Below, in pieces: positions 1-64,000 of a stretch of 64,000 nucleotides of DNA. The notes beneath the pieces are model-generated. The model was given only the letters and a program-made list of their open reading frames with translations, had not been told where the DNA came from and searched no databases. The stretch spans positions 1,116,001-1,180,000 of the forward strand of contig NZ_SHLI01000001.1 of NCBI RefSeq assembly GCF_004217415.1. Reading direction: 5' to 3'. The translations under genes and the position numbers were made by a program. Position 1 is the stretch's first letter. Each line of letters begins with the position of its first letter. This stretch comes from Spiribacter vilamensis (GTDB lineage: Bacteria > Pseudomonadota > Gammaproteobacteria > Nitrococcales > Nitrococcaceae).

Positions 1-728
1 TGCCGCTCCCGGGGGCACCGGCGAAAACCGAGAGCCCGAGCATCATCGCCCCTCGCCCCGAGTTCTATGACTTTGCCGCGGACGAGACCGATCCGGTCCT
101 TGCCCTGGGCGATCAGGCGGACCGTCGACTGACCGAACTGGATTACGTCGTATTCGACTGCGAAACCACCGGCCTGGCGCCGGGTCAGGGTGACGAGATC
201 GTCTCCATCGGTGCCGTGCGCATCCACGAGGGGCGCGTCATGCACGGCGAGACGTTCGAGTTGCTGGCGAACCCGGAGCGCTCGATTCCCGCGCTCGCCA
301 CGAGCATCCACGGCATTCGCGACGAGGATGTCGCCGATGCCCCCCCGGTCGAAGAGGCGATCCGCCGTTTCCACGCCTTCGCCGGCGATGCCGTGCTGGT
401 GGGATTCAATATCGCCTTCGACATGCGCTTTCTGCGGCTCAAGCAGCGTCGCTGCGGTGTACGTTTCGACAATCCCACGCTCGACGCCCTGCTGTTATCG
501 ATCCTGCTCCACGACCACACCGGCGAGCATACGCTCGAGGGCGTGGCGCGGCGGCTGGGTGTGGGCGTTGGCGGTCGTCACACCGCCCTGGGCGACTCCC
601 TCACCACCGCCGAGATCCTGATCCAGCTGTTCGGACTGTTACCCGATGCCGGGATTACACGCCTCAGCGAGGCCGTCAGCGCGCAGGAGAAAATGGTGGA
701 ATTTCGCCGCCAGCAGCGCGCGTTCTAG
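1..728 (+). CDS. DEDDh 3'-5' exonuclease domain protein (5' end outside window)
   Basis: The frame is open from base 3, so the gene starts upstream of the window and only its C-terminal ~241 residues are seen. It carries a DnaQ-like exonuclease domain: ExoI DCETTGL (near base 160), ExoII VGFNIAFDMRFL and ExoIII RHTALGDS, whose His..Asp pair marks the DEDDh subclass. It should remove 3' nucleotides from DNA using two metal ions. An internal ATG at 216 lies after the ExoI motif and cannot be the true start. The stretch before the domain (EFYDF, then an acidic linker) suggests a longer multidomain protein rather than a stand-alone DnaQ, but the missing part cannot be read. The gene ends at TAG 726-728, just before a terminator shared with pnp. 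Confidence 0.85.
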   Translation, partial: PLPGAPAKTESPSIIAPRPEFYDFAADETDPVLALGDQADRRLTELDYVVFDCETTGLAPGQGDEIVSIGAVRIHEGRVMHGETFELLANPERSIPALATSIHGIRDEDVADAPPVEEAIRRFHAFAGDAVLVGFNIAFDMRFLRLKQRRCGVRFDNPTLDALLLSILLHDHTGEHTLEGVARRLGVGVGGRHTALGDSLTTAEILIQLFGLLPDAGITRLSEAVSAQEKMVEFRRQQRAF

Positions 729-733
729 CGCAT

Positions 734-767
734 AAAAAAACCCCGGGCTCGTGCCGCGGGGTTTTTC
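734..767. terminator. Bidirectional intrinsic terminator between exonuclease gene and pnp
   Basis: An A-run, then CCCCGGGC, a TCGT loop, GCC-G-CGGGG and a T-run form a strong hairpin with U-tracts readable on both strands. It lies between two convergent genes, so it can end both the exonuclease transcript (plus) and the long pnp transcript (minus). Confidence 0.85.
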
Positions 768-801
768 GATCGCCGGGCGCATGCCTGGCTGGTGCCAGCA
801 G

Positions 802-2913
802 CTAGCCCTCGGCGCCCTCTTCCTGCAGCGCCTTGATGCTGAGCCGAATGCGTCCCTGGCGGTCGACCTCGAGCACCTTCACCCGCAGGCTCTGCCCCTC
901 GGCCAGCTCATCGGCGACACTCTCGACACGACGATCGGAGATCTGCGAGATGTGCACGAGCCCGTCACGCCCCGGGAGGATGTTCACGAAGGCACCGAAG
1001 TCCATCAGCTTGATGACCTTGCCCTCGTAGACCTGCCCGACCTCGACGTCGGCGGTCAGCAGCTCGATCCGACGCCGCGCCTCTTCACCGGCCGCCTTGT
1101 CGGTGGAACCAATGGTGACAACACCCTCGTCGGTGATGTCGATGGTCGTCCCGGTCTCTTCGGTCAGCTGACGGATCGTCGCACCGCCCTTGCCGATCAC
1201 GTCACGGATCTTGTCGGGATCGATCCGCAGCGTAATCAGACGCGGTGCGTAGGCCGACATCTCGTCGCGATGCTCGGCAATGACGTCGTTCATCTTGCCG
1301 AGGATGTGCAGCCGGCCGTCACGGGCCTGTGCAAGCGCCTGCTCCATCACCTCGCGGGTGATGCCGTCGATCTTGATGTCCATCTGCAGCGCGGTCACGC
1401 CGTTCTCGGTACCCGCCACCTTGAAGTCCATGTCGCCGAGGTGATCCTCGTCGCCGAGGATATCGGTGAGGACGGCGAAGTCATCGCCCTCCTTGATCAA
1501 CCCCATGGCGATACCGGCGACCGGTGCTTTGAGGGGCACGCCGGCGTCCATCAGCGAGAGACTGGTGCCGCAGACCGTTGCCATCGAACTGGAGCCGTTG
1601 GACTCGGTGATCTCGGAGACCACCCGGACCACGTAGGGACAGTCTTCCGGCTCCGGCATGACCGCCTGAACGCCCCGCTTGGCGAGCTTGCCGTGACCGA
1701 TCTCGCGACGCTTCGGCGTGCCCATGAAACCGGCCTCGCCCACACAGTAGGGCGGGAAGTTGTAATGGAGCATGAACGGCTCGCGCCGCTCGCCCTCGAT
1801 GCCGTCGATGATCTGCGCGTCGCGACCCGTGCCCAGCGTGCTGACCACGATCGCCTGCGTCTCGCCGCGCGTGAAGATCGCCGAGCCGTGCGTTCGCGGC
1901 AGGCTGCCGACCTCGATATCGATCGGGCGCACGCTGTAGTTGTCGCGCCCGTCAATACGCCGCTCGCCGGCAATGATGCGACCGCGAACGATGGACTTCT
2001 CGAGATCCTTGAAGGCATCGCCGACTGCATCGGCGCTGTAGCCGTCTTCGGTCTCGGCATCTCCCACAAGCGCGGTGGTAACGTCGTCGCGGACGGCCGC
2101 GATGGCTTCCTGCCGGGCCTGCTTGTCGGCAACGGCATAGGCCTCGGTCAGCGGCTTTTCCGCCCGCTCGCGCAGCTTCGCGGCAAGCGACTCGTCAGTC
2201 GGCTCCGGCTCCCAGTCCCAGCGCGGCTTGCCTGCCTCGGCGGCGAGCTCGTTGATCGCGCCGATCGCCGACTGCATCTGCTCGTGGCCGTAGAGCACCG
2301 CGTCGAGCATGGTCTGCTCGGGCAGCCGGTTGGCCTCGGACTCGACCATGAGGACACCCTGCTCGGTGCCGGCGACCACCAGGTCAAGCTCGGAGGATTC
2401 GAGCTGGGTAAAGGACGGGTTGAGCAGGAACTCGCCATCCTTGTAACCCACCCGGGCGGCGGCAATGGGGCCCTCGAACGGGATCCCGCTCACGGCCAGC
2501 GCCGCCGAGGTCCCAATCAGTGCCGGAATGTCCGGATCCACCTCAGAGTTCATGGAGATGACGGTGGCGACGACCTGCACCTCGTTCGTGAAGCCGTTCG
2601 GGAACAGCGGCCGGATGGGCCGGTCGATGAGCCGGCAGACCAGGGTCTCTTTCTCGGAGGGCCGGCCCTCGCGCTTGAAGAACCCACCGGGGATCTTGCC
2701 CGCCGCGTAGGTCCGCTCCTGGTAGTTGACGGTGAGCGGGAGGAAACTGCGCCCGGGCACGACCTCCCGCTTACCGACGACCGTCACGAGAACGACGGTG
2801 TCGGACATGTTGACCATGACCGCACCGCTCGCCTGGCGGGCGATCTTGCCGGTTTCGAGCGTGACGTTGTGTTCCCCGAACTGGAACGACTTTTTGACGG
2901 CGGTTGGAGTCAC
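802..2913 (-). CDS. pnp: Polyribonucleotide nucleotidyltransferase (PNPase)
   Basis: This is a phosphorolytic 3'-5' exoribonuclease of the RNA degradosome, full length at 703 residues. Two RNase PH-like domains occupy about residues 10-145 and 315-460. They are followed by a KH domain ([10 protein letters not shown], about residue 565) and an S1 domain ([16 protein letters not shown], about 625-690). The start is GTG at 2911-2913, with a GGGGAT ribosome site 8 bases upstream. It is the last gene of the nusA-infB-rbfA-truB-rpsO-pnp cluster, about 30 bases after rpsO with no terminator between, and ends at a bidirectional terminator. In Escherichia coli an RNase III hairpin upstream of pnp mediates autoregulation; no long hairpin is obvious here. 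Identification is secure. Confidence 0.98.
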
Positions 2914-2946
2914 TGAGATTTATCCCCTGGTCTCTTGTGGAAAGCC

Positions 2947-3216
2947 TTACTTGCGCAGACCCAGTCGTTTAATGACGGTCTGGTAGCGCTCGAGGCTCTT
3001 GCGATGCAGATAGTCCAGCAGCTGGCGGCGCTGGTTGACCAGCTTGAGCAGGCCGCGGCGGGAGTGATGGTCCTGCTTATGGGTGGCGAAATGGTCGGTG
3101 AGGTACTGGATTCGGGCGGTCAGAAGGGCGATCTGCACTTCCGGGGATCCGGTATCCCCTTCCGCACGCCCGTAATCGCGGACGATCTCCTGCTTCTGCT
3201 GAGCGCTGAGCGACAT
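2947..3216 (-). CDS. rpsO: 30S ribosomal protein S15
   Basis: S15 binds 16S rRNA at the central three-way junction during small-subunit assembly. The 89-residue length and motifs [18 protein letters not shown] and LDYLHRK are typical of the family. A TTG lies one codon upstream (3219). ATG at 3216 is preferred because CAGGAGT sits about 7 bases before it and the product then begins MSLS like other S15 proteins. It lies between truB and pnp in the usual order. Autogenous control by a leader pseudoknot is known in E. coli and was not assessed here. Confidence 0.97.
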
Positions 3217-3260
3217 CAATGACTCCTGATTGAAAAACTGATTAACAACAACTGAATATT

Positions 3261-4190
3261 CTAGCCGTGGGGGCTGCGCTGAACAAGCAATCGCCGCGGC
3301 GCGACCCCATGTTCACCATCTCCAACGCCGATGCCGAGGAACACCCCGGTATCCGCATAAACCCGACACAGCTCTGTCGGCGTCTGTGTTCCGCCGGATC
3401 CGGTCGCTGCCTGGCCCTGGCAGAAGGCGGCCTCCTGTCCGACATCAAGCGTTACCGCCGGATAGTCGATCAGTCCCTGGTCGGATGTCAGCAGCAAGTC
3501 ATCCAGCGCATCAGGCCCCTGCTCGCGGCGGGCCTCCAGCGTTTCCAGGTTCCACATGCCGTCACCCGGGAATGGCCCCAGCGCGGTTCGCCGAAGGGTT
3601 TCGACGTGCGCCCCGCAGCCCAGCGCCTCACCGATATCGGCGACCAGGCTGCGAATATAGGTGCCCTTGGAGCAGTCGACCGTAAGCTGCAACCGATCCG
3701 GGGCGAGGCACTCACCGGTCAGCGAGTGGATGGTGACCGGGCGCGGGGGGCGATCGACCGTTTTACCCTCCCGGGCGAGTTCGTGCAGGCGCCTGCCCTC
3801 GTGCTTGAGCGCCGAGACCATGGGTGGCACCTGCGATATCGCCCCGCGAAAGCCGGCGAGCACCGGTTCCAGCGAGTGGTTGTCGATGGCGGGGACCGGT
3901 CGCTCCGAGAGGACCTCGCCATCGGCGTCGGCGCTGTCCGTGACAACCCCGAGCCGAGCGGTCGCCACATAGCGCTTGTCTGCATCGAGCAGCCAGCCAC
4001 TGATCTTGGTGGCCTCACCGAAGCACAGGACCAGCAGCCCCGTTGCCAGCGGATCGAGGCTGCCGGTATGACCGGCCTTGCGCGCATCCAGCCAGCGGCT
4101 GACCTGGCGCAGCGCCTTGTTCGAAGTGAGCCCGGCGGGTTTATCGAGCAGCAGAATGCCATCGACTGATCGGCCCTTGCGGCGCGCCAT
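3261..4190 (-). CDS. truB: tRNA pseudouridine(55) synthase
   Basis: TruB converts U55 in the T loop of tRNAs to pseudouridine. The catalytic aspartate is D46 in [11 protein letters not shown]. The family motifs [23 protein letters not shown] and [15 protein letters not shown] follow. At 309 residues it matches the full-length bacterial enzyme, including the C-terminal PUA-like region. It starts 9 bases after the rbfA stop codon and is translated within the infB-rbfA-truB-rpsO unit. Nothing is missing. Confidence 0.97.
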
Positions 4191-4199
4191 CGCCGTCGA

Positions 4200-4580
4200 T
4201 CAGTCCTTATCGGGTGCCGCCGGATCCCCGTCCGGCTGCACGTCGTCGATCAGCCGGTTGAGACGCGCGCCGCGATCGAAGGTCGGATCGTACTGGAAGC
4301 GCAGCAACGGCACCTTGCGCAGGGTCAGCCGCCGGGCGAGCTCCCGGCGGAGGAAATTACCCGCGCCGGTCAACACACGCACCATCTCGCGCGATTCGTC
4401 CGGCTCCATTCCCAGTCCCGTCACGAACACGTCGGCATAGGAGAAATCGCGGCTGACCCGCACTTCCGAGACGGTCACCGACCCCACGCGGGGGTCGCGG
4501 ACCTGGTCGCGAATGAGGCCCGCGAGCTCCTGCTGGATCTGATCACCGACGCGGCGTGCCCGCGAGAAATCCCGGGGCAT
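4200..4580 (-). CDS. rbfA: 30S ribosome-binding factor A
   Basis: RbfA is a KH-fold factor for late 30S maturation and 16S 5' processing. The motifs RVGDQIQQELA, DPRVGSVTVSEV and DFSYADVFVT identify it. The open frame extends 13 codons further upstream into infB. The ATG at 4580 is chosen because it gives the conserved beginning MPRDFSR and sits just past the infB stop (2 bases between them). The product is 126 residues with an acidic, Pro/Asp-rich tail. Its place between infB and truB is the canonical order. Confidence 0.95.
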   Translation of the reverse strand: MPRDFSRARRVGDQIQQELAGLIRDQVRDPRVGSVTVSEVRVSRDFSYADVFVTGLGMEPDESREMVRVLTGAGNFLRRELARRLTLRKVPLLRFQYDPTFDRGARLNRLIDDVQPDGDPAAPDKD

Positions 4581-4582
4581 CG

Positions 4583-7204
4583 TTACAGCGTCCGCTCGAT
4601 GGTGAGGCGCTCGTAGCACTCGATCTGGTCGCCGACGCGGACGTCATTGTAATGACGGACGCCGATACCGCATTCGGTACCCGACTGCACCTCGTTGACA
4701 TCATCCTTGAAGCGCCGCAGCGACTCGAGATCGCCCTCGAACACCACCACGCTGTTGCGCAGGACGCGGATCGGGTTACGCCGGCGGACGACACCATCGA
4801 CCACCAGGCAGCCCGCGATCTGGCCCAGCTGCGAGGAGCGGTACACCTCGCGGACCTCGGCCGTGCCGATGATCTGCTCGCGGGTCTCGGGCTCGAGCAT
4901 GCCGCTGATCGCGTTACGGAGCTGATCGATCGCATCGTAAATGATGCTGTAGTAATGCGGCTTGACGTCATTTTCCTGCGCCAGCCGGCGCGCCTTGGCG
5001 TCGGCCCGGACGTTGAAGCCGATGAGCAGCGCCTCGGAGGCGATCGCCAGGTTGACGTCCGACTCGTTGATCGCGCCCACGCCGGTCGCCACCGGCACGA
5101 TACGCACCTCGTCGGTCGCCAGGTTGGTGAGGGACTGGGTCAGCGCCTCCACCGAGCCCTGGACATCGCCCTTGACCACCAGATTGACGGTCTTGATGAC
5201 ATCGTCCTGCGACTGGCTGAAGAGCTCGTCCATCCGCGCCGCCTTCTGGGCCTGCAGCCGCTTGTCGCGGCTCTTCTCGCGGCGACGGTCGACCAGCTCG
5301 CGCGCCTTGCGCTCGTCCTCGACCGCGAGGACCTCGTCGCCCGCCTCGGGCAGCCCGGAGAGCCCCAGGACCACCACGGGCGTCGAAGGCCCGGCCGACT
5401 TCACCCGGTCGCCGCGCTCGTCGAGCAGCGCCCGGACCCGGCCGAACTCCGTTCCGGAGATGATGGTGTCGCCCTGGTTGAGCACACCGTTCTGGACGAG
5501 GATGGTCGCGACCGGACCGCGACCGCGGTCAAGACTCGACTCGACGACGACACCCGAGGCGGGACAATCGCGGACCGCCTTGAGCTCGAGCAGCTCGGCC
5601 TGCAGCGCCACGGCCTCGAGCAGTGCCTCGACTCCCTGGCCGTTCAGCGCCGAGCAGGGGATGAACTGCACATCACCACCAAACTCTTCCGGCACAACCT
5701 CGCGGGCGACCAGCTCGTTCTTGACCCGGTCGGGATTGGCTTCCTCGCGGTCCATCTTGTTGACCGCCACGACCAGCGGGACTCCCGCGGCGCGGGCATG
5801 CTTGATGGCCTCTTCGGTCTGCGGCATCACTCCGTCATCCGCGGCTACCACCAGGATGACGACGTCGGTCACCTGGGCACCGCGGGCACGCATGGCGGTG
5901 AACGCCTCGTGGCCCGGGGTATCCAGGAACGTGAGATCGCCCCGCTCGGACGGTACCCGGTAGGCACCGATATGCTGGGTAATACCACCGGCCTCACCGG
6001 ACGCGACCTTGGCGCGACGGATATAGTCGAGCAGCGTCGTCTTGCCGTGGTCGACGTGCCCCATGATCGTCACCACGGCCGAGCGCGGCTCCGCGGCGCC
6101 CTCCGGCTCGGTGGTCTGGCTGAGCACTGCCTCTTCGAGATCGTCTTCCCGCACGATGTGCGGGCGATGGCCAAGCTCCTCGACCAGGAGCACGGCCGTT
6201 TCCTGATCGATGGCCTGATTGATGGTGGCCATGACGCCCTGCTTCATCATCTCCTTGATCAGATCCGCGGCCTTGACGCTCATCCGCTGGGCGAGATCGC
6301 CGACAGTGATCGTCTCCGGCACCTGGACGTCGCGCACAACCGGGGCGGTCGGCTTCTCAAAGCCCTGCTGGAGGGCCGAGCTCGCCGCACCGGCGGCGCC
6401 GCCCCGCCGGGATCGGCGGCCACCGGCCTCGGCTTTCTTGCGCGCCTTGCCCTTACCGCGCGAGGCCTTGCGAGCGGCGCGCTCCTCGGCTTCGCGCTCG
6501 CGCTTGGCCTCGGCCTCGAGGCGCTTGCGCTCCTTGTCGTCCTCGATTTCCTTGTTTCGGGCGGCCTCGGACTCGGTCTTCTGCGAATCCGCTTCCAGAT
6601 CCGCCGGGGTCTGCGCCTCGGCCGATGACTCGGCGGCTGCCTTTTCGGCCGCGCCGGTGTCCGCCTCGGTCTCACGGGCCGCGGCCGCGGCCGCCTCCGC
6701 CGCTTCGCGCTCCTGGCGCTCCGCCTCGGCCTTCGCCTCGGCTTCGGCCCTGACCCGCGCCTCTGCCTGGCGTGCCTCTTCGGCAGCGTTCACGTCTTTC
6801 TGCAGGGCGCGCTCGAGCACCTGGGCATCCTGCTCGGCGGCCTCCGCCTCGACCACGCTGCGTTTGACGTAGGTCCGCTTCTTGCGCACTTCGACATTGA
6901 CGGTGCGACCGGCACCCGCACCGCGACTGCCGCGCGGTGCCCGGCGCTCGCCACCACCGGCGGGCATTTTCAGCTGACTGTGACTGCGCCGCTTGAGCGT
7001 GATCTGCGAAGGACCTCCGTCCTCGCTGTCGTCACGACGGCCATGGGTCTTGCGGATATGTTCAAGCAGTGTCGACTTGTCCGCGTCGGACAACGCGGCG
7101 TCGGGGTCATCCTGGGGTATGCCCGCCTCACGGAGCTGGATCAGCAGCCGATCCAGTGGCACGCCCGTCCTGTCTGCAAAATCCCTGACTGTGCTCTGCG
7201 CCAT
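4583..7204 (-). CDS. infB: Translation initiation factor IF-2
   Basis: IF-2 is the GTPase that brings fMet-tRNA to the 30S P site and promotes subunit joining. The product has about 873 residues. It has an IF2-N domain at the start, then a long Ala/Glu/Arg low-complexity coiled region (about residues 130-270), a second IF2-N module near 300, and the G domain from about 380. G-motifs are [16 protein letters not shown] and NKMD. Domains II and III and the C-terminal fMet-tRNA domain complete it. Two in-frame ATGs lie at 7210 and 7204. The second is better placed, 8 bases after GGAGG. Stretches of this gene are very G+C rich (44 of 60 bases at 6421-6480). It follows nusA in the standard operon. 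Confidence 0.97.
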
Positions 7205-7235
7205 ATTCATTACCTCCGTCCCGGCTGATCCGGGA

Positions 7236-8804
7236 TTACTCCTGGTCCTCGCCGGTTTCGGCGAACCACGGCTCGCGGGCTTTCATGATCAGTGCCGCCG
7301 CGCGCTCTGCATCAAGACCGTCAATATCAATTACGTCGTCCACCGACTGCTCCGCGAAATCCTCCATGGTCCGGATCCCGTTCGCCGCAAGCTGCTCGGC
7401 AAGCGCTGTGTCCATTCCCTCGAGGCCCAGCAGGTCGTCGGCCGGCGCATCGGCGGCCGCCGCCTCCGCCTCGCGCTTCGCGAGCACGTCGCGGGCGCGC
7501 TGGCGGAGCGCGTTGACCAGGTCTTCGTCGAACCCTTCGACCTCGAGCAACTCGGCGACCGGCACGTAGGCGATCTCCTCCAGGCTCGAGAAACCCTCTT
7601 CCACCAGCAGACCGGCCAGCTCCTCGTCGACATCGAGATCCGTAGCGAAACTCTCGACCAGCTCGGCGGCCTCGGACTCGCTCTTCGCCTCGGCCTCGGA
7701 GGCGGTCATGACGTTGAGCTCCCAACCGGTCAGCTCACTGGCCAGCCGGACGTTCTGACCACCGCGACCAATCGCCTGCGAGAGCTGATCCTCGCCCACC
7801 GCGATGTCCATGCTGTGACGATCCTCGTCGACCACGATGGATTCGACCTCGGCCGGCGCCATCGCGTTGATCACGAACTGCGCCGGATTTTCATTCCAGA
7901 GAATGATGTCGATGCGCTCGCCGGAGAGCTCGTTGGACACCGCCTGGACGCGCGAGCCGCGCATCCCCACGCAGGCACCCACCGGATCGATACGGCTGTC
8001 GAGGGCGTTGACCGATATCTTGGCCCGCAGCCCCGGGTCCCGGGCGGCGCCGAGGATATCGAGGAGCTCCTGGCCGACCTCCGGGACCTCGAGCTTGAAC
8101 AGCTCGACCAGGAATTCCGGTGCCGACCGACTGGCAAACAGCTGGGGGCCGCGGGCCTCTTCGCGCACTTCCCGGAGCCAGGCCCGCAGCCGATCACCCG
8201 GGCGGACGGCCTCCCGCGCGATCATCTCCTCGCGCGGGATGAAGGCCTCGGCATTGCTGCCCAGGTCGAGGAAGACATTGCCACGCTCGACCCGTTTGAC
8301 GACACCGGAGATCAGTTCGCCAACGCGGTCGCGGTAGGCCTCGATGACCTTGGCACGCTCGGCATCGCGGACACGCTGAACGATGACCTGCTTGGCCGTC
8401 TGCGCGGCAATGCGACCGAATTCCACCGACTCCATCGGCTCTTCGATCACACCGCCGACCTCGACCTCGGGATCGATTTCGCGCGCCCGGGACAGCGGAA
8501 TCTGCTGATCCGGATACTCGATTTCACCCCCGTGATCCGGATCGGCATCGGAGTCGGAGTCAGACTCGGTATCGGTTTCGGTTTCGCCGTCGCCGGAAAC
8601 CGGATCTTCAACGACTTCCCAGCACCGGAACGTCTGGTACTCGCCGGTGCGGCGGTTGACCGCTACCCGCGCCGCGATTTCCTCGCTGTGGCGCTTCTGC
8701 GTCGCCGAGGCGAGTGCGGCCTCGATCGCCTCGAAGATCACTTCCTGCTCGACGCCTTTCTCGTTGGCCATCGCGTCGACTACCAGCAGAATTTCCTTGC
8801 TCAT
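7236..8804 (-). CDS. nusA: Transcription termination/antitermination factor NusA
   Basis: NusA binds RNA polymerase and modulates pausing, termination and antitermination. Its 522 residues contain an N-terminal polymerase-binding domain ([17 protein letters not shown]), an S1 domain (from about 165), two KH domains ([12 protein letters not shown] and [13 protein letters not shown]) and two C-terminal acidic repeats, as in E. coli. Unusually, the N-terminal domain has an insertion of about 25 residues rich in Asp, Ser and Glu at residues 71-93 (bases 8526-8594). E. coli has only a short loop there. It lies between rimP and infB and is probably autoregulated through the leader terminators near metY. 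Confidence 0.97.
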
Positions 8805-8838
8805 CGTCTACCGTTCTCCGATTGGAATACGCCGTCGC

Positions 8839-9291
8839 TCACGGCTCCAGCTCTATATGTGCGCCATCAATCGACGACAGTGGCACGACGGTACGCCCGT
8901 CGCTCGCCTCGACGATGACCCCTTCCTCTGTCAGACCCGCGAGGCGGCCGGTGACCTTGCGACGCCCGTCGATCCGCTCGCGAAGCCGGATGCGGACCGA
9001 TTCGCCGGCGAAACGCGTGTAGTCCGAGGTCTTGAAGACCGGACGGTCGAGTCCGGGCGAGGAAACCTCGAGGGTATAATCACCGCTGATGGGGTCTTCG
9101 ACGTCGAGGACGCCACTGACCTGGTGGCTGACGCGAGCACAGTCATCGACACTAACGCCCTCCGGCCCGTCGATGAATACGCGCAGGACCGCGTTGCCCC
9201 GACTCGGGTGGAATTCCACTCCGACGCATTCATAACCGAGCCCCTCGATAACGGGCTCCAGAAGCTCTGTGACGTGTTCAGGCGCTTTCAT
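8839..9291 (-). CDS. rimP: Ribosome maturation factor RimP
   Basis: RimP is required for 30S maturation. Motifs LGYECVGVEF, VSVDDCARVS, DYTLEVSSPGLDRPV and a C-terminal SH3-like barrel identify it. The frame is open further upstream, but that part overlaps a terminator. ATG at 9291 is chosen; it gives a 150-residue protein beginning MKAPEHV, the usual size. There is no convincing ribosome-binding site before this ATG, which is odd for a first structural gene. It is separated from metY by two intrinsic terminators, so its transcription needs read-through or a promoter not seen here. Confidence 0.95.
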   Translation of the reverse strand: MKAPEHVTELLEPVIEGLGYECVGVEFHPSRGNAVLRVFIDGPEGVSVDDCARVSHQVSGVLDVEDPISGDYTLEVSSPGLDRPVFKTSDYTRFAGESVRIRLRERIDGRRKVTGRLAGLTEEGVIVEASDGRTVVPLSSIDGAHIELEP

Positions 9292-9320
9292 GTTTGGTCG
9301 TATCCGGTCCTTCCCGGAAC

Positions 9321-9344
9321 AAAAAATGGGCCCGAGGCCCATTT
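9321..9344 (-). terminator. Second of two tandem terminators between metY and rimP
   Basis: On the minus strand AAATGGGCC-TCG-GGCCCATTT is followed by a U-tract (A-run 9321-9326 on the plus strand). It ends about 30 bases before the rimP start, so it sits in the operon leader and can act as an attenuator. Confidence 0.75.
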
Positions 9345-9375
9345 CCACACCGGCTGCCGCTTTCGCGACACCGGC

Positions 9376-9398
9376 AAAAAAAAAGGCCGCAAGCGGCC
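9376..9398 (-). terminator. First of two tandem terminators between metY and rimP
   Basis: On the minus strand GGCCGC-TT-GCGGCC is followed by nine Us (A-run 9376-9384 on the plus strand). It lies 19 bases after the encoded CCA of metY. It should release the tRNA precursor and limit read-through into rimP-nusA-infB. Leader terminators at the same place in E. coli are part of NusA autoregulation. Confidence 0.85.
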
Positions 9399-9416
9399 TT
9401 CTCGAAGATGCCTAAT

Positions 9417-9493
<77 letters not shown>

Positions 9494-9506
9494 ACCGACA
9501 TCCAGA

Positions 9507-9535
9507 ACGATATACGTCCTGCGGCTATCTTTCAA
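9507..9535 (-). promoter_or_regulatory. Predicted sigma-70 promoter of metY
   Basis: On the minus strand TTGAAA (9530-9535), a 17-base spacer and TATCGT (9507-9512) lie just upstream of the tRNA, putting the start near 9500. The -35 box overlaps the stop codon of the DUF2818-type gene. Confidence 0.6.
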
Positions 9536-9867
9536 GACTCGCGTCGCCGAGAATGACGCTGGAGTCGACGCCGAAGGTCATGGCAGTAGATAAACCCTGG
9601 CAGCGCGAATACCGCGAACAGCGCCAGGTTGATCACCCAGAACTCCCACCCCTGCATCTGCAGCTGGCCCTGCGTCCGGTACTCGAGACCGGCGGCGATC
9701 AGACCCACCAGGAAGAACAGGGTCAACCACTCCACCAGGCGGATCCACTCCGGTTTGCCGCGCGCCGCCGGCGATACAACGAACGCAATCCGATCACTCA
9801 GCCACGGCAGGTTCGCCGCAATCAACGCGACAACCATTAGCAGGGTGATCGCGACGGCGGTGCTCAT
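9532..9867 (-). CDS. DUF2818-type small membrane protein downstream of nuoN
   Basis: A 111-residue protein with three predicted membrane segments: about residues 4-20, about 45-62 and about 76-95. It ends in an Arg-rich cytoplasmic tail. The pattern ANLPWLS, then WLTLFFLVG, then QGWEFWVI and LPGFIYCHDLRRR resembles the DUF2818 family, which is often found right after nuoN in beta- and gammaproteobacteria. It begins 7 bases after the nuoN stop, so it is probably the last gene of the nuo operon. A role in Complex I assembly or stability is only inferred from position; no catalytic residues are visible. Confidence 0.8.
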   Translation of the reverse strand: MSTAVAITLLMVVALIAANLPWLSDRIAFVVSPAARGKPEWIRLVEWLTLFFLVGLIAAGLEYRTQGQLQMQGWEFWVINLALFAVFALPGFIYCHDLRRRLQRHSRRRES

Positions 9868-9874
9868 CGGACGC

Positions 9875-11314
9875 TCACAGCCCCAGCGCGGTCTGACAGA
9901 TCTCGATCAGGCGATCGGGAAACAGTCCGAGCACCAGGATCAGGCCGCCGTTGACCGCTACGATGACGCGCTGACCCATGGGCGCCTGCAACGGTGCGGG
10001 CGACTCCAGGCGATCGAAGTAGACCGCTTTGAGCACACGCAGGTAATAGAACGCGCCGATAACGGCGAACACCACGGCAACCACCGCCAGCCAGACCATG
10101 CCCGTGTCGATGAGTGCCTGGAGTACCAGCCACTTGGCGTAGAAGCCGACGGTTCCGGGAATGCCGGTCATCGAGAACATCAAGAGAAGCATGACCAGCG
10201 CAAAGCCGCTGTGGCGGTCATTCAGTCCCCGCATATCGTCGATCATCTCGGCCTCGAAACCGCGATGCGACAAAAGGGTAATCATGCCGAACGCCCCACT
10301 GGCCATGATGCCGTAGCTGATGGCGTAGAACAGCGCCGCCGCATAGCCCTCGTCGGTCCCGGCAATCAGACCGAGGAACAGGAAGCCGATATGGGAGATC
10401 GTCGAGTACGCGAGCATGCGCTTGAGATTGGTCTGCACGAGCGCAAACAGATTGCCGATCGCCAGCGACGCCACGGCCAGGATAATGGCCATCCCCTGCC
10501 ACTGGTCATGCATGTCACCGAGCCCGTCGACCAGCAGCCGCAGGAACAGTGCCAGTGCGGCGACCTTCGGCGCCGTACCCAGAAAGGCGGTCGCCGCGGT
10601 CGGGGCGCCCTGGTAGACGTCCGGAATCCACATGTGAAACGGCGCCGCGCCGAACTTGAAGGCGACGCCCACGAGCACGAACGTCATCCCGAAACCCATC
10701 AACAGCAGGTTGTTGCCGGCGATTGCCTGGGCGGCAATCTCATCGATGAGCAGGCTGCCGGAGGCGCCGTAGATCATCGACATGCCGTAGAGCATCATTC
10801 CCGAGGAAAGCGCGCCCAGCACGAAGTACTTCATCGCGGCCTCGGCACCGATGCGACTGTCACGGTCGAAGGCGACCATCGCATAGAGGCTGAGCGAGAG
10901 CATCTCCAGTCCGACATAGAGCACCAGGAGACTGCTCGCCGAGGCCATGACGAACATGCCCAGGTTGGCGAGGATGGCGAGCAGATAGAACTCGCCCTTG
11001 AGCAGGTCGCGCTGGCGGAGATAGTCCCGACTGTAGCCCAGCGTTGCCATCGAAAGGCCCGCCACGGTTATCTTGAGCACCGCGGCCAGGCTGTCGCTGA
11101 CGTACATGCCGTTGAAGGTGATCGCGCGCTCAACGCCCCAGTGCGTGTATACGGCAAGCCCGATGCCCACCAGCAGAGTCGCCTGCGTGAGAAAGAATGC
11201 GAGCCGACTCTCCCGGCCGGGATCGAACAGATCCGCAATCAGAACAACGCACACCATGACCCCCAGCCAGATCTCCGGGGCGGCCATCGCGAATTGGGGC
11301 ATTTCGAAATTCAT
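9875..11314 (-). CDS. nuoN: NADH-quinone oxidoreductase subunit N
   Basis: NuoN is one of three antiporter-like, proton-translocating subunits of the Complex I membrane arm. It has 479 residues and about 14 membrane helices. Visible family features are the broken-helix region AAPFHMWIPDVYQGAPT with its charged neighbours, and the later stretch TNLKRMLAYSTISHIG, which carries conserved lysines of the proton path. It is the 13th and last canonical nuo gene before the DUF2818-type gene, 21 bases after nuoM. The length is normal and nothing is missing. Confidence 0.97.
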   Translation of the reverse strand: MNFEMPQFAMAAPEIWLGVMVCVVLIADLFDPGRESRLAFFLTQATLLVGIGLAVYTHWGVERAITFNGMYVSDSLAAVLKITVAGLSMATLGYSRDYLRQRDLLKGEFYLLAILANLGMFVMASASSLLVLYVGLEMLSLSLYAMVAFDRDSRIGAEAAMKYFVLGALSSGMMLYGMSMIYGASGSLLIDEIAAQAIAGNNLLLMGFGMTFVLVGVAFKFGAAPFHMWIPDVYQGAPTAATAFLGTAPKVAALALFLRLLVDGLGDMHDQWQGMAIILAVASLAIGNLFALVQTNLKRMLAYSTISHIGFLFLGLIAGTDEGYAAALFYAISYGIMASGAFGMITLLSHRGFEAEMIDDMRGLNDRHSGFALVMLLLMFSMTGIPGTVGFYAKWLVLQALIDTGMVWLAVVAVVFAVIGAFYYLRVLKAVYFDRLESPAPLQAPMGQRVIVAVNGGLILVLGLFPDRLIEICQTALGL

Positions 11315-11335
11315 TATCGTCCTCTGGCCAGCGTA

Positions 11336-12859
11336 CTAGGGTGTGGGCACAACAATGCCGAACAGCGCATCCAGCGAGGGCGCCATGACGTTGATCAGTG
11401 GTGCCGGGTAGAGGCCGAACAGCAACACGACGCCGGCAAGGCTGCCCAGCAGGAGGCGCTCGCGCAGATCAACGTCGCGGAGCTTGTCGACCTCGGGATT
11501 CCGGACCTCGCCATAGACCACCCGCTTGATCATCCAGAGGCTGTAGGCCGCCCCGAGGATAAGCGTCAACCCGGCGATGGCGGCATACCAGAACCCGGCC
11601 TGGAAGCTCGCCAGAATCACCATGAACTCGCCGACGAAGCCCGACGTTCCCGGAAGACCGGCGTTGGCCATGGCAAAGAACACGAACAGTCCCGCGAACA
11701 CGGGCATCCGGTTGGCCACACCGCCATAGTCGGCAATGCGCCGGGTATGCATCCGGTCGTACAGAACGCCGACGCAGAGGAACATCGCCGCGGACACGAA
11801 TCCGTGCGAGATCATCTGGACGAGACCGCCCTCGAGCGCCAGCAACGCGGCATCACGACTGCCGCTGGCGGCGAAAATCCGGAAAATCAGGAAAAACGCG
11901 AGTGTTACAAAGCCCATATGGGCGATGGATGAATAGGCAATGAGCTTTTTCAGATCCTCCTGCACCATCGCCACCAGGCCGATATAGACCACCGCGATCA
12001 GCGACAGGGAGATCAGCAGCCAGTCGAGCGCCATGCTGGCTTCCGGCGCGATCGGCAGACTGAAGCGGAGGAATCCGTAGCCGCCGATCTTCAGGGTGAT
12101 CGCGGCGAGGATGACCGAGCCGCCGGTTGGCGCCTCGACGTGCGCATCGGGAAGCCAGGTGTGGACCGGGAACATCGGTACCTTGACCGCGAATGCGGCG
12201 AGGAAGGCCAGAAAGACCAGCACCTGTGTGGTGAACGGCAGAGCCAGCCCGTAGAAATCCTGAATCGCGAAACTGCCAGCCTCGGTGCGCAGATAAATGA
12301 GCGCGACCAGCATCATCACCGACCCGAGAAAGGTGTAGATGAAGAACTTCAGGGTCGCGTAGATACGATTCGGGCCACCCCAGATACCGATAATTAGGAA
12401 CATCGGTATCAGCATCGCCTCGAAAAAGACGTAGAAAAGGATGGCGTCGAGGGCGCTGAAAACCCCGATCATGACGCCCTCCATGATGAGGAACGCCGCC
12501 AGGTACTGCGCCGGCTTGTAGCGCACGACTTCCCAGGCGGCGATCACGACCAGCAGCGTCGAGAACGCCGTCAGCACCACCAGTGGCATCGATATGCCAT
12601 CGACGCCGAGGTAATACTCGACGCCGAACGCCTGTATCCAGGACACCCGCTCGACGAACTGCATGCCGGCGACGCCGACCTCGAACCCGAACCAGAGTGC
12701 CACCCCCAGTAGCAGCGTCAGTCCGGCGACGGCGAGTGCCGTCCAGCGCGCCCGATCGGCATTGTCCCGTCCCGCGAACAGGACACCGACGCCACCCAGA
12801 ATCGGCAGCCAGACCAACAGGCTCAGCAACGGCCAACCTCCCAACATGCTCAGAACCAT
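11336..12859 (-). CDS. nuoM: NADH-quinone oxidoreductase subunit M
   Basis: NuoM is an antiporter-like proton channel subunit of Complex I. It has 507 residues and about 14 helices. Key stretches are LPDAHVEAPTGGSVILA, the lysine-bearing QEDLKKLIAYSSIAHMG, and GLPGTSGFVGEF. The ATG at 12859 overlaps the end of nuoL by 10 bases. Another ATG, four codons in (12847), is also possible, and neither has a clearly better ribosome site. It lies in nuo order between nuoL and nuoN. Confidence 0.97.
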   Translation of the reverse strand: MVLSMLGGWPLLSLLVWLPILGGVGVLFAGRDNADRARWTALAVAGLTLLLGVALWFGFEVGVAGMQFVERVSWIQAFGVEYYLGVDGISMPLVVLTAFSTLLVVIAAWEVVRYKPAQYLAAFLIMEGVMIGVFSALDAILFYVFFEAMLIPMFLIIGIWGGPNRIYATLKFFIYTFLGSVMMLVALIYLRTEAGSFAIQDFYGLALPFTTQVLVFLAFLAAFAVKVPMFPVHTWLPDAHVEAPTGGSVILAAITLKIGGYGFLRFSLPIAPEASMALDWLLISLSLIAVVYIGLVAMVQEDLKKLIAYSSIAHMGFVTLAFFLIFRIFAASGSRDAALLALEGGLVQMISHGFVSAAMFLCVGVLYDRMHTRRIADYGGVANRMPVFAGLFVFFAMANAGLPGTSGFVGEFMVILASFQAGFWYAAIAGLTLILGAAYSLWMIKRVVYGEVRNPEVDKLRDVDLRERLLLGSLAGVVLLFGLYPAPLINVMAPSLDALFGIVVPTP

Positions 12860-14826
12860 CCCCGCCAGCTACCCACGAAGACCGTCAGCAGCAACAACAA
12901 CCCGACAATCATCGCGAACGCGTAGTGATACAGAAAACCCGACTGCCCGCCACGCAGCGCCGCCGCCAGACGACCCACTGTCCGGGCCGTGCCATTGACC
13001 AGGACGCCATCGATGACGCCCTGATCACCGCCTCGCCAGAGCGCGCGTCCAAGCAGACGTCCGCCGCCGGCGAAGCCGGTGTTGTAGAGATCATCGAACC
13101 CGTACTTGCGCTGCAGGATACGGATTCCCCAGGAGAGGCGGGTATTGATGGCCGGAAGCAGGCCCGGCCGGAAGATGTAGAAAAACCAGGCGGTCAGTGC
13201 ACCGGCCACGGTCAACCAGAACGCCGGGTTCACGGCGGCATGCAGGCCGAACGCAAACGGCCCGTGGAAGGATTCGGCCTTCTCGGCGAGGACGTCATTG
13301 GCGGGCGCGACCTGGATCGCGTCACCAAAGAAGTCGCCGAACAGCATCGGCTCAATGGTGAAGTAGCCGAGCGCCACCGACGGAATCGCCAGCGCCACGA
13401 GCGGCCACTCCATCACCGGCAGGACATAGCGTGGGAGGTGTTTCATGTGTTCCTTGGCGTGGGGGTCGATCCGCTCCTCGCCCCAGAAAACGAGGAAGTA
13501 GAGCCGGAAGCTGTAGAGCGCGGTAATGAACACCCCCAGCAGCACCGCCCAGTAGGCAAATTCGGCCCCGGTCCGATCGGCGAGATGAACGGCCTCGATG
13601 ATCGCGTCCTTGGAGTAGTAACCGGAGAAAAACGGTGTACCGACCAGCGCCAGCGTGCCCAGCAGCATCGTGATGTGCGTGATCGGCAGATAGCGGCGCA
13701 GGTTGCCCATCCGGCGCATGTCCTGCTCGTGGTGGAGGGCGACGATCACCGCACCGGCCCCGAGGAACAGCAGCGCCTTGAAAAAGGCATGGGTCATGAC
13801 GTGAAAGACGCCAGCCGCATAGGCGGAGGCCCCGAGCGCGACGAACATGTAGCCGAGCTGTGAGAGCGTCGAGTAGGCGATGACGCGCTTGATATCCGTT
13901 TGCACGAGACCGACCAGCCCCATGAAAAGCGCCGTGACGGCGCCGAGTATCAGCACGACCGACAGGGCCGCCTCGGAGAGCTCGAACAATGGCGAGAGCC
14001 GGGCGACAAGGAAAACGCCGGCGGTCACCATCGTGGCCGCATGGATCAGCGCGGAGATCGGAGTCGGCCCCTCCATCGAATCCGGCAGCCAGACGTGAAG
14101 CGGGACCTGCGCCGACTTACCCATGGCGCCGATAAACATCAGGATCGCGACAACGGTGGCCACCAGGGCCTCGTTGCCGAACAGCTGCATGGTCTGTTCC
14201 GGCGCCGCCGCGGCAGCGGAAAACACCGCTGCGTAATCAAGGCTGCCGTAGTAGGTCAGAACCGCGGCGATGCCGAGCAGGAAGCCGAAATCGCCGACGC
14301 GGTTCACCAGAAAGGCCTTGAGATTGGCGAAGATCGCCGTTTCCTTGTGATACCAGAACCCGATGAGCAGATAGGAGACAAGGCCGACCGCCTCCCAGCC
14401 GAAGAACAGCAGAAGGAAGTTGTTTGCCATGACCAGGGTAAGCATGGCGAAGGTGAACAGGTTGATATAGCTGAAAAAGCGCTGGTAACCGCGATCGTCA
14501 TGCATGTAGCCGATGGTGTAGACATGCACCGCGAACGATACTGACGTGACGATCACCATCATCAGTGCAGTCAGGCGGTCGACGAGGAACCCCACCTCGA
14601 GATCGAGGTTTCCGACCACGGCCCACTGGTAGATGGTTTCGTTGAAAACGCCGGCACCGCCCCAGACATGCTGGTAGAGCACGACCAGAGACAGCAGCGC
14701 GGACAGCCCCACGGCACCCACCGTTAACCGGTGGGCATTGACCCGGCCGATGCGACCACCCGCCAGCCCGGCGACGGCAGCACCCAGCAGGGGCGCAAGA
14801 ACGATGATCAGATATAACGACTTCAT
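12850..14826 (-). CDS. nuoL: NADH-quinone oxidoreductase subunit L
   Basis: NuoL is the distal antiporter-like subunit of Complex I. Its long amphipathic C-terminal helix runs along the membrane arm. The 658-residue length is normal for the family. It has the motif WLPDSMEGPTPISALIHAAT and the lysine-bearing TDIKRVIAYSTLSQLGYM. It starts 3 bases after nuoK and overlaps nuoM. It works with NuoM and NuoN in proton pumping at the cytoplasmic membrane. Confidence 0.98.
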   Translation of the reverse strand: MKSLYLIIVLAPLLGAAVAGLAGGRIGRVNAHRLTVGAVGLSALLSLVVLYQHVWGGAGVFNETIYQWAVVGNLDLEVGFLVDRLTALMMVIVTSVSFAVHVYTIGYMHDDRGYQRFFSYINLFTFAMLTLVMANNFLLLFFGWEAVGLVSYLLIGFWYHKETAIFANLKAFLVNRVGDFGFLLGIAAVLTYYGSLDYAAVFSAAAAAPEQTMQLFGNEALVATVVAILMFIGAMGKSAQVPLHVWLPDSMEGPTPISALIHAATMVTAGVFLVARLSPLFELSEAALSVVLILGAVTALFMGLVGLVQTDIKRVIAYSTLSQLGYMFVALGASAYAAGVFHVMTHAFFKALLFLGAGAVIVALHHEQDMRRMGNLRRYLPITHITMLLGTLALVGTPFFSGYYSKDAIIEAVHLADRTGAEFAYWAVLLGVFITALYSFRLYFLVFWGEERIDPHAKEHMKHLPRYVLPVMEWPLVALAIPSVALGYFTIEPMLFGDFFGDAIQVAPANDVLAEKAESFHGPFAFGLHAAVNPAFWLTVAGALTAWFFYIFRPGLLPAINTRLSWGIRILQRKYGFDDLYNTGFAGGGRLLGRALWRGGDQGVIDGVLVNGTARTVGRLAAALRGGQSGFLYHYAFAMIVGLLLLLTVFVGSWRGWF

Positions 14827-14829
14827 CCC

Positions 14830-15135
14830 TTAACCCCGCATGCTGTCCAGGTCCGCGACATTGATCGTGTTCCGGTTGCGGAACAGCACCACGAGGATCG
14901 CCAGGCCAATGGCGGATTCCGCCGCCGCTACCGTCAGGATGAAGAACACGAACACCTGTCCGTGAATATCCCCGAGGAAGTGCGAGAAGGCGATGAAGTT
15001 GAAGTTCACGGCGAGCAGGATGAGCTCGATGGACATCAACAGCACGATCGCGTTTTTGCGGTTGAGGAAAATACCCGCCATGCCAATGGAAAACAGCAGT
15101 GCGCTGAGGACCAGATAGTCGGAAAGCGCTAACAT
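14830..15135 (-). CDS. nuoK: NADH-quinone oxidoreductase subunit K
   Basis: NuoK is a small three-helix subunit at the junction with the quinone-reducing arm. It has 101 residues. The two membrane glutamates needed for energy coupling are present as E37 ([10 protein letters not shown]) and E73 ([10 protein letters not shown]), matching E36 and E72 of E. coli. It lies between nuoJ and nuoL with very short spacers. Confidence 0.97.
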
Positions 15136-15152
15136 GAGTGCCCCGGTTGTTG

Positions 15153-15764
15153 TTATGAGTCGGTGTCGCGCTCGCTGCGCATACGCACCATCCGCAGCCG
15201 GTCGGCCTTGCGGGTGCGTACCTGCGAGGAGATGTCCTGGTGTTTCGTATCGCCGCGTCGACGGTGGGTCAGCATGATGGCCGCGATGATCGCGAGAAGC
15301 AGGACCAGCGCCGCGAGTTCAAAGGGATACACGTAGACCGTGTAGAGCACGCTACCGAGCAGTCGGATGTTGTTGCTCTCGACGCCGGCCGCGGCCGCCT
15401 CGGGCACCCCGCCGCCGACCTCCACGACACCGGCACCGATTACCAGCAGCATCTCGAGGACCATCACCAGCCCCACCAGTGCACCGATGGGGAGATAGCG
15501 TGCGAATCCCTCACGCATGACGGACAGATTGATGTCGAGCATCATGACCACGAACAGGAACAGCACCATGACGGCGCCAACGTAGACAAGCACCAGTGCG
15601 ATGCCGAGAAACTCGGCTTCGACCAGAAGCCACAGTGCGGCGCTGCTGAAGAAAGCCAGCACCAGCGACAGCGCCGAGTGAACCGGGTTGCGGGCGGTCA
15701 CCACCAGAGTGGCGGCGAACAGCAATACCGCCGCAAAGAAATAGAATATCGCTTTTTCAATCAC
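15153..15764 (-). CDS. nuoJ: NADH-quinone oxidoreductase subunit J
   Basis: NuoJ is a five-helix membrane subunit of Complex I near the E-channel. It has 203 residues. The conserved segment [21 protein letters not shown], containing the flexible helix-3 turn, is clear. The C-terminal tail after the last helix is Arg-rich ([10 protein letters not shown] onward) and somewhat long. It is 17 bases upstream of nuoK and 26 after nuoI. Confidence 0.96.
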
Positions 15765-15790
15765 GTCGTGCCCTCAAACCCCCCTGAGGC

Positions 15791-16279
15791 CTATCGATAT
15801 GCCGCGTCTGCGCTCCGATCCTCGAATAGCTGCGCCTCGTACTTGTCGCCCACCGCAAGGAGATCCTCCTTGTGCATGATCTGCTCGCCGCGCTCCTCGA
15901 AGTGATACTCGTGAATCCGCGTCTCGACGATGGAGTCGACCGGGCACGATTCTTCGCAGAAGCCGCAGTAGATGCATTTGAACAGATCGATATCGTAGCG
16001 GGTCGTCCGCCTTGTACCGTCCTCGCGCTGCTCGGAGTCGATGGTAATGGCGAGCGCCGGGCAAACCGCCTCGCAGAGCTTGCAGGCGATGCACCGCTCC
16101 TCCCCGTTGGGATAGCGACGCAAGGCGTGAAGCCCCCGGAAACGCGGTGACTGCGGTGCCTTTTCCTCCGGGTACTCGAGCGTGTACTTGGCCTCGAAGA
16201 GGTGGCGACCGGTCAGCCGCATCCCCTTGAGGAGCTCGGTGAGCATGAATGTCCCGAAGAATTCCTTCACTGACTGCAT
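15791..16279 (-). CDS. nuoI: NADH-quinone oxidoreductase subunit I (2x[4Fe-4S] ferredoxin)
   Basis: NuoI carries clusters N6a and N6b, which pass electrons to N2 in NuoB. Both four-cysteine motifs are intact: [11 protein letters not shown] (C63, C66, C69, C73) and [11 protein letters not shown] (C102, C105, C108, C112), each followed by Pro. It has 162 residues, with an amphipathic N-terminal helix that docks on the membrane arm. It lies between nuoH and nuoJ. Confidence 0.98.
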
Positions 16280-16293
16280 TGTTGCCTACCTAC

Positions 16294-17316
16294 CTATGAG
16301 AACCACGGGCCGACTTCGCCCAGGCTGAGCCCTGCCACCACGATCAGCCAGACCACCGTTACCGGTATGAGGACTTTCCAGCCCAACCGCATGATCTGGT
16401 CATAACGATACCGCGGGAACGTACCCCTGAACCAGATATAGAGGAACAGGAAAAAGCACACCTTGAGCAGGAACCAGACCAGGCCCGGCACCCAGCTGAA
16501 CAGCGGCCCCAGCAGCGGGAGCCCCTCGAACGGCGAGTACCAGCCGCCGAGGAACATGATCGCCGCCAGACCCGATATAAGGATCATGTTCGCATATTCG
16601 GCAAGGAAGAAGATGGCGAACGCCATGCCCGAGTACTCGACGTGGAAGCCAGCGACGATTTCCGACTCGCCCTCGGCCACGTCGAACGGCAGCCGGTTGG
16701 TCTCCGCGACCCCCGAGATCCAGTAGACGATGAACAGCGGCAGCAGCGGCAGCCAGAACCAGTTCCAGATCGGACCTTCCTGGGCGCGGACGATGTCGCC
16801 CATGTTGAGACTGCCCGCCGCCATCAGAACGCCGACCAGCGCAAAGCCCATTGCGATCTCGTAGGAGACGACCTGCGCCCCGGCCCGCAATGCACCGAGG
16901 AGGGCGTACTTGGAGTTGGAGGCCCAGCCCGCGAGGATGATCCCGTAGACGCCCATCGAGGTCATCGCGAGCACGTAGAGCAGCCCCGCGTTAACGTCGG
17001 CAATGACCATCCCGTCCGAGAGCGGGAGCACTGCCCAGGCGGCGAGCGCCGGCATGATCGATAGCATCGGCGCCAGCACGAACAGAAAGCGGTTCGCATT
17101 CTGCGGCAGCACCACTTCCTTCATAAGCAGCTTGAGCGCATCCGCAAACGGCTGCAGGAGCCCGTGCCAGCCGACGCGGTTGGGGCCGCGTCGCAGCTGC
17201 ATGGAGCTTATGACCTTGCGCTCGGCATAGGTCATGTAGGCGACGGCCAGGAACAGCGGCACGACCAGTGCCACGATCTTGGCCGTAATCCAGCTTAGCT
17301 CGATGAGTGCGTTCAT
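16294..17316 (-). CDS. nuoH: NADH-quinone oxidoreductase subunit H
   Basis: NuoH is the membrane subunit that forms the quinone-access chamber with NuoB and NuoD. It has 340 residues and eight predicted helices. Conserved loops are [40 protein letters not shown] with its acidic residues, and [13 protein letters not shown]. Its start overlaps the nuoG stop by 4 bases (ATGA), indicating coupled translation. Confidence 0.98.
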
Positions 17317-19727
17317 GCGCTCGTTCCTGTCGCCGTCACTTCAACCGGTCCCACCAGGGCACCCAGGCCCTCGCTGCCCTCAACACCGGCCGGTATCCAG
17401 ACACTGCCGACGGGGATGTCGGCGCTCACGGCAACCGGAAGCGTCCGGCGCTCGCCGCCCTGCTGTACGGCAACGACCTGTGTCGAATCGACGCCCAGGC
17501 GCTCGGCGTCCGCCGGGTTCAGGACGGCCGAGGCCGGGGCTGCATGATCGGTTTTCTGAAGCGATGGCGCGTGGCGGCTGAGCGAGTCGACACCGAACAT
17601 GGCGGGATAGCCGATCCGGGTCAGACCACCGGCTGGCCGATCGGCGGCCGGAACGCCCGAAGACGGCCGCGCCACGCCCGACCCGGACGCCATGGCCTGG
17701 ACCTCGTGATGGATCTCGTCGGGCGCCTGGTACTCGAACCCGTCCAGGTCGAGGACGTTGGCCAGCACCCGCAAGAGCCGCCATGCCGGACGGGCATCGC
17801 CCTGCGGATACCCGACACCGGCGAATGTCTGCCAGCGTCCCTCGGCATTCACAAGCGTCCCCGCCGTCTCACCCAGGGTGGCAATGGGTAGCAGCACATC
17901 GGCATGGGCGAGCAGGGCCGGCGAGTCATAGGCGGACATCGCCACCAGCGCCTCGCTCGCGGCCAGCGCCCGAATCGCTTCGGCGCCGTCGAAGAAATCG
18001 TGCTCCGGCTCCACGTTGAGCAGGAGATAACCTGCCCGGGGTGTCGCGAGCATATCGGCGGCATCCCGACCCTCGGTCGCCTCGCCGTCGGCGCGGCGAC
18101 CGGGAACGGCACCGGCGAGCCAGGCCCCCGCGGTATTGGCACCCGCCGTCAATTCACCATACTCGGCGCCCGTCAGACGGGCGATCACGCCGGCGAGATA
18201 GCGCAGCTCGGCACCGGCGGGATGGCTGTCCGCCAGTCCGCCGAGCAGCAGTGCCCGTCGTCCCTCGCCGACAAGGCCCGAAGCGATGCGCTCGGCCTGC
18301 TCATCCGGTGCCCGCTCGCCGAGCCAGTCACGGAGGTCAACCGGTTCGTCGATGGCCAGGTGGCGAGCCACTGCCCGCGCCACTGCCGCCAGCGCCGTGG
18401 GCATTTCCGCCGCCGAAACCACGTGCTCGACACCGAGCACGAAATTCCAGTCGAAGGCGCGGGGATTCAGCGCCATTACGTCGCCGCCGGCGCGCGCCGC
18501 CTTCCGGAGCCGATGATTGATCAGTGGCTGGTCATGGCGCGGATAGCCGCCAATCACGAGTGCGCCATCGAGTGATTCCAGGTCGGCGATCGGTGTCTCC
18601 AGGCCCGGGAAGCCACCGGCTTCGACGCCGTCGCGGAAGTCCCCCCGCCGCAGGCGGGCGTCGATATTGTCGCTGCCGAGCGCCCGCGTGATACGGGCAA
18701 GCAGATACATCTCCTCGAGCGTGGAGGACGGAGAGACCAGCGAGCCGAGGGCATCGCCCCCGTGACGCGTGACGACATCACGCAGCGTATTGGCGGCCGC
18801 CTCGATGGCGGTCTGCCAATCGACACTCTGCCACTCGCCGTTCTCCCGGATCTGCGGCGTAGTGAGCCGCTGATCGCTGTAGATCCCCTCGTAGGAGAAC
18901 CGGTCACGATCGCTGATCCAGCATTCGTTGACCGACTCGTTATCGCGCGGCACGACGCGCTTGACGGTACCTCGCACCTGGTGGAGATCGATGTTGGAGC
19001 CGAGGCAGTCATGCGGGGCGATACTGGCGTGACTGAGCATTTCCCAGGCACGCGCGGTGTAGCGGTAGGGCCGCGAGGTTAGCGCGCCCACCGGGCAGAG
19101 ATCGATGATATTGCCGGAGAGCTCCGAGTGGACGCCGGTACCGACCAGCGTCCCGATCTCGGTATGCTCGCCGCGGTACATCGCACCGAGTTCCGACGTC
19201 CCGGCGATCTCGTCGAGGAAGCGCACGCAGCGCGTGCAGTGAATGCAGCGCGTCATTTCGGTGGCGACCAGCGGTCCCAGGTCCTCGTCCTGCACCACCC
19301 GCTTGCGCTCGGAAAAGCGCGAGACGCTACGCCCGTAGCCCAGCGCCAGGTCCTGCAGCTCGCACTCCCCGCCCTGATCGCAGATCGGGCAATCAAGCGG
19401 ATGGTTGATGAGCAGGAACTCCATGACGCCGCGCTGCGCCTTGAGTGCCCGCTCGGAGGTGGTCTGCACGACCATGCCGTCCGCAACGGTGGTAATGCAG
19501 GCCGGCAGCGGCTTCGGTGCCTTCCGGCCGTTCATCTCGATGTCCACCAGGCACATCCGGCAGTTGGCGGGGGCCGAGAGCTTGTTGTGGTAGCAAAAGC
19601 GGGGAATGTCGATCCCGTGCTCGTCCGCTACCGAGATCAGCGATGCACCCTTGGGCGCCTCGATGGACTGCCCGTCGATGGTGAGACTGACCAGCTCGGG
19701 ATTCTGAGTCTTGACTTCTGCACTCAT
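17313..19727 (-). CDS. nuoG: NADH-quinone oxidoreductase subunit G
   Basis: NuoG is the large iron-sulfur subunit of the peripheral arm (804 residues). The N-terminal part has the [2Fe-2S] N1b ligands ([15 protein letters not shown]), the N5 motif [14 protein letters not shown] and the N4 ligands CIHCTRC with CPVGAL. The following molybdopterin-oxidoreductase-like domain has only isolated cysteines in the segment that carries cluster N7 in some species, so N7 is probably absent. The second half is acidic and Ala-rich. It overlaps nuoF and nuoH by 4 bases each. Confidence 0.97.
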
Positions 19728-21001
19728 GCGGCCGCCTCGACAATGGATCGCTTGTGATCGATATAGTATTCGAATTCATGGCGCCAGTGTTTCAGCACCC
19801 CCTGCACGGGCCAGGCGGAGGCCTCGCCGAAGGCGCAGATGGTATGCCCGGCGATCTGGCCGGCCGCCGAATCCAGCAACTCGAGATCCTCGGGGCGCCC
19901 GTTGCCCTCGTAAATCCGCTTGATGACCCGGTACATCCACCCCGTTCCTTCCCGGCAGGGCGTGCACTGGCCGCAGGACTCGGCGTAATAGAAGCGACTG
20001 ATGCACAGCAGCGCCCGAACCATGTCCGTGGTCTCGTCCATTACGACCACACCGCCTGACCCGAGGGCGGAACCCGCCTCCATCAGCGCGTCGTAATCCA
20101 TGGTGAGGTCCATCATCTGCTCGCCCGGGATCATCGGCATGGACGAACCACCGGGAATCACGGCCTTGAGGCGGCGCCCCTTCCAGACGCCACCGGCCAT
20201 CTCCAGAAGATCACGGAAGGGTGTCCCCAGCGGGACCTCGAAATTGCCGGGCTTCTCGACGTGACCGGACACCGAAAAGATCTTGACCCCGCCGTTGTTG
20301 GGCTTGCCGAGCTCGAGGAACCAGTCCGCACCATTGCGAATGATGGCCGGGACGGAGGCGATCGTCTCGGTGTTATTGATGGTGGTCGGGCGGCCGTAGA
20401 TTCCGGACTGGGCCGGGAACGGCGGCTTGTTGCGCGGCATGCCCTTCTTGCCCTCGATGGACTCCATCAGCGCCGATTCCTCACCGCAGATGTAGGCCCC
20501 TGCCCCGACGTAGTTATGGAACTCGAAATCGACCCCGGAGCCCATAATGTCCTTGCCCAGGTAGCCCGCCTCGCGCGCTTCGCGAACGGCCTGCTCCATG
20601 CGCCGGTTCGGCTCATCGATGAACTCGCCGCGCATGTAGTTGTAGGCGATCTCCGCGCCCATGGAGTAGCCGGCGATGATGGCCCCCTCGATCAGGGCAT
20701 GGGGATTGAAGCGCAGGATGTCGCGGTCCTTGCAGGTCCCCGGCTCGGACTCATCCGAATTGACCAGAAGATACTTCGCACCGGGTGCGCTGCGGGGCAT
20801 GAAGCTCCATTTGATGCCGGCCGGGAAGCCGGCACCGCCGCGCCCGCGAAGGTTGGCGGATTTCACGGTCTCGATGATGTCTTCCTGACTCATCCCGTCA
20901 CGAAGCACCTTCTCCAGAGCCTGATAGCCACCCACGGCCCGGTAGTTCTCGAGTGTCCAGGGCTCGTCGTATTGCAGTGTCGTGTAGCAGACGTTGGTCA
21001 T
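19724..21001 (-). CDS. nuoF: NADH-quinone oxidoreductase subunit F (NADH/FMN-binding)
   Basis: NuoF binds NADH and FMN and holds cluster N3. The nucleotide site GRGGAGFPAG, the FMN region YICGEESAL and the N3 ligands SCGQCTPCREG plus HTICAFG are present. The frame is open further upstream inside nuoE, but ATG at 21001 lies 2 bases after the nuoE stop and gives the usual size of 425 residues. It overlaps nuoG by 4 bases. Confidence 0.97.
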   Translation of the reverse strand: MTNVCYTTLQYDEPWTLENYRAVGGYQALEKVLRDGMSQEDIIETVKSANLRGRGGAGFPAGIKWSFMPRSAPGAKYLLVNSDESEPGTCKDRDILRFNPHALIEGAIIAGYSMGAEIAYNYMRGEFIDEPNRRMEQAVREAREAGYLGKDIMGSGVDFEFHNYVGAGAYICGEESALMESIEGKKGMPRNKPPFPAQSGIYGRPTTINNTETIASVPAIIRNGADWFLELGKPNNGGVKIFSVSGHVEKPGNFEVPLGTPFRDLLEMAGGVWKGRRLKAVIPGGSSMPMIPGEQMMDLTMDYDALMEAGSALGSGGVVVMDETTDMVRALLCISRFYYAESCGQCTPCREGTGWMYRVIKRIYEGNGRPEDLELLDSAAGQIAGHTICAFGEASAWPVQGVLKHWRHEFEYYIDHKRSIVEAAA

Positions 21002-21003
21002 GA

Positions 21004-21513
21004 CTACTCCAGGTCGTCGAGGATTCGGTCGATTTTCTCGGGCGTCAGATCGGTGTGATACACCTCGTCCACCAGCATCATGGGAGCGCTCCGGCAGGCC
21101 GCCAGGCACTCCTCTTCGCGCTTCAGTGTGATGCGACCGTCACTGGTCGTCTCGCCCAGGCTGATTCCCAGCTTTTTCTCCACATGCTCGACGATCTCGT
21201 CCGAGCCCCGGAGCATGCAGGAAATGTTGGTACATATATTGACCCGGTGACGGCCACCGGGTTCGACCTCGAACATCCCGTAGAACGTCGCCACCTCGTA
21301 CACCCGTGCCGGGGGCATGCCGAGAAAATCCGCCACGGCGTCCATACGCGCACGGGGCAGCCAGCCGCTGTTGTGCTGCACGATATGCAAAGCGGGAATC
21401 ACCGCCGACCGACGGCCCGCGGCCGTATCCGGGAACTGTGCCGCCCAGCGATCGATTTCCTCGCGCTCGGTGCGGGTCAGTTCGGCTTCCATCGGTTTTT
21501 CGGTACTGCTCAA
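21004..21513 (-). CDS. nuoE: NADH-quinone oxidoreductase subunit E
   Basis: NuoE is a thioredoxin-like [2Fe-2S] subunit holding cluster N1a. The four ligands are C94 and C99 (CTNISCM) and C136 and C140 (CLAAC). It has 169 residues, including a helical N-terminal part. The start overlaps the nuoD stop by 4 bases. Confidence 0.97.
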
Positions 21514-22763
21514 CGGTCCACCTCTCCGAAAACGATATCCATGGTCCCCATGACCGTCACGACATCCGCGAGCATGTGGCCGCGAACCATCTCGTCCATT
21601 GCCGACATGTGGGCAAAGCCCGGCGCCCGCAGCTTCAGCCGATAGGGTTTGTTGGCACCGTCCGAGACGATGTAGGCGCCGAATTCACCCTTCGGTGCCT
21701 CGACGGAGGCATAGACCTCGCCCGGAGGCGTGCAATATCCCTCGGTGAAGAGCTTGAAGTGATGGATGAGCGATTCCATGTCGTCCTTCATTTCTTCGCG
21801 GCTCGGCGGCACCACCTTGTGGTCACCAAGGATGACCGGCCCGTCGTTGCGATGCAGCCAGTCCGCACACTGGCGAATGATTTTCACCGACTGACGCAGC
21901 TCCTCCATCCGGACGAGGTAACGGTCGTAGCAGTCGCCGTTGCTGCCGACCGGGATCTCGAAATCCATTCGGTCGTAGACCTCGTAGGGCTGCTTGCGAC
22001 GCAGATCCCATTCGATCCCCGAGCCACGCAGCATGGGCCCGGTGAAGCCCAGCTGCAGTGCCCGCTCGGGGGGCACGACCGCGACATCGACGAGACGCTG
22101 CTTCCAGATACGGTTATCCGTCAGAAGGGTCTCGAGTTCATCGATCGTCCCCTCGAAGCGGTCGCAGAAGGCCTCGATGAAGTCGAGCATGCTGCCCTGC
22201 CGATCGGCGTTCATGCGCTTGAGGTCTTTCTCGCTGCGATATTCCGAATCCCGGTACTTGGGCATGCGGTCGGGCAGATCCCGATAGACGCCGCCGGGAC
22301 GGTAGTAGGTGGCATGCATGCGCGTGCCGCTTACCGCCTCGTAGAGGTCCATCAGCTCTTCACGCTCCTTGAACGCGTAGAGGAAGACGGTCATCGCCCC
22401 GACGTCGAGACCATGGGCACCGATCCACAGCAGGTGATTGAGAATGCGGGTGACCTCGTCGAACATGACGCGGATGTACTGTGCCCGCTCCGGCGGTTGA
22501 ATCCCGAGCAGCTTCTCGATGGCGAGAACGTAGGCGTGCTCGTTACACATCATCGAGACGTAATCGAGCCGATCCATGTAACCGATGCTCTGATTGAACG
22601 GCTTGGTCTCGGCCAGTTTCTCGGTGGCGCGATGCAACAGCCCGATATGCGGATCGGCATGCCGCACGACCTCGCCATCCATTTCGAGCACCAGGCGCAG
22701 AACGCCATGGGCCGCCGGATGCTGCGGGCCGAAGTTGACGGTGTAACTACTGATCTCAGGCAT
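21510..22763 (-). CDS. nuoD: NADH-quinone oxidoreductase subunit D
   Basis: NuoD is the 49-kDa-type subunit that forms the quinone-binding site with NuoB. It has 417 residues. The signature [15 protein letters not shown] is at the N-terminus; this loop bears the quinone-contacting His. [10 protein letters not shown] and [17 protein letters not shown] follow. It is a separate gene, not fused to nuoC. It overlaps nuoC by 8 bases. Confidence 0.98.
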
Positions 22764-23487
22764 CGGATGCCTCCTGATTGGAGGGGTCGGCGTAGCGGTT
22801 ATCGTCCCGGATCACTCTCGGCACCAGCACCCGCGGCTCGATGGAGACCGGCTCGTAGACCACTCGACCCCGATTTTCGTCGTACCGCACTTCGACATTG
22901 CCGATGAGCGGGAAATCCTTGCGGAATGGATGGCCGACGAATCCGTAATCGGTGAGGATGCGGCGGAGGTCCGGATGACCGTTGAAGATAATCCCGAACA
23001 GATCGAACGACTCCCGCTCCTGCCAGTTCGCCGATGCCCACAGCGGGACAATCGAGTCGAGCATGGGGAGATCATCGTCTGCGGCAAAACAGCGCACGCG
23101 AATACGATGGTTATGCCCGACGGAGAGCAGGTGGTACACCGCCGCAAACCGGCGACCGGTGCTCTCGCGAACCGGTTGCATCCCGTAGATGCCGGTCAGA
23201 CCGAGGCGACCGGTACTAAACCCGTCGACACCCCGGCTGAAACCCGTGTTGGTTGCCGCCTCGGTGATCCACTCGTCCTGCCCGTAAGCGGCATAGTCCA
23301 CGCCGGCGATATCGAGCAGCTGGCTGAAGTCCAGTGACGGCTCGTCGCGCAGGCACTGCATGGCCGCATACAAATCGGACGGCGCGACCTCGATCTCCGC
23401 CTCACCGTACTCGCAGCGACTGGTTATTACCCATTCGCCCAGCGACGCCCGGGCCTTGTCGAGAACCTTTTCCGCCGTCGAAGCCAT
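22756..23487 (-). CDS. nuoC: NADH-quinone oxidoreductase subunit C
   Basis: NuoC is the 30-kDa-type structural subunit of the peripheral arm. It has 243 residues. The signature [20 protein letters not shown] followed by [10 protein letters not shown] is diagnostic. The C-terminal tail, with [21 protein letters not shown], is slightly extended. It lies between nuoB and nuoD. Confidence 0.97.
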
Positions 23488-23498
23488 GGTGTTTCTCC

Positions 23499-23975
23499 CT
23501 AGCGCGCGATCGTATTGGTGCGATGGATCTTGTTCTGCAGCTGGACCACACCATAGAGCAGCGCCTCCGCGGTGGGAGGACAGCCCGGCACGTAAATGTC
23601 GACCGGCACGATCCGGTCACAGCCCCGCGTTACCGAGTAGGAGTAATGATAATACCCCCCGCCATTGGCGCAGGACCCCATCGAGATCACCCATTTGGGA
23701 TCGGGCATCTGGTCGTAGACCCGCCGAAGCGCCGGCGCCATCTTGTTGACCAGCGTACCGGCGACGATCATGACGTCCGACTGGCGTGGCGACGGCCGGA
23801 AGATCAGCCCCAGCCGGTCCATGTCGTAACGCGCCGCGCCGGCGTGCATCATTTCCACCGCGCAGCAGGCCAGCCCGAACGTCATCGGCCATAGCGACCC
23901 GGTCCGCGCCCAGTTGATCAGCTTATCCGCGGATGTCGTGACAAAGCCCTTGTCGAGAGCACCTTCTATTCCCAT
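23499..23975 (-). CDS. nuoB: NADH-quinone oxidoreductase subunit B
   Basis: NuoB binds cluster N2, the last electron carrier before quinone. The tandem cysteines C37-C38 (GLACCAVEM) and C102 and C132 ([10 protein letters not shown] and [10 protein letters not shown]) are all present. The frame continues upstream inside nuoA, but ATG at 23975 gives the normal 158 residues and has a G-rich ribosome site. It overlaps nuoA by 10 bases. Confidence 0.98.
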
Positions 23976-24322
23976 TCCAGAGCCCCCTTCTTCCATTCGT
24001 AGAGGAAACCGACCAGGAGAACGCCGATGAAGATCGCCATTGCCCCGTAGCCGAACAGCCCGATCTGGTCGAGCACGATCGCCCAGGGGAAAAGGAACGC
24101 GATTTCCAGGTCGAAAATAATGAAAAGTATTGCGACAAGGTAATAGCGCACATCGAACTGCATGCGCGAATCCTCGAACGCCTCGAACCCGCACTCGTAG
24201 GGCGACAGCTTGTCGTGATCAGGACGCCGGGGTGCGAGGATGAATCCCGCAGCGAGCGGGACGATGCCGATCCCCATAGCGATCGCGATAAATACGAGGA
24301 CAGGCAGATAGCTCTCGATCAT
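23966..24322 (-). CDS. nuoA: NADH-quinone oxidoreductase subunit A
   Basis: NuoA is a three-helix membrane subunit and the first gene of the operon. It has 118 residues. The loop [12 protein letters not shown], with the Cys/Glu implicated in conformational coupling, and [25 protein letters not shown] are diagnostic. A GGTGGA ribosome site lies upstream. Only 46 bases separate it from the 3' end of tRNA-Leu(GAG) with no terminator, so the tRNA promoter may also feed nuo. Confidence 0.97.
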
Positions 24323-24368
24323 AGGCGTATTCCACCTTCCAGTCGGAGAACATGGGCGGGATCAGGGT

Positions 24369-24453
24369 TGGTGCGGATGGCCGGACTCGAACCGGCACGG
24401 CTTGCGCCACTGCCCCCTCAAGACAGCGTGTCTACCTTTTCCACCACATCCGC
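24369..24453 (-). tRNA. tRNA-Leu (anticodon GAG)
   Basis: An 85-base class II tRNA with encoded CCA. The acceptor is GCGGATG/CATCCGC, the anticodon stem CTGTC/GGCAG holds the loop TTGAGGG (GAG), the variable arm is long, and the T-loop is GGTTCGAGTCC. It reads CUC and CUU leucine codons. It stands between secG and nuoA. Confidence 0.93.
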
Positions 24454-24478
24454 GACACGGTGATCTTCTAACACTGAA

Positions 24479-24507
24479 ATAGTATCAGTGTGGCCAACTT
24501 CCGGCAA
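24479..24507 (-). promoter_or_regulatory. Predicted promoter of tRNA-Leu(GAG), possibly also nuoA-N
   Basis: On the minus strand TTGCCG (24502-24507), a 17-base spacer and TACTAT (24479-24484) end about 25 bases before the tRNA. No other promoter is evident between here and nuoA. Confidence 0.55.
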
Positions 24508-24509
24508 TG

Positions 24510-24872
24510 TCAGTCCGGCGCAGGTGCCGGCGCCGAGGCGTCGTCGTTACTACCGGAACCCTCGTCGGCCGGGGCCGGCGCATCCTCGCTGACCGCCGGC
24601 ATTTCGGGAGCCGAGCCGTCTACCACGCTCCCGCCGCTGCTGAACGTACCCGCCATAATGGCGAGCGTGAGGCTGGTTGCGAAAAACCCGACCCCCAGCA
24701 CGCCGGTGAGCCGACCCAGAAAGGAAGCGGAGCCGCGCGCGCCGAATACGGTATTGGAGGCGCCACTACCAAAGGCCGCGCCTGCATCCGCGCCCTTGCC
24801 ATGCTGCAGCAGCACCACGCCGACCAACACCAGGGCAAGCCCGAGGTGGATCGCCAGAACAATCGTGTACAT
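24510..24872 (-). CDS. secG: Preprotein translocase subunit SecG
   Basis: SecG is an accessory subunit of the SecYEG channel. It has 120 residues. The first membrane helix (residues 2-22) is followed by the conserved loop LLQHGKGADAGAAFGSGAS, then GARGSASFLGRLT and a second helix near 55-75. The C-terminal tail is Ala/Pro/Asp/Ser-rich and acidic. It follows tpiA, as in many gammaproteobacteria. Confidence 0.96.
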   Translation of the reverse strand: MYTIVLAIHLGLALVLVGVVLLQHGKGADAGAAFGSGASNTVFGARGSASFLGRLTGVLGVGFFATSLTLAIMAGTFSSGGSVVDGSAPEMPAVSEDAPAPADEGSGSNDDASAPAPAPD

Positions 24873-24902
24873 CAGTCAATCGATTCCGTTTTTCTGCGGG
24901 GG

Positions 24903-25661
24903 TCAGCCCCGCGCTGCCGTGGCACAGATGGCCACGAAATCATCCGGCTTGAGCGACGCGCCGCCGATCAGTCCGCCATCAATATCCGGCTCGGCAAGCA
25001 GTTCCGCCGCGTTGGCCGCCTTCATGCTGCCACCGTAGAGCAGTTGCATCCGCGCCGCCAATGCCGCGTCGTGCGACGCCAGTGTCTCGCGGATGAACGC
25101 ATGCATTGCCTGCGCCTGCTGAGCGGTTGCCGTATGACCGGTACCGATCGCCCAGACGGGCTCGTAGGCGATCACGCCGTTACCGAGCCCTGTCCCGGGA
25201 TCAAGCCGCTCGATGAAACCATGGAGCTGATTCGCCACCACGGCCTCGGTTCGGTCGGCTTCCCGCTCCGACAGCGTCTCGCCAACACAGAGGATCGGCC
25301 GCAGCCCGTGCGCCAGCGCCTGCGAGTAACGAGCCGCTATCAGTGCCTCATCCTCTCCGTAGTACTGGCGCCGCTCCGAGTGGCCGAGGATGACATAGCT
25401 CGCACCCAGGTCGGCAAGCATCGACGCCGACACCTCGCCGGTCCGCGCCCCTTCCGGTGCATCCGCGCAGTTCTGCGCGCCCAGCGCGACCCGATCGCCA
25501 AGTACGGAGCGGACCGCCGCCATGTGAACAAACGGCGGACACACGACCGTCTCGACACCCTGCGCCGGCTCCATGCCATTATCGACGGCTTGCGCCAGTG
25601 CGCGGGCATCGGCACTCAGGCCGTTCATTTTCCAGTTTCCGGCGATCAGCGGTGTCCGCAT
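24903..25661 (-). CDS. tpiA: Triosephosphate isomerase
   Basis: TpiA interconverts dihydroxyacetone phosphate and glyceraldehyde 3-phosphate. The catalytic residues are K11 (GNWKMNG), H94 (LGHSERR) and E167 (YEPVWAIGTG, also the flexible loop 6 region). The phosphate-binding GGS is in LLYGGSMKAAN. It is 252 residues and complete. It lies between glmM and secG. Confidence 0.98.
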   Translation of the reverse strand: MRTPLIAGNWKMNGLSADARALAQAVDNGMEPAQGVETVVCPPFVHMAAVRSVLGDRVALGAQNCADAPEGARTGEVSASMLADLGASYVILGHSERRQYYGEDEALIAARYSQALAHGLRPILCVGETLSEREADRTEAVVANQLHGFIERLDPGTGLGNGVIAYEPVWAIGTGHTATAQQAQAMHAFIRETLASHDAALAARMQLLYGGSMKAANAAELLAEPDIDGGLIGGASLKPDDFVAICATAARG

Positions 25662-25711
25662 CGCTCTCCCCTATCCAAAAACCGGGAGGTTACCCATGCA
25701 AACCGGAGGAA

Positions 25712-27082
25712 TCAATTCGCCCCGGCATCCGCGCGGAGAGGTACCCCGCAAATCGCTTCAACCTCCTCGGCAAGCGCTTTTGCCCGGGACTGAACCTGAT
25801 CGGCATCGTCGCCCTCGACCATGACGCGCAGCAGCGGCTCTGTCCCCGAGGGTCGGAGCAGCACGCGCCCATGCTCGCCAAGTTCCGCCTCGAGCGCCTC
25901 GACCGCCGCCGTGATCCGGCTGTCACGCATGGGCCGACTGTTGCGAGCGATGGGGACATTGATCATGTGCTGCGGCATCCGGGTCATGCCCGCCGCCAGA
26001 TCGGCAAGCGGCCGGCCGGCGTGGATCGCGGCGCCCAGCACCTGGAGCGCCGACACCGTCCCGTCACCGGTGGTCGTTCGATCGAGACAGACGATATGAC
26101 CGGACGACTCACCCCCGACCGTTCCCTTTTCGGCGAGGAGCATCTCCAGGACATATCGATCACCGACCCGGGCGCGGTGGAACGCCACGCCCAGCGTCTG
26201 CAGCGCCTGCTCGAGCCCGAGGTTACTCATCTGCGTCCCGACCACGGGCCCCGCGAGCGTACCCTGTGCCGAGCGGCTGCGGGCAATGATCCACAGCAAC
26301 TGGTCCCCGTCGAGCACCTCGCCGCGGTGATCAACCATGATGACGCGGTCGCCATCACCATCCAGCGCGATCCCCGCATCCGCCTGATGCTCGATGACCG
26401 CCTGCTGGAGGCCGCCGGGTCGGGTCGATCCACAGTCGACATTGATATTCAGACCGTCGGGGTGGACCCCCCGTTTGATGACCGTCGCTCCGAGTTCTTC
26501 GAACACGGCGGGCGCCACCTGGTAACCGGCACCATTGGCGCAGTCCACCACGAGTTTGAAGCCGCGGAGATCGAGCCCTGCCGGCAGGGACGCCTTGCAG
26601 AATTCGATATAACGCCCCGGCGCGTCCATGAGTCGGGTTGCCTTGCCGAGCGCGGCGGAATCAACGGTCTCCAGAGGGCGGTCGACGTATGCCTCGATCG
26701 CCAGTTCGGCCTCGTCATCGAGCTTGAACCCGTCACCGGAGAAGAACTTGATCCCGTTATCGTGATGGCTGTTGTGAGAGGCACTGATGACGATGCCGGC
26801 ACTGGCGCCCAGTGTTCGGGTCAGATAGGCGATACCGGGCGTCGGCATGGGCCCGAGCAGACGGATGTCGATGCCCGCCGCGGAGAGTCCCGACTCGAGC
26901 GCGGACTCGAACATGTAATTCGACAGCCGTGTGTCTTTGCCAATCAACACCTCGCCGGACCCCTTGCGCTCACTGAGCACCCGGCCGGCCGCCCAGCCGA
27001 GCTTGAGCATGAAATCCGCGGTGATCGGTGGCTCGCCGACCCGTCCGCGAATCCCGTCGGTCCCGAAGTATTTCCGCGACAT
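25712..27082 (-). CDS. glmM: Phosphoglucosamine mutase
   Basis: GlmM converts glucosamine 6-phosphate to glucosamine 1-phosphate for peptidoglycan and LPS precursors. The phosphorylated serine is S102 in [13 protein letters not shown], the metal loop is [10 protein letters not shown], and the C-terminal phosphate-binding loop is [11 protein letters not shown]. It has 456 residues, slightly longer than E. coli GlmM. The start codon overlaps the folP stop (TAATG), as in the conserved ftsH-folP-glmM order. Confidence 0.98.
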
Positions 27083-27927
27083 TAGTCATTCCCCCCTTGC
27101 GCCCGGACATATTCCATCAGATTGACGGCGTCCACGGTTTCCGCGACATCGTGAGCGCGCACGATCGCCGCCCCCTGCCAGCTGGCCAGTGCCGCTGCAG
27201 CGATGCTGCCGGCGAGCCGATCGGGTAACGCCCGCCCGAGAACCCGTCCCACCAGGGATTTACGCGACAGCCCGGTCAGCACCGGGAACCCCAGCTCGCC
27301 GATCACCGGCAACTGGGCCAGTAGCTGCGCATTATGCGGATCCCGCTTGCCAAAGCCAAAGCCGGGGTCCACGAGCAGTCTGGAGGCCGGAATACCCGCC
27401 CTCTGAGCGACATCAAGCCGTTGTTCGAGAAACGCGCGCACCTCGGTGACCACGTCGTCGTAGACGGGATCGTCCTGCATGGAGGCCGGCGTGCCCTGCA
27501 TGTGCATCAGACACACCGGTAGCGCCGTATCCCGCGCCGCTTCCAGTGACCCGGGGCGGCGCAGGGCCATGACATCGTTGATCAACCCGGCGCCTGCCGC
27601 CGCTGCGGCCCGCATCACCTCGGGCTTGGAGGTATCCACGGAAAGTGGCAGATCGACACGATCCTTGAGCGCCTCGATAACCGGTATCACCCGGTCGAGC
27701 TCTTCCTGGACGGAGACCCCGGTAGAACCGGGACGGGTCGACTCGCCACCGATATCGATGATGCCGGCCCCGGCCGCCTGCATCGCCCGGGCGTGTTCAA
27801 TGGCGGCCGGGGCCCCAATAAAACGACCCCCGTCCGAAAAGGAATCGGGGGTCACATTGAGTACGCCCATTACCCGGGGGCGGTGCAGCGACAGCAACCG
27901 CCCCCCGCAATCAAGGCTGGAGATCAT
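27082..27927 (-). CDS. folP: Dihydropteroate synthase
   Basis: FolP condenses p-aminobenzoate with 6-hydroxymethyl-dihydropterin pyrophosphate in folate synthesis. Diagnostic loops are [34 protein letters not shown] and DPGFGFGK, with ARPD-type end residues RAHDVAET. It has 281 residues. It begins 6 bases after the ftsH stop and overlaps glmM by one base. Confidence 0.97.
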
Positions 27928-27933
27928 GAACGA

Positions 27934-29862
27934 CTAGTGCTCGCTGGCGGGCTTGGCCACCCCGGCGGCGTCATCCGCGGTTTCGTCACCACTGGAATCC
28001 GCAGCTCCACCACTCGGCGCCGTGCCCGACGGACCCTCCGGCTCCTTCGGCGGACGCGGCGGACGGCCGTTCATGATGTCGTCGATCTGCTCGCGATCGA
28101 TGGTTTCGTACTTCATGAGCGCGTCTGCCATCGCATGCAGCGTGTGACTGTTCTCCTTGAGCACCCGCGTCGCCTCGGAATAGTTCTCCTCGACGATGCG
28201 ACGAACCTCTTCGTCGATGGAATGTGCCGTCTCGTCGGAGATCTTCCCCTGACCCATCGGCAGCCCCAGGGCGTTCGTGTTGTCGTCTTCGCTGTAGGCG
28301 AGCGGCCCCATCTTGCTGGACAGACCCCACTTGGTGACCATATTGCGAGCAATATCAGTCACTCGCTCGATGTCGTTCGAGGCGCCGGTGGTCACGTGAT
28401 CCGCCCCGAAGATCAACTCCTCGGCGATCCGGCCGCCGAAGAGGCCACAGATCGAGCTGTTCAACCGCTGCTTGGTGTAGCTGTAACGGTCTTCCTCGGG
28501 GAGGAACATCGTTACGCCAAGGGCACGTCCGCGCGGGATGATCGTCACCTTGTGCACCGGGTCGTGGTCGGGGACCTTGAGGCCGACAATGGCATGACCC
28601 GCCTCGTGATAGGCGGTCAGACGCTTCTCGTCCTCGGACATCACCATGGACTTGCGCTCGGCGCCCATCATGATCTTGTCCTTGGCGTCCTCGAAGTCCT
28701 TGTGATCGACCGCGCGCTTGTTACGGCGCGCGGCGAACAGCGCCGCCTCGTTGACCAGGTTGGCCAGATCGGCACCCGAGAAACCGGGACAGCCCCGGGC
28801 AATGGTCCGGGCGTTGACGTCCGCGTCCAGTGGCGTCTTGGCCATGTGCACGTTGAGGATCTGCTCGCGGCCCCGCACGTCCGGCAGCGGCACGACCACC
28901 TGCCGGTCGAAGCGGCCCGGGCGCAGCAGCGCCTGGTCGAGGACATCAGGCCGGTTGGTCGCCGCGATGACGATGACCCCTTCATTGCCCTCGAAACCGT
29001 CCATCTCGACGAGCAGCTGGTTCAGCGTCTGCTCGCGCTCGTCGTTACCACCGCCCATGCCGGAGCCACGCTGGCGACCGACCGCATCGAGCTCGTCAAT
29101 GAAGATGATGCAGGGGGCCTGCTTTTTCGCCTGCTCGAACATGTCGCGCACGCGGGATGCACCAACGCCCACGAACATCTCGACGAAGTCGGAGCCCGAG
29201 ATGCTGAAGAACGGCACCTTGGCCTCGCCGGCAATCGCCTTGGCGAGCAGAGTCTTGCCGGTACCCGGCGACCCCACCATCAGCACGCCGCGCGGAATAT
29301 TGCCACCCAGCCGCTGGAACTTGGACGGATCGCTGAGGAATTCCACCAGCTCGACCACGTCCTGCTTGGCTTCCTCGACGCCGGCCACGTCCTTGAACGT
29401 CACCTTGACCTGCTCTTCGGACATCATCTTCGCGCGGCTCTTGCCGAACGACATGGCGCCGCGGCCGCCGCCACCGCCCTGCATCTGCCGCATGAAATAG
29501 ATCCACACGCCGATCAGCAGAAGGAAGGGGAACCACGAAATCAGGATCTGCAACAGCATGCTGCGACCCTCGGGCTCTTCGGCGCGGATATTCACTCCGC
29601 TGTCCATGAGCTGGCCGACCAGCGCGCTGTTGTCGGTCTCCGGATTGTAGGTCGTGAAGTTGGACCCGTCGGTGCGCGTTCCACGGACCACCGGCCCCTT
29701 CATCGTTACCGAGTCGACCCGATCGTTTTCGATTTCGGTCAGGAACTGGGAGTACGGGACTTCCTGGGCCGTCGTGCCCTCGTTCTGGAAATTACTGAAG
29801 ACGGACATCAGCACGACGGCGATGACCACCCAGAGGAGCAAATTCTTAGCCATGTCGTTCAA
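27934..29862 (-). CDS. ftsH: ATP-dependent zinc metalloprotease FtsH
   Basis: FtsH is a membrane-anchored AAA+ protease that degrades misfolded membrane proteins and regulators such as LpxC. It has 642 residues. Two N-terminal helices (about 6-24 and 103-123) flank a periplasmic domain. Walker A is GSPGTGKT (197-204), Walker [12 protein letters not shown], and the second region of homology [19 protein letters not shown]. The zinc site is HEAGH (near 420). The Pro/Gly/Ser/Asp-rich tail is typical. The start is TTG at 29862 (MNDMAKN) with AGAGGTG 8 bases upstream; the ATG three codons in is too far from it. Confidence 0.97.
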
Positions 29863-29898
29863 GACGGCACACCTCTATTCGTCAATTAATAATGCAGC

Positions 29899-30522
29899 CT
29901 ACACCGCCCGAAAGCCTCGGGCCAGCAGGTAGACTTCCCGGCTCCGGCCGCGCGAGGCGGGGGGTTTGCGGCTTTGTACCCGGTCGAAGCGTTGGCGCAT
30001 CGCCGCGAGCAAGTCGTCAAACCCCTGCCCTTGCAATACTTTGACCAGCAGCCCACCACCAGGTTTCAGACGATCCTCACAGAAATCCAGCGCCAGCTCC
30101 GCCAGGCGCATGGCCCTGGGCTGATCAATCGCCTTATGACCGGAGAAGTTGGGGGCCATATCGGAAAGTACAAGGTCGACGGGGCAATTCGAGAGTGCTT
30201 CGTCCAGCGCAGCCAGGCCTTCGTCGGCGCCGAAGTCGCCCTGGACAAAGCTCACGCCCGGCGGCGGTGTCATCTCCAGCAGGTCGATGGCGACCACCCG
30301 GCCCGATTGCCCGACCCGATGCATGGCGTACTCGCTCCAGCCGCCCGGCGACGCACCCAGATCCACCACACACTGCCCCGGCGCGAGCAAGCGGTCGCGC
30401 CGGTCGATCTCCTCGAGCTTGAACGCCGCCCGGGAGCGTAACCCCCGCCGTTGCGCCTCGCGGACGTAGGGGTCGTTGAAATGCTCATCCAGCCAGCGCC
30501 GGCTGCCGCCGCTACGCGCCAT
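29899..30522 (-). CDS. rlmE: 23S rRNA (uridine-2'-O-)-methyltransferase (RrmJ/RlmE)
   Basis: RlmE methylates the 2'-OH of U2552 in the 23S A-loop. Motifs are RSRAAFKLEEID (with the catalytic Lys), VVDLGASPGGWSEYA (SAM site), LVLSDMAPNFSG (catalytic Asp) and LVKVLQG (catalytic Lys). The ATG at 30522 gives 207 residues beginning [11 protein letters not shown], the conserved start; the frame extends 13 codons further. It is upstream of ftsH as in E. coli. The usual divergent yhbY neighbour is absent; a small membrane protein gene overlaps here instead. Confidence 0.96.
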   Translation of the reverse strand: MARSGGSRRWLDEHFNDPYVREAQRRGLRSRAAFKLEEIDRRDRLLAPGQCVVDLGASPGGWSEYAMHRVGQSGRVVAIDLLEMTPPPGVSFVQGDFGADEGLAALDEALSNCPVDLVLSDMAPNFSGHKAIDQPRAMRLAELALDFCEDRLKPGGGLLVKVLQGQGFDDLLAAMRQRFDRVQSRKPPASRGRSREVYLLARGFRAV

Positions 30523-30742
30523 CGTCGTGATCCCGCAGGACGAGCCGGGTGCGCCAGGCAACCCAGCCCCCGGCGCCGAAGCCGGTTAGCGCGAGCAGCC
30601 CCAGATCCACCCAGTGGCTCATTTCCACGCGCCAGATCACCAGCAGCACGCCAATGATCAGCCCGACCACCACCGCGAGTTCGAGCTTGACCGCGTCCAG
30701 GCGGTCGAGGCTGTTACTCGTATCGGACCTCGACGATTTCAT
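30512..30742 (-). CDS. Small two-helix membrane protein, unknown function
   Basis: A predicted 76-residue protein with a polar N-terminus (SSRSDTSNS) and two hydrophobic segments: [18 protein letters not shown] (about 20-37) and [17 protein letters not shown] (about 44-60). It ends with a charged tail. It overlaps greA at its start by 29 bases and rlmE at its end by 11, so it appears translationally embedded in the operon. The ATG at 30742 has GGAGGT upstream; an ATG 13 codons earlier is less likely. I do not recognise the family. The membrane pattern and the ribosome site are the only support. Confidence 0.6.
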
Positions 30743-31190
30743 AGCCCCGGTGACCTCCCGGCGTCTGAACGTCGACCACATCGCCCTCCTCCTTGCCGAT
30801 CAGCGCCCGCGCGATCGGCGACTGGACCGAGATCCGACCGTTCTTGATATCCGCCTCGTCCTCGCCACAGATCTGATAGGTCTTCTCCGACCCGTCCTCC
30901 TCGTCGGCGAGCACGACGGTTACACCGAAAACGACCTTGCCATTCGCGGGTAACGCCGTCACGTCGATCACCTGCGCATTGGAGAGTTTGCTCTCGATTT
31001 CGGCGATACGCCCCTCGATAAAGCCCTGCTGCTCGCGGGCGGCATGGTATTCCGCGTTTTCCTTGAGATCGCCGTGGGCGCGCGCCTCGGAGATCGCGTT
31101 AATCACCCGGGGGCGGTCCTCGGTCTTGAGCCGATTGAGCTCGTCGCGAAGCTGTTCCGCACCGCGCACGGTGAGCGGGGTTTTACTCAT
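30714..31190 (-). CDS. greA: Transcription elongation factor GreA
   Basis: GreA stimulates transcript cleavage in backtracked RNA polymerase. It has 158 residues. The N-terminal coiled coil carries the acidic tip [12 protein letters not shown], whose D and E are the cleavage residues. The C-terminal FKBP-like domain includes [14 protein letters not shown]. It overlaps carB by 4 bases (ATGA), the usual carAB-greA arrangement. Confidence 0.97.
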
Positions 31191-34100
31191 GTTCTGGCCT
31201 CCTTGTGCAGATCCTGGAGTGAACGCACGTCATCGGATTCGAGATAGCCGAGGGCCTGGCCGGTCGCCCGCGCACCGGCGATCGTCGTGGTATAGCAGAC
31301 CTTGTGCTGAAGGGCCTCGCGACGAATGGAGAATGAATCGGCGATCGCCTGACGGCCCTCGGTAGTGTTGATGATCAACTGGATGCCGCCATTCTTGATT
31401 GCATCGACGATGTGCGGGCGGCCTTCAGCGACCTTGTTGATGCGTTCGCATTCGATACCGGCCTCGTCGAGCACCTCGGCCGTGCCCCGGGTCGCTACCA
31501 GCTGGAATCCCTTGCGCACCAGGTCGCGGGCGATGGGCGCGATGGCCGGCTTGTCGGCATCACGCACACTGATGAACACCCGACCGCTGCGGGGCAGGTC
31601 GACGCCGGCGGCGAGCTGGGACTTGGCGTAGGCCTCGCCGAACACCGGACCGATGCCCATTACCTCGCCCGTGGACTTCATCTCCGGGCCGAGGATGGGA
31701 TCCACCCCGGGGAACTTGATGAACGGGAAGACGGCCTCTTTGACCGAATAGATCGGCGGCACCCGCTCGCGGGTACAGCCCTGGTCGACCAGTGTTCGGC
31801 CCGTCATGCAGCGGGCCGCGATCTTCGCCAGTGGCAGTCCCGTCGCCTTGGAGACGAACGGTACCGTCCGTGATGCGCGCGGGTTAACCTCGAGGATGTA
31901 GATCTCGTCGCCCTTGATCGCGAACTGGGCATTCATGAGCCCCACGACGTTAAGGCGCAGCGCCATCTCCCGCATTTGCTCGCGCAGGCGGTCGACGATC
32001 TGCGGTGCGAGGCTGTAGGGCGGCAGTGAGCAGGCGGAATCGCCGGAATGCACACCGGCCTGTTCGATATGCTCCATGACGCCGCCAATCAGGACGTCTT
32101 CACCGTCGCAGATCGCATCGACATCGACCTCGATCGCGTCGTCGAGGAAACGGTCGAGCAGGACGGGCGACTCGTTGGAGACTCGAACCGCCTCGTTCAT
32201 GTACTGCGCCAGTTCGGACTCCTGGTAGACGATCTCCATTGCCCGGCCGCCGAGCACGTAGGAAGGCCGCACCACCAGTGGATAACCGATCTCGCCGGCA
32301 AGCCGGAAGGCCTCGTCGGCGCTGCTCGCCGTGCGGTTCGGCGGCTGCTGGAGGCCGGCGTCGTTAATCACGCCCTGGAAGCGCTCGCGGTCTTCGGCCA
32401 GATCGATGGAGTTCGGCGTTGTGCCGATGATCGGCGCACCGCAGGCCTCCAGGTCACGGGCCAGCTTGAGCGGCGTCTGGCCGCCGTACTGGATAACGAT
32501 ACCCGCCGGCTGTTCGGTCTCGACGATTTCGAGCACGTCCTCCAGCGTCAGCGGCTCGAAATACAACCGGTCGGAGGTGTCGTAGTCGGTGGAAACCGTC
32601 TCCGGGTTGCAGTTGACCATGATGGTTTCGTAGCCATCTTCGCGCAGCGCGAGGGCGGCATGGACGCAGCAGTAATCGAACTCGATGCCCTGCCCGATCC
32701 GGTTGGGCCCGCCGCCCAGGATCATGATCTTCTCGCGATCACTCGGGTCGGCCTCGTTTTCCTCGTCGTAGCTCGAGTACAGGTAGGCGGTAGCGGTCGC
32801 GAACTCCGCCGCACACGAGTCGACCCGCTTGTAGACCGGCCGCACGCCGAGGCCGTGGCGATGCTCACGTACGACCGCCTCGCCGACCCCGAGCAGACGC
32901 GCAAGCCGGGCGTCGGAAAAGCCACGGCGCTTGAGCCGCCGCATCGCATCCGCGTCAATCGTGCCGGGCTCGACGCCGGCGAGCTGGCCCTCGAGCTCGA
33001 CCAGTTCACCGATCTGGGCGAGGAACCACGGATCGATCCACGTATGGTCGAATAACTGCTCGAGATCGAGCCCGGCCCGGAAGCCGTCCGCCACCCAGAG
33101 CAGTCGCTCGGGCCCTGGCTGGCGGACCTCGTGAGTCACTCGCTCAAGTGCCTCGGCACCCGGCACGACGCGCGGATCGAGACCCTCGAGACCATTCTCG
33201 AGGCCCCGCAGCGCCTTCTGGAGCGATTCCTGGAAATTCCGCCCCATCGCCATGACCTCGCCCACCGACTTCATCTGCGTGGTCAGTACGGGCTTGGTCC
33301 GCATGAATTTCTCGAACGTGAACCGCGGGATCTTGGTGACCACGTAATCGATGCTGGGCTCGAACGAGGCCGGCGTGCGACCGCCGGTAATCTCGTTGCG
33401 CAGTTCATCGAGGGAATAGCCGACCGCGAGTTTGGCCGCCACCTTGGCGATCGGAAAACCGGTCGCCTTCGAGGCGAGCGCGGAGGAGCGCGATACCCGC
33501 GGATTCATCTCGATCACCACCAGGCGGCCGTCCTCGGGATTGACGGCGAACTGGACATTGGAGCCCCCGGTCTCGACACCGATCTCGCGCAGCACCGCCA
33601 GCGAGGCATCGCGCATGATCTGGTATTCCTTGTCCGTGAGCGTCTGGGCCGGTGCCACGGTGATGGAGTCGCCGGTGTGGACCCCCATCGGATCGAGGTT
33701 CTCGATCGCGCAGATGATGATGGCGTTGTCGCTGTGATCGCGCACCACCTCCATCTCGAATTCCTTCCAGCCGAGGACCGACTCTTCGATCAGCAGCTCG
33801 TTGGTCGGCGAGAGATCGAGTCCCCGCTCACAGATTTCCGCGAACTCGTCGGCGTTGTAGGCAATCCCGCCGCCGCTGCCCCCCAGGGTGAACGAGGGGC
33901 GGATAATGGTCGGAAAGCCGACTTCCTGCTGCGCCTGAGCGGCCTCTTCCATGTTGTGCGCAATGCGCGCCGCCGGCGTCTCCAGATCAATGCGGGCCAT
34001 GGCCTTGCGGAAGGCCTCGCGATCCTCCGCCATGTCGATTGCCGACTTGGTGGCACCGATCATCTCGACGCCATACTCCTCCAGCACGCCCCGCCGGTCG

Positions 34101-34405
34101 AGCTCGAGCGCACAGTTGAGCGCCGTCTGGCCGCCCATGGTTGGCAGGACGGCATCGGGCTGCTCGCGCCGGATGATGCTCGCGACTACCTGCGGCTGAA
34201 TGGGCTCGATATAGACCGCATCCGCCATCTCCGGATCGGTCATGATGGTGGCCGGATTGGAGTTGACCAGGATGACGCGATACCCCTCCTCGCGCAGGGC
34301 CTTGCAGGCCTGGGCACCGGAGTAGTCGAATTCGCAGGCCTGGCCGATCACGATCGGCCCGGCACCGATAATCAGGATGCTTTCAATGTCGGTACGCTTG
34401 GGCAT
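31187..34405 (-). CDS. carB: Carbamoyl-phosphate synthase large subunit
   Basis: CarB makes carbamoyl phosphate for arginine and pyrimidine synthesis from bicarbonate, ATP and ammonia delivered by CarA. It has 1072 residues. There are two homologous ATP-grasp halves ([17 protein letters not shown] at the start; [16 protein letters not shown] mid-protein) and a C-terminal MGS-like allosteric domain ([13 protein letters not shown]). ATG at 34405 gives the conserved MPKRTDI start; the open frame upstream runs into carA. It starts 10 bases after carA. Confidence 0.98.
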
Positions 34406-34415
34406 AAAAGGGTTA

Positions 34416-35576
34416 CTACCTGCTGGAACGGGCCGCCCGGCGGGCGGCCATGAGATCGACGAAGCGGGCAAACAGCGGGGCGACGTCATGCGGCCCGGGA
34501 CTGGCTTCCGGATGGCCCTGGAAACTGAAGGCCGGGGTATCCGTCAGCTCAATGCCCTGCAGGGTGCCGTCGAACAGTGACCGGTTGATCACCCGGACGT
34601 TGTCCGGCAGTGAATCGGCGTCGATCGCGAAGCCGTGATTCTGGCTCGAGATCATGACGCGGTTGGCATCGGCATCCACCACCGGGTGATTGGCGCCGTG
34701 ATGACCGAACTTCATTTTCACGCTTCCGGCGCCGGCGGCAAGCCCCAGCAGCTGATGTCCCAGGCAAATCCCGAACACCGGCATGCCGGTCGCCAGAAAG
34801 CGCCGTGTCGCCTCGATCGCGTAATCGAGGGGTTCCGGATCGCCCGGCCCGTTGGAGAGGAAAACCCCGTCCGGTTCGAGCGCGGTTACCTCGTCGGGCG
34901 AGGTCGTCGCCGGTACGACGGTGACCCGGCAGCCACTGTCGACAAGCCGCCGGAGGATGTTGCGCTTGATCCCGTAGTCGTAGGCCACGACATGCCAGGG
35001 TAGATCGGCATCGGGCCGGGGCTCGCCTTCCTGTTCGCCGCGCTCCAGCGACCAGCTGCCGATTCGCCACTCATAGGCTTTGGCGGTCGTGACCGATTGC
35101 ACCAGATCGCGCCCCGTCAATGAGGGGTGGGCCTGCGCCGCGGCGACCGCCGCTGCCGGGTCGGCACCGTCGCCGGCGATAATACAACCGTTCTGCGCGC
35201 CCTTTTCGCGGATCAACCGGGTGAGCCGCCGGGTATCGATATCACTGATCCCGACAATCCCGTACCGCGCAAGATAGTCGGGCAGGGAGGTTGTTGCCCG
35301 CCAGTTGCTGATCCGCGGGGGCGCATCGCGAATGATCAGACCGGCGAGCTGCGGTCCGTCGGCCTCTTCATCGAGGGGTGTCGTCCCGGTATTGCCGATA
35401 TGCGGGTAGGTCAGCGTCACCATCTGCCCGTAATAGGATGGATCCGTGCAGACCTCCTGGTAGCCGGTCATTGCCGTGTTAAAGCAGACCTCCCCTACTG
35501 TCTGCCCGGTGGCACCCAGTGCCGTCCCCCGGAAAATCGAGCCGTCTTCCAGCCCCAGAATCGCCAATTGAGTCAC
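34416..35576 (-). CDS. carA: Carbamoyl-phosphate synthase small subunit (glutaminase)
   Basis: CarA hydrolyses glutamine and channels ammonia to CarB. The catalytic Cys is in [11 protein letters not shown], with the triad His/Glu in [10 protein letters not shown]. The frame is open upstream for 34 codons, but those codons cover an intrinsic terminator and the promoter. GTG at 35574-35576 is chosen: it gives the conserved [13 protein letters not shown] start (386 residues) and follows a GGGG ribosome site. The dapB and dnaJ neighbours common in gammaproteobacteria are not upstream; a divergent ABC exporter is. Confidence 0.96.
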
Positions 35577-35597
35577 GCCTGTACCCCGTCTGCTCGC

Positions 35598-35629
35598 AAA
35601 AACGGGAGGGTTCCACGGAAGCCCTCCCG
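35598..35629 (-). terminator. Intrinsic terminator in the carA leader (candidate attenuator)
   Basis: On the minus strand CGGGAGGG and CCCTCCCG form a perfect 8-bp stem around an 11-base loop, followed by five Us. It lies between the predicted promoter and the carA GTG, ending about 21 bases before the start codon. No upstream gene needs it on this strand, so its likely job is conditional termination before carAB. Confidence 0.7.
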
Positions 35630-35647
35630 TCCACTGTTTCAGTGAAA

Positions 35648-35677
35648 AGTTTACGCCGTCGCACATAAAACTGTCCA
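35648..35677 (-). promoter_or_regulatory. Predicted promoter of carAB-greA
   Basis: On the minus strand TGGACA (35672-35677), an 18-base spacer and TAAACT (35648-35653) put the start near 35641, giving a leader of about 65 bases that includes the terminator hairpin. A CACTG-AAA-CAGTG inverted repeat (35632-35644) spans the likely start site. Confidence 0.45.
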
Positions 35678-35699
35678 ATGTTCAGGGCGCCTGCGTCGG

Positions 35700-35729
35700 T
35701 TGCATCGGGATACCGCAAAGGGCTATTCT
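35700..35729 (+). promoter_or_regulatory. Predicted promoter of the yadGH-like operon
   Basis: TTGCAT (35700-35705), an 18-base spacer and TATTCT (35724-35729) lie about 50 bases before the ATG at 35781 and diverge from the carA promoter. Confidence 0.45.
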
Positions 35730-35780
35730 TATCGTCTTTCAGTCGCGTTCCAGCGACTCTTCAATCCGGTCCAATTCAGA

Positions 35781-36719
35781 ATGAATGCGCTTTCTCTTCG
35801 TCAGTTGAACAAGACGTATCCTGGCGGCATCACTGCCCTGCGCGATATCAATCTCGAGGTCACGCCGGGCGATTTCTACGGGCTCCTGGGACCTAACGGG
35901 GCCGGTAAAACGACGATCATCGGGGTGGTCGCCTCGCTGGTCAGGCCCACGACGGGCACCGTCGAGGTGTTTGGTCACGACATCATCAAATCGCCCTGGG
36001 ACGCCAAATCGAATATCGGACTTGTCCCCCAGGAGTTCAATTTCAACCAGTTCGAGACGGTCGGTCAGATCGTGACCAACCAGGCGGGGTTCTACGGAAT
36101 CGACCGCGCCACCGCCCGCTATCGGGCGGAGAAGTACCTCCGCGAGCTCGACCTCTGGGACAAGCGCAATGCCACCTCGAGGTCGCTGTCCGGCGGCATG
36201 AAACGCCGCCTGATGATCGCGCGTGCGCTGATCCACGAGCCGCAGCTGCTGATCCTCGACGAGCCGACGGCGGGTGTCGACATCGAATTGCGGCGGTCGA
36301 TGTGGGAATTCCTCCGACAGATGAATGAGCGCGGAACCACCATCATCCTCACGACCCATTATCTCGAAGAGGCCGAATCGCTGTGCCGTGGCATTGGCAT
36401 CATCGATGGCGGCCGAATCGTCGAGGACACGAACGTCCAGTCACTGCTCACCCGGCTCAAGAGCCAGAGCTTCATGCTCGACGTGACGACGCCGGTGGAA
36501 TCGCTCCCGCATCTACCGGACTTCGGTGTGTTGCCGGTGAGTGAACAGACGATCGAAGTGGAGGTCCGAGGTGACCAGACGCTCACTGAACTCTTCAGTG
36601 CACTCAATTCGGCCGGCGTAGAGGTGACCAGCATGAAGAATAAGTCCAATCGGCTCGAGGAACTGTTCGTGCGCATGCTCGGCAATCGCAACGCCGCGCC
36701 CCAGTCGGAGACCGCTTGA
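35781..36719 (+). CDS. yadG: ABC transporter ATP-binding protein (YadG-like)
   Basis: This is the ATPase of an ABC-2 type exporter. It has 312 residues and resembles E. coli YadG over its whole length. Walker A is GPNGAGKTT, the Q-loop is in VPQEFNFN, the signature is LSGGMKRR, and Walker B is LLILDEPTAGVD, followed by the H-loop TTHYLEEAE. Two upstream in-frame starts exist, but ATG at 35781 gives the conserved start MNALSLRQLNKTYPGG. It overlaps or abuts the permease gene. The exported substrate is unknown; YadGH itself has no settled function. Confidence 0.93.
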   Translation: MNALSLRQLNKTYPGGITALRDINLEVTPGDFYGLLGPNGAGKTTIIGVVASLVRPTTGTVEVFGHDIIKSPWDAKSNIGLVPQEFNFNQFETVGQIVTNQAGFYGIDRATARYRAEKYLRELDLWDKRNATSRSLSGGMKRRLMIARALIHEPQLLILDEPTAGVDIELRRSMWEFLRQMNERGTTIILTTHYLEEAESLCRGIGIIDGGRIVEDTNVQSLLTRLKSQSFMLDVTTPVESLPHLPDFGVLPVSEQTIEVEVRGDQTLTELFSALNSAGVEVTSMKNKSNRLEELFVRMLGNRNAAPQSETA

Positions 36720-36721
36720 TC

Positions 36722-37513
36722 ATGGCCGGACTTTACCCCGCCTATCCCCGGCAGACGCTGACCGCGCTGCAGACGCTGGCCACCAAGGAGACCACGCGCT
36801 ACATGCGCATCTGGGTTCAGACGCTCCTGCCACCGGCGATTACGATGACGCTCTACTTCATCATCTTCGGCGGGCTGATCGGCTCCCGTGTGGGTCCCAT
36901 GGAGGGTTACAGCTTCATGGAATTCATCGCGCCCGGCATCATCATGATGTCGGTCATTACCAATGCCTACACGAATGTCGTTTCGTCGTTCTTTGGCGCC
37001 AAGTTCCAGCGCCACATCGAAGAGCTGCTGGTCTCGCCGACACCCAACTACGTCATTCTGGCGGGGTATGTAGCGGGCGGCGTCGGGCGCGGACTGTGCA
37101 TCGGATTGATTGTCACCATAATCGCAAGCTTCTTTGCCGATCTGTCGATACACAGCATTCCGATCACGATTTCCGTGGTTTTCCTGACCGCGGTCCTGTT
37201 CTCGCTCGGTGGATTCATCAATGGCGTATTTGCCAAGAAATTCGATGACATCTCGATCGTTCCGACCTTCATCCTGACGCCTTTGACCTATCTCGGCGGG
37301 GTCTTCTACTCCATCTCGCTGCTGCCCGATTTCTGGCAGGGTGTGATGCTGATCAACCCGATCTTCTACATGGTGAATGCATTCCGTTACGGCGTCCTCG
37401 GGAGCTCGGATGTTCCCATTGGGATCGCCTATATTCTGGTCATCGGTTTCATCGCAGCGGGAACGGCGTTCAGCCTCTGGCTACTCGAGCGTGGTACCGG
37501 GCTGCGCAGCTAA
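36722..37513 (+). CDS. yadH: ABC-2 type transporter permease (YadH-like)
   Basis: This is the membrane partner of the preceding ATPase. It has about 263 residues with six predicted helices. RYMRIWVQTLLPPAITMTLY, GLIGSRVG and SSFFGAKFQRHIEELLVSPT closely follow E. coli YadH, as does the end GTGLRS. A TTG two codons upstream (36716) overlaps the yadG stop and is closer to the GGAG site, so the exact start is uncertain. It probably dimerises to export a lipid, polymer or drug-like compound. Confidence 0.93.
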   Translation: MAGLYPAYPRQTLTALQTLATKETTRYMRIWVQTLLPPAITMTLYFIIFGGLIGSRVGPMEGYSFMEFIAPGIIMMSVITNAYTNVVSSFFGAKFQRHIEELLVSPTPNYVILAGYVAGGVGRGLCIGLIVTIIASFFADLSIHSIPITISVVFLTAVLFSLGGFINGVFAKKFDDISIVPTFILTPLTYLGGVFYSISLLPDFWQGVMLINPIFYMVNAFRYGVLGSSDVPIGIAYILVIGFIAAGTAFSLWLLERGTGLRS

Positions 37514-37531
37514 TCGGGTAGCAACAGCGAC

Positions 37532-38866
37532 ATGGATCTGGAGCGCACGCCCCTCCTCACCGATCTCTACGAGCTCACCATGCTCCAGACCTATTACGAG
37601 CATGGAATGACGGGCGATGCGGTTTTCGAACTGTTCATGCGCCACACGCCGCATCGCGGCTTTTTCGTGGCGGCCGGTCTCGAGCAGGCGCTGGAGTGGC
37701 TCGAGCAGCTCGAATTCGGGGCCGAAGAACTGGACTGGATGCGAGGCTCCGGGCTGTTCTCGAACGCCTTCGTCGATACCATGGCGACGTTTCGATTCAC
37801 CGGTCGGGTCAATGCACTACCGGAAGGCAGCGTGTTCTTCCCGGAAGAGCCGCTGGTGCAGATTATTGCGCCCCTGCCGGAGGCACAGCTCATCGAATCG
37901 CGGTTAATGAATATCCTGCATTACCAGACCCTGATCGCCAGCAAAGCGGCTCGCTGCCGGCTGTCGGCCGGCGATACGCCGATCATCGACTTCGGGATGC
38001 GCCGCGCCCACGGCGGAGAAGCCGGCACCTGGGCCGCCCGCGCCTGCTACCTGGCCGGATTCAGCGCCACGGCAACCTGTCTCGGCAGCGTCCGCTATGA
38101 TATCCCGCCAACCGGGACGATGGCGCATGCTTTCATCCTCGCTCACGACAGCGAGATCGAGGCCTTCGAGAACTTCGCTCGCAGCCACCCGAATAACGTT
38201 GTCCTTCTGATCGATACCTACGACGTCCGTCGTGGCGCGGAGCGTGTCGTCGAGGTCTCCCGGCGGCTGGCGGCCGATAACATCCCCGTCCACGGCGTAC
38301 GAATCGACAGCGGTGACCTGGCCGCCAACGCCCGCATGACCCGGGAAATCCTCGACGCGGCCGGCCTGCAAAACACCCGCATTCTCGTGAGTGGCGGACT
38401 GGATGAATACCGACTGCAGACACTGCTGAGGGCCGATGTTCCCATCGATGGCGTCGGCGTAGGATCGAACGTCAACACGTCGGCCGACGTGCCGTTTCTT
38501 GATTCCGCGTACAAGCTGCATTACTTCGAAGATCGTCCGCGGGGCAAGAATGCCACGGGCAAAACCGATCTGCCCGGGCGCAAGCAGGTCTACCGGCTTT
38601 ATGACGGGCGGGGACTCATGAGTAGCGATATCCTCGGCCTGATGGACGAGGAAGATGAGGGGCAGGGTGAGGCGTTGCTTCAGCCGGTGATGGAAGCCGG
38701 CAAGCGCATCAGAATCGCGGACGAGCCTCTGGCCGAGGCCCGTCAGCACTGCCTGGAGCAGCTGGCCGCCCTGCCGGATGGCATCCGCGCGCTGCAGGCT
38801 CCGGCAACCTATCCGGTTACGCTATCACCCGCACTGGAGCGATTGCGCACGGCTCGCATCGATTAG
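37532..38866 (+). CDS. pncB: Nicotinate phosphoribosyltransferase
   Basis: The enzyme salvages nicotinate to nicotinate mononucleotide for NAD synthesis. It has 444 residues. Family features are TDLYELTMLQTYY at the start, DFGMRRAHG, GTMAHAFI, the phosphoribosyl-contact region IDTYDVRRG and VRIDSGDL, and GVGVGSNVNTS. It belongs to the longer bacterial type rather than the E. coli-like form. It follows yadH by 18 bases with no terminator and converges on the H-NS-type gene; the two stop codons overlap. Confidence 0.93.
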   Translation: MDLERTPLLTDLYELTMLQTYYEHGMTGDAVFELFMRHTPHRGFFVAAGLEQALEWLEQLEFGAEELDWMRGSGLFSNAFVDTMATFRFTGRVNALPEGSVFFPEEPLVQIIAPLPEAQLIESRLMNILHYQTLIASKAARCRLSAGDTPIIDFGMRRAHGGEAGTWAARACYLAGFSATATCLGSVRYDIPPTGTMAHAFILAHDSEIEAFENFARSHPNNVVLLIDTYDVRRGAERVVEVSRRLAADNIPVHGVRIDSGDLAANARMTREILDAAGLQNTRILVSGGLDEYRLQTLLRADVPIDGVGVGSNVNTSADVPFLDSAYKLHYFEDRPRGKNATGKTDLPGRKQVYRLYDGRGLMSSDILGLMDEEDEGQGEALLQPVMEAGKRIRIADEPLAEARQHCLEQLAALPDGIRALQAPATYPVTLSPALERLRTARID

Positions 38867-39177
38867 TCGATACGGAGCTCGTCCAGGGGCCGGCCCTCGG
38901 CCTCCCAGTCCTTGATCCACACCGGCTTGCGGCCACGGCCCGACCACGTTTTGGATGCATCGGTAGGATGCTGGAACCGTACCTTGCCCTTGGCACGTGT
39001 CTTCGCGGGCTGCTGTCCGTTCACCAGGTCATTCAGGGTGAAACCGTAGCGCTCCGCGACCTGTTTCATTTCCTGCTGGGCCCTTTTGGCATCTTCCTTG
39101 CGACGGCTCTGGATTTCCGTATCGATGTCTTTTTTGAGCTGATTCAGCTGCTCGGTGGTATAGCTTGAAAGATCCAT
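38863..39177 (-). CDS. H-NS family nucleoid-associated protein
   Basis: A 104-residue protein. It has an N-terminal coiled-coil oligomerisation part (residues 1-50, many K/E/Q) and a C-terminal DNA-binding domain. This contains the core motif TWSGRGRKPVWIKDW, whose GRGRKP is the AT-hook-like minor-groove contact. The linker YGFTLNDLV fits the H-NS/MvaT-like short family. It should silence AT-rich DNA. Its own upstream region (39178-39314) is strikingly AT-rich for this genome, consistent with self-binding, but that is inference. AGAGG lies about 5 bases before the ATG. Its stop overlaps that of pncB. Confidence 0.9.
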   Translation of the reverse strand: MDLSSYTTEQLNQLKKDIDTEIQSRRKEDAKRAQQEMKQVAERYGFTLNDLVNGQQPAKTRAKGKVRFQHPTDASKTWSGRGRKPVWIKDWEAEGRPLDELRID

Positions 39178-39314
39178 TCGTTCCTCTTTTCAGTACAACT
39201 GCTTATGATTAAAGCCTGCACAATATAATCGATTGTAAAAGAAAAATCAGCCCCGTTCATCTCACTTTTATCATGCCAATGCTACACTTTACGTTTTAAA
39301 TCAATGGAGGCGCC
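39178..39314. promoter_or_regulatory. AT-rich divergent control region between the H-NS-type gene and the unknown gene
   Basis: A 137-base intergenic stretch, unusually AT-rich for this window. On the minus strand a candidate -10 TATATT (39222-39227) could serve the H-NS-type gene. A perfect TATAAT (39224-39229) appears on the plus strand with no good -35. For the unknown gene an extended -10 TGCTACACT (39280-39288) precedes GGAGG (39306-39310). No terminator is seen. Confidence 0.5.
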
Positions 39315-40550
39315 ATGGCGTCCGCCCTTTCCGCTACACCTGCTGTTCTCACCGTGGAACTCAAACCCGAACACATCATGCGTCAGCGGCCGCCCGAGGC
39401 GTTAAGTCGGGACAATGCAGAGCTGCTCGCCGCCCCCATTGCAGACGACCTCCGCCGGATCGTTGGTGAGGAAATCGCCGAGGCGGGGCTTGTCATGCCG
39501 GCGGCGCTCTACGATCTTACCGAGCTCCTGCGCCCCGGCCTTCCCATGGTCGAGGCCCTGCTCGATATCTACCGCGGCAGTCTTCGCGGCGGTTCATTCA
39601 TCCCGCAATTACTAACGCTCGGCAGCAATGCCGGCCGTTTTCCGGAATCCGCGATTGCGCCCCTGCGTCGCCCCGGTTCAGGACCGCTTCTGGTGATTCC
39701 GTTCGCACTGGTTGCACCGGGTGAACAGCTGGACCCCTTACGGCAGAAACTCGAGAGTGTATTGCTGGAAAAAGGACGCGCCGGATTGGCAACCGATCGC
39801 GCATTGCGACAGCTAATGGGCATCGAACCGGTCAATCTCAGTTATGCCACATTCCATGATCTGTCCGCGCTGATGAAAGTCCAGCTTGAACATGCCGAAT
39901 TCGGTCCACTCTGGCAATTAATCGAGGCCGCGCTCTATCGACCGGACAGTGTCGAGGATTGCCAGCTGGAAACCGGCAACCGCTTCATCGGCAGCGGCGG
40001 CGCGGTCTGGACGCCATGGATGAGCTTTGATGCCTGGGCGTCAAACCACCAGTCCGCTCCCGAGGACGCAATCGAGGGATACGGCGCCTGGATGCGCAAC
40101 CAGCGCCAGTACATGGCCGGATTCGAGAGCCACGGCATGACCGTCCACCCGGTCATCCCGACCCGTGGCGGCGAAGCAGGCGACCCGGAAATCGCACTCT
40201 CGGTGGCACAGGCCCATGCCATCAGCGAGGAGCAGCCATGGTACCGAGAGATCATTACGGAGAACCCGCAGGCCGAGCAGGCGGCCATTGTCACCGTCAC
40301 CGAGCAGGCAGATCCCGAGCTCGGGCCAGTCGCCTACACGGCACTCGTCCAGGCGGCGGATGGCGAGCTGATCACGCTGGTGCATGACTACCCGGTTCGC
40401 CCCGAGGGCATGCAGGCCATCATCGGTCACTGGCAGGCCCGGGCGGAGAGCCTCGGCGCGACCTGGCAAATGGAGCGCCCCGGCCGCATCAACGCAGCCG
40501 GCAACCCCGCTTACCTCCAGCCGTGGCTGAACTACGAGGGCAATGCCTGA
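39315..40550 (+). CDS. Uncharacterised 411-residue protein
   Basis: I do not recognise this protein. It starts at ATG 39315 with GGAGG 4 bases upstream. It has no signal peptide and no clear membrane helix. An N-terminal helical region (residues 1-95) leads into a segment with GSNAGRFPESA and the hydrophobic strand GPLLVIPFALVAPGEQ, then helices with LMKVQLEHAEFGPLWQLIEAALY. A Trp-rich middle (AVWTPWMSFDAWASNHQ, near 235) and an acidic C-terminal half end in YLQPWLNYEGNA. Base composition matches its neighbours after the start, so it is not clearly foreign. It stands alone, divergent from the H-NS-type gene and convergent with pdxH. Confidence 0.75.
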   Translation: MASALSATPAVLTVELKPEHIMRQRPPEALSRDNAELLAAPIADDLRRIVGEEIAEAGLVMPAALYDLTELLRPGLPMVEALLDIYRGSLRGGSFIPQLLTLGSNAGRFPESAIAPLRRPGSGPLLVIPFALVAPGEQLDPLRQKLESVLLEKGRAGLATDRALRQLMGIEPVNLSYATFHDLSALMKVQLEHAEFGPLWQLIEAALYRPDSVEDCQLETGNRFIGSGGAVWTPWMSFDAWASNHQSAPEDAIEGYGAWMRNQRQYMAGFESHGMTVHPVIPTRGGEAGDPEIALSVAQAHAISEEQPWYREIITENPQAEQAAIVTVTEQADPELGPVAYTALVQAADGELITLVHDYPVRPEGMQAIIGHWQARAESLGATWQMERPGRINAAGNPAYLQPWLNYEGNA

Positions 40551-40571
40551 GGGCTGCCCCGCCCGGCGGCG

Positions 40572-41162
40572 TCAGGGGTTGAGCAGCATCCACTCCCAGT
40601 CACCGCCCGCAACGCGATAGTAGCGCTCACGATCATGGAGCCGACCGTCCCGACCCTGCCAGAACTCGATCCGGTCCGGCTCCAGCCGATAGCCGGTCCA
40701 GTGCGGTGGCCGGGTAATCGGACCGTCACCGAACCGTGCCTCCACCTCGGCGAGCCGCGCCTCGAACTCGTCACGGTCCGCCAGTGGCTCGGACTGGTTC
40801 GAGGCCCAAGCCCCGATCTGGCTGAGTCGTGGCCGGCTGGCGAAGTAGGCATCCGCCTCGTCATCGCTTACGGTCCGGACCGGGCCCTCGATGACGACCT
40901 GCCGGGCCAGTGGCGCCCAGTAGAAATTGAGTGCCGCATACGGGTTCTCGGCGAGATGTTCGCCTTTCTGGCTGCGCGTGTTGGTGTAGAACACGAAACC
41001 CGCTTCATCCACCTGCTTGAGCAGGACGGTCCGCAGTCCCGGGCGACCGTTCGCACCCGCCGTGGCGAGCGCCATCGCTGTCGGATCGATCACGCCCTCG
41101 GTCTCTTTAGCCAGTTCGAACCATTCCCTGAACCGCGCGATCGCGGTTTCGTAATACGTCAT
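40572..41162 (-). CDS. pdxH: Pyridoxamine/pyridoxine 5'-phosphate oxidase
   Basis: PdxH is an FMN enzyme that oxidises PNP or PMP to pyridoxal 5'-phosphate. It has 196 residues. Visible motifs are GRPGLRTVLLKQVDE, FVFYTNTRSQKGEHL (FMN contacts), SRPRLSQIGAWASNQS, and the C-terminal PPHWTGYRLEPDRIEFWQG and RLHDR. The C-terminal Pro is retained. Its start shares one base with the nfeD stop (TGATG). Confidence 0.97.
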   Translation of the reverse strand: MTYYETAIARFREWFELAKETEGVIDPTAMALATAGANGRPGLRTVLLKQVDEAGFVFYTNTRSQKGEHLAENPYAALNFYWAPLARQVVIEGPVRTVSDDEADAYFASRPRLSQIGAWASNQSEPLADRDEFEARLAEVEARFGDGPITRPPHWTGYRLEPDRIEFWQGRDGRLHDRERYYRVAGGDWEWMLLNP

Positions 41163-42433
41163 CAGGACTCTTCTCCTTTGCTGCCAGTCGGCTCGACGGT
41201 CACCGTCAAACCATTAATGTTGGTTACCCGAATACGGTCACCCGTTTGCAACGTCTGCGTGCAGACCGCCCGCCAGCGCTCGCCCTCGACCCGGACGCGG
41301 AGATGGGGGTCGGTGGCGATGACCTCGCCGACGGCCCCCTGCATGTGCGCCGTGCCGGCGACACCGCGACGACGAAACGCCCGGATCGCCAGCCAGCCGG
41401 TGCCCGCGAAAATCACGAAACTGGCGGCGGACACGCCGGCCACCAGCAGCAGCGAGAGCTCGAACCCCGGCCCCTGGGTATCGAACAGCAGGACCGAGCC
41501 GAGCCCGAAGACAAGCACGCCGCCAACGCCAAGGGCACCGAAGGACGGCATCAACGCCTCACCGACCATGAAGACCACCCCGAGGGCGATCAGCGCCAGC
41601 CCCGCATAGTTCACCGGCAGCACCTGGATGGCGAACAGCGCCAGTAGAAGGGACGTTCCACCGATAACGCCGGGAACAATCGCGCCGGGGTTGGCGAGCT
41701 CGAAAATCAGCCCGTAGAGCCCGACCAGCAACAGGATGTAGGTGATATTGGGGTTGGTGATGGCGGCCAGGAACTCATCCGACCAGCCCGGAGGGCGATC
41801 CTCGACGGCGAGACCGTCCGATTCCACCGGTGCGGCGTCGAGAACGGCGCGCAGGTCGGAGGCAACCTGGTCGATCACGTTATCCGCCAGCGCGGCCTCT
41901 GCGGAGAGGCTGACCGACTCCCGGACGGCGCGTTCCGCCCATTCGGCGTTACGGCCGCGCAGCTCCGCCAGTGAGCGGATATAGGCCACGGCATCATTGA
42001 CCCGCTTGCGCTCCATCGTCGACGGCTCGGAATCCGTCTCGTCACCGGAATCCGACGAACCACCGATCCGGACCGGTGTCGCGGCTCCCAGGTTGGTGCC
42101 CGGTGCCATGGCCGCCCAGTGCGTCGCGTAGAGGATGTACGTCCCGGCGCTGGCCGCCCTCGCCCCGGAGGACGAGACATAACCGAGAACCGGTATCGAT
42201 GAGTCGAGGATGGCCTGGACAATATCGCGCATCGCGGTATCCAGCCCGCCCGGCGTGTCGATCGAAAGGACCACCGCCGAAGCCGATTCGGCCTCGGCGG
42301 TCTCCAGTCCGTCGATCACGTAACTTGCCGTCGCCGGCCCGATGGTCCCGTCAATCGTGAGCCGATGGATCGACTCCGCGCTGGCGGTGGCGGCGAACAA
42401 CGCCAACAGGATCAGTAATAGTGCACGCATCAT
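41162..42433 (-). CDS. nfeD: NfeD family serine protease-like membrane protein
   Basis: This is a full-length NfeD of 423 residues. It has a signal peptide (about 1-19), a ClpP-class protease domain, four or five membrane helices (about 225-340) and a C-terminal OB-fold domain (EVIATDPHLRVRVEGE). The likely nucleophile is the Ser in SSGARAASAGTY, with oxyanion-type SIDTPGGLD. The general-base Lys probably lies in the ERKRVNDAVAYIRSL helix. Such proteins usually partner a stomatin-like protein; none is adjacent here. A 7-base inverted repeat abuts the start codon. A second ATG lies one codon downstream. Confidence 0.9.
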   Translation of the reverse strand: MMRALLLILLALFAATASAESIHRLTIDGTIGPATASYVIDGLETAEAESASAVVLSIDTPGGLDTAMRDIVQAILDSSIPVLGYVSSSGARAASAGTYILYATHWAAMAPGTNLGAATPVRIGGSSDSGDETDSEPSTMERKRVNDAVAYIRSLAELRGRNAEWAERAVRESVSLSAEAALADNVIDQVASDLRAVLDAAPVESDGLAVEDRPPGWSDEFLAAITNPNITYILLLVGLYGLIFELANPGAIVPGVIGGTSLLLALFAIQVLPVNYAGLALIALGVVFMVGEALMPSFGALGVGGVLVFGLGSVLLFDTQGPGFELSLLLVAGVSAASFVIFAGTGWLAIRAFRRRGVAGTAHMQGAVGEVIATDPHLRVRVEGERWRAVCTQTLQTGDRIRVTNINGLTVTVEPTGSKGEES

Positions 42434-43141
<708 letters not shown>

Positions 43142-44299
43142 TTAATTGTTTGTTTCGATGCTGATTGCCCGAAGCCGTCCACGGCGATCGAGTGTGATGA
43201 TGCGGTCTCCGTCGACGAGCGGCGGCGCGGACAGGCGCGCGTTGCCGACGAGGTGACGCGACTGCAGCTTGCCGTCGCGTCGCCCTATCCGGTTCAGATA
43301 CCCGTCCGAGCCCGCCACGATGAGGCCGTCGCGATAACGCCGGGGTGACGTCAGCTCGACACCTTCAAGCGCATCCAGACGCCACACGGATGCGCCGTTA
43401 CGACGGTCGTAGGCCGAGACTCGCCCCTCGTCATCGGTGACATAGACGTTACTGTCATCCACCGCTACGCCGCCGAGCACAGAGACATCACGAGTCCAGG
43501 CGATCTGACCATCGGCGAGGGCGATACCGGCCAGACGACCCTGGTAGGTGCCGGCGAATAGATCGCCGCCGGCCACAGCCGGATCGGCATCGAGATCAAC
43601 CATGCGCTCGAGATCGCTACGCCCCTCGGGGACGGCGACGGTCGCCTCCCAGGCCGGATCACCCGTCTCGAGATCGAGTGCACTGAGTCGGCCATTGTCG
43701 AAACCGGCCACCACGCCCCCGTTCACCAGCACTGGTGCCGCGTGCCCGCGCAGACTCAGCGCCGGCACATTGCGCCGATAGAGCCAGCGCTGCTGTCCCG
43801 ACTCCGCATCGAGCGCAAAAACGCCGCCGTCACCGGTGCGCGCGACGACGCTGCCCTGCCCGACCGCGGGCGGCGCGAGGACCTCGCTGCTGACCCCGTG
43901 TCGCCACTTCACCTCGCCATTGTTGGTGTCCAGGAGGATGACCTCGGCAGCGGCCGTACCGACGGCAACACCGCTCTCGCCGACACCCACGGCACCGCTG
44001 ATCGAGGCATCCAGTGATTGGCGCCACAACTGCTCGCCGGTCTCCGCGTCAAAGGCCATGACCGCGCCGTCCGCCGCCGCCGCGAATATCCGGCGATCAA
44101 ACAGCGCCGGCTCCAGCCGGTAGCCCGGCGGCGTATCCGCACCCAGGCGGGCCTCCCAGTGCTGCGTCGCCTCGGCAGCAGGGACCGCGTCGTCGATTGC
44201 AGGTGGATCCTCGGCCTTGATCAGCGACGAGCCGCCGCACCCGGCCAGCCCGACCGTCAGCCCGATCAGGGCCGCCATTCTCAGGGTTGCAGCCCTCAT
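43142..44299 (-). CDS. bamB: Outer membrane protein assembly factor BamB
   Basis: BamB is the lipoprotein beta-propeller that supports BamA in outer-membrane protein insertion. The signal peptide ends in the lipobox LAGC (C21). The rest is an eight-bladed PQQ-like propeller with repeats such as FALDAESGQQRWLYRR and SALDLETGDPAWEA. It has 385 residues. Its start overlaps the yfgM stop by 4 bases, the usual hisS-yfgM-bamB order. A second Met at codon 8 is an alternative start that keeps the signal peptide. Confidence 0.95.
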   Translation of the reverse strand: MRAATLRMAALIGLTVGLAGCGGSSLIKAEDPPAIDDAVPAAEATQHWEARLGADTPPGYRLEPALFDRRIFAAAADGAVMAFDAETGEQLWRQSLDASISGAVGVGESGVAVGTAAAEVILLDTNNGEVKWRHGVSSEVLAPPAVGQGSVVARTGDGGVFALDAESGQQRWLYRRNVPALSLRGHAAPVLVNGGVVAGFDNGRLSALDLETGDPAWEATVAVPEGRSDLERMVDLDADPAVAGGDLFAGTYQGRLAGIALADGQIAWTRDVSVLGGVAVDDSNVYVTDDEGRVSAYDRRNGASVWRLDALEGVELTSPRRYRDGLIVAGSDGYLNRIGRRDGKLQSRHLVGNARLSAPPLVDGDRIITLDRRGRLRAISIETNN

Positions 44300-44925
44300 G
44301 ATGCCGGCGCCCCGCCGAGATCGAGGAGCTTGATCTCGACCAGTGAACGGCGCTGGCCGGAAACCGACTCCAGGGCCTGCTGGTAGGCATCGATGGCCGC
44401 GCCCGGATTACCCAGGGCGACCTCGAGATCGCCCTGCAGTTCGAGGAACCGCGGCCGCAGCGGTCCCGAGGGGAGTGGTTCGATCGCCTCAAGCGCGGCC
44501 TCATCGTCACCGGCCACCCTGAGGGCCTCGGCCAGGCGCAGGCGCGCGACTGCGCTCATCGGGCTGTCGGGTTGATTGCCCGTCAGCCAGCGCAGCGCAC
44601 CGGCAGCGGCCTCCGCCTCACCCGCGTCCAGCGACGCGGTGGCCACCGCGAGGGTGGCCATGGCCGCATAGGGACTGTCGGCGTGCGACTCCCGCAGGGT
44701 CTGGAGACGATTGCCCGCGGCTTCGCGGTCGTCGTTGTTGAGTGACGCCAGGATCGCGGCGTAGTCGGCCGACGCGGACGCCGCCTGGCGATCCTGCCAT
44801 GCCGTCCACTGTTGCCAGCCGAGCACCAGCGCCAGCGCCGCGATAAGGGCGATGATGACCATTCGCCCGTACTGGTGCCACCAGGCGCGAATCGCTTCAA
44901 GTTGTTCTTCGTCGTCGTATGCCAC
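44296..44925 (-). CDS. yfgM: YfgM-type tetratricopeptide ancillary SecYEG protein
   Basis: YfgM is a membrane-anchored periplasmic chaperone-like protein that contacts SecYEG and PpiD in E. coli. It has 209 residues. The short cytoplasmic start DDEEQLEAIRAWWHQYG leads to one membrane helix (about 21-40), then TPR-like helical repeats in the periplasm (ADYAAILASLNNDDREAA, LQGDLEVALGNPGAAIDAYQQAL). Position between hisS and bamB supports the call. Confidence 0.92.
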   Translation of the reverse strand: MAYDDEEQLEAIRAWWHQYGRMVIIALIAALALVLGWQQWTAWQDRQAASASADYAAILASLNNDDREAAGNRLQTLRESHADSPYAAMATLAVATASLDAGEAEAAAGALRWLTGNQPDSPMSAVARLRLAEALRVAGDDEAALEAIEPLPSGPLRPRFLELQGDLEVALGNPGAAIDAYQQALESVSGQRRSLVEIKLLDLGGAPAS

Positions 44926-44943
44926 GGGTCGGTATTATCCTGT

Positions 44944-46218
44944 TCAGTGTGCGTGCAACGCGGAGAGTATCTCCGGGAGCTGTTCAGTGGCCACCGTCAC
45001 CTGCTCGATCCCGTCACGCAGGTACTTGACGGCGACGGTCCCAGCGGCTGCCTCCTCGGCGCCGCGTATCAGCGCGACGGCCGCACCGCTTCGGTCGGCG
45101 CGGCGCAGCTGGCTTTTCATCGACCCGCCACCGAGGGGCATCTGCAAATGCAGCCAGGGCAGCTGGTCGCGCAGCTGCTCCGCGAGTGCCAGTGTCTCCG
45201 CCTGCAGACTATCATCACCAACCACCAGTGCCGCATGCGGCGCCGGGGCGGGTGGTGCAGTCCCCGCCGCCTCGACAAGCGCGACCAGGCGCTCGAGACC
45301 GGCGGCAAAGCCGATGGCGGGTGTCGGACGGCCGCCGATCATCTCGACGAGAATGTCATAGCGCCCGCCGGCCAGCACGGTCCCCTGCGCCCCCAGATCG
45401 GCACTGATCCACTCGAAAACCGTCCCGCCGTAGTAATCCAGGCCACGCACGAGCCGGGTGTTGACATGGTAGGACTGGCCGGCGCGATCGAGCATGTCGC
45501 ACAGGGACTGGAAATGCGCTCGTGATGCATCGTCGAGGTAGTCGGACAGATCCGGCGCCGCGTCGATAATCGACGCCATGGCCGGATTCTTGCTATCGAG
45601 CACCCGGAGCGGATTGCTGTGCAGCCGCCGTTGCGCATCCTCGTCGAGCACCGCGGAATGGGCCTCGAAGTGCGCGATCAGCGCCTCACGATAATGCTGG
45701 CGGGCGGCCTGGGTGCCCAGGCTGTTGATCTCGAGACGCAGATCCCGAACCCCCAGGGCGCGAAGGATACGGCCGGAGAGCAGGATCAGCTCGGCATCGA
45801 TGTCCGGCCCGGGCACACCAAACGCCTCGGCACCCACCTGGTGGAACTGGCGATAGCGCCCCTTCTGCGGACGCTCGTGACGGAACATCGGACCGCTGTA
45901 CCAGAGCCGCGGCTGGGCGTTGTGCAGGAGGCCGCGCTGCAGAGCGGCACGCACGGCGCCGGCGGTACCTTCGGGACGCAGGGTGAGGCTGTCGCCGTTG
46001 CGGTCGGTAAAGGTATACATCTCCTTCTCGACGATGTCGGTCACCTCGCCGATGGCCCGGGAGAAAAGCTCCGTTTTCTCGACAACCGGCAAACGGACCT
46101 CGGTATACCCGTAGCGCTCGAGCTCGCGGCGGAACGTCTGTTCGACAAACGCCCAGGCAGGCCCCTCCGCCGGCAGCACATCGCCGAAGCCGCGAACATT
46201 CTGGATCGGACTACTCAC
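44944..46218 (-). CDS. hisS: Histidyl-tRNA synthetase
   Basis: HisS charges tRNA-His. It has 424 residues. Class II motif 2 is [17 protein letters not shown], the histidine A loop is [14 protein letters not shown], and motif 3 is near [12 protein letters not shown]. The C-terminal anticodon domain is present. The frame is open upstream inside rodZ. GTG at 46218 (or the adjacent GTG at 46221) is chosen because it gives the conserved [13 protein letters not shown] start, right after a run of Gs that can act as ribosome site. It overlaps rodZ by 8 bases; ispG, often found between them, is absent. Confidence 0.96.
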
Positions 46219-47257
46219 CACTTCCCCCCAACGTGAATCGGGCAACGTTGCCGCGCGCGTACTGCTCCAGATCGATTTGATCACCGTCGAATTCAAGCCC
46301 AACGTTGTCGGTATTCCCGACCACGATCTCGAACGGCGCTTCGCCCTCGAGCCGCTGCTCACCGGATTCGGCGATCCCGAAGAGCAGCCGCTCACCGCTT
46401 GCATCCGTCACTTCCATCCAGGATTCCGCGTCGAACTGGAATACCAGTACATCGGCGGACGGCGCGCTATCCGGTTCCGTCGGCTCCGGCGATTCCTGCA
46501 TGACGGCGTCAGCGATGGCGGCATTGTCCAGCGTAGGTGTCGGCGGAGCAGTCGCGTTCTCGCCAGCTGAGCTTTCTCCCGACTCGGACTCGGACCCGGG
46601 CTCGGGCTCCGGACGTGGTTGGGGGTCGGCTGCGGAAATCTGCTCGTCGGTGGGCTCCGGCTCGGACTGTGGCTCGAAGCCCTGTTCGGGCTGCGTTGAC
46701 TCCTCCATCGCCGGTTCAGCGCTGTCTGTCCCGGGCTCGGCATCGCCGCCATCAATGAGGCTGCCACTGACCGAATCGAGAATCGGCACGCTGATATCCG
46801 ACCGCGACAGCCACCAGCCGCCAGCGACCAGCGCGGCAATCAATACCGCCAGGCTCAGGGCTACGCCCATGAACCCCATGCCCTGGCGTGCCTGCCGGGC
46901 CGGTCGGGCCGGTCGACCGGGGCGGCTCGCAGGCGCGGTATCACCGGCATGCGCCCGAAGGGGCTGCCTGCCACCCCCCGCGCCGGCATCACCGAGGCGC
47001 TGAACCAGCGGTTCCGGATCCATCTCGAGGAACTGGCAATAGGCGCGGATATAACCACGCACGAATGTCAGCGGCGGGAGGTTCTCGTAATCGTCGGCTT
47101 CGAGCGCCTCGATCGTCCGGGGGTTGAGGTGCAGTGCATCGGCGATATCGGCCGGGGCCTTGTCCCAGCGCAGCCGGGCATCCCGTAGCGCCCGGCCCGG
47201 CCCCGAATGGGCGCGCTCGGCGTGGTTTGTCTCACCCGAATCTTCCCGCTGCGTCAT
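46211..47257 (-). CDS. rodZ: Cytoskeleton protein RodZ
   Basis: RodZ links MreB to the membrane for rod or curved shape. It has 348 residues. There is an N-terminal HTH_25 domain ([41 protein letters not shown]), a basic Pro/Arg juxtamembrane stretch (about 105-125) and one membrane helix (about 130-150). A long acidic Pro/Glu/Ser linker (about 170-250) leads to a C-terminal DUF4115 domain ([16 protein letters not shown]). ATG at 47257 is preferred over TTG at 47260. It follows pilF by 7 bases. Confidence 0.93.
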
Positions 47258-47264
47258 CAAGCAT

Positions 47265-48014
47265 TTACTCCGTCAGTCGTGCGGCCTGTTCGGAGGCGGG
47301 GAACCGTTCCCTGAGCCTTTCAATCAGCCTTCCCTGACGCTCCGCGTGATCTCCCGCCCTGGCTACCCGTATTCCCAGCCAGAGCCCCCAGGCACTTTCC
47401 TCTGCCGCCGCAGTGTATCGCGAATACCACTCGTCTGCGGCATCGACCCGGCCCTCGGCGAGGCTCCACTCCACCATCCCGCCGAGCGCCAGGGGGTAAT
47501 CCGGGACCAGCGACAAGGCACGGCGCCAGTATTGCTCGGCCGTGACATCGGCGGATGGCGGGTTGCGATCGGTAATGCACCGGGCCGCATTGCTGAGCGC
47601 CATGGCGCGGCGGTTATAGAGTGGGTCGGATGCCGCCTCGTCCCAGTGTTCAAGCGCCGCGGACACGCGATCCTGACGGCAGAGAAACGCGGCATAGTTG
47701 TTCAGTGCCGCCCCGGTACGCTCGTCAACGGACAGTGCCTGGCGATAATGCCCTTCGGCCCGGTCCGGATCATCGAGCCGTGACCACAATTCCGCCGCGA
47801 CGAGGTGGGCATCCACGGATTCGGGATTCTGCTGCAGTGCCTGCCGGATCTTGGCGAGGGCGGACTCGAGCGCGCCATTGCGCAGGTGGTAGCTGGCGAT
47901 GTCGGTATTGGCAGCGGCGGCGAGCGCCGCCTGCTCCGGCGTCGCCGGCCCGCTCGACCGGGTCGTACATCCGACGACCGCCAGTAAAAGCAGGACACAG
48001 AGCAGGCTGCGCAT
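47265..48014 (-). CDS. pilF: PilF/PilW-type TPR lipoprotein
   Basis: The protein resembles the type IV pilus secretin pilotin PilF/PilW. It has a lipoprotein signal with lipobox VVGC (C16), followed by TPR repeats: DIASYHLRNGALESALAKI, AHLVAAELWSRLDDPDRAE and ALNNYAAFLCRQ with conserved NNYAAFLC. It has 249 residues. Its ATG shares a base with the rlmN stop (TGATG). No other pilus gene is in the window, so a pilus role is inferred from family and the conserved rlmN-pilF-rodZ order. Confidence 0.88.
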   Translation of the reverse strand: MRSLLCVLLLLAVVGCTTRSSGPATPEQAALAAAANTDIASYHLRNGALESALAKIRQALQQNPESVDAHLVAAELWSRLDDPDRAEGHYRQALSVDERTGAALNNYAAFLCRQDRVSAALEHWDEAASDPLYNRRAMALSNAARCITDRNPPSADVTAEQYWRRALSLVPDYPLALGGMVEWSLAEGRVDAADEWYSRYTAAAEESAWGLWLGIRVARAGDHAERQGRLIERLRERFPASEQAARLTE

Positions 48015-49141
48015 CACGCGGTTGCCGATTGCGTTCCGCGTTTGCCCTGGTTGCGGCGGTTGATCACCTGTCCGACGAGCTGACCGCAGGCACCGTCGAT
48101 GTCTTGGCCGCGGGTACGGCGGGTTGTGGTGATAAACCCGGCGTTCTGGAGGATGTCCGCAAAGCGCTGGATACGCTCCCGGGGGGAGGCCTCGTAACGA
48201 GTGCCCGGGAAAGGATTGAAGGGAATCAGATTGATCTTGGAGGGAATATCGCGAAGCAGCGCTGCCAGCTCCCGGGCCTGGGCATCGCTGTCGTTGACGC
48301 CGTCGAGCATCACGTACTCCCAGTAGATGCAGTGATGCGGCGTATTGCCGAGATAATGCTCACAGGCCGGGAGGAGCTCGCGCAGCGGGTACTTGCGATT
48401 GATCGGCACGATCTCGTCGCGCAGGGCGTCATTCGGGGCATGCAGCGACACCGCGAGACTGATATTGCTGACATCCCTCAGCCGATAGAGCGCCGGCACG
48501 AGCCCCACGGTAGACAGCGTCACCCGTCGGCGTGACAGCCCCCAGGCATAGGGGTCGACCATGAGGTTGGTCGCCGCGACGACGTTGCGGAAGTTGGCGA
48601 GCGGCTCGCCCATGCCCATCATGACGACATTCGTCACGCGACGATCGCGACCCTCGTCTTCGAGCGCCTGGGTGGCGTAGTGCAGTTGACCGATGATCTC
48701 GGCGGCCGTGAGGTTACGGTTGAACCCCTGCTTGCCCGTCGAGCAGAACCCGCAGTCCAGCGCACAGCCGACCTGCGAGGACACGCACAGCGTCCCGCGT
48801 CCGCGCTCGGGAATGTAAACGGTTTCCACCGCCTGGCCACCCTCGAGCGCCAGCAGCCACTTGCGCGTCCCGTCATTCGATTCACGATCGAAGATCGGCG
48901 TCGGCACGCGCAGCTCGGCGAGATCGACGAGCTTGCTCCGGAACCCCTTGGCGAGATCGGTCATCGCGTCGAAGTCGAATACCCGACGCTGGTGCAGCCA
49001 CTGCCGCAGCTGCTTGCTGCGGAATGGCTTCTCGTTCAGCTCCTGCAGCAGCCCATCGAGTCCGGCCGCATCCAGGCCAAGCAGGTTGACCCGGCCCGAA
49101 TCGGTGCGCGGATGCGCCTCAGTTGCGGCTGTGGAGGTCAT
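48014..49141 (-). CDS. rlmN: Dual-specificity 23S rRNA/tRNA adenine-C2 methyltransferase RlmN
   Basis: RlmN is a radical-SAM enzyme that methylates A2503 of 23S rRNA and A37 of some tRNAs. The cluster motif is [11 protein letters not shown] (CX3CX2C), followed by GMGEPLANF and [21 protein letters not shown]. The methyl-carrying Cys is in DIDGACGQL. It has 375 residues from ATG 49141, which overlaps the ndk end by 23 bases; the frame is open further upstream inside ndk but that part is not RlmN-like. Confidence 0.96.
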
Positions 49142-49547
49142 CGTCACCGAAGAAGAAGGCGATCTCGTCGCGGGCCGTCTCGGGGGAATCGGAACCGTGG
49201 GCCGCGTTCGCATCCACCGTTTCGGCCAGGTCGTGGCGAATGGTGCCGGCGGCGGCTTCGGCCGGATTGGTCGCGCCCATGACTTCGCGGTTCTTGCGGA
49301 TGGCGTCGTCACCCTCGAGCACCTGTACCATCACCGGACCGGAGATCATGAAGTTCACCAGCGCGCTGAAAAACGGCCGCTCGCGATGCACCGCGTAGAA
49401 GGACTCGGCCTGTGCCTGGGTCATGTGCACCATGCGCGCCGCAACGATCTGCAGGCCTGCCGTCTCGAAGCGGCGATAGATCTCGCCGATGTTATTCGCC
49501 GCGACGGCGTCCGGCTTGACGATGGAAAGGGTGCGTTCAACAGCCAT
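49119..49547 (-). CDS. ndk: Nucleoside diphosphate kinase
   Basis: Ndk transfers the gamma phosphate between nucleotides. The phosphohistidine is H117 in NAAHGSDS. The motifs [20 protein letters not shown] and [17 protein letters not shown] are typical. It has 142 residues. A predicted promoter lies just upstream, separating ndk-rlmN-pilF-rodZ-hisS from the iscA unit. Confidence 0.98.
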
Positions 49548-49585
49548 GGATTTTGCTCCTGCATGATGCTCAATGATAATCCGCC

Positions 49586-49614
49586 AGTTTACCCAGCAGG
49601 CGGGTCACCGGCAA
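49586..49614 (-). promoter_or_regulatory. Predicted promoter of the ndk-rlmN unit
   Basis: On the minus strand TTGCCG (49609-49614), a 17-base spacer and TAAACT (49586-49591) lie between iscA and ndk. AGGAG (CAGGAGCAAAATCC) precedes the ndk ATG. Confidence 0.5.
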
Positions 49615-49617
49615 TCA

Positions 49618-49941
49618 TCACACGGCGAAGCTCTCGCCACAGCCGCATTCCGCAGAGACATTCGGATTCCGGAAGCTGAACCGTTCGTTGATTCCCTCGC
49701 GCACGAAATCCACTTCCATGCCATCGATGAACGGCAGGCTCTTGCGATCGATGACCACCGATACGCCGTGCTGCTCCACCACCATGTCGTTTTCGCCCGG
49801 CTCGTCGGCGTAATCCACCGTGTACATGAAACCCGAGCACCCGGACGTCCGCACGCCCAGCCGCAGGCCGGTGCCCTGCCCGTTTCGAGCCAGGGCGTTA
49901 CGGATGTGATTCGCCGCCCGCTCAGTCAATTCAATGCTCAT
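49618..49941 (-). CDS. iscA: Iron-sulfur cluster assembly protein IscA (A-type carrier)
   Basis: A 107-residue A-type carrier that can hold and pass [2Fe-2S] or [4Fe-4S] clusters. All three ligand cysteines are present: C35 (SGCSGF), C99 and C101 (CGCGESF). The close family is IscA/ErpA/SufA; position in a remnant isc locus favours IscA, but ErpA is possible. It overlaps the preceding degenerate scaffold gene by 11 bases. Confidence 0.9.
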   Translation of the reverse strand: MSIELTERAANHIRNALARNGQGTGLRLGVRTSGCSGFMYTVDYADEPGENDMVVEQHGVSVVIDRKSLPFIDGMEVDFVREGINERFSFRNPNVSAECGCGESFAV

Positions 49942-50311
49942 CGTTTGCTCCGTCTATCACTTCAGTCGATGCGGCCAGTGCGGACCGCAACGCGTCCTCG
50001 ATATCGAGTGCCACCGTGCGCGCCTCGTCGGGCAGCGCCGCGGCCTCGGCCAGCCAGCGTCCCGTCACTGTGAGTGCCGAGGCAACGCTCCGGTCCGCCA
50101 GCCAGTCCGCGAGCCAGGCAGCGGCCTGCATTGCCTCGGGACCGCCGAAGACCTCGAAACGCGCCTCGCGCACGCTTTCCTTATCGACCCGCACCCAGCA
50201 GTCCACCCGGCAACCCTCATCGATTCGGCCGGCCGATCCATGACACCAGTCGACCCGATCGACGGGGACGCCCAACTGTTTCGACTCCCACAATCTCCGA
50301 TCATCCCCCAT
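49931..50311 (-). CDS. Degenerate IscU-like protein lacking cluster ligands
   Basis: A 126-residue protein in the place of iscU, 4 bases after iscS and overlapping iscA. The core VREARFEVFGGPEAMQAAAW matches the IscU pattern around its second ligand (ARFKTYGCGSA), but that Cys is Gly57 here. The end LPDEARTVALDIEDAL matches LPPVK..HCSILAEDA, with the HC pair replaced by T99-V100 and the HscA-binding LPPVK changed to LPDEA. The first ligand position is also not Cys; shifted cysteines C34 and C38 lie nearby. It therefore cannot build clusters like IscU. It could be a structural or regulatory partner of the desulfurase or a decaying gene. The start ATG at 50311 has a weak ribosome site. Confidence 0.75.
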   Translation of the reverse strand: MGDDRRLWESKQLGVPVDRVDWCHGSAGRIDEGCRVDCWVRVDKESVREARFEVFGGPEAMQAAAWLADWLADRSVASALTVTGRWLAEAAALPDEARTVALDIEDALRSALAASTEVIDGANDEH

Positions 50312-50315
50312 GGAT

Positions 50316-51533
50316 TCAAGCCATTTCGAGCGCGGTTGTGAAACCGTAAGCGGAATGGACCGTGTGACGACCTTCACCGATGTCGCGCCAGAGGGGCGAG
50401 ATGGAGCGGAGCATGCCAACCGCGTGGGTCACCGCCGCCATCGCCCGGTCGATTTCCTCCTCGGTCGTAAACCGGCCGAGGCTGAGCCTTACCGATGCGT
50501 AGGCCAGCGCATCCGGTCGCCCCATCGCCCGGAGTACATGCGAGGGGCCATCCCGCCGACTGCACGCCGACCCGAACCCCACCGACAGATCGCTCAGGGC
50601 CGCCCGTAGCGCCCCGCCATGGACTCCGGGGAAAGACACGTTGAGGATATGCGGCGCCCGGTCGTCGCCACCATTGACCACCACGCCGCCCAGGTCGTGC
50701 AGGGCCTGCCGCATGCGCCGCTGAAGCGCATACTGCCGGCACCGTTCCGCGGCATCGTCGACAAGGCGCAACGCCTCGCCCATTCCCGCGATCAGCGGGA
50801 CCGGCAGCGTCCCCGAGCGCAGCCCCGCCTGCTGCCCGCCACCGTGGAGCAATGGCGACAGCCTTACGTCCGGACGATAACAGAGCGCACCAATGCCCTT
50901 CGGTCCGCAACACTTGTGCGCCGACAGCGATACCAGATCGGCATATCCATAGGCGCTGGTATCCGCGAGTCGGCCGAGTGCCTGCGCCGCATCAAGATGG
51001 AGCCGTGCCCCGACCTCGTGGATCGGGCCCGCCAGCGTCGGGATGTCCTGAACAACGCCGGTCTCGTTATTCACCAGCGCCAGCGACACCAGTGCCACGT
51101 CGGTATCCAGCGCGGCGACGAGCGTCTCCGGTGCCAGGCGCCCATCCGCCGCGACGGGCAGGGTTTCCACCTGCATGCCATATTCGCGCGCGGCCTGCGC
51201 CGCGGCCAGCACCGCGGAATGCTCGGTGGCGGTGACCAGTATCCGCCGCCGCGGTTCGCCACGCTTCGCCAGCGCTCGGCTCATCCCGAGAATGGCGAGG
51301 TTATCGGCCTCGGTGGCGCCGCTGGTCCAGACCGTCCGGAATGCCGCATCACCCAGCGTTTCACACACCTGCGCCTCCGCCGCCTCAACCCGTGCCGCTG
51401 CCGCCTGGCCGGCGGGATGGGCGCTGGACGGATTGGCGAAGACTCCGTCGGGCCCCTCGAGGCTGGCCATCAACGCCGAGACGCGCGGATCAACGGGGGT
51501 GGTTGCGGCATAGTCGAGATAGGGTTGCGTCAT
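50316..51533 (-). CDS. iscS: Cysteine desulfurase (IscS/NifS-like)
   Basis: This PLP enzyme takes sulfur from cysteine for Fe-S clusters and thiolation. It has 405 residues. Key residues are seen: H105 in TATEHSAVL, D181 (LHLDAAQALG), the PLP Lys K207 (SAHKCCGPKG) and the persulfide Cys C324 (GSACSRRDGPSHVLRAMG). LSLGRFTTEEEID and SPLW near the end are IscS-like. The last ~20 residues (GRHTVHSAYGFTTALEMA) differ from the usual IscU-contacting tail. ATG at 51533 is preferred over GTG 51539, since GGTGAG lies 6 bases before it. It follows cysE directly. Confidence 0.92.
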   Translation of the reverse strand: MTQPYLDYAATTPVDPRVSALMASLEGPDGVFANPSSAHPAGQAAAARVEAAEAQVCETLGDAAFRTVWTSGATEADNLAILGMSRALAKRGEPRRRILVTATEHSAVLAAAQAAREYGMQVETLPVAADGRLAPETLVAALDTDVALVSLALVNNETGVVQDIPTLAGPIHEVGARLHLDAAQALGRLADTSAYGYADLVSLSAHKCCGPKGIGALCYRPDVRLSPLLHGGGQQAGLRSGTLPVPLIAGMGEALRLVDDAAERCRQYALQRRMRQALHDLGGVVVNGGDDRAPHILNVSFPGVHGGALRAALSDLSVGFGSACSRRDGPSHVLRAMGRPDALAYASVRLSLGRFTTEEEIDRAMAAVTHAVGMLRSISPLWRDIGEGRHTVHSAYGFTTALEMA

Positions 51534-51539
51534 TGCCAC

Positions 51540-52340
51540 TCACCGATCGCCAGCGGTCCCGGTGGACTCCGTCTCCGGATCGTCCTGCAGGCCGCAGTCG
51601 TCGATATCGGGGATATCGCTGTCGTTCACCTCGGCGCCCAGCGACCGGAGCGCATCGCACATCTCCTGGAGACGCGCATCGGTCTGGTGGACGTGATCGA
51701 GGATGGCGTTGATCGCATTCGCGACCGGATCGGGCATGTCATGCGTTGCGCCGTAGGCATCGAAGCCGATCCGCCGCGCGGTTTCCGCCCGGCGCTGCTC
51801 GGTCTCCGTGAGGGGCGGCGCCTCCGAGGCGATACGTGCGACCCGCGCCGGGATTCCCACCATGGTGGCGTGCGCCGGGACATCCTTGACAACCACGGCA
51901 TTGGAGCCGATTCGGGCGCCCTCCCCGATGTCGAGCGGACCCAGCACCTTGGCGCCGGCCCCCACCACCACGTCATTGCCCAGCGTCGGGTGGCGTTTGC
52001 CGGCTCGCCATGACGTACCCCCGAGTGTCACGCCCTGATACAGCGTGCAGTCGTCACCGACCTCGGCGGTCTCGCCGATCACCACGCCCAGGCCATGATC
52101 GATGAAAAAGCGCCGCCCGATCCGCGCCCCGGGATGGATCTCGATCCCGGTGAGCAGGCGCGCGATCAACGACAGGAACCGGGCGATGATCCCCAGCCGG
52201 TGGTGCCACAGCCAGTGGTTCATACGGTGCAGTATCAGGGCATGGACACCCGGATAGCTGATCAGCACCTCGAAGTAGTTGCGTGCCGCGGGATCGCGGT
52301 CGAAGACGCAGCGGACGTCTTCACGAAGCCGTTTAAACAT
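51540..52340 (-). CDS. cysE: Serine O-acetyltransferase
   Basis: CysE acetylates serine, the first step of cysteine synthesis, feeding the adjacent desulfurase. It has 266 residues. The N-terminal helical part ([18 protein letters not shown]) is followed by a left-handed beta-helix with the active-site region [16 protein letters not shown] and QGVTLGGT. The C-terminal part is longer than in E. coli and very acidic ([19 protein letters not shown]). A -10 box lies 6 bases before the ATG with no ribosome site between, so the mRNA may be leaderless. Confidence 0.96.
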
Positions 52341-52346
52341 AAAGCC

Positions 52347-52352
52347 AGTATA
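52347..52352 (-). promoter_or_regulatory. -10 element TATACT just before cysE
   Basis: TATACT on the minus strand ends 6 bases before the cysE ATG; a standard start would fall on the A of ATG. The -35 region is weak (GGCTGA at 17-base spacing). Confidence 0.4.
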
Positions 52353-52385
52353 CCCGGGTGGTGTCAGCGTCAGCCAGCAACGTGA

Positions 52386-53108
52386 TCAGGGGCGCAGTCT
52401 TTTGAGGAGGCCCCGCAGCAGATCAACCTCGTCCACGGTTGGCCGGGCCCGGTTAATGAAATTGCGCAGCCGCCGCAGCATGATCTCGCGCGGTCCGCGA
52501 CGGGTATAGCCACTGGCATCCGCCAGATACTCGAGCTGGCCGTGGAGGCCCTCGAGATGCTCGCCGGTCGCGAAAGGCGTGGCCCCCTCACCCGTGCCGG
52601 TACCGACGTCGACCGTCCCGGCGCGCGCCATGAACACCTCGTAGGCCATGATCTGGACGGCCGCCGCCAGGTTGAGCGCGGGATAGTCCGGATTGGCCGG
52701 GATGTGCACCAACCGATGGCAGCTTGCCAGCTCGGCATTGGTCAGGCCGGTGCGTTCGCGGCCGAAGAGCACCGCCACCGACCCGGATTCGGCGGCGATG
52801 GTTGCCGCCGCCTCACGGGGCGTCAGCGCGGGAACACCATCGCGGCGCGGCCGTGCAGTCAGACCAAGGCAAAGCCGGGTATCGGCCACCGCGTGGGCGA
52901 GATCGTCATGGTGATCGGCATTGGCGAGCACCGTATCGGCATGGGCGGCCATCGCCATCGCCTGATCATCGACCCGGCACTGCGGCGCCACGAGCACGAG
53001 ATGATCCAGGGCCATGGTGCGCATCGCCCGCGCGGTCGCGCCCAGGTTGCCGGAGTGCGATGTACCCACGAGAACGAAGCGGCAGTCGGGGCCTTGTGGA
53101 TCGGTCAA
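52386..53108 (-). CDS. trmJ: tRNA (cytidine/uridine-2'-O-)-methyltransferase TrmJ
   Basis: TrmJ is a SPOUT enzyme that 2'-O-methylates residue 32 of tRNAs. Motif 1 is VLVGTSHSGNLGATARAMRT, motif 2 VLFGRERTGLTNAEL and motif 3 ALNLAAAVQIMAYEV, forming the knotted SAM site. The C-terminal extension with MLRRLRNFINRA is typical. TTG at 53108 is chosen (240 residues) because AGGGAG lies 8 bases upstream. An ATG ten codons earlier (53138) has no ribosome site. It is divergent from suhB, a conserved arrangement, and upstream of cysE. Confidence 0.93.
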   Translation of the reverse strand: MTDPQGPDCRFVLVGTSHSGNLGATARAMRTMALDHLVLVAPQCRVDDQAMAMAAHADTVLANADHHDDLAHAVADTRLCLGLTARPRRDGVPALTPREAAATIAAESGSVAVLFGRERTGLTNAELASCHRLVHIPANPDYPALNLAAAVQIMAYEVFMARAGTVDVGTGTGEGATPFATGEHLEGLHGQLEYLADASGYTRRGPREIMLRRLRNFINRARPTVDEVDLLRGLLKRLRP

Positions 53109-53166
53109 AACACGAACTCCCTGGTTTGCTGTTATCATTTGCGGCTTCAGTTTTCAGGATCAAGCC

Positions 53167-53964
53167 ATGCAACCGATGATCAACGTTGCGACGCGTGCCG
53201 CTCGCAGCGCCGGCAATATTATTGTCCACCATATCAACCGGCTCGACCGCGTGAATGTCGAGGCGAAGGGCGAAAACGATTTCGTCAGCGACGTCGACCG
53301 AATGGCCGAGGACGAAATCCGCGCCTCGCTCAAGCAGGCCTACCCGGACCATGCGGTGGTCGGCGAGGAGCGCGGCGGCGAGGAAAACGCCGACTATGTC
53401 TGGGTGGTTGATCCGCTGGACGGCACACTCAACTACCTGCGCGGCATTCCCCACTGCGCCGTGTCCATCGCGCTCAAGTACCGCGGCGCCCTCGAGGCCG
53501 GCATCATCTATGATCCGCTCCGTCAGGAACTCTGGACCGCGAAGCGTGGCGGAGGTTGCACGTTCGAGGGACGGCGCATGCGCATCCAGGCGCGCCCGTC
53601 ACTGGACAACGCCCTGCTCGGCACCGGCTTCCCGCTCAGACTGCGGCAGTATCACGAGGCCTACCTGGGGATGTTCGGGGATATCTTTGCACGCGCCGGC
53701 GATATCCGGCGTGCGGGCTCGGCAGCGCTGGACCTCGCCTACGTGGCCTGCGGTCGGCTGGACGGGTTCTGGGAAATCGGCCTGAAACCGTGGGACATGG
53801 CGGCCGGCGCGCTGATGATCCGCGAGGCGGGGGGCATCGTGGGCGATTTCGGTGGCGGCGACCGCTATCTCGACACCGGCAATATCGTCGCCGGCAGTCC
53901 GAAGCTGTTCGCCGATCTGGTCCGCACCATCGCCCCCCACCGCATGGAGGGGATCCGCGCCTGA
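53167..53964 (+). CDS. suhB: Inositol-1-monophosphatase family protein SuhB
   Basis: SuhB is a Mg-dependent inositol monophosphatase-fold protein that in E. coli also joins the ribosomal antitermination complex. It has 265 residues from ATG 53167, with AGGA 8 bases upstream. Metal ligands are visible: GEERGGE, DPLDGTLNY and WDMAAG. Family hallmarks such as ENDFVSDVDRMAE are present. The frame is open far upstream but overlaps trmJ on the other strand. Confidence 0.95.
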   Translation: MQPMINVATRAARSAGNIIVHHINRLDRVNVEAKGENDFVSDVDRMAEDEIRASLKQAYPDHAVVGEERGGEENADYVWVVDPLDGTLNYLRGIPHCAVSIALKYRGALEAGIIYDPLRQELWTAKRGGGCTFEGRRMRIQARPSLDNALLGTGFPLRLRQYHEAYLGMFGDIFARAGDIRRAGSAALDLAYVACGRLDGFWEIGLKPWDMAAGALMIREAGGIVGDFGGGDRYLDTGNIVAGSPKLFADLVRTIAPHRMEGIRA

Positions 53965-53971
53965 CGCCAAC

Positions 53972-54784
53972 TCAGGCGACGCTCTCTTTGGCCGTTCTCG
54001 ATGACGACGAGGACAGCGTCTCGCGGACATCACTCCAGCGCAGCAGGGACAGGTGGCCGTTATACGACTCCACCAGCGCCGTGCAGCTCTCTACCCAGTC
54101 ACCATCGTTGCAGTAAAGCACGCCCCGCTGCTCGACAATCTCGGCATGGTGGATGTGGCCGCATACCAGACCATCGACGCCGGCCTCCCGCGCCTCGTGC
54201 ACGAGCGCTTCCTCGTAGTTGGCGATGTAGCGCATGACGTTCTTGGTGCGCTGCTTGAGATAGGCGGCCAGCGACCAGTAGGGGCGATTGAAGACCTGCC
54301 GGATCCGGTTGACCCAGTGATTGGTGCGGATCAGCAACGCGTACATGCGACTGCCGAGCAGTGCGACCAGATGGCTGTACTGGACGACGGTATCGAAGTC
54401 GTCGCCATGCAGCACCAGCAGTTGACGGCCGTCGGCGCACTCGTGGGTAGCGCGCCGCTGAATGCTGATCCCCTCGATGGACATCCCGACGTAATCGCGC
54501 ATGATCTCGTCATGGTTCCCCGGGATATAGATCACCCGCGTACCCCGACGCGCCCGCTCGAGGATATTCTGCACCACCGCATTGTGGCTTTCGGGCCAGT
54601 TGAAGCGGCGGCGCCGCATCTCCCAGATATCGAGAATGTCACCAACCAGGTAGAGCGTCTCGCACTCAACGGACTGCAGGAAATCGAGCAGGAATTCGGC
54701 CTGCGCACCGCTGAACCCCAGGTGGGTATCGGAGATGAAAACGCTCCGGTAATGGAGCGGCCTGAGCATCTCGACGTCCGTCAT
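53972..54784 (-). CDS. UDP-2,3-diacylglucosamine diphosphatase-like metallophosphoesterase
   Basis: A calcineurin-type phosphoesterase related to LpxH/LpxH2. The metal motifs are in order: FISDTHLG (DxH), GDILDIW (GDxxD), PGNHDE (GNHD), LVLHGDDFD and CGHIHHAE (GHxH). It has 270 residues from ATG 54784, which has GAGGG 7 bases upstream. A longer frame from ATG 54880 would overlap secF and add a 32-residue polar extension; it also has a plausible ribosome site. Whether it makes lipid X or acts on another lipid or nucleotide is unknown. It is convergent with suhB. Confidence 0.85.
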   Translation of the reverse strand: MTDVEMLRPLHYRSVFISDTHLGFSGAQAEFLLDFLQSVECETLYLVGDILDIWEMRRRRFNWPESHNAVVQNILERARRGTRVIYIPGNHDEIMRDYVGMSIEGISIQRRATHECADGRQLLVLHGDDFDTVVQYSHLVALLGSRMYALLIRTNHWVNRIRQVFNRPYWSLAAYLKQRTKNVMRYIANYEEALVHEAREAGVDGLVCGHIHHAEIVEQRGVLYCNDGDWVESCTALVESYNGHLSLLRWSDVRETLSSSSSRTAKESVA

Positions 54785-54857
54785 GTCATCGCCCTCGTTG
54801 CTCACCTGGGCGGCATCGTACGTCGGCTTTGTGACCGCCTCGTGACGGTCACCCGAC

Positions 54858-55793
54858 TCAGGGTTGCTCTTCGTCGGCATCTTCGCCTTCCTTCGGCGGC
54901 GGGATCAGGTCTTCCTTGCTGACCCCCAGCGCCAGCGCCGCGGAACTCGCGACGTAGATCGACGAGTAGGTCCCCACCAGCACGCCGATGATCAGCGCGA
55001 CCGCAAACCCGCGGATGAGCTCGCCGCCCAGGAACACCAGTGCCAGGAGCACCAGCAGCGTGGTGAAACTGGTGACCAGCGTCCGCGGCAGCATCTGGTT
55101 GATCGACCGGTTGGTGATGCTCTCCGAGGTCCCCTTGCGGATGCGCAGGAAGTTCTCCCGTATTCGGTCGAAGACCACGATCGTATCGTTCAGCGAGTAA
55201 CCGATCACCGCGAGTAGTGCGGCCAGGACGGTCAGATCGAAGGTCATCCCGATACCGGCGAAGATCCCCAGCGTCACCACCACGTCGTGGACCACGGCCG
55301 CCACGGCGCCGATGGCGAAGCGGTACTCGAACCGGAACGCGACGTAGAGCAGGATCCCGCCCAGTGCGTAAATGAGCGCGAGACCGCCCTTCTCCGCCAG
55401 CTCCTCGCCGACCTGAGGGCCGACGAACTCGACACGACGCAGCTCGGCATCGGGATTTTCGGCGCGCAGGGTCTCGAGCACCGCATTGCTCAGCGAATCC
55501 CCCTGGCCAACGTCCGGGGCGAGCCGGATCAGGATGTCCCGTGCGGTGCCGAACGTCTGCACCACCGCGTCTTCATAGCCGCCCTCGTCGAGGGTCGCCC
55601 GCACATCGGCCAGCTCCACCGCCTCGGGATAGCCCACCTCGACCAGTGTCCCGCCCGTGAAATCGAGGCCGAGGTTGAGGCCGCGAATCATCAGGAAGGC
55701 GATGGCCGCGGCGACAAGCAACACCGTAAAGCCGGCCAGCTGACGGCGGTAGGCCATAAAAGTGATATCGGTCTCGCGCTTGAAGAAATCCAC
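54858..55793 (-). CDS. secF: Protein translocase subunit SecF
   Basis: SecF works with SecD to use the proton gradient for late protein export. It has 311 residues and six helices. GLDFTGGTLVEV and the helix-4 region IGYSLNDTIVVFDRIREN are diagnostic. The start is GTG at 55793 with GAGGAG about 7 bases upstream; the frame extends into secD but VDFFKRETDI is the conserved start. It has an acidic tail (GEDADEEQ). Confidence 0.96.
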   Translation of the reverse strand: MDFFKRETDITFMAYRRQLAGFTVLLVAAAIAFLMIRGLNLGLDFTGGTLVEVGYPEAVELADVRATLDEGGYEDAVVQTFGTARDILIRLAPDVGQGDSLSNAVLETLRAENPDAELRRVEFVGPQVGEELAEKGGLALIYALGGILLYVAFRFEYRFAIGAVAAVVHDVVVTLGIFAGIGMTFDLTVLAALLAVIGYSLNDTIVVFDRIRENFLRIRKGTSESITNRSINQMLPRTLVTSFTTLLVLLALVFLGGELIRGFAVALIIGVLVGTYSSIYVASSAALALGVSKEDLIPPPKEGEDADEEQP

Positions 55794-55803
55794 AAGCGTC
55801 TCC

Positions 55804-57663
55804 TCAGATGGCCAGGCGGACGCCGCGACGTCCACCGTAAATCAGGTTGACGACGGCCCGCGTGCCCAGGATCGCCGTGAACATCGAGCTCACGATGCCG
55901 ATCGACAGCGTGACCGCGAATCCCTTGACCGGACCGCTGCCGAACGCGAACAGCACGACGGCCGCGATGAGGGTGGTCACGTTGGCATCGGCGATGGTCG
56001 ACAGGGCCTTGCCATAACCCGCCTCGATGGCCTGCTGGGCACTGCTGCCGCCCCGCAGCTCCTCGCGGATGCGCTCGTAGATCAGCACGTTGGCGTCAAC
56101 GGCCATTCCCACCGTCAGCACAATCCCGGCGATCCCGGGCAGGGTCAGGGTCGCCTGCAGCAACGAGAGCACCGCCACGATCAGCACCAGGTTGGCCACG
56201 AGGGCCATATTGGCGATCAGACCGAAGACCTTGTAATAGGCGGCCATGAAGGCAACGACCAGCAGGAAACCGACCGCGACCGCGGCAATGCCCTGGTTGA
56301 TGTTCTCCTGCCCAAGACTCGGGCCGATGGTGCGTTCCTCGACAATCTGCATGGGCGCCGCCAGCGAACCCGCCCGCAACAGCAGTGCGAGGTTGCGAGC
56401 CTCGCGCGAGTTATCCAGACCCGAGATGCGGAAACGGCTGCCGAGCTGCTCCTGGATGCGGGCGATGTTGATGACTTCTTCGGTCTGGACCTGTTCGCGG
56501 ATCACCTCGCCATCCACGCGACGCGGCTGGATCTGGTTTTCCTTGAAGAGGACCGCCATGTGATCGCCAACACGGTCACTGGTCACACGATTCATGACAC
56601 TGCCACCGCTGCCACTCAGGCGAATGTTCACCTGGGGCTGGCCGGTCTGGGTATCGAGTCCCGAGGAGGCGTCGGTGATCGCCTCACCGGTAATGATCAC
56701 CTCCCGCTCGAGCAGCACGAGACCACCATCGCGTTCGGGGAATCGCTCGGTACCCGGCGGCACGGGATCATCCTCGTCGCCGCGATAGGGGAAGTTGGAG
56801 GAATCCACCATCCGGAACTCGAGGGTGGCCGTCGCCCCGATGATCTCCTTCGCGCGGGCTGTATCCTGCACACCCGGCAGCTGCACGACGATGCGGGTCA
56901 GACCCTGGCGCTGGATCACCGGCTCGGCCACGCCCAGCTCGTTGACCCGGTTGCGCAGGGTGGTCATGTTCTGCCCGACGGCGGCGTCACGAACTTCGCG
57001 CTGTTTGTCCTTGCTCAGCGTCGCCACCAGCTCCGGTGAGTCGTCGATCGTCTCGGCGCTGAACTCGAGATCCAGATAATCCGACGTCAGCTCGGACCGC
57101 GCCGCATCCCGGGTCCCGGCATCGACGAACGCCAGATGGACCGCGCGCCCCTCGACACTCGCGTCGCGATAGCGAATATCCGCCTCCCGCAACTGGCGAC
57201 GGAATTCATCACGGTAGCCGGTCATGGTCTGATCGATGACGGCATCAACATCCACGTCCATCAGGAAGTGGACACCGCCGCGCAGGTCCAGCCCCAGGTA
57301 CATCGGCTGTCCACCCACGCCCCGCAGCCACTCCGGCGTGGCCGGCGCCAGGTTGAGCGCCACCGTGTAATCGCCGCCAAGCGCCAGTGCCAACTCGTCG
57401 GCGGCACGCACCTGGGCATCGGGGCTGCCGAGCCGGAGCAGGAGATGGTCATCGGTGATCTCGCTGTCCTGCACCCGGATACCATCCGCCGACAGGCGAT
57501 CGCGTATCCGCTCACGGACCTCGGAGGTCGGCGTGCCGCCCTCGGCATTGCTGATCTGTAGCGCCGGATCCTGACCGAACAGATTAGGCAGCGCATAGAG
57601 ACAGCCGGCGGCAATCACGGCCACCACCAGCACATACTTCCAGAGCGGATAGCGATTCATCAT
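55804..57663 (-). CDS. secD: Protein translocase subunit SecD
   Basis: SecD is the larger partner of SecF. It has 619 residues. The first helix (MMNRYPLWKYVLVVAVIA) is followed by the large periplasmic P1 domain (YLGLDLRGGVHFLMDVD) and a C-terminal block of helices with GMAVDANVLIYERIREEL, which holds the proton-coupling Asp. The start abuts the yajC stop (TAAATG). It belongs to the queA-tgt-yajC-secD-secF operon. Confidence 0.97.
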   Translation of the reverse strand: MMNRYPLWKYVLVVAVIAAGCLYALPNLFGQDPALQISNAEGGTPTSEVRERIRDRLSADGIRVQDSEITDDHLLLRLGSPDAQVRAADELALALGGDYTVALNLAPATPEWLRGVGGQPMYLGLDLRGGVHFLMDVDVDAVIDQTMTGYRDEFRRQLREADIRYRDASVEGRAVHLAFVDAGTRDAARSELTSDYLDLEFSAETIDDSPELVATLSKDKQREVRDAAVGQNMTTLRNRVNELGVAEPVIQRQGLTRIVVQLPGVQDTARAKEIIGATATLEFRMVDSSNFPYRGDEDDPVPPGTERFPERDGGLVLLEREVIITGEAITDASSGLDTQTGQPQVNIRLSGSGGSVMNRVTSDRVGDHMAVLFKENQIQPRRVDGEVIREQVQTEEVINIARIQEQLGSRFRISGLDNSREARNLALLLRAGSLAAPMQIVEERTIGPSLGQENINQGIAAVAVGFLLVVAFMAAYYKVFGLIANMALVANLVLIVAVLSLLQATLTLPGIAGIVLTVGMAVDANVLIYERIREELRGGSSAQQAIEAGYGKALSTIADANVTTLIAAVVLFAFGSGPVKGFAVTLSIGIVSSMFTAILGTRAVVNLIYGGRRGVRLAI

Positions 57664-58047
57664 TTACTTGGACTTTTTGCCCTTGCCGGAGTCGTCCTTG
57701 ATGGCAGCATCGGCCTTGTCGAGACCGGCCTTCATCGCGCCCTTGGGCAGGACCTGGGCGACCGCGCTTTTCTGCATGCGAACATCCACGCCCTCGGCGA
57801 GGGTGAGATTGGCGTAGGTATCACCGACCTCGCTGATACGGCCGACGAGTCCGCCGTTGGTGAGCACTTCGTCGCCCTTCGACAGCTCGGCAACCAGCTT
57901 TTTGTGCTCCTTGGCGCGCTTTTGCTGCGGACGGATCAGCAGGAAGTAGAAGATCACGATCAGGGCAATGGGAAAGATCAGTCCGGTAAGACCGGCGCCG
58001 GGCTGGCCACCCGACTGTGCGAGCGCGTCGCTGATAAAGAAGTCCAT
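57664..58047 (-). CDS. yajC: Sec translocon accessory protein YajC
   Basis: YajC is a single-helix protein (about residues 20-38) of the SecDF-YajC complex. It has 127 residues. IRPQQKRAKEHK after the helix and GDEVLTNGGLVGRI are typical. The Lys-rich C-terminus (KGKKSK) is cytoplasmic. It lies between tgt and secD. Confidence 0.95.
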   Translation of the reverse strand: MDFFISDALAQSGGQPGAGLTGLIFPIALIVIFYFLLIRPQQKRAKEHKKLVAELSKGDEVLTNGGLVGRISEVGDTYANLTLAEGVDVRMQKSAVAQVLPKGAMKAGLDKADAAIKDDSGKGKKSK

Positions 58048-58077
58048 GGGGTTTCTCCTTGGGATTAAAGGCTCGGA

Positions 58078-60227
<2,150 letters not shown>

Positions 60228-60235
60228 GCAGTGCT

Positions 60236-60243
60236 GTTATACT
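60236..60243. promoter_or_regulatory. Overlapping divergent -10 boxes of queA and tRNA-Leu(CAA)
   Basis: GTTATACT reads as TATACT (60238-60243) for the plus-strand tRNA, 10 bases before its 5' end, and as TATAAC (60236-60241) for queA on the minus strand. The -35 boxes are weak on both sides. Confidence 0.45.
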
Positions 60244-60253
60244 TTTGGCCATT

Positions 60254-60340
60254 GCCGAGGTGGCGGAACAGGTAGACGCGCCGGATTCAAAATCCGGTTC
60301 TCGCAAGAGAGTGCGGGTTCGAGCCCCGCCCTCGGCACCA
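60254..60340 (+). tRNA. tRNA-Leu (anticodon CAA)
   Basis: An 87-base class II tRNA with encoded CCA. The acceptor is GCCGAGG/CCTCGGC (end ...CTCGGCACCA), the anticodon stem CCGGA/TCCGG holds TTCAAAA (CAA), the variable arm is long and the T-loop is GGTTCGAGCC. It reads UUG. Confidence 0.94.
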
Positions 60341-60358
60341 TTATTCGCGGCTTGAGTG

Positions 60359-60511
60359 TTACTCGTTGCGGTCAGCACTGCTCTCGAGTGCCTGGCCCGC
60401 CTTCTGGATGTCCTTGCCGGCACCCTCCATGGTGTTGCATCCAGTGATCAGGATGATGACGAGCGTAATGCCGGCAAGATTGAGCGTCTGACGAAAGTTG
60501 AATACGGGCAT
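60359..60511 (-). CDS. Entericidin-type small lipoprotein
   Basis: A 50-residue lipoprotein precursor with a hydrophobic signal (LAGITLVIILITGC; lipobox Cys about residue 25). The mature part is short: NTMEGAGKDIQKAGQALE, the entericidin A/B pattern. The ATG at 60511 follows GGAGG by 8 bases; two upstream ATGs are less likely. An extended -10 (TGCTATCAT, 60546-60554) is upstream. In E. coli entericidin B is stationary-phase induced and linked to lysis or envelope stress; no antidote pair is obvious here. Confidence 0.85.
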   Translation of the reverse strand: MPVFNFRQTLNLAGITLVIILITGCNTMEGAGKDIQKAGQALESSADRNE

Positions 60512-60545
60512 GGTGAGCGCCTCCATTGGTCGACCGTGCAACCGA

Positions 60546-60554
60546 ATGATAGCA
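60546..60554 (-). promoter_or_regulatory. Extended -10 promoter of the entericidin-type gene
   Basis: TGCTATCAT on the minus strand with a weak -35; the form is compatible with sigma-70 or sigma-S use. Confidence 0.4.
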
Positions 60555-60591
60555 AGCGGGGTGCCCCCTGTGGCATCACTGGCCAGACGGA

Positions 60592-60600
60592 TGCTAAACT
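60592..60600 (+). promoter_or_regulatory. Extended -10 promoter of tRNA-Ala
   Basis: TGCTAAACT lies 14 bases before the tRNA-Ala 5' end; the -35 is weak. It diverges from the entericidin promoter. Confidence 0.4.
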
Positions 60601-60614
60601 TTCGTTTCTTGAAT

Positions 60615-60690
60615 GGGGCCGTAGCTCAGCCGGGAGAGCGTCGCGTTCGCAACGCGAAGGTCAGGGGTTCGATCCCCCTCGGCTCCACCA
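60615..60690 (+). tRNA. tRNA-Ala (anticodon CGC)
   Basis: A 76-base tRNA with encoded CCA. The acceptor is GGGGCCG/CGGCTCC with the G3-U70 alanine identity pair. The anticodon stem TCGCG/CGCGA holds TTCGCAA (CGC), which reads GCG. The T-loop GGTTCGATCC is standard. Confidence 0.95.
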
Positions 60691-60704
60691 TTACTCTAGC
60701 CGAA

Positions 60705-62114
60705 TCATGTTTGCGCCAGGCGGAACACATTCTTGCCGCTTCTTTTAGCGCTATACATCGCCTCGTCGGCTTTGCCGATTAATGTCTCCATATCGTCACC
60801 GTGCTGCGGGTATATCGCTATACCAACGCTCGCGCCCACCGTCGCCATAGCGCCATTGCAGTAGAAAGGCCTCGAAACATTGTCGATGACGTTAAGTGCG
60901 ACGGTCTCCGCACCGTTATTCGACTTGATATCGTCCAGCTGTATGACGAATTCGTCACCACCGACCCGGGCAACAATATCAGACCCGCGGAGGCAGTTTT
61001 TGAGACGATCGGCGATTTGCCTCAACAGGTGGTCGCCAGCCTGATGCCCTAAATCGTCGTTAATCGGCTTGAAGCCATCGATATCCACGAAGAGAAGCGC
61101 ACCACTATTTCCCTTTCGACTTGCGCTCGCAATCATGGAATGACTGATATCCTTGAATAACCGCATATTGGGAAGACCAGTCAATTCGTCATACATCGAC
61201 TGCATGTAGAGCGTCGTTTTTTCCTTGTGGGCCAGACCTATAAATATACTGGAAATAACGGAAACACAGAATATGACCTGTCCTTCCAGGGATGTATAAC
61301 CGGACTGGTCATAAGTTATATACAGGAAGAACGCGAACAGATTTCCGAGGAAAACATACACCAACCCCGGACATAGACCCCATTTCACGGAAGCCCAGAT
61401 CATGGGTATGATGAGAAAGTAATAATAGTTCGAGAAACCTTGGCTAACGCCGCCCAGTGAGACAAACGTGAACGCGAGGGCGAAAACGAAAAAAAGCGCC
61501 AACATCCTGTCCGTTGCGAAAAATTCGCATAGAACATCCGATTTGAGCCGACCCATTCCTGTTTTTCGTGCATGAACGAAGAGCATGAAGAGCGGCAGGA
61601 TAAAAACTGCGCCGGTTAGATTCCCGACGAAAAAAGGAGATGTGGAAGCAACCCATGCCAGGCTGTATGAGCTGAGCGGTTCATCGATATCGAGATTGAA
61701 AAAGATAGACGAAAGCATCGCAGTCACGATGGACGCTGCAATAGCGGAATAAAGGAATCCCGATTGAAAAACATCGCCGCCCTTCGTAACTTTTCTGAGA
61801 ATCAACCCCGCAGCCGCGTAAATAATAAATTGCCTGAGATCAGGCACGAGCATATCAATGTTGTAATTCAGCAGATCACGCTGCGGCAGCCCTCCAGCAA
61901 GAATCGCCAGGAAGTGAACCGGTAAATACCTTGGGCCAAGGTAATACACGAGGAACATCGCGAATCCGGAGGGTGGATAGAACGCACTCAGCCCTTTTTG
62001 CACCGCAAAAAAATAGGCCACCTGATTGAGAACCCAGAACGAAACGATAAAAAACACGGAGTTTTTCAGGTAATCGATCAAGGCATCTATATTTGGCTCC
62101 CGCAGAACAGCCAT
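60705..62114 (-). CDS. MASE1-GGDEF diguanylate cyclase
   Basis: A membrane-bound c-di-GMP synthase of 469 residues. About residues 15-300 form a MASE1-like sensor with around eight helices (FYPPSGFAMFLVYYLGPRY is a MASE1-like loop). A GGDEF domain follows (about 310-469) with an intact active site GGDEF (385-389), an I-site RGSD (R376) and LTGLPNMRLF. It is clearly AT-richer than its neighbours: bases 61201-61260 hold 25 G+C of 60. This could mean transfer or relaxed composition. It starts 19 bases after the LapD-like gene and is probably co-transcribed with it. The sensed signal is unknown. Confidence 0.92.
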   Translation of the reverse strand: MAVLREPNIDALIDYLKNSVFFIVSFWVLNQVAYFFAVQKGLSAFYPPSGFAMFLVYYLGPRYLPVHFLAILAGGLPQRDLLNYNIDMLVPDLRQFIIYAAAGLILRKVTKGGDVFQSGFLYSAIAASIVTAMLSSIFFNLDIDEPLSSYSLAWVASTSPFFVGNLTGAVFILPLFMLFVHARKTGMGRLKSDVLCEFFATDRMLALFFVFALAFTFVSLGGVSQGFSNYYYFLIIPMIWASVKWGLCPGLVYVFLGNLFAFFLYITYDQSGYTSLEGQVIFCVSVISSIFIGLAHKEKTTLYMQSMYDELTGLPNMRLFKDISHSMIASASRKGNSGALLFVDIDGFKPINDDLGHQAGDHLLRQIADRLKNCLRGSDIVARVGGDEFVIQLDDIKSNNGAETVALNVIDNVSRPFYCNGAMATVGASVGIAIYPQHGDDMETLIGKADEAMYSAKRSGKNVFRLAQT

Positions 62115-62133
62115 TGCGGACTCCCTGTCCCGT

Positions 62134-64000
62134 TTAGTCGATGCCCGGCCCTATTGCTCCATCGACACCCAGATCCACCAGGCGATCAAACTCATCGTGG
62201 GACTGGACACCTTCAGCGATCACCGTCAGACCCACCGCGCGAGTAATCCCTGTCACGCCACGCAGGTAGTTCTGTTTATCAGCGCTGTCCGCAAGCCCGG
62301 CAGTCAGTGACCGATCCAGCTTAATGTATGACAAACCCAGCGCCTGCAAATCGTCGACATCCGACAGACGCTGGCCGGCTTTTTCAATTCCGACATTATG
62401 TCCCATTGGGACAACGCTCTCGCAGAAGTCCCGGAACAGCACCGGATAAGCCAACACAGACCGCTCGGGGACCTCGACCGACAGGGCAATCCCTTGTCCC
62501 TGTCCCGTCGCCAGTAAATCAATCAGCTGGCGTCTTGTAGTTTCGTCCAGCAGCGTCTCAATGGAGAGGTTGACGGCGATGCATCCAGCATCGGACACGC
62601 CGGTCACTTCGCTCACCTCGTGCTCCAGCACTGCGAGATCGAGTTGCGGCAACAGGCCGAACCGACGTACCCACGGCAGAAATTGCCCCGCCGTCAGCGT
62701 TTTGTCTTTCACATCCAGCCGCAACATCACCTCTTTATGAATCAGGCCGCCGTTCAGAGACTGCACCGGGAAATAGACAGAAGAGAATGTGCGTTCCGCA
62801 ATCGCGTTACTCAGGATCCGCCGCCATTCGTCACTGGTGTACAGCAGTTGGGCATGATCGGAGTCGTCGACCCATTCCAGAAAGATGCCATCGCGGTGCT
62901 CTGCCCGCGCCAGTCCGTCGTCTAGCGCGGTCAGAATCGTCGATCGACTCGCATCCACGCCAAAGTAAGTGGCGGACAGAACGGTTTTCACAGCGACATC
63001 GTCTTTATAGTGCTCGGAGCGATCACGCATCGCTTCATTCAACTCTGATGCAATCGACCGCGCATCCAGTGCATCCGCGAGGACGAGGGCGAAGTCACTG
63101 CCATTCAGGCGCAGGACCTCCCGGCTATTAAACTGCATCTGGTAACGACCGGCGATCGCGGCCAGATCTCCCGCCACGGTACGGATCAGACGGTCGGTCT
63201 CCTGACGACCCAGTACCCGGTTGATTTCCTCCAGATTGGTCAGACGGAGCAGGAATATGGCGTGCCGGGCATTGCGATCGGAGTCGGACAAAAGCCCGGC
63301 GATGACATCGTCGAAGCGGTTGCGGTTACCGACACCCGTTACCGCATCCTGCTGCAGGCGATCGCGCATCGCCTCGACCCGGCCGCGCGCATCGTTGAGC
63401 ATCCCCTGAACATGCCCCGTCAGCTGATTCATTGCATGGACGACGCGACGAAACTCAAGCGTATTGGGCTCGTTCGTTGTCACGAAGCGCTGATTGCCCA
63501 GCGCCTCGGCCTGCCGCACGACATCAACCAGCGGCCGGGTCAGGCGCTTGAGCACCAGCGACCCCGCCAGTCCCAGCAGGATGGCCATCGCCAGGAAACC
63601 GAAGAAGAGCTCGACGGTGGTCTCCCACAGCGCCTCGAGCGCGAATCCCCCGAGACTCTCGACATAGAGCGTGCCGTACTGCTGCCAGCCATCCGATACC
63701 TGGGCAACGCCCGGCTTCACCTCCAGCCCGGCCAGATCGGCGAACCACTCCGGCACCTCCCGTGTCCGCCGCTCGTCTCGCTCCCGGACGGCGATGGATT
63801 CGTTGTCAGGCCCGACCAGTTCCAGGCGTTGGTAGTGGCCGGTGTCGAATTGCGCCGCGAGCATGAGGTCGATCAGCACCGGATCTTTCTCGATCCGGGA
63901 CAGAGAAAGCGCGAGGATGCTGGCATTGTCGGTATTCTTGTACCGGAGCTGTTCCTTGAAATAGCCCTGTGCACTCTGGAAGCTGATAAAAATGCTGCTG
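62134..64000 (-). CDS. LapD-like c-di-GMP receptor with degenerate GGDEF and EAL domains (5' end outside window)
   Basis: The frame is open to the window edge, so the N-terminus is missing; an internal GTG at 63879 is not the start. The visible part begins with a periplasmic segment (TDNASILALSLSRIEKDPVLIDLM; DTGHYQRLELVG), a transmembrane helix near 63600 and a HAMP linker (KRLTRPLVDVVRQ). The GGDEF domain has NGSDF in place of GGDEF. The EAL domain has EVM for EAL and EKAGQRL in place of the DDFGTG metal loop. These losses mark a c-di-GMP-binding receptor rather than an enzyme, as in LapD, which sequesters the LapG protease to keep adhesins on the surface. LapG is not in the window. Confidence 0.85.
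   Translation of the reverse strand, partial: SSIFISFQSAQGYFKEQLRYKNTDNASILALSLSRIEKDPVLIDLMLAAQFDTGHYQRLELVGPDNESIAVRERDERRTREVPEWFADLAGLEVKPGVAQVSDGWQQYGTLYVESLGGFALEALWETTVELFFGFLAMAILLGLAGSLVLKRLTRPLVDVVRQAEALGNQRFVTTNEPNTLEFRRVVHAMNQLTGHVQGMLNDARGRVEAMRDRLQQDAVTGVGNRNRFDDVIAGLLSDSDRNARHAIFLLRLTNLEEINRVLGRQETDRLIRTVAGDLAAIAGRYQMQFNSREVLRLNGSDFALVLADALDARSIASELNEAMRDRSEHYKDDVAVKTVLSATYFGVDASRSTILTALDDGLARAEHRDGIFLEWVDDSDHAQLLYTSDEWRRILSNAIAERTFSSVYFPVQSLNGGLIHKEVMLRLDVKDKTLTAGQFLPWVRRFGLLPQLDLAVLEHEVSEVTGVSDAGCIAVNLSIETLLDETTRRQLIDLLATGQGQGIALSVEVPERSVLAYPVLFRDFCESVVPMGHNVGIEKAGQRLSDVDDLQALGLSYIKLDRSLTAGLADSADKQNYLRGVTGITRAVGLTVIAEGVQSHDEFDRLVDLGVDGAIGPGID

Follow-up and report, generated by a model that had tools for sequence, protein, structure and literature searches.

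An IscU homologue without cluster ligands, kept between iscS and iscA in Spiribacter vilamensis and its relatives, is a probable docking and regulatory subunit of IscS

The window, by which we mean the whole stretch of 64,000 nucleotides of S. vilamensis DNA that was analysed, encodes an IscU-like protein between iscS and iscA, and the question arose of what such a protein does once the ligands for its cluster are gone. The name IscU* is used here for this ligand-free IscU-fold protein of 49931..50311 and for its family. Its open reading frame runs on the minus strand from 50311 down to 49931 and codes for 126 amino acids plus stop; it begins 4 bases after iscS ends and shares 11 bases with the start of iscA, in agreement with the first-pass annotation, which had described an intact frame 4 bases from iscS and overlapping iscA. 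The parts of the gene and the locus are as follows.

49931..50311, minus strand: iscU*, IscU-fold protein without cluster ligands, 126 aa (from ORF, Pfam, model, Foldseek and alignment)
50316..51533, minus strand: iscS, the cysteine desulfurase partner, with catalytic cysteine C324 (E. coli C328) and the SPLW helix kept
49618..49941, minus strand: iscA, A-type carrier with cysteines C35, C99 and C101, sharing the 11-base overlap with iscU*
51540..52340, minus strand: gene upstream of iscS, at the same place in relatives, named from its sequence as a cysE-like serine acetyltransferase
50216..50218, minus strand: codon of E32 at the C1 (C37) ligand position, from the alignment to E. coli IscU
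50141..50143, minus strand: codon of G57 at the C2 (C63) ligand position, from the same alignment
50012..50017, minus strand: codons of T99-V100 at the H105-C106 (HC) ligand positions, from the same alignment
50198..50203, minus strand: codons of D37 (E. coli K42, an IscS-contact residue, charge reversed) and C38 (invariant in the Spiribacter clade)
50153..50155, minus strand: codon of E53 (E. coli K59, an IscS-contact residue, charge reversed)

IscU* matched Pfam NifU_N (PF01592) with 27.2 bits (cut-off 22, E 4.6e-6). With the NCBIfam IscU equivalog TIGR01999 it reached 24.8 bits, far below the cut-off of 192.4, and so falls outside the functional-scaffold equivalog. An AlphaFold2 model (pLDDT 81.9, pTM 0.75) was compared with the PDB by Foldseek; the top matches were IscU/ISCU chains, and all 48 matches at E <= 0.001 were IscU/ISCU/Isu/NifU-like or SufU chains. 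The TM score to E. coli IscU 3lvl_A, a chain of the IscS complex, was 0.79. By sequence, the family profile A1 matched IscU in the PDB with a best E of 1.4e-21 and SufU chains at about 0.001 at best. Aligned to E. coli IscU (b2529), C37, D39, C63, H105 and C106 are replaced by E32, C34, G57, T99 and V100, and thereby the three cysteines and the His/Asp required of a functional IscU scaffold are all missing. The HscA-binding LPPVK motif reads LPDEA, with A97 in place of K103. The N-terminus is short, only 6 residues preceding the one that aligns with E. coli Y11, and no helix was seen in residues 1-21 of the model. Thus, the product of 49931..50311 has the IscU fold and NifU_N homology and has lost the cluster ligands. 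The first-pass annotation had read it as an IscU homologue with Gly57 at C2, T99-V100 at HC, no cysteine at C1 and LPDEA for LPPVK, and was right in each of these points.

Compared with IscU proper (TIGR01999, PF01592), IscU* shares the fold, the iscS/iscA gene order at the ancestral locus, the C-terminal EDA helix and the GxxG frame of the C1 loop, but it lacks the cluster ligands and LPPVK, has the short N-terminus and carries a reversed charge on the face for IscS. SufU (TIGR01994), which acts in SUF sulfur transfer, is like IscU* a NifU_N relative; it has a desulfurase as its partner, and a scaffold function for clusters is not required of it. SufU keeps three cysteines and an Asp for zinc and has an insertion of 18-21 residues (PMC6006206). 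In contrast, IscU* has neither the zinc ligands nor the insertion, the distance from C2 to HC being 41 residues (57 to 99) as in E. coli IscU (63 to 105), and the Spiribacter genome has a separate SufU. Indeed, this 2.08 Mb genome encodes two NifU_N proteins, IscU* and the SufU of a SUF operon, the latter with cysteines at all three usual places.

The gene order suhB-trmJ-cysE-iscS-iscU*-iscA, followed by ndk-rlmN-rodZ-hisS and a bamB match, is like the surroundings of the E. coli K-12 isc operon (ndk, like the cysE-like gene, was named from sequence), and iscU* has the place next to iscS that isc gene order gives to iscU. A genome with canonical IscU, G063, carries a complete isc operon at the same place. 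By tblastn, E. coli IscR, HscB, HscA, Fdx and IscX gave no match at the Spiribacter locus, IscX being short enough to be missed, and none of the five matched in ten other loci of the order that were taken wide (G001, G014, G015, G017, G018, G024, G025, G026, G030 and G035). Between rodZ and hisS (46211-47260 to 44944-46404), the place of ispG in E. coli, no ispG match was found. The locus is the ancestral isc locus, eroded and without iscR, hscB, hscA, fdx and iscX. Its description as an isc locus in the first-pass annotation therefore stands for the position, but the chaperone and ferredoxin genes are gone and a SUF operon lies elsewhere in the genome. This operon contains a SUF-type Rrf2 regulator, SufB, SufS and SufU, identified by profile, together with sufC, sufD and a DUF59/SufT-like frame that were named as ndk was. 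The one long match of the HscA model in the Spiribacter genome is DnaK, inside grpE-dnaK-dnaJ. In a genome-wide profile search HscA was over the cut-off in none of the 41 IscU* genomes, at a cut-off (708.55) that can miss a real HscA, as that of G099, which lies inside its isc operon and scores 646.5; HscB and Fdx were sought at the locus only. Hence, of the features that go with a functional scaffold, LPPVK is replaced and the HscA, HscB and Fdx genes are missing at the locus. Of the 41 IscU* genomes, 40 have SufB over the cut-off; the one without, G033, is 78% complete. An MnmA match and a TusA are present in the Spiribacter genome.

Two further observations concern iscS. In G030 (L094:5571-6754) IscS aligns as two abutting pieces, as with a frameshift or an assembly error, and a second cysteine desulfurase-like gene, 38-40% identical to E. 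coli IscS, is found directly upstream of iscS at L092:8115-9242 and L083:3480-4556 (G063, G093).

IscU* was found in 41 of the 54 genomes of the order: in 41 of 42 in families f1-f4, the sole one without it (G007) being 74% complete, and in none of the 12 genomes of family f5. iscS and iscA lie beside iscU* in all 41. Position 37 is never Cys, position 105 never His and position 106 never Cys (E. coli numbering, 0/41 each), and Cys at 63 is kept in 19 of 41. Besides the lack of an IscU fold, the first-pass annotation had named as speaking against it close relatives with intact cysteines and a copy that is an isolated sequencing variant; this idea was rejected, the relatives likewise lacking C1 and HC and nearly every f1-f4 genome carrying the gene. 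C2 is missing throughout the Spiribacter clade of 14 (13 genomes of the same genus and G017; the other order rows number 27) and in 8 other genomes of the order, and its presence or absence changes at least 6 times on the best IscS tree of 43 rows. Since the loss of C1 and HC is group-wide while that of C2 is patchy, these counts suggest that C2 was lost later and more than once. Two rows, L106 and L039, both with C2 and without C1 and HC, are included in the cysteine counts and left out of the column, charge and covariation counts.

Other cysteines and relatives were seen in the order. In the f2 IscU* proteins without C2 (L031, L033, L096, L097, L100), another cysteine precedes the C2 position by three residues (WECMG, WECLG, WLCLG), and some relatives have both. 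A further NifU_N-like family with a shared TLxAYC stretch is another non-canonical IscU relative; its members are L111 (G017:C1:1499180-1499431), L112 (G035:C11:26934-27194), L113 (G053:C340:3550-3879) and L114 (G037:C5:43833-44102), and the isc-region query proteins gave no match near these four loci. In f5, 9 of the 12 genomes also lack an IscS/NifS-type match better than E 1e-20, and 9 of 12 (G028, G034 and G036 among them) have no NifU_N protein at all. Because SufB-type matches are present in these NifU_N-less genomes, their SUF sulfur acceptor may be some other protein.

The profile search was extended to 369 genomes of the class, and the cysteines were inspected in 30 loci and in G054, G056 and G057. 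Of the 30 loci, 3 came from the order, 22 had all ligands and 5 were degenerate (G093, G190, G200, G282 and G302). Four of these lack C1 and HC (G093, G190, G200 and G302), with C2 kept in G093, G190 and G302 and lost in G200; G282 lacks C1 only. G057 lacks C1 and C2 and has kept HC. In G093, G190, G200, G282 and G057, trmJ and iscS adjoin the degenerate iscU, and all five genomes have SufB and no HscA over the cut-offs. In G302, IscS and IscU* are fused in one 534-aa frame at the trmJ-cysE site; elsewhere this genome has a complete isc gene set with HscA over the cut-off, and SufB over the cut-off too. Thus, IscS is adjacent or fused in 6 of 6 degenerate cases outside the order. Among the canonical-IscU controls, G063 has HscA and no SufB. 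In G099 the operon includes HscA, and a SufB match is truncated at the contig end (343.7 vs 346.4 bits); therefore, the presence of SUF alone does not predict ligand loss. On the IscS tree 26 order rows form one supported branch (95/99), and five rows from outside the order are unplaced. L018 and L029, whose IscS frames are incomplete, were left out of the IscS trees and the IscS conservation means and kept in the charge counts.

The dN/dS (NG86) of iscU* was 0.16-0.41 in 12 of 13 genome pairs, one pair being saturated, compared with 0.12-0.28 for iscS and 0.03-0.22 for iscA in the 13 pairs. iscU* is under purifying selection and less constrained than iscS and iscA. In 39 of the 41 IscU* rows there is no stop inside the matched stretch; G011, G016 and G037 show one TGA, which falls where the match ends or lies past the frame used. 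G28, L102, E105, D106, A107 and A111 are invariant in all 30 rows of A1. A pseudogene as the main reading was rejected by the dN/dS values and the open frames.

Next to these, the face for IscS was inspected. S. vilamensis IscS has changed residues that contact IscU (E309H, E311G, E347A and E388R, E. coli numbering); the catalytic cysteine and the SPLW helix, which contributes to the IscU site in E. coli (PMC2854127), are kept. With contact positions taken from the same paper, 19 canonical rows, a non-random set of the class loci delivered by the search plus E. coli, were compared with 40 genomes of the order. Uncorrected for shared ancestry, the net charge of the IscU contact face changed from +3.00 in the canonical rows to -0.90 in the order (a value reached by 0 of 3000 random sets of columns), and that of the IscS contact face from -2.21 to +1.20 (a value reached by 28 of 3000). 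The net charge of whole IscS rises too, from -10.4 to -2.5, and part of the shift of its face is therefore general. The three E. coli IscU-IscS contacts K42-E388, Y61-E347 and K103-E311, as named in PMC5176006, are D-R, F-A and A-G in S. vilamensis. In 45 rows, again uncorrected for ancestry, 29 of 33 with an acidic residue at IscU 59 have a basic one at IscS 388, compared with 2 of the 12 others, and without that correction this pair is the third strongest negative one of 8190. Independent pairs on supported branches of the tree amount to 4-5 only, too few to give the ancestry-corrected comparison power, and among them 103-311 had no trend (0.6 the same way and 0.4 the other way). Within the order the two face charges are weakly correlated (Spearman -0.35; -0.47 with five outside genomes), and five members pair R42 with R388. 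As far as the aligned residues tell, the contact positions have changed reciprocally on the IscU and IscS faces. IscS W45, E49, D52 and R55 and seven further positions for TusA, ThiI and CyaY have a clade conservation of 0.41 and 0.49, compared with 0.73 for the whole protein; the helices that face IscU have 0.71 and 0.78, about average, and the arginine patch of IscS, with 0.79, lies outside the trend of the other partner sites.

Retention of a protein beside a sulfur donor after ligand loss suggests a second job, unrelated to cluster building. We consider it probable that IscU* has been relieved of its scaffold function and retained as a docking and regulatory subunit of IscS, where both binding and regulation are inferred. 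SUF would have taken over cluster assembly in the order; the isc locus would then have lost its chaperones, ferredoxin and IscR, and IscU its ligands, while IscU* may have been retained as a dedicated docking subunit. It would most likely dock at the ordinary IscU site of IscS, through an interface re-engineered on both sides. IscS presumably persists for tRNA thiolation and similar uses, and IscU* could tune or gate its sulfur output to these and other non-cluster uses by competing with, or limiting, acceptors such as TusA. In E. coli, according to PMC11302665, IscU alone slightly raises IscS activity, displaces TusA and lowers the TusA-stimulated activity; since it competes with TusA on IscS, a ligand-free IscU could still direct the flow of sulfur. 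Counting for the docking and regulatory subunit are the fold, the retention with iscS and iscA, the selection, the presence of SUF, the missing chaperone genes at the locus, the interface change and the fusion. Counting against docking at IscS are the short N-terminus, the alanine at K103, the charge test uncorrected for shared ancestry, the few independent pairs on the tree, the weak correlation of the two face charges, the five members that pair R42 with R388, and the higher dN/dS. Reversal of K103 to Glu breaks binding in E. coli IscU. Removal of residues 1-12 of E. coli IscU abolishes IscS binding (PMC2854127). The first-pass annotation had offered a desulfurase-binding regulator or decoy as one role; this is favoured by the constant iscS-iscU*-iscA order, the purifying selection, the reciprocal contact change and one fusion, with binding to IscS as its presumed part.

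Small IscS-binding proteins that shift IscS activity, as proposed here for IscU*, are TusA and CyaY, whose folds differ from that of IscU; IscU*, in contrast, is a degenerate scaffold. TusA and CyaY also use IscS sites other than that of IscU, as reported in PMC2854127.

A different role, which we regard as unlikely, is a SufE-like relay in which one cysteine of IscU* would accept persulfide sulfur from IscS and pass it further, C2 in the ancestor and still in many relatives, and C38 (or C34) instead of it in Spiribacter. The small desulfurase partners SufE/CsdE have a single key cysteine, to which the C2-only relatives of IscU* may be compared, and SufE resembles the IscU fold; however, the partner of SufE is SufS, not IscS, and a Pfam scan of IscU* at E <= 1 gave NifU_N only and no SufE family match. 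A relay through C2 would accord with the bridge that C63 of E. coli IscU can reportedly form to C328 of IscS. Of the ligands, C2 alone has been retained, in those 19 order members and, beyond the order, in G093, G190 and G302; C38 is found in all 14 clade members, which all lack C2, and in none of the 27 other order rows. SufU, with its three cysteines on zinc, activates the desulfurase SufS about 40-fold (PMC6006206). But C38, which corresponds to E. coli L43, lies mid-strand (34-43) and is expected from strand alternation to face the core, the eight C2-less order genomes outside the clade lack C38, and C2 is dispensable in view of its repeated changes of state on the IscS tree. For relatives that have C2, a relay through this cysteine is a reasonable interpretation; S. 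vilamensis would need C38 or C34.

That IscU* is an evolutionary relic with little function left, persisting inside the tightly packed iscS-iscU*-iscA operon, we hold for improbable. It does evolve faster than its two neighbours, its N-terminus is short, and the iscA overlap and the 4-base gap to iscS may tie translation of the genes together. Nevertheless, it is kept in 41 genomes of four families with hardly an internal stop and dN/dS well below 1, and the invariant residues, the matched change in IscS and the IscS::IscU* fusion argue against a relic. It is also quite improbable that IscU*, instead of serving IscS, stabilises IscA or some other local protein or acts as its adaptor: iscA is the other constant neighbour (41 of 41 in the order) and overlaps iscU* in S. 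vilamensis, but 3 of the 6 degenerate cases outside the order (G200, G302 and G057) show no iscA match beside iscU*, whereas IscS is there in every one. A scaffold with the new ligands C23, C34 and C38, another role named in the first-pass annotation, is very improbable and was rejected on cysteine conservation: although S. vilamensis IscU* has these three cysteines and C34 takes the D39 position beside the old site, C23 occurs in 1 of 14 clade members (S. vilamensis itself), C34 in 9 and only C38 in all 14, among the other 27 order rows G024 alone has C23 and no row has C34 or C38, C38 is mid-strand, the locus has no HscA, HscB or Fdx gene, and the genome has its SUF operon.

The docking and regulatory subunit of IscS thus remains the reading that we prefer, and a search of the open-access literature gave no description of an IscU that has lost its ligands and stays with IscS. 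More generally, and with slightly less than even confidence, we propose that IscU has a role as IscS subunit that is independent of the scaffold, that this role is strong enough for the protein to persist, with a charge-inverted docking face, across the order long after ligand loss, and that similar losses elsewhere in the class go with SUF and without ISC chaperones. IscU is the textbook scaffold, and its effect on IscS other than as a sulfur acceptor is hard to study, as two roles are combined in one protein. If the proposal is true, IscU* would be a natural separation-of-function IscU that reveals the effect on IscS when cluster building is impossible, and a family without scaffold chemistry, still beside IscS, would make the partition of IscS sulfur among acceptors directly testable. 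For genome surveys it follows that "iscU present" does not mean that an ISC system is present.
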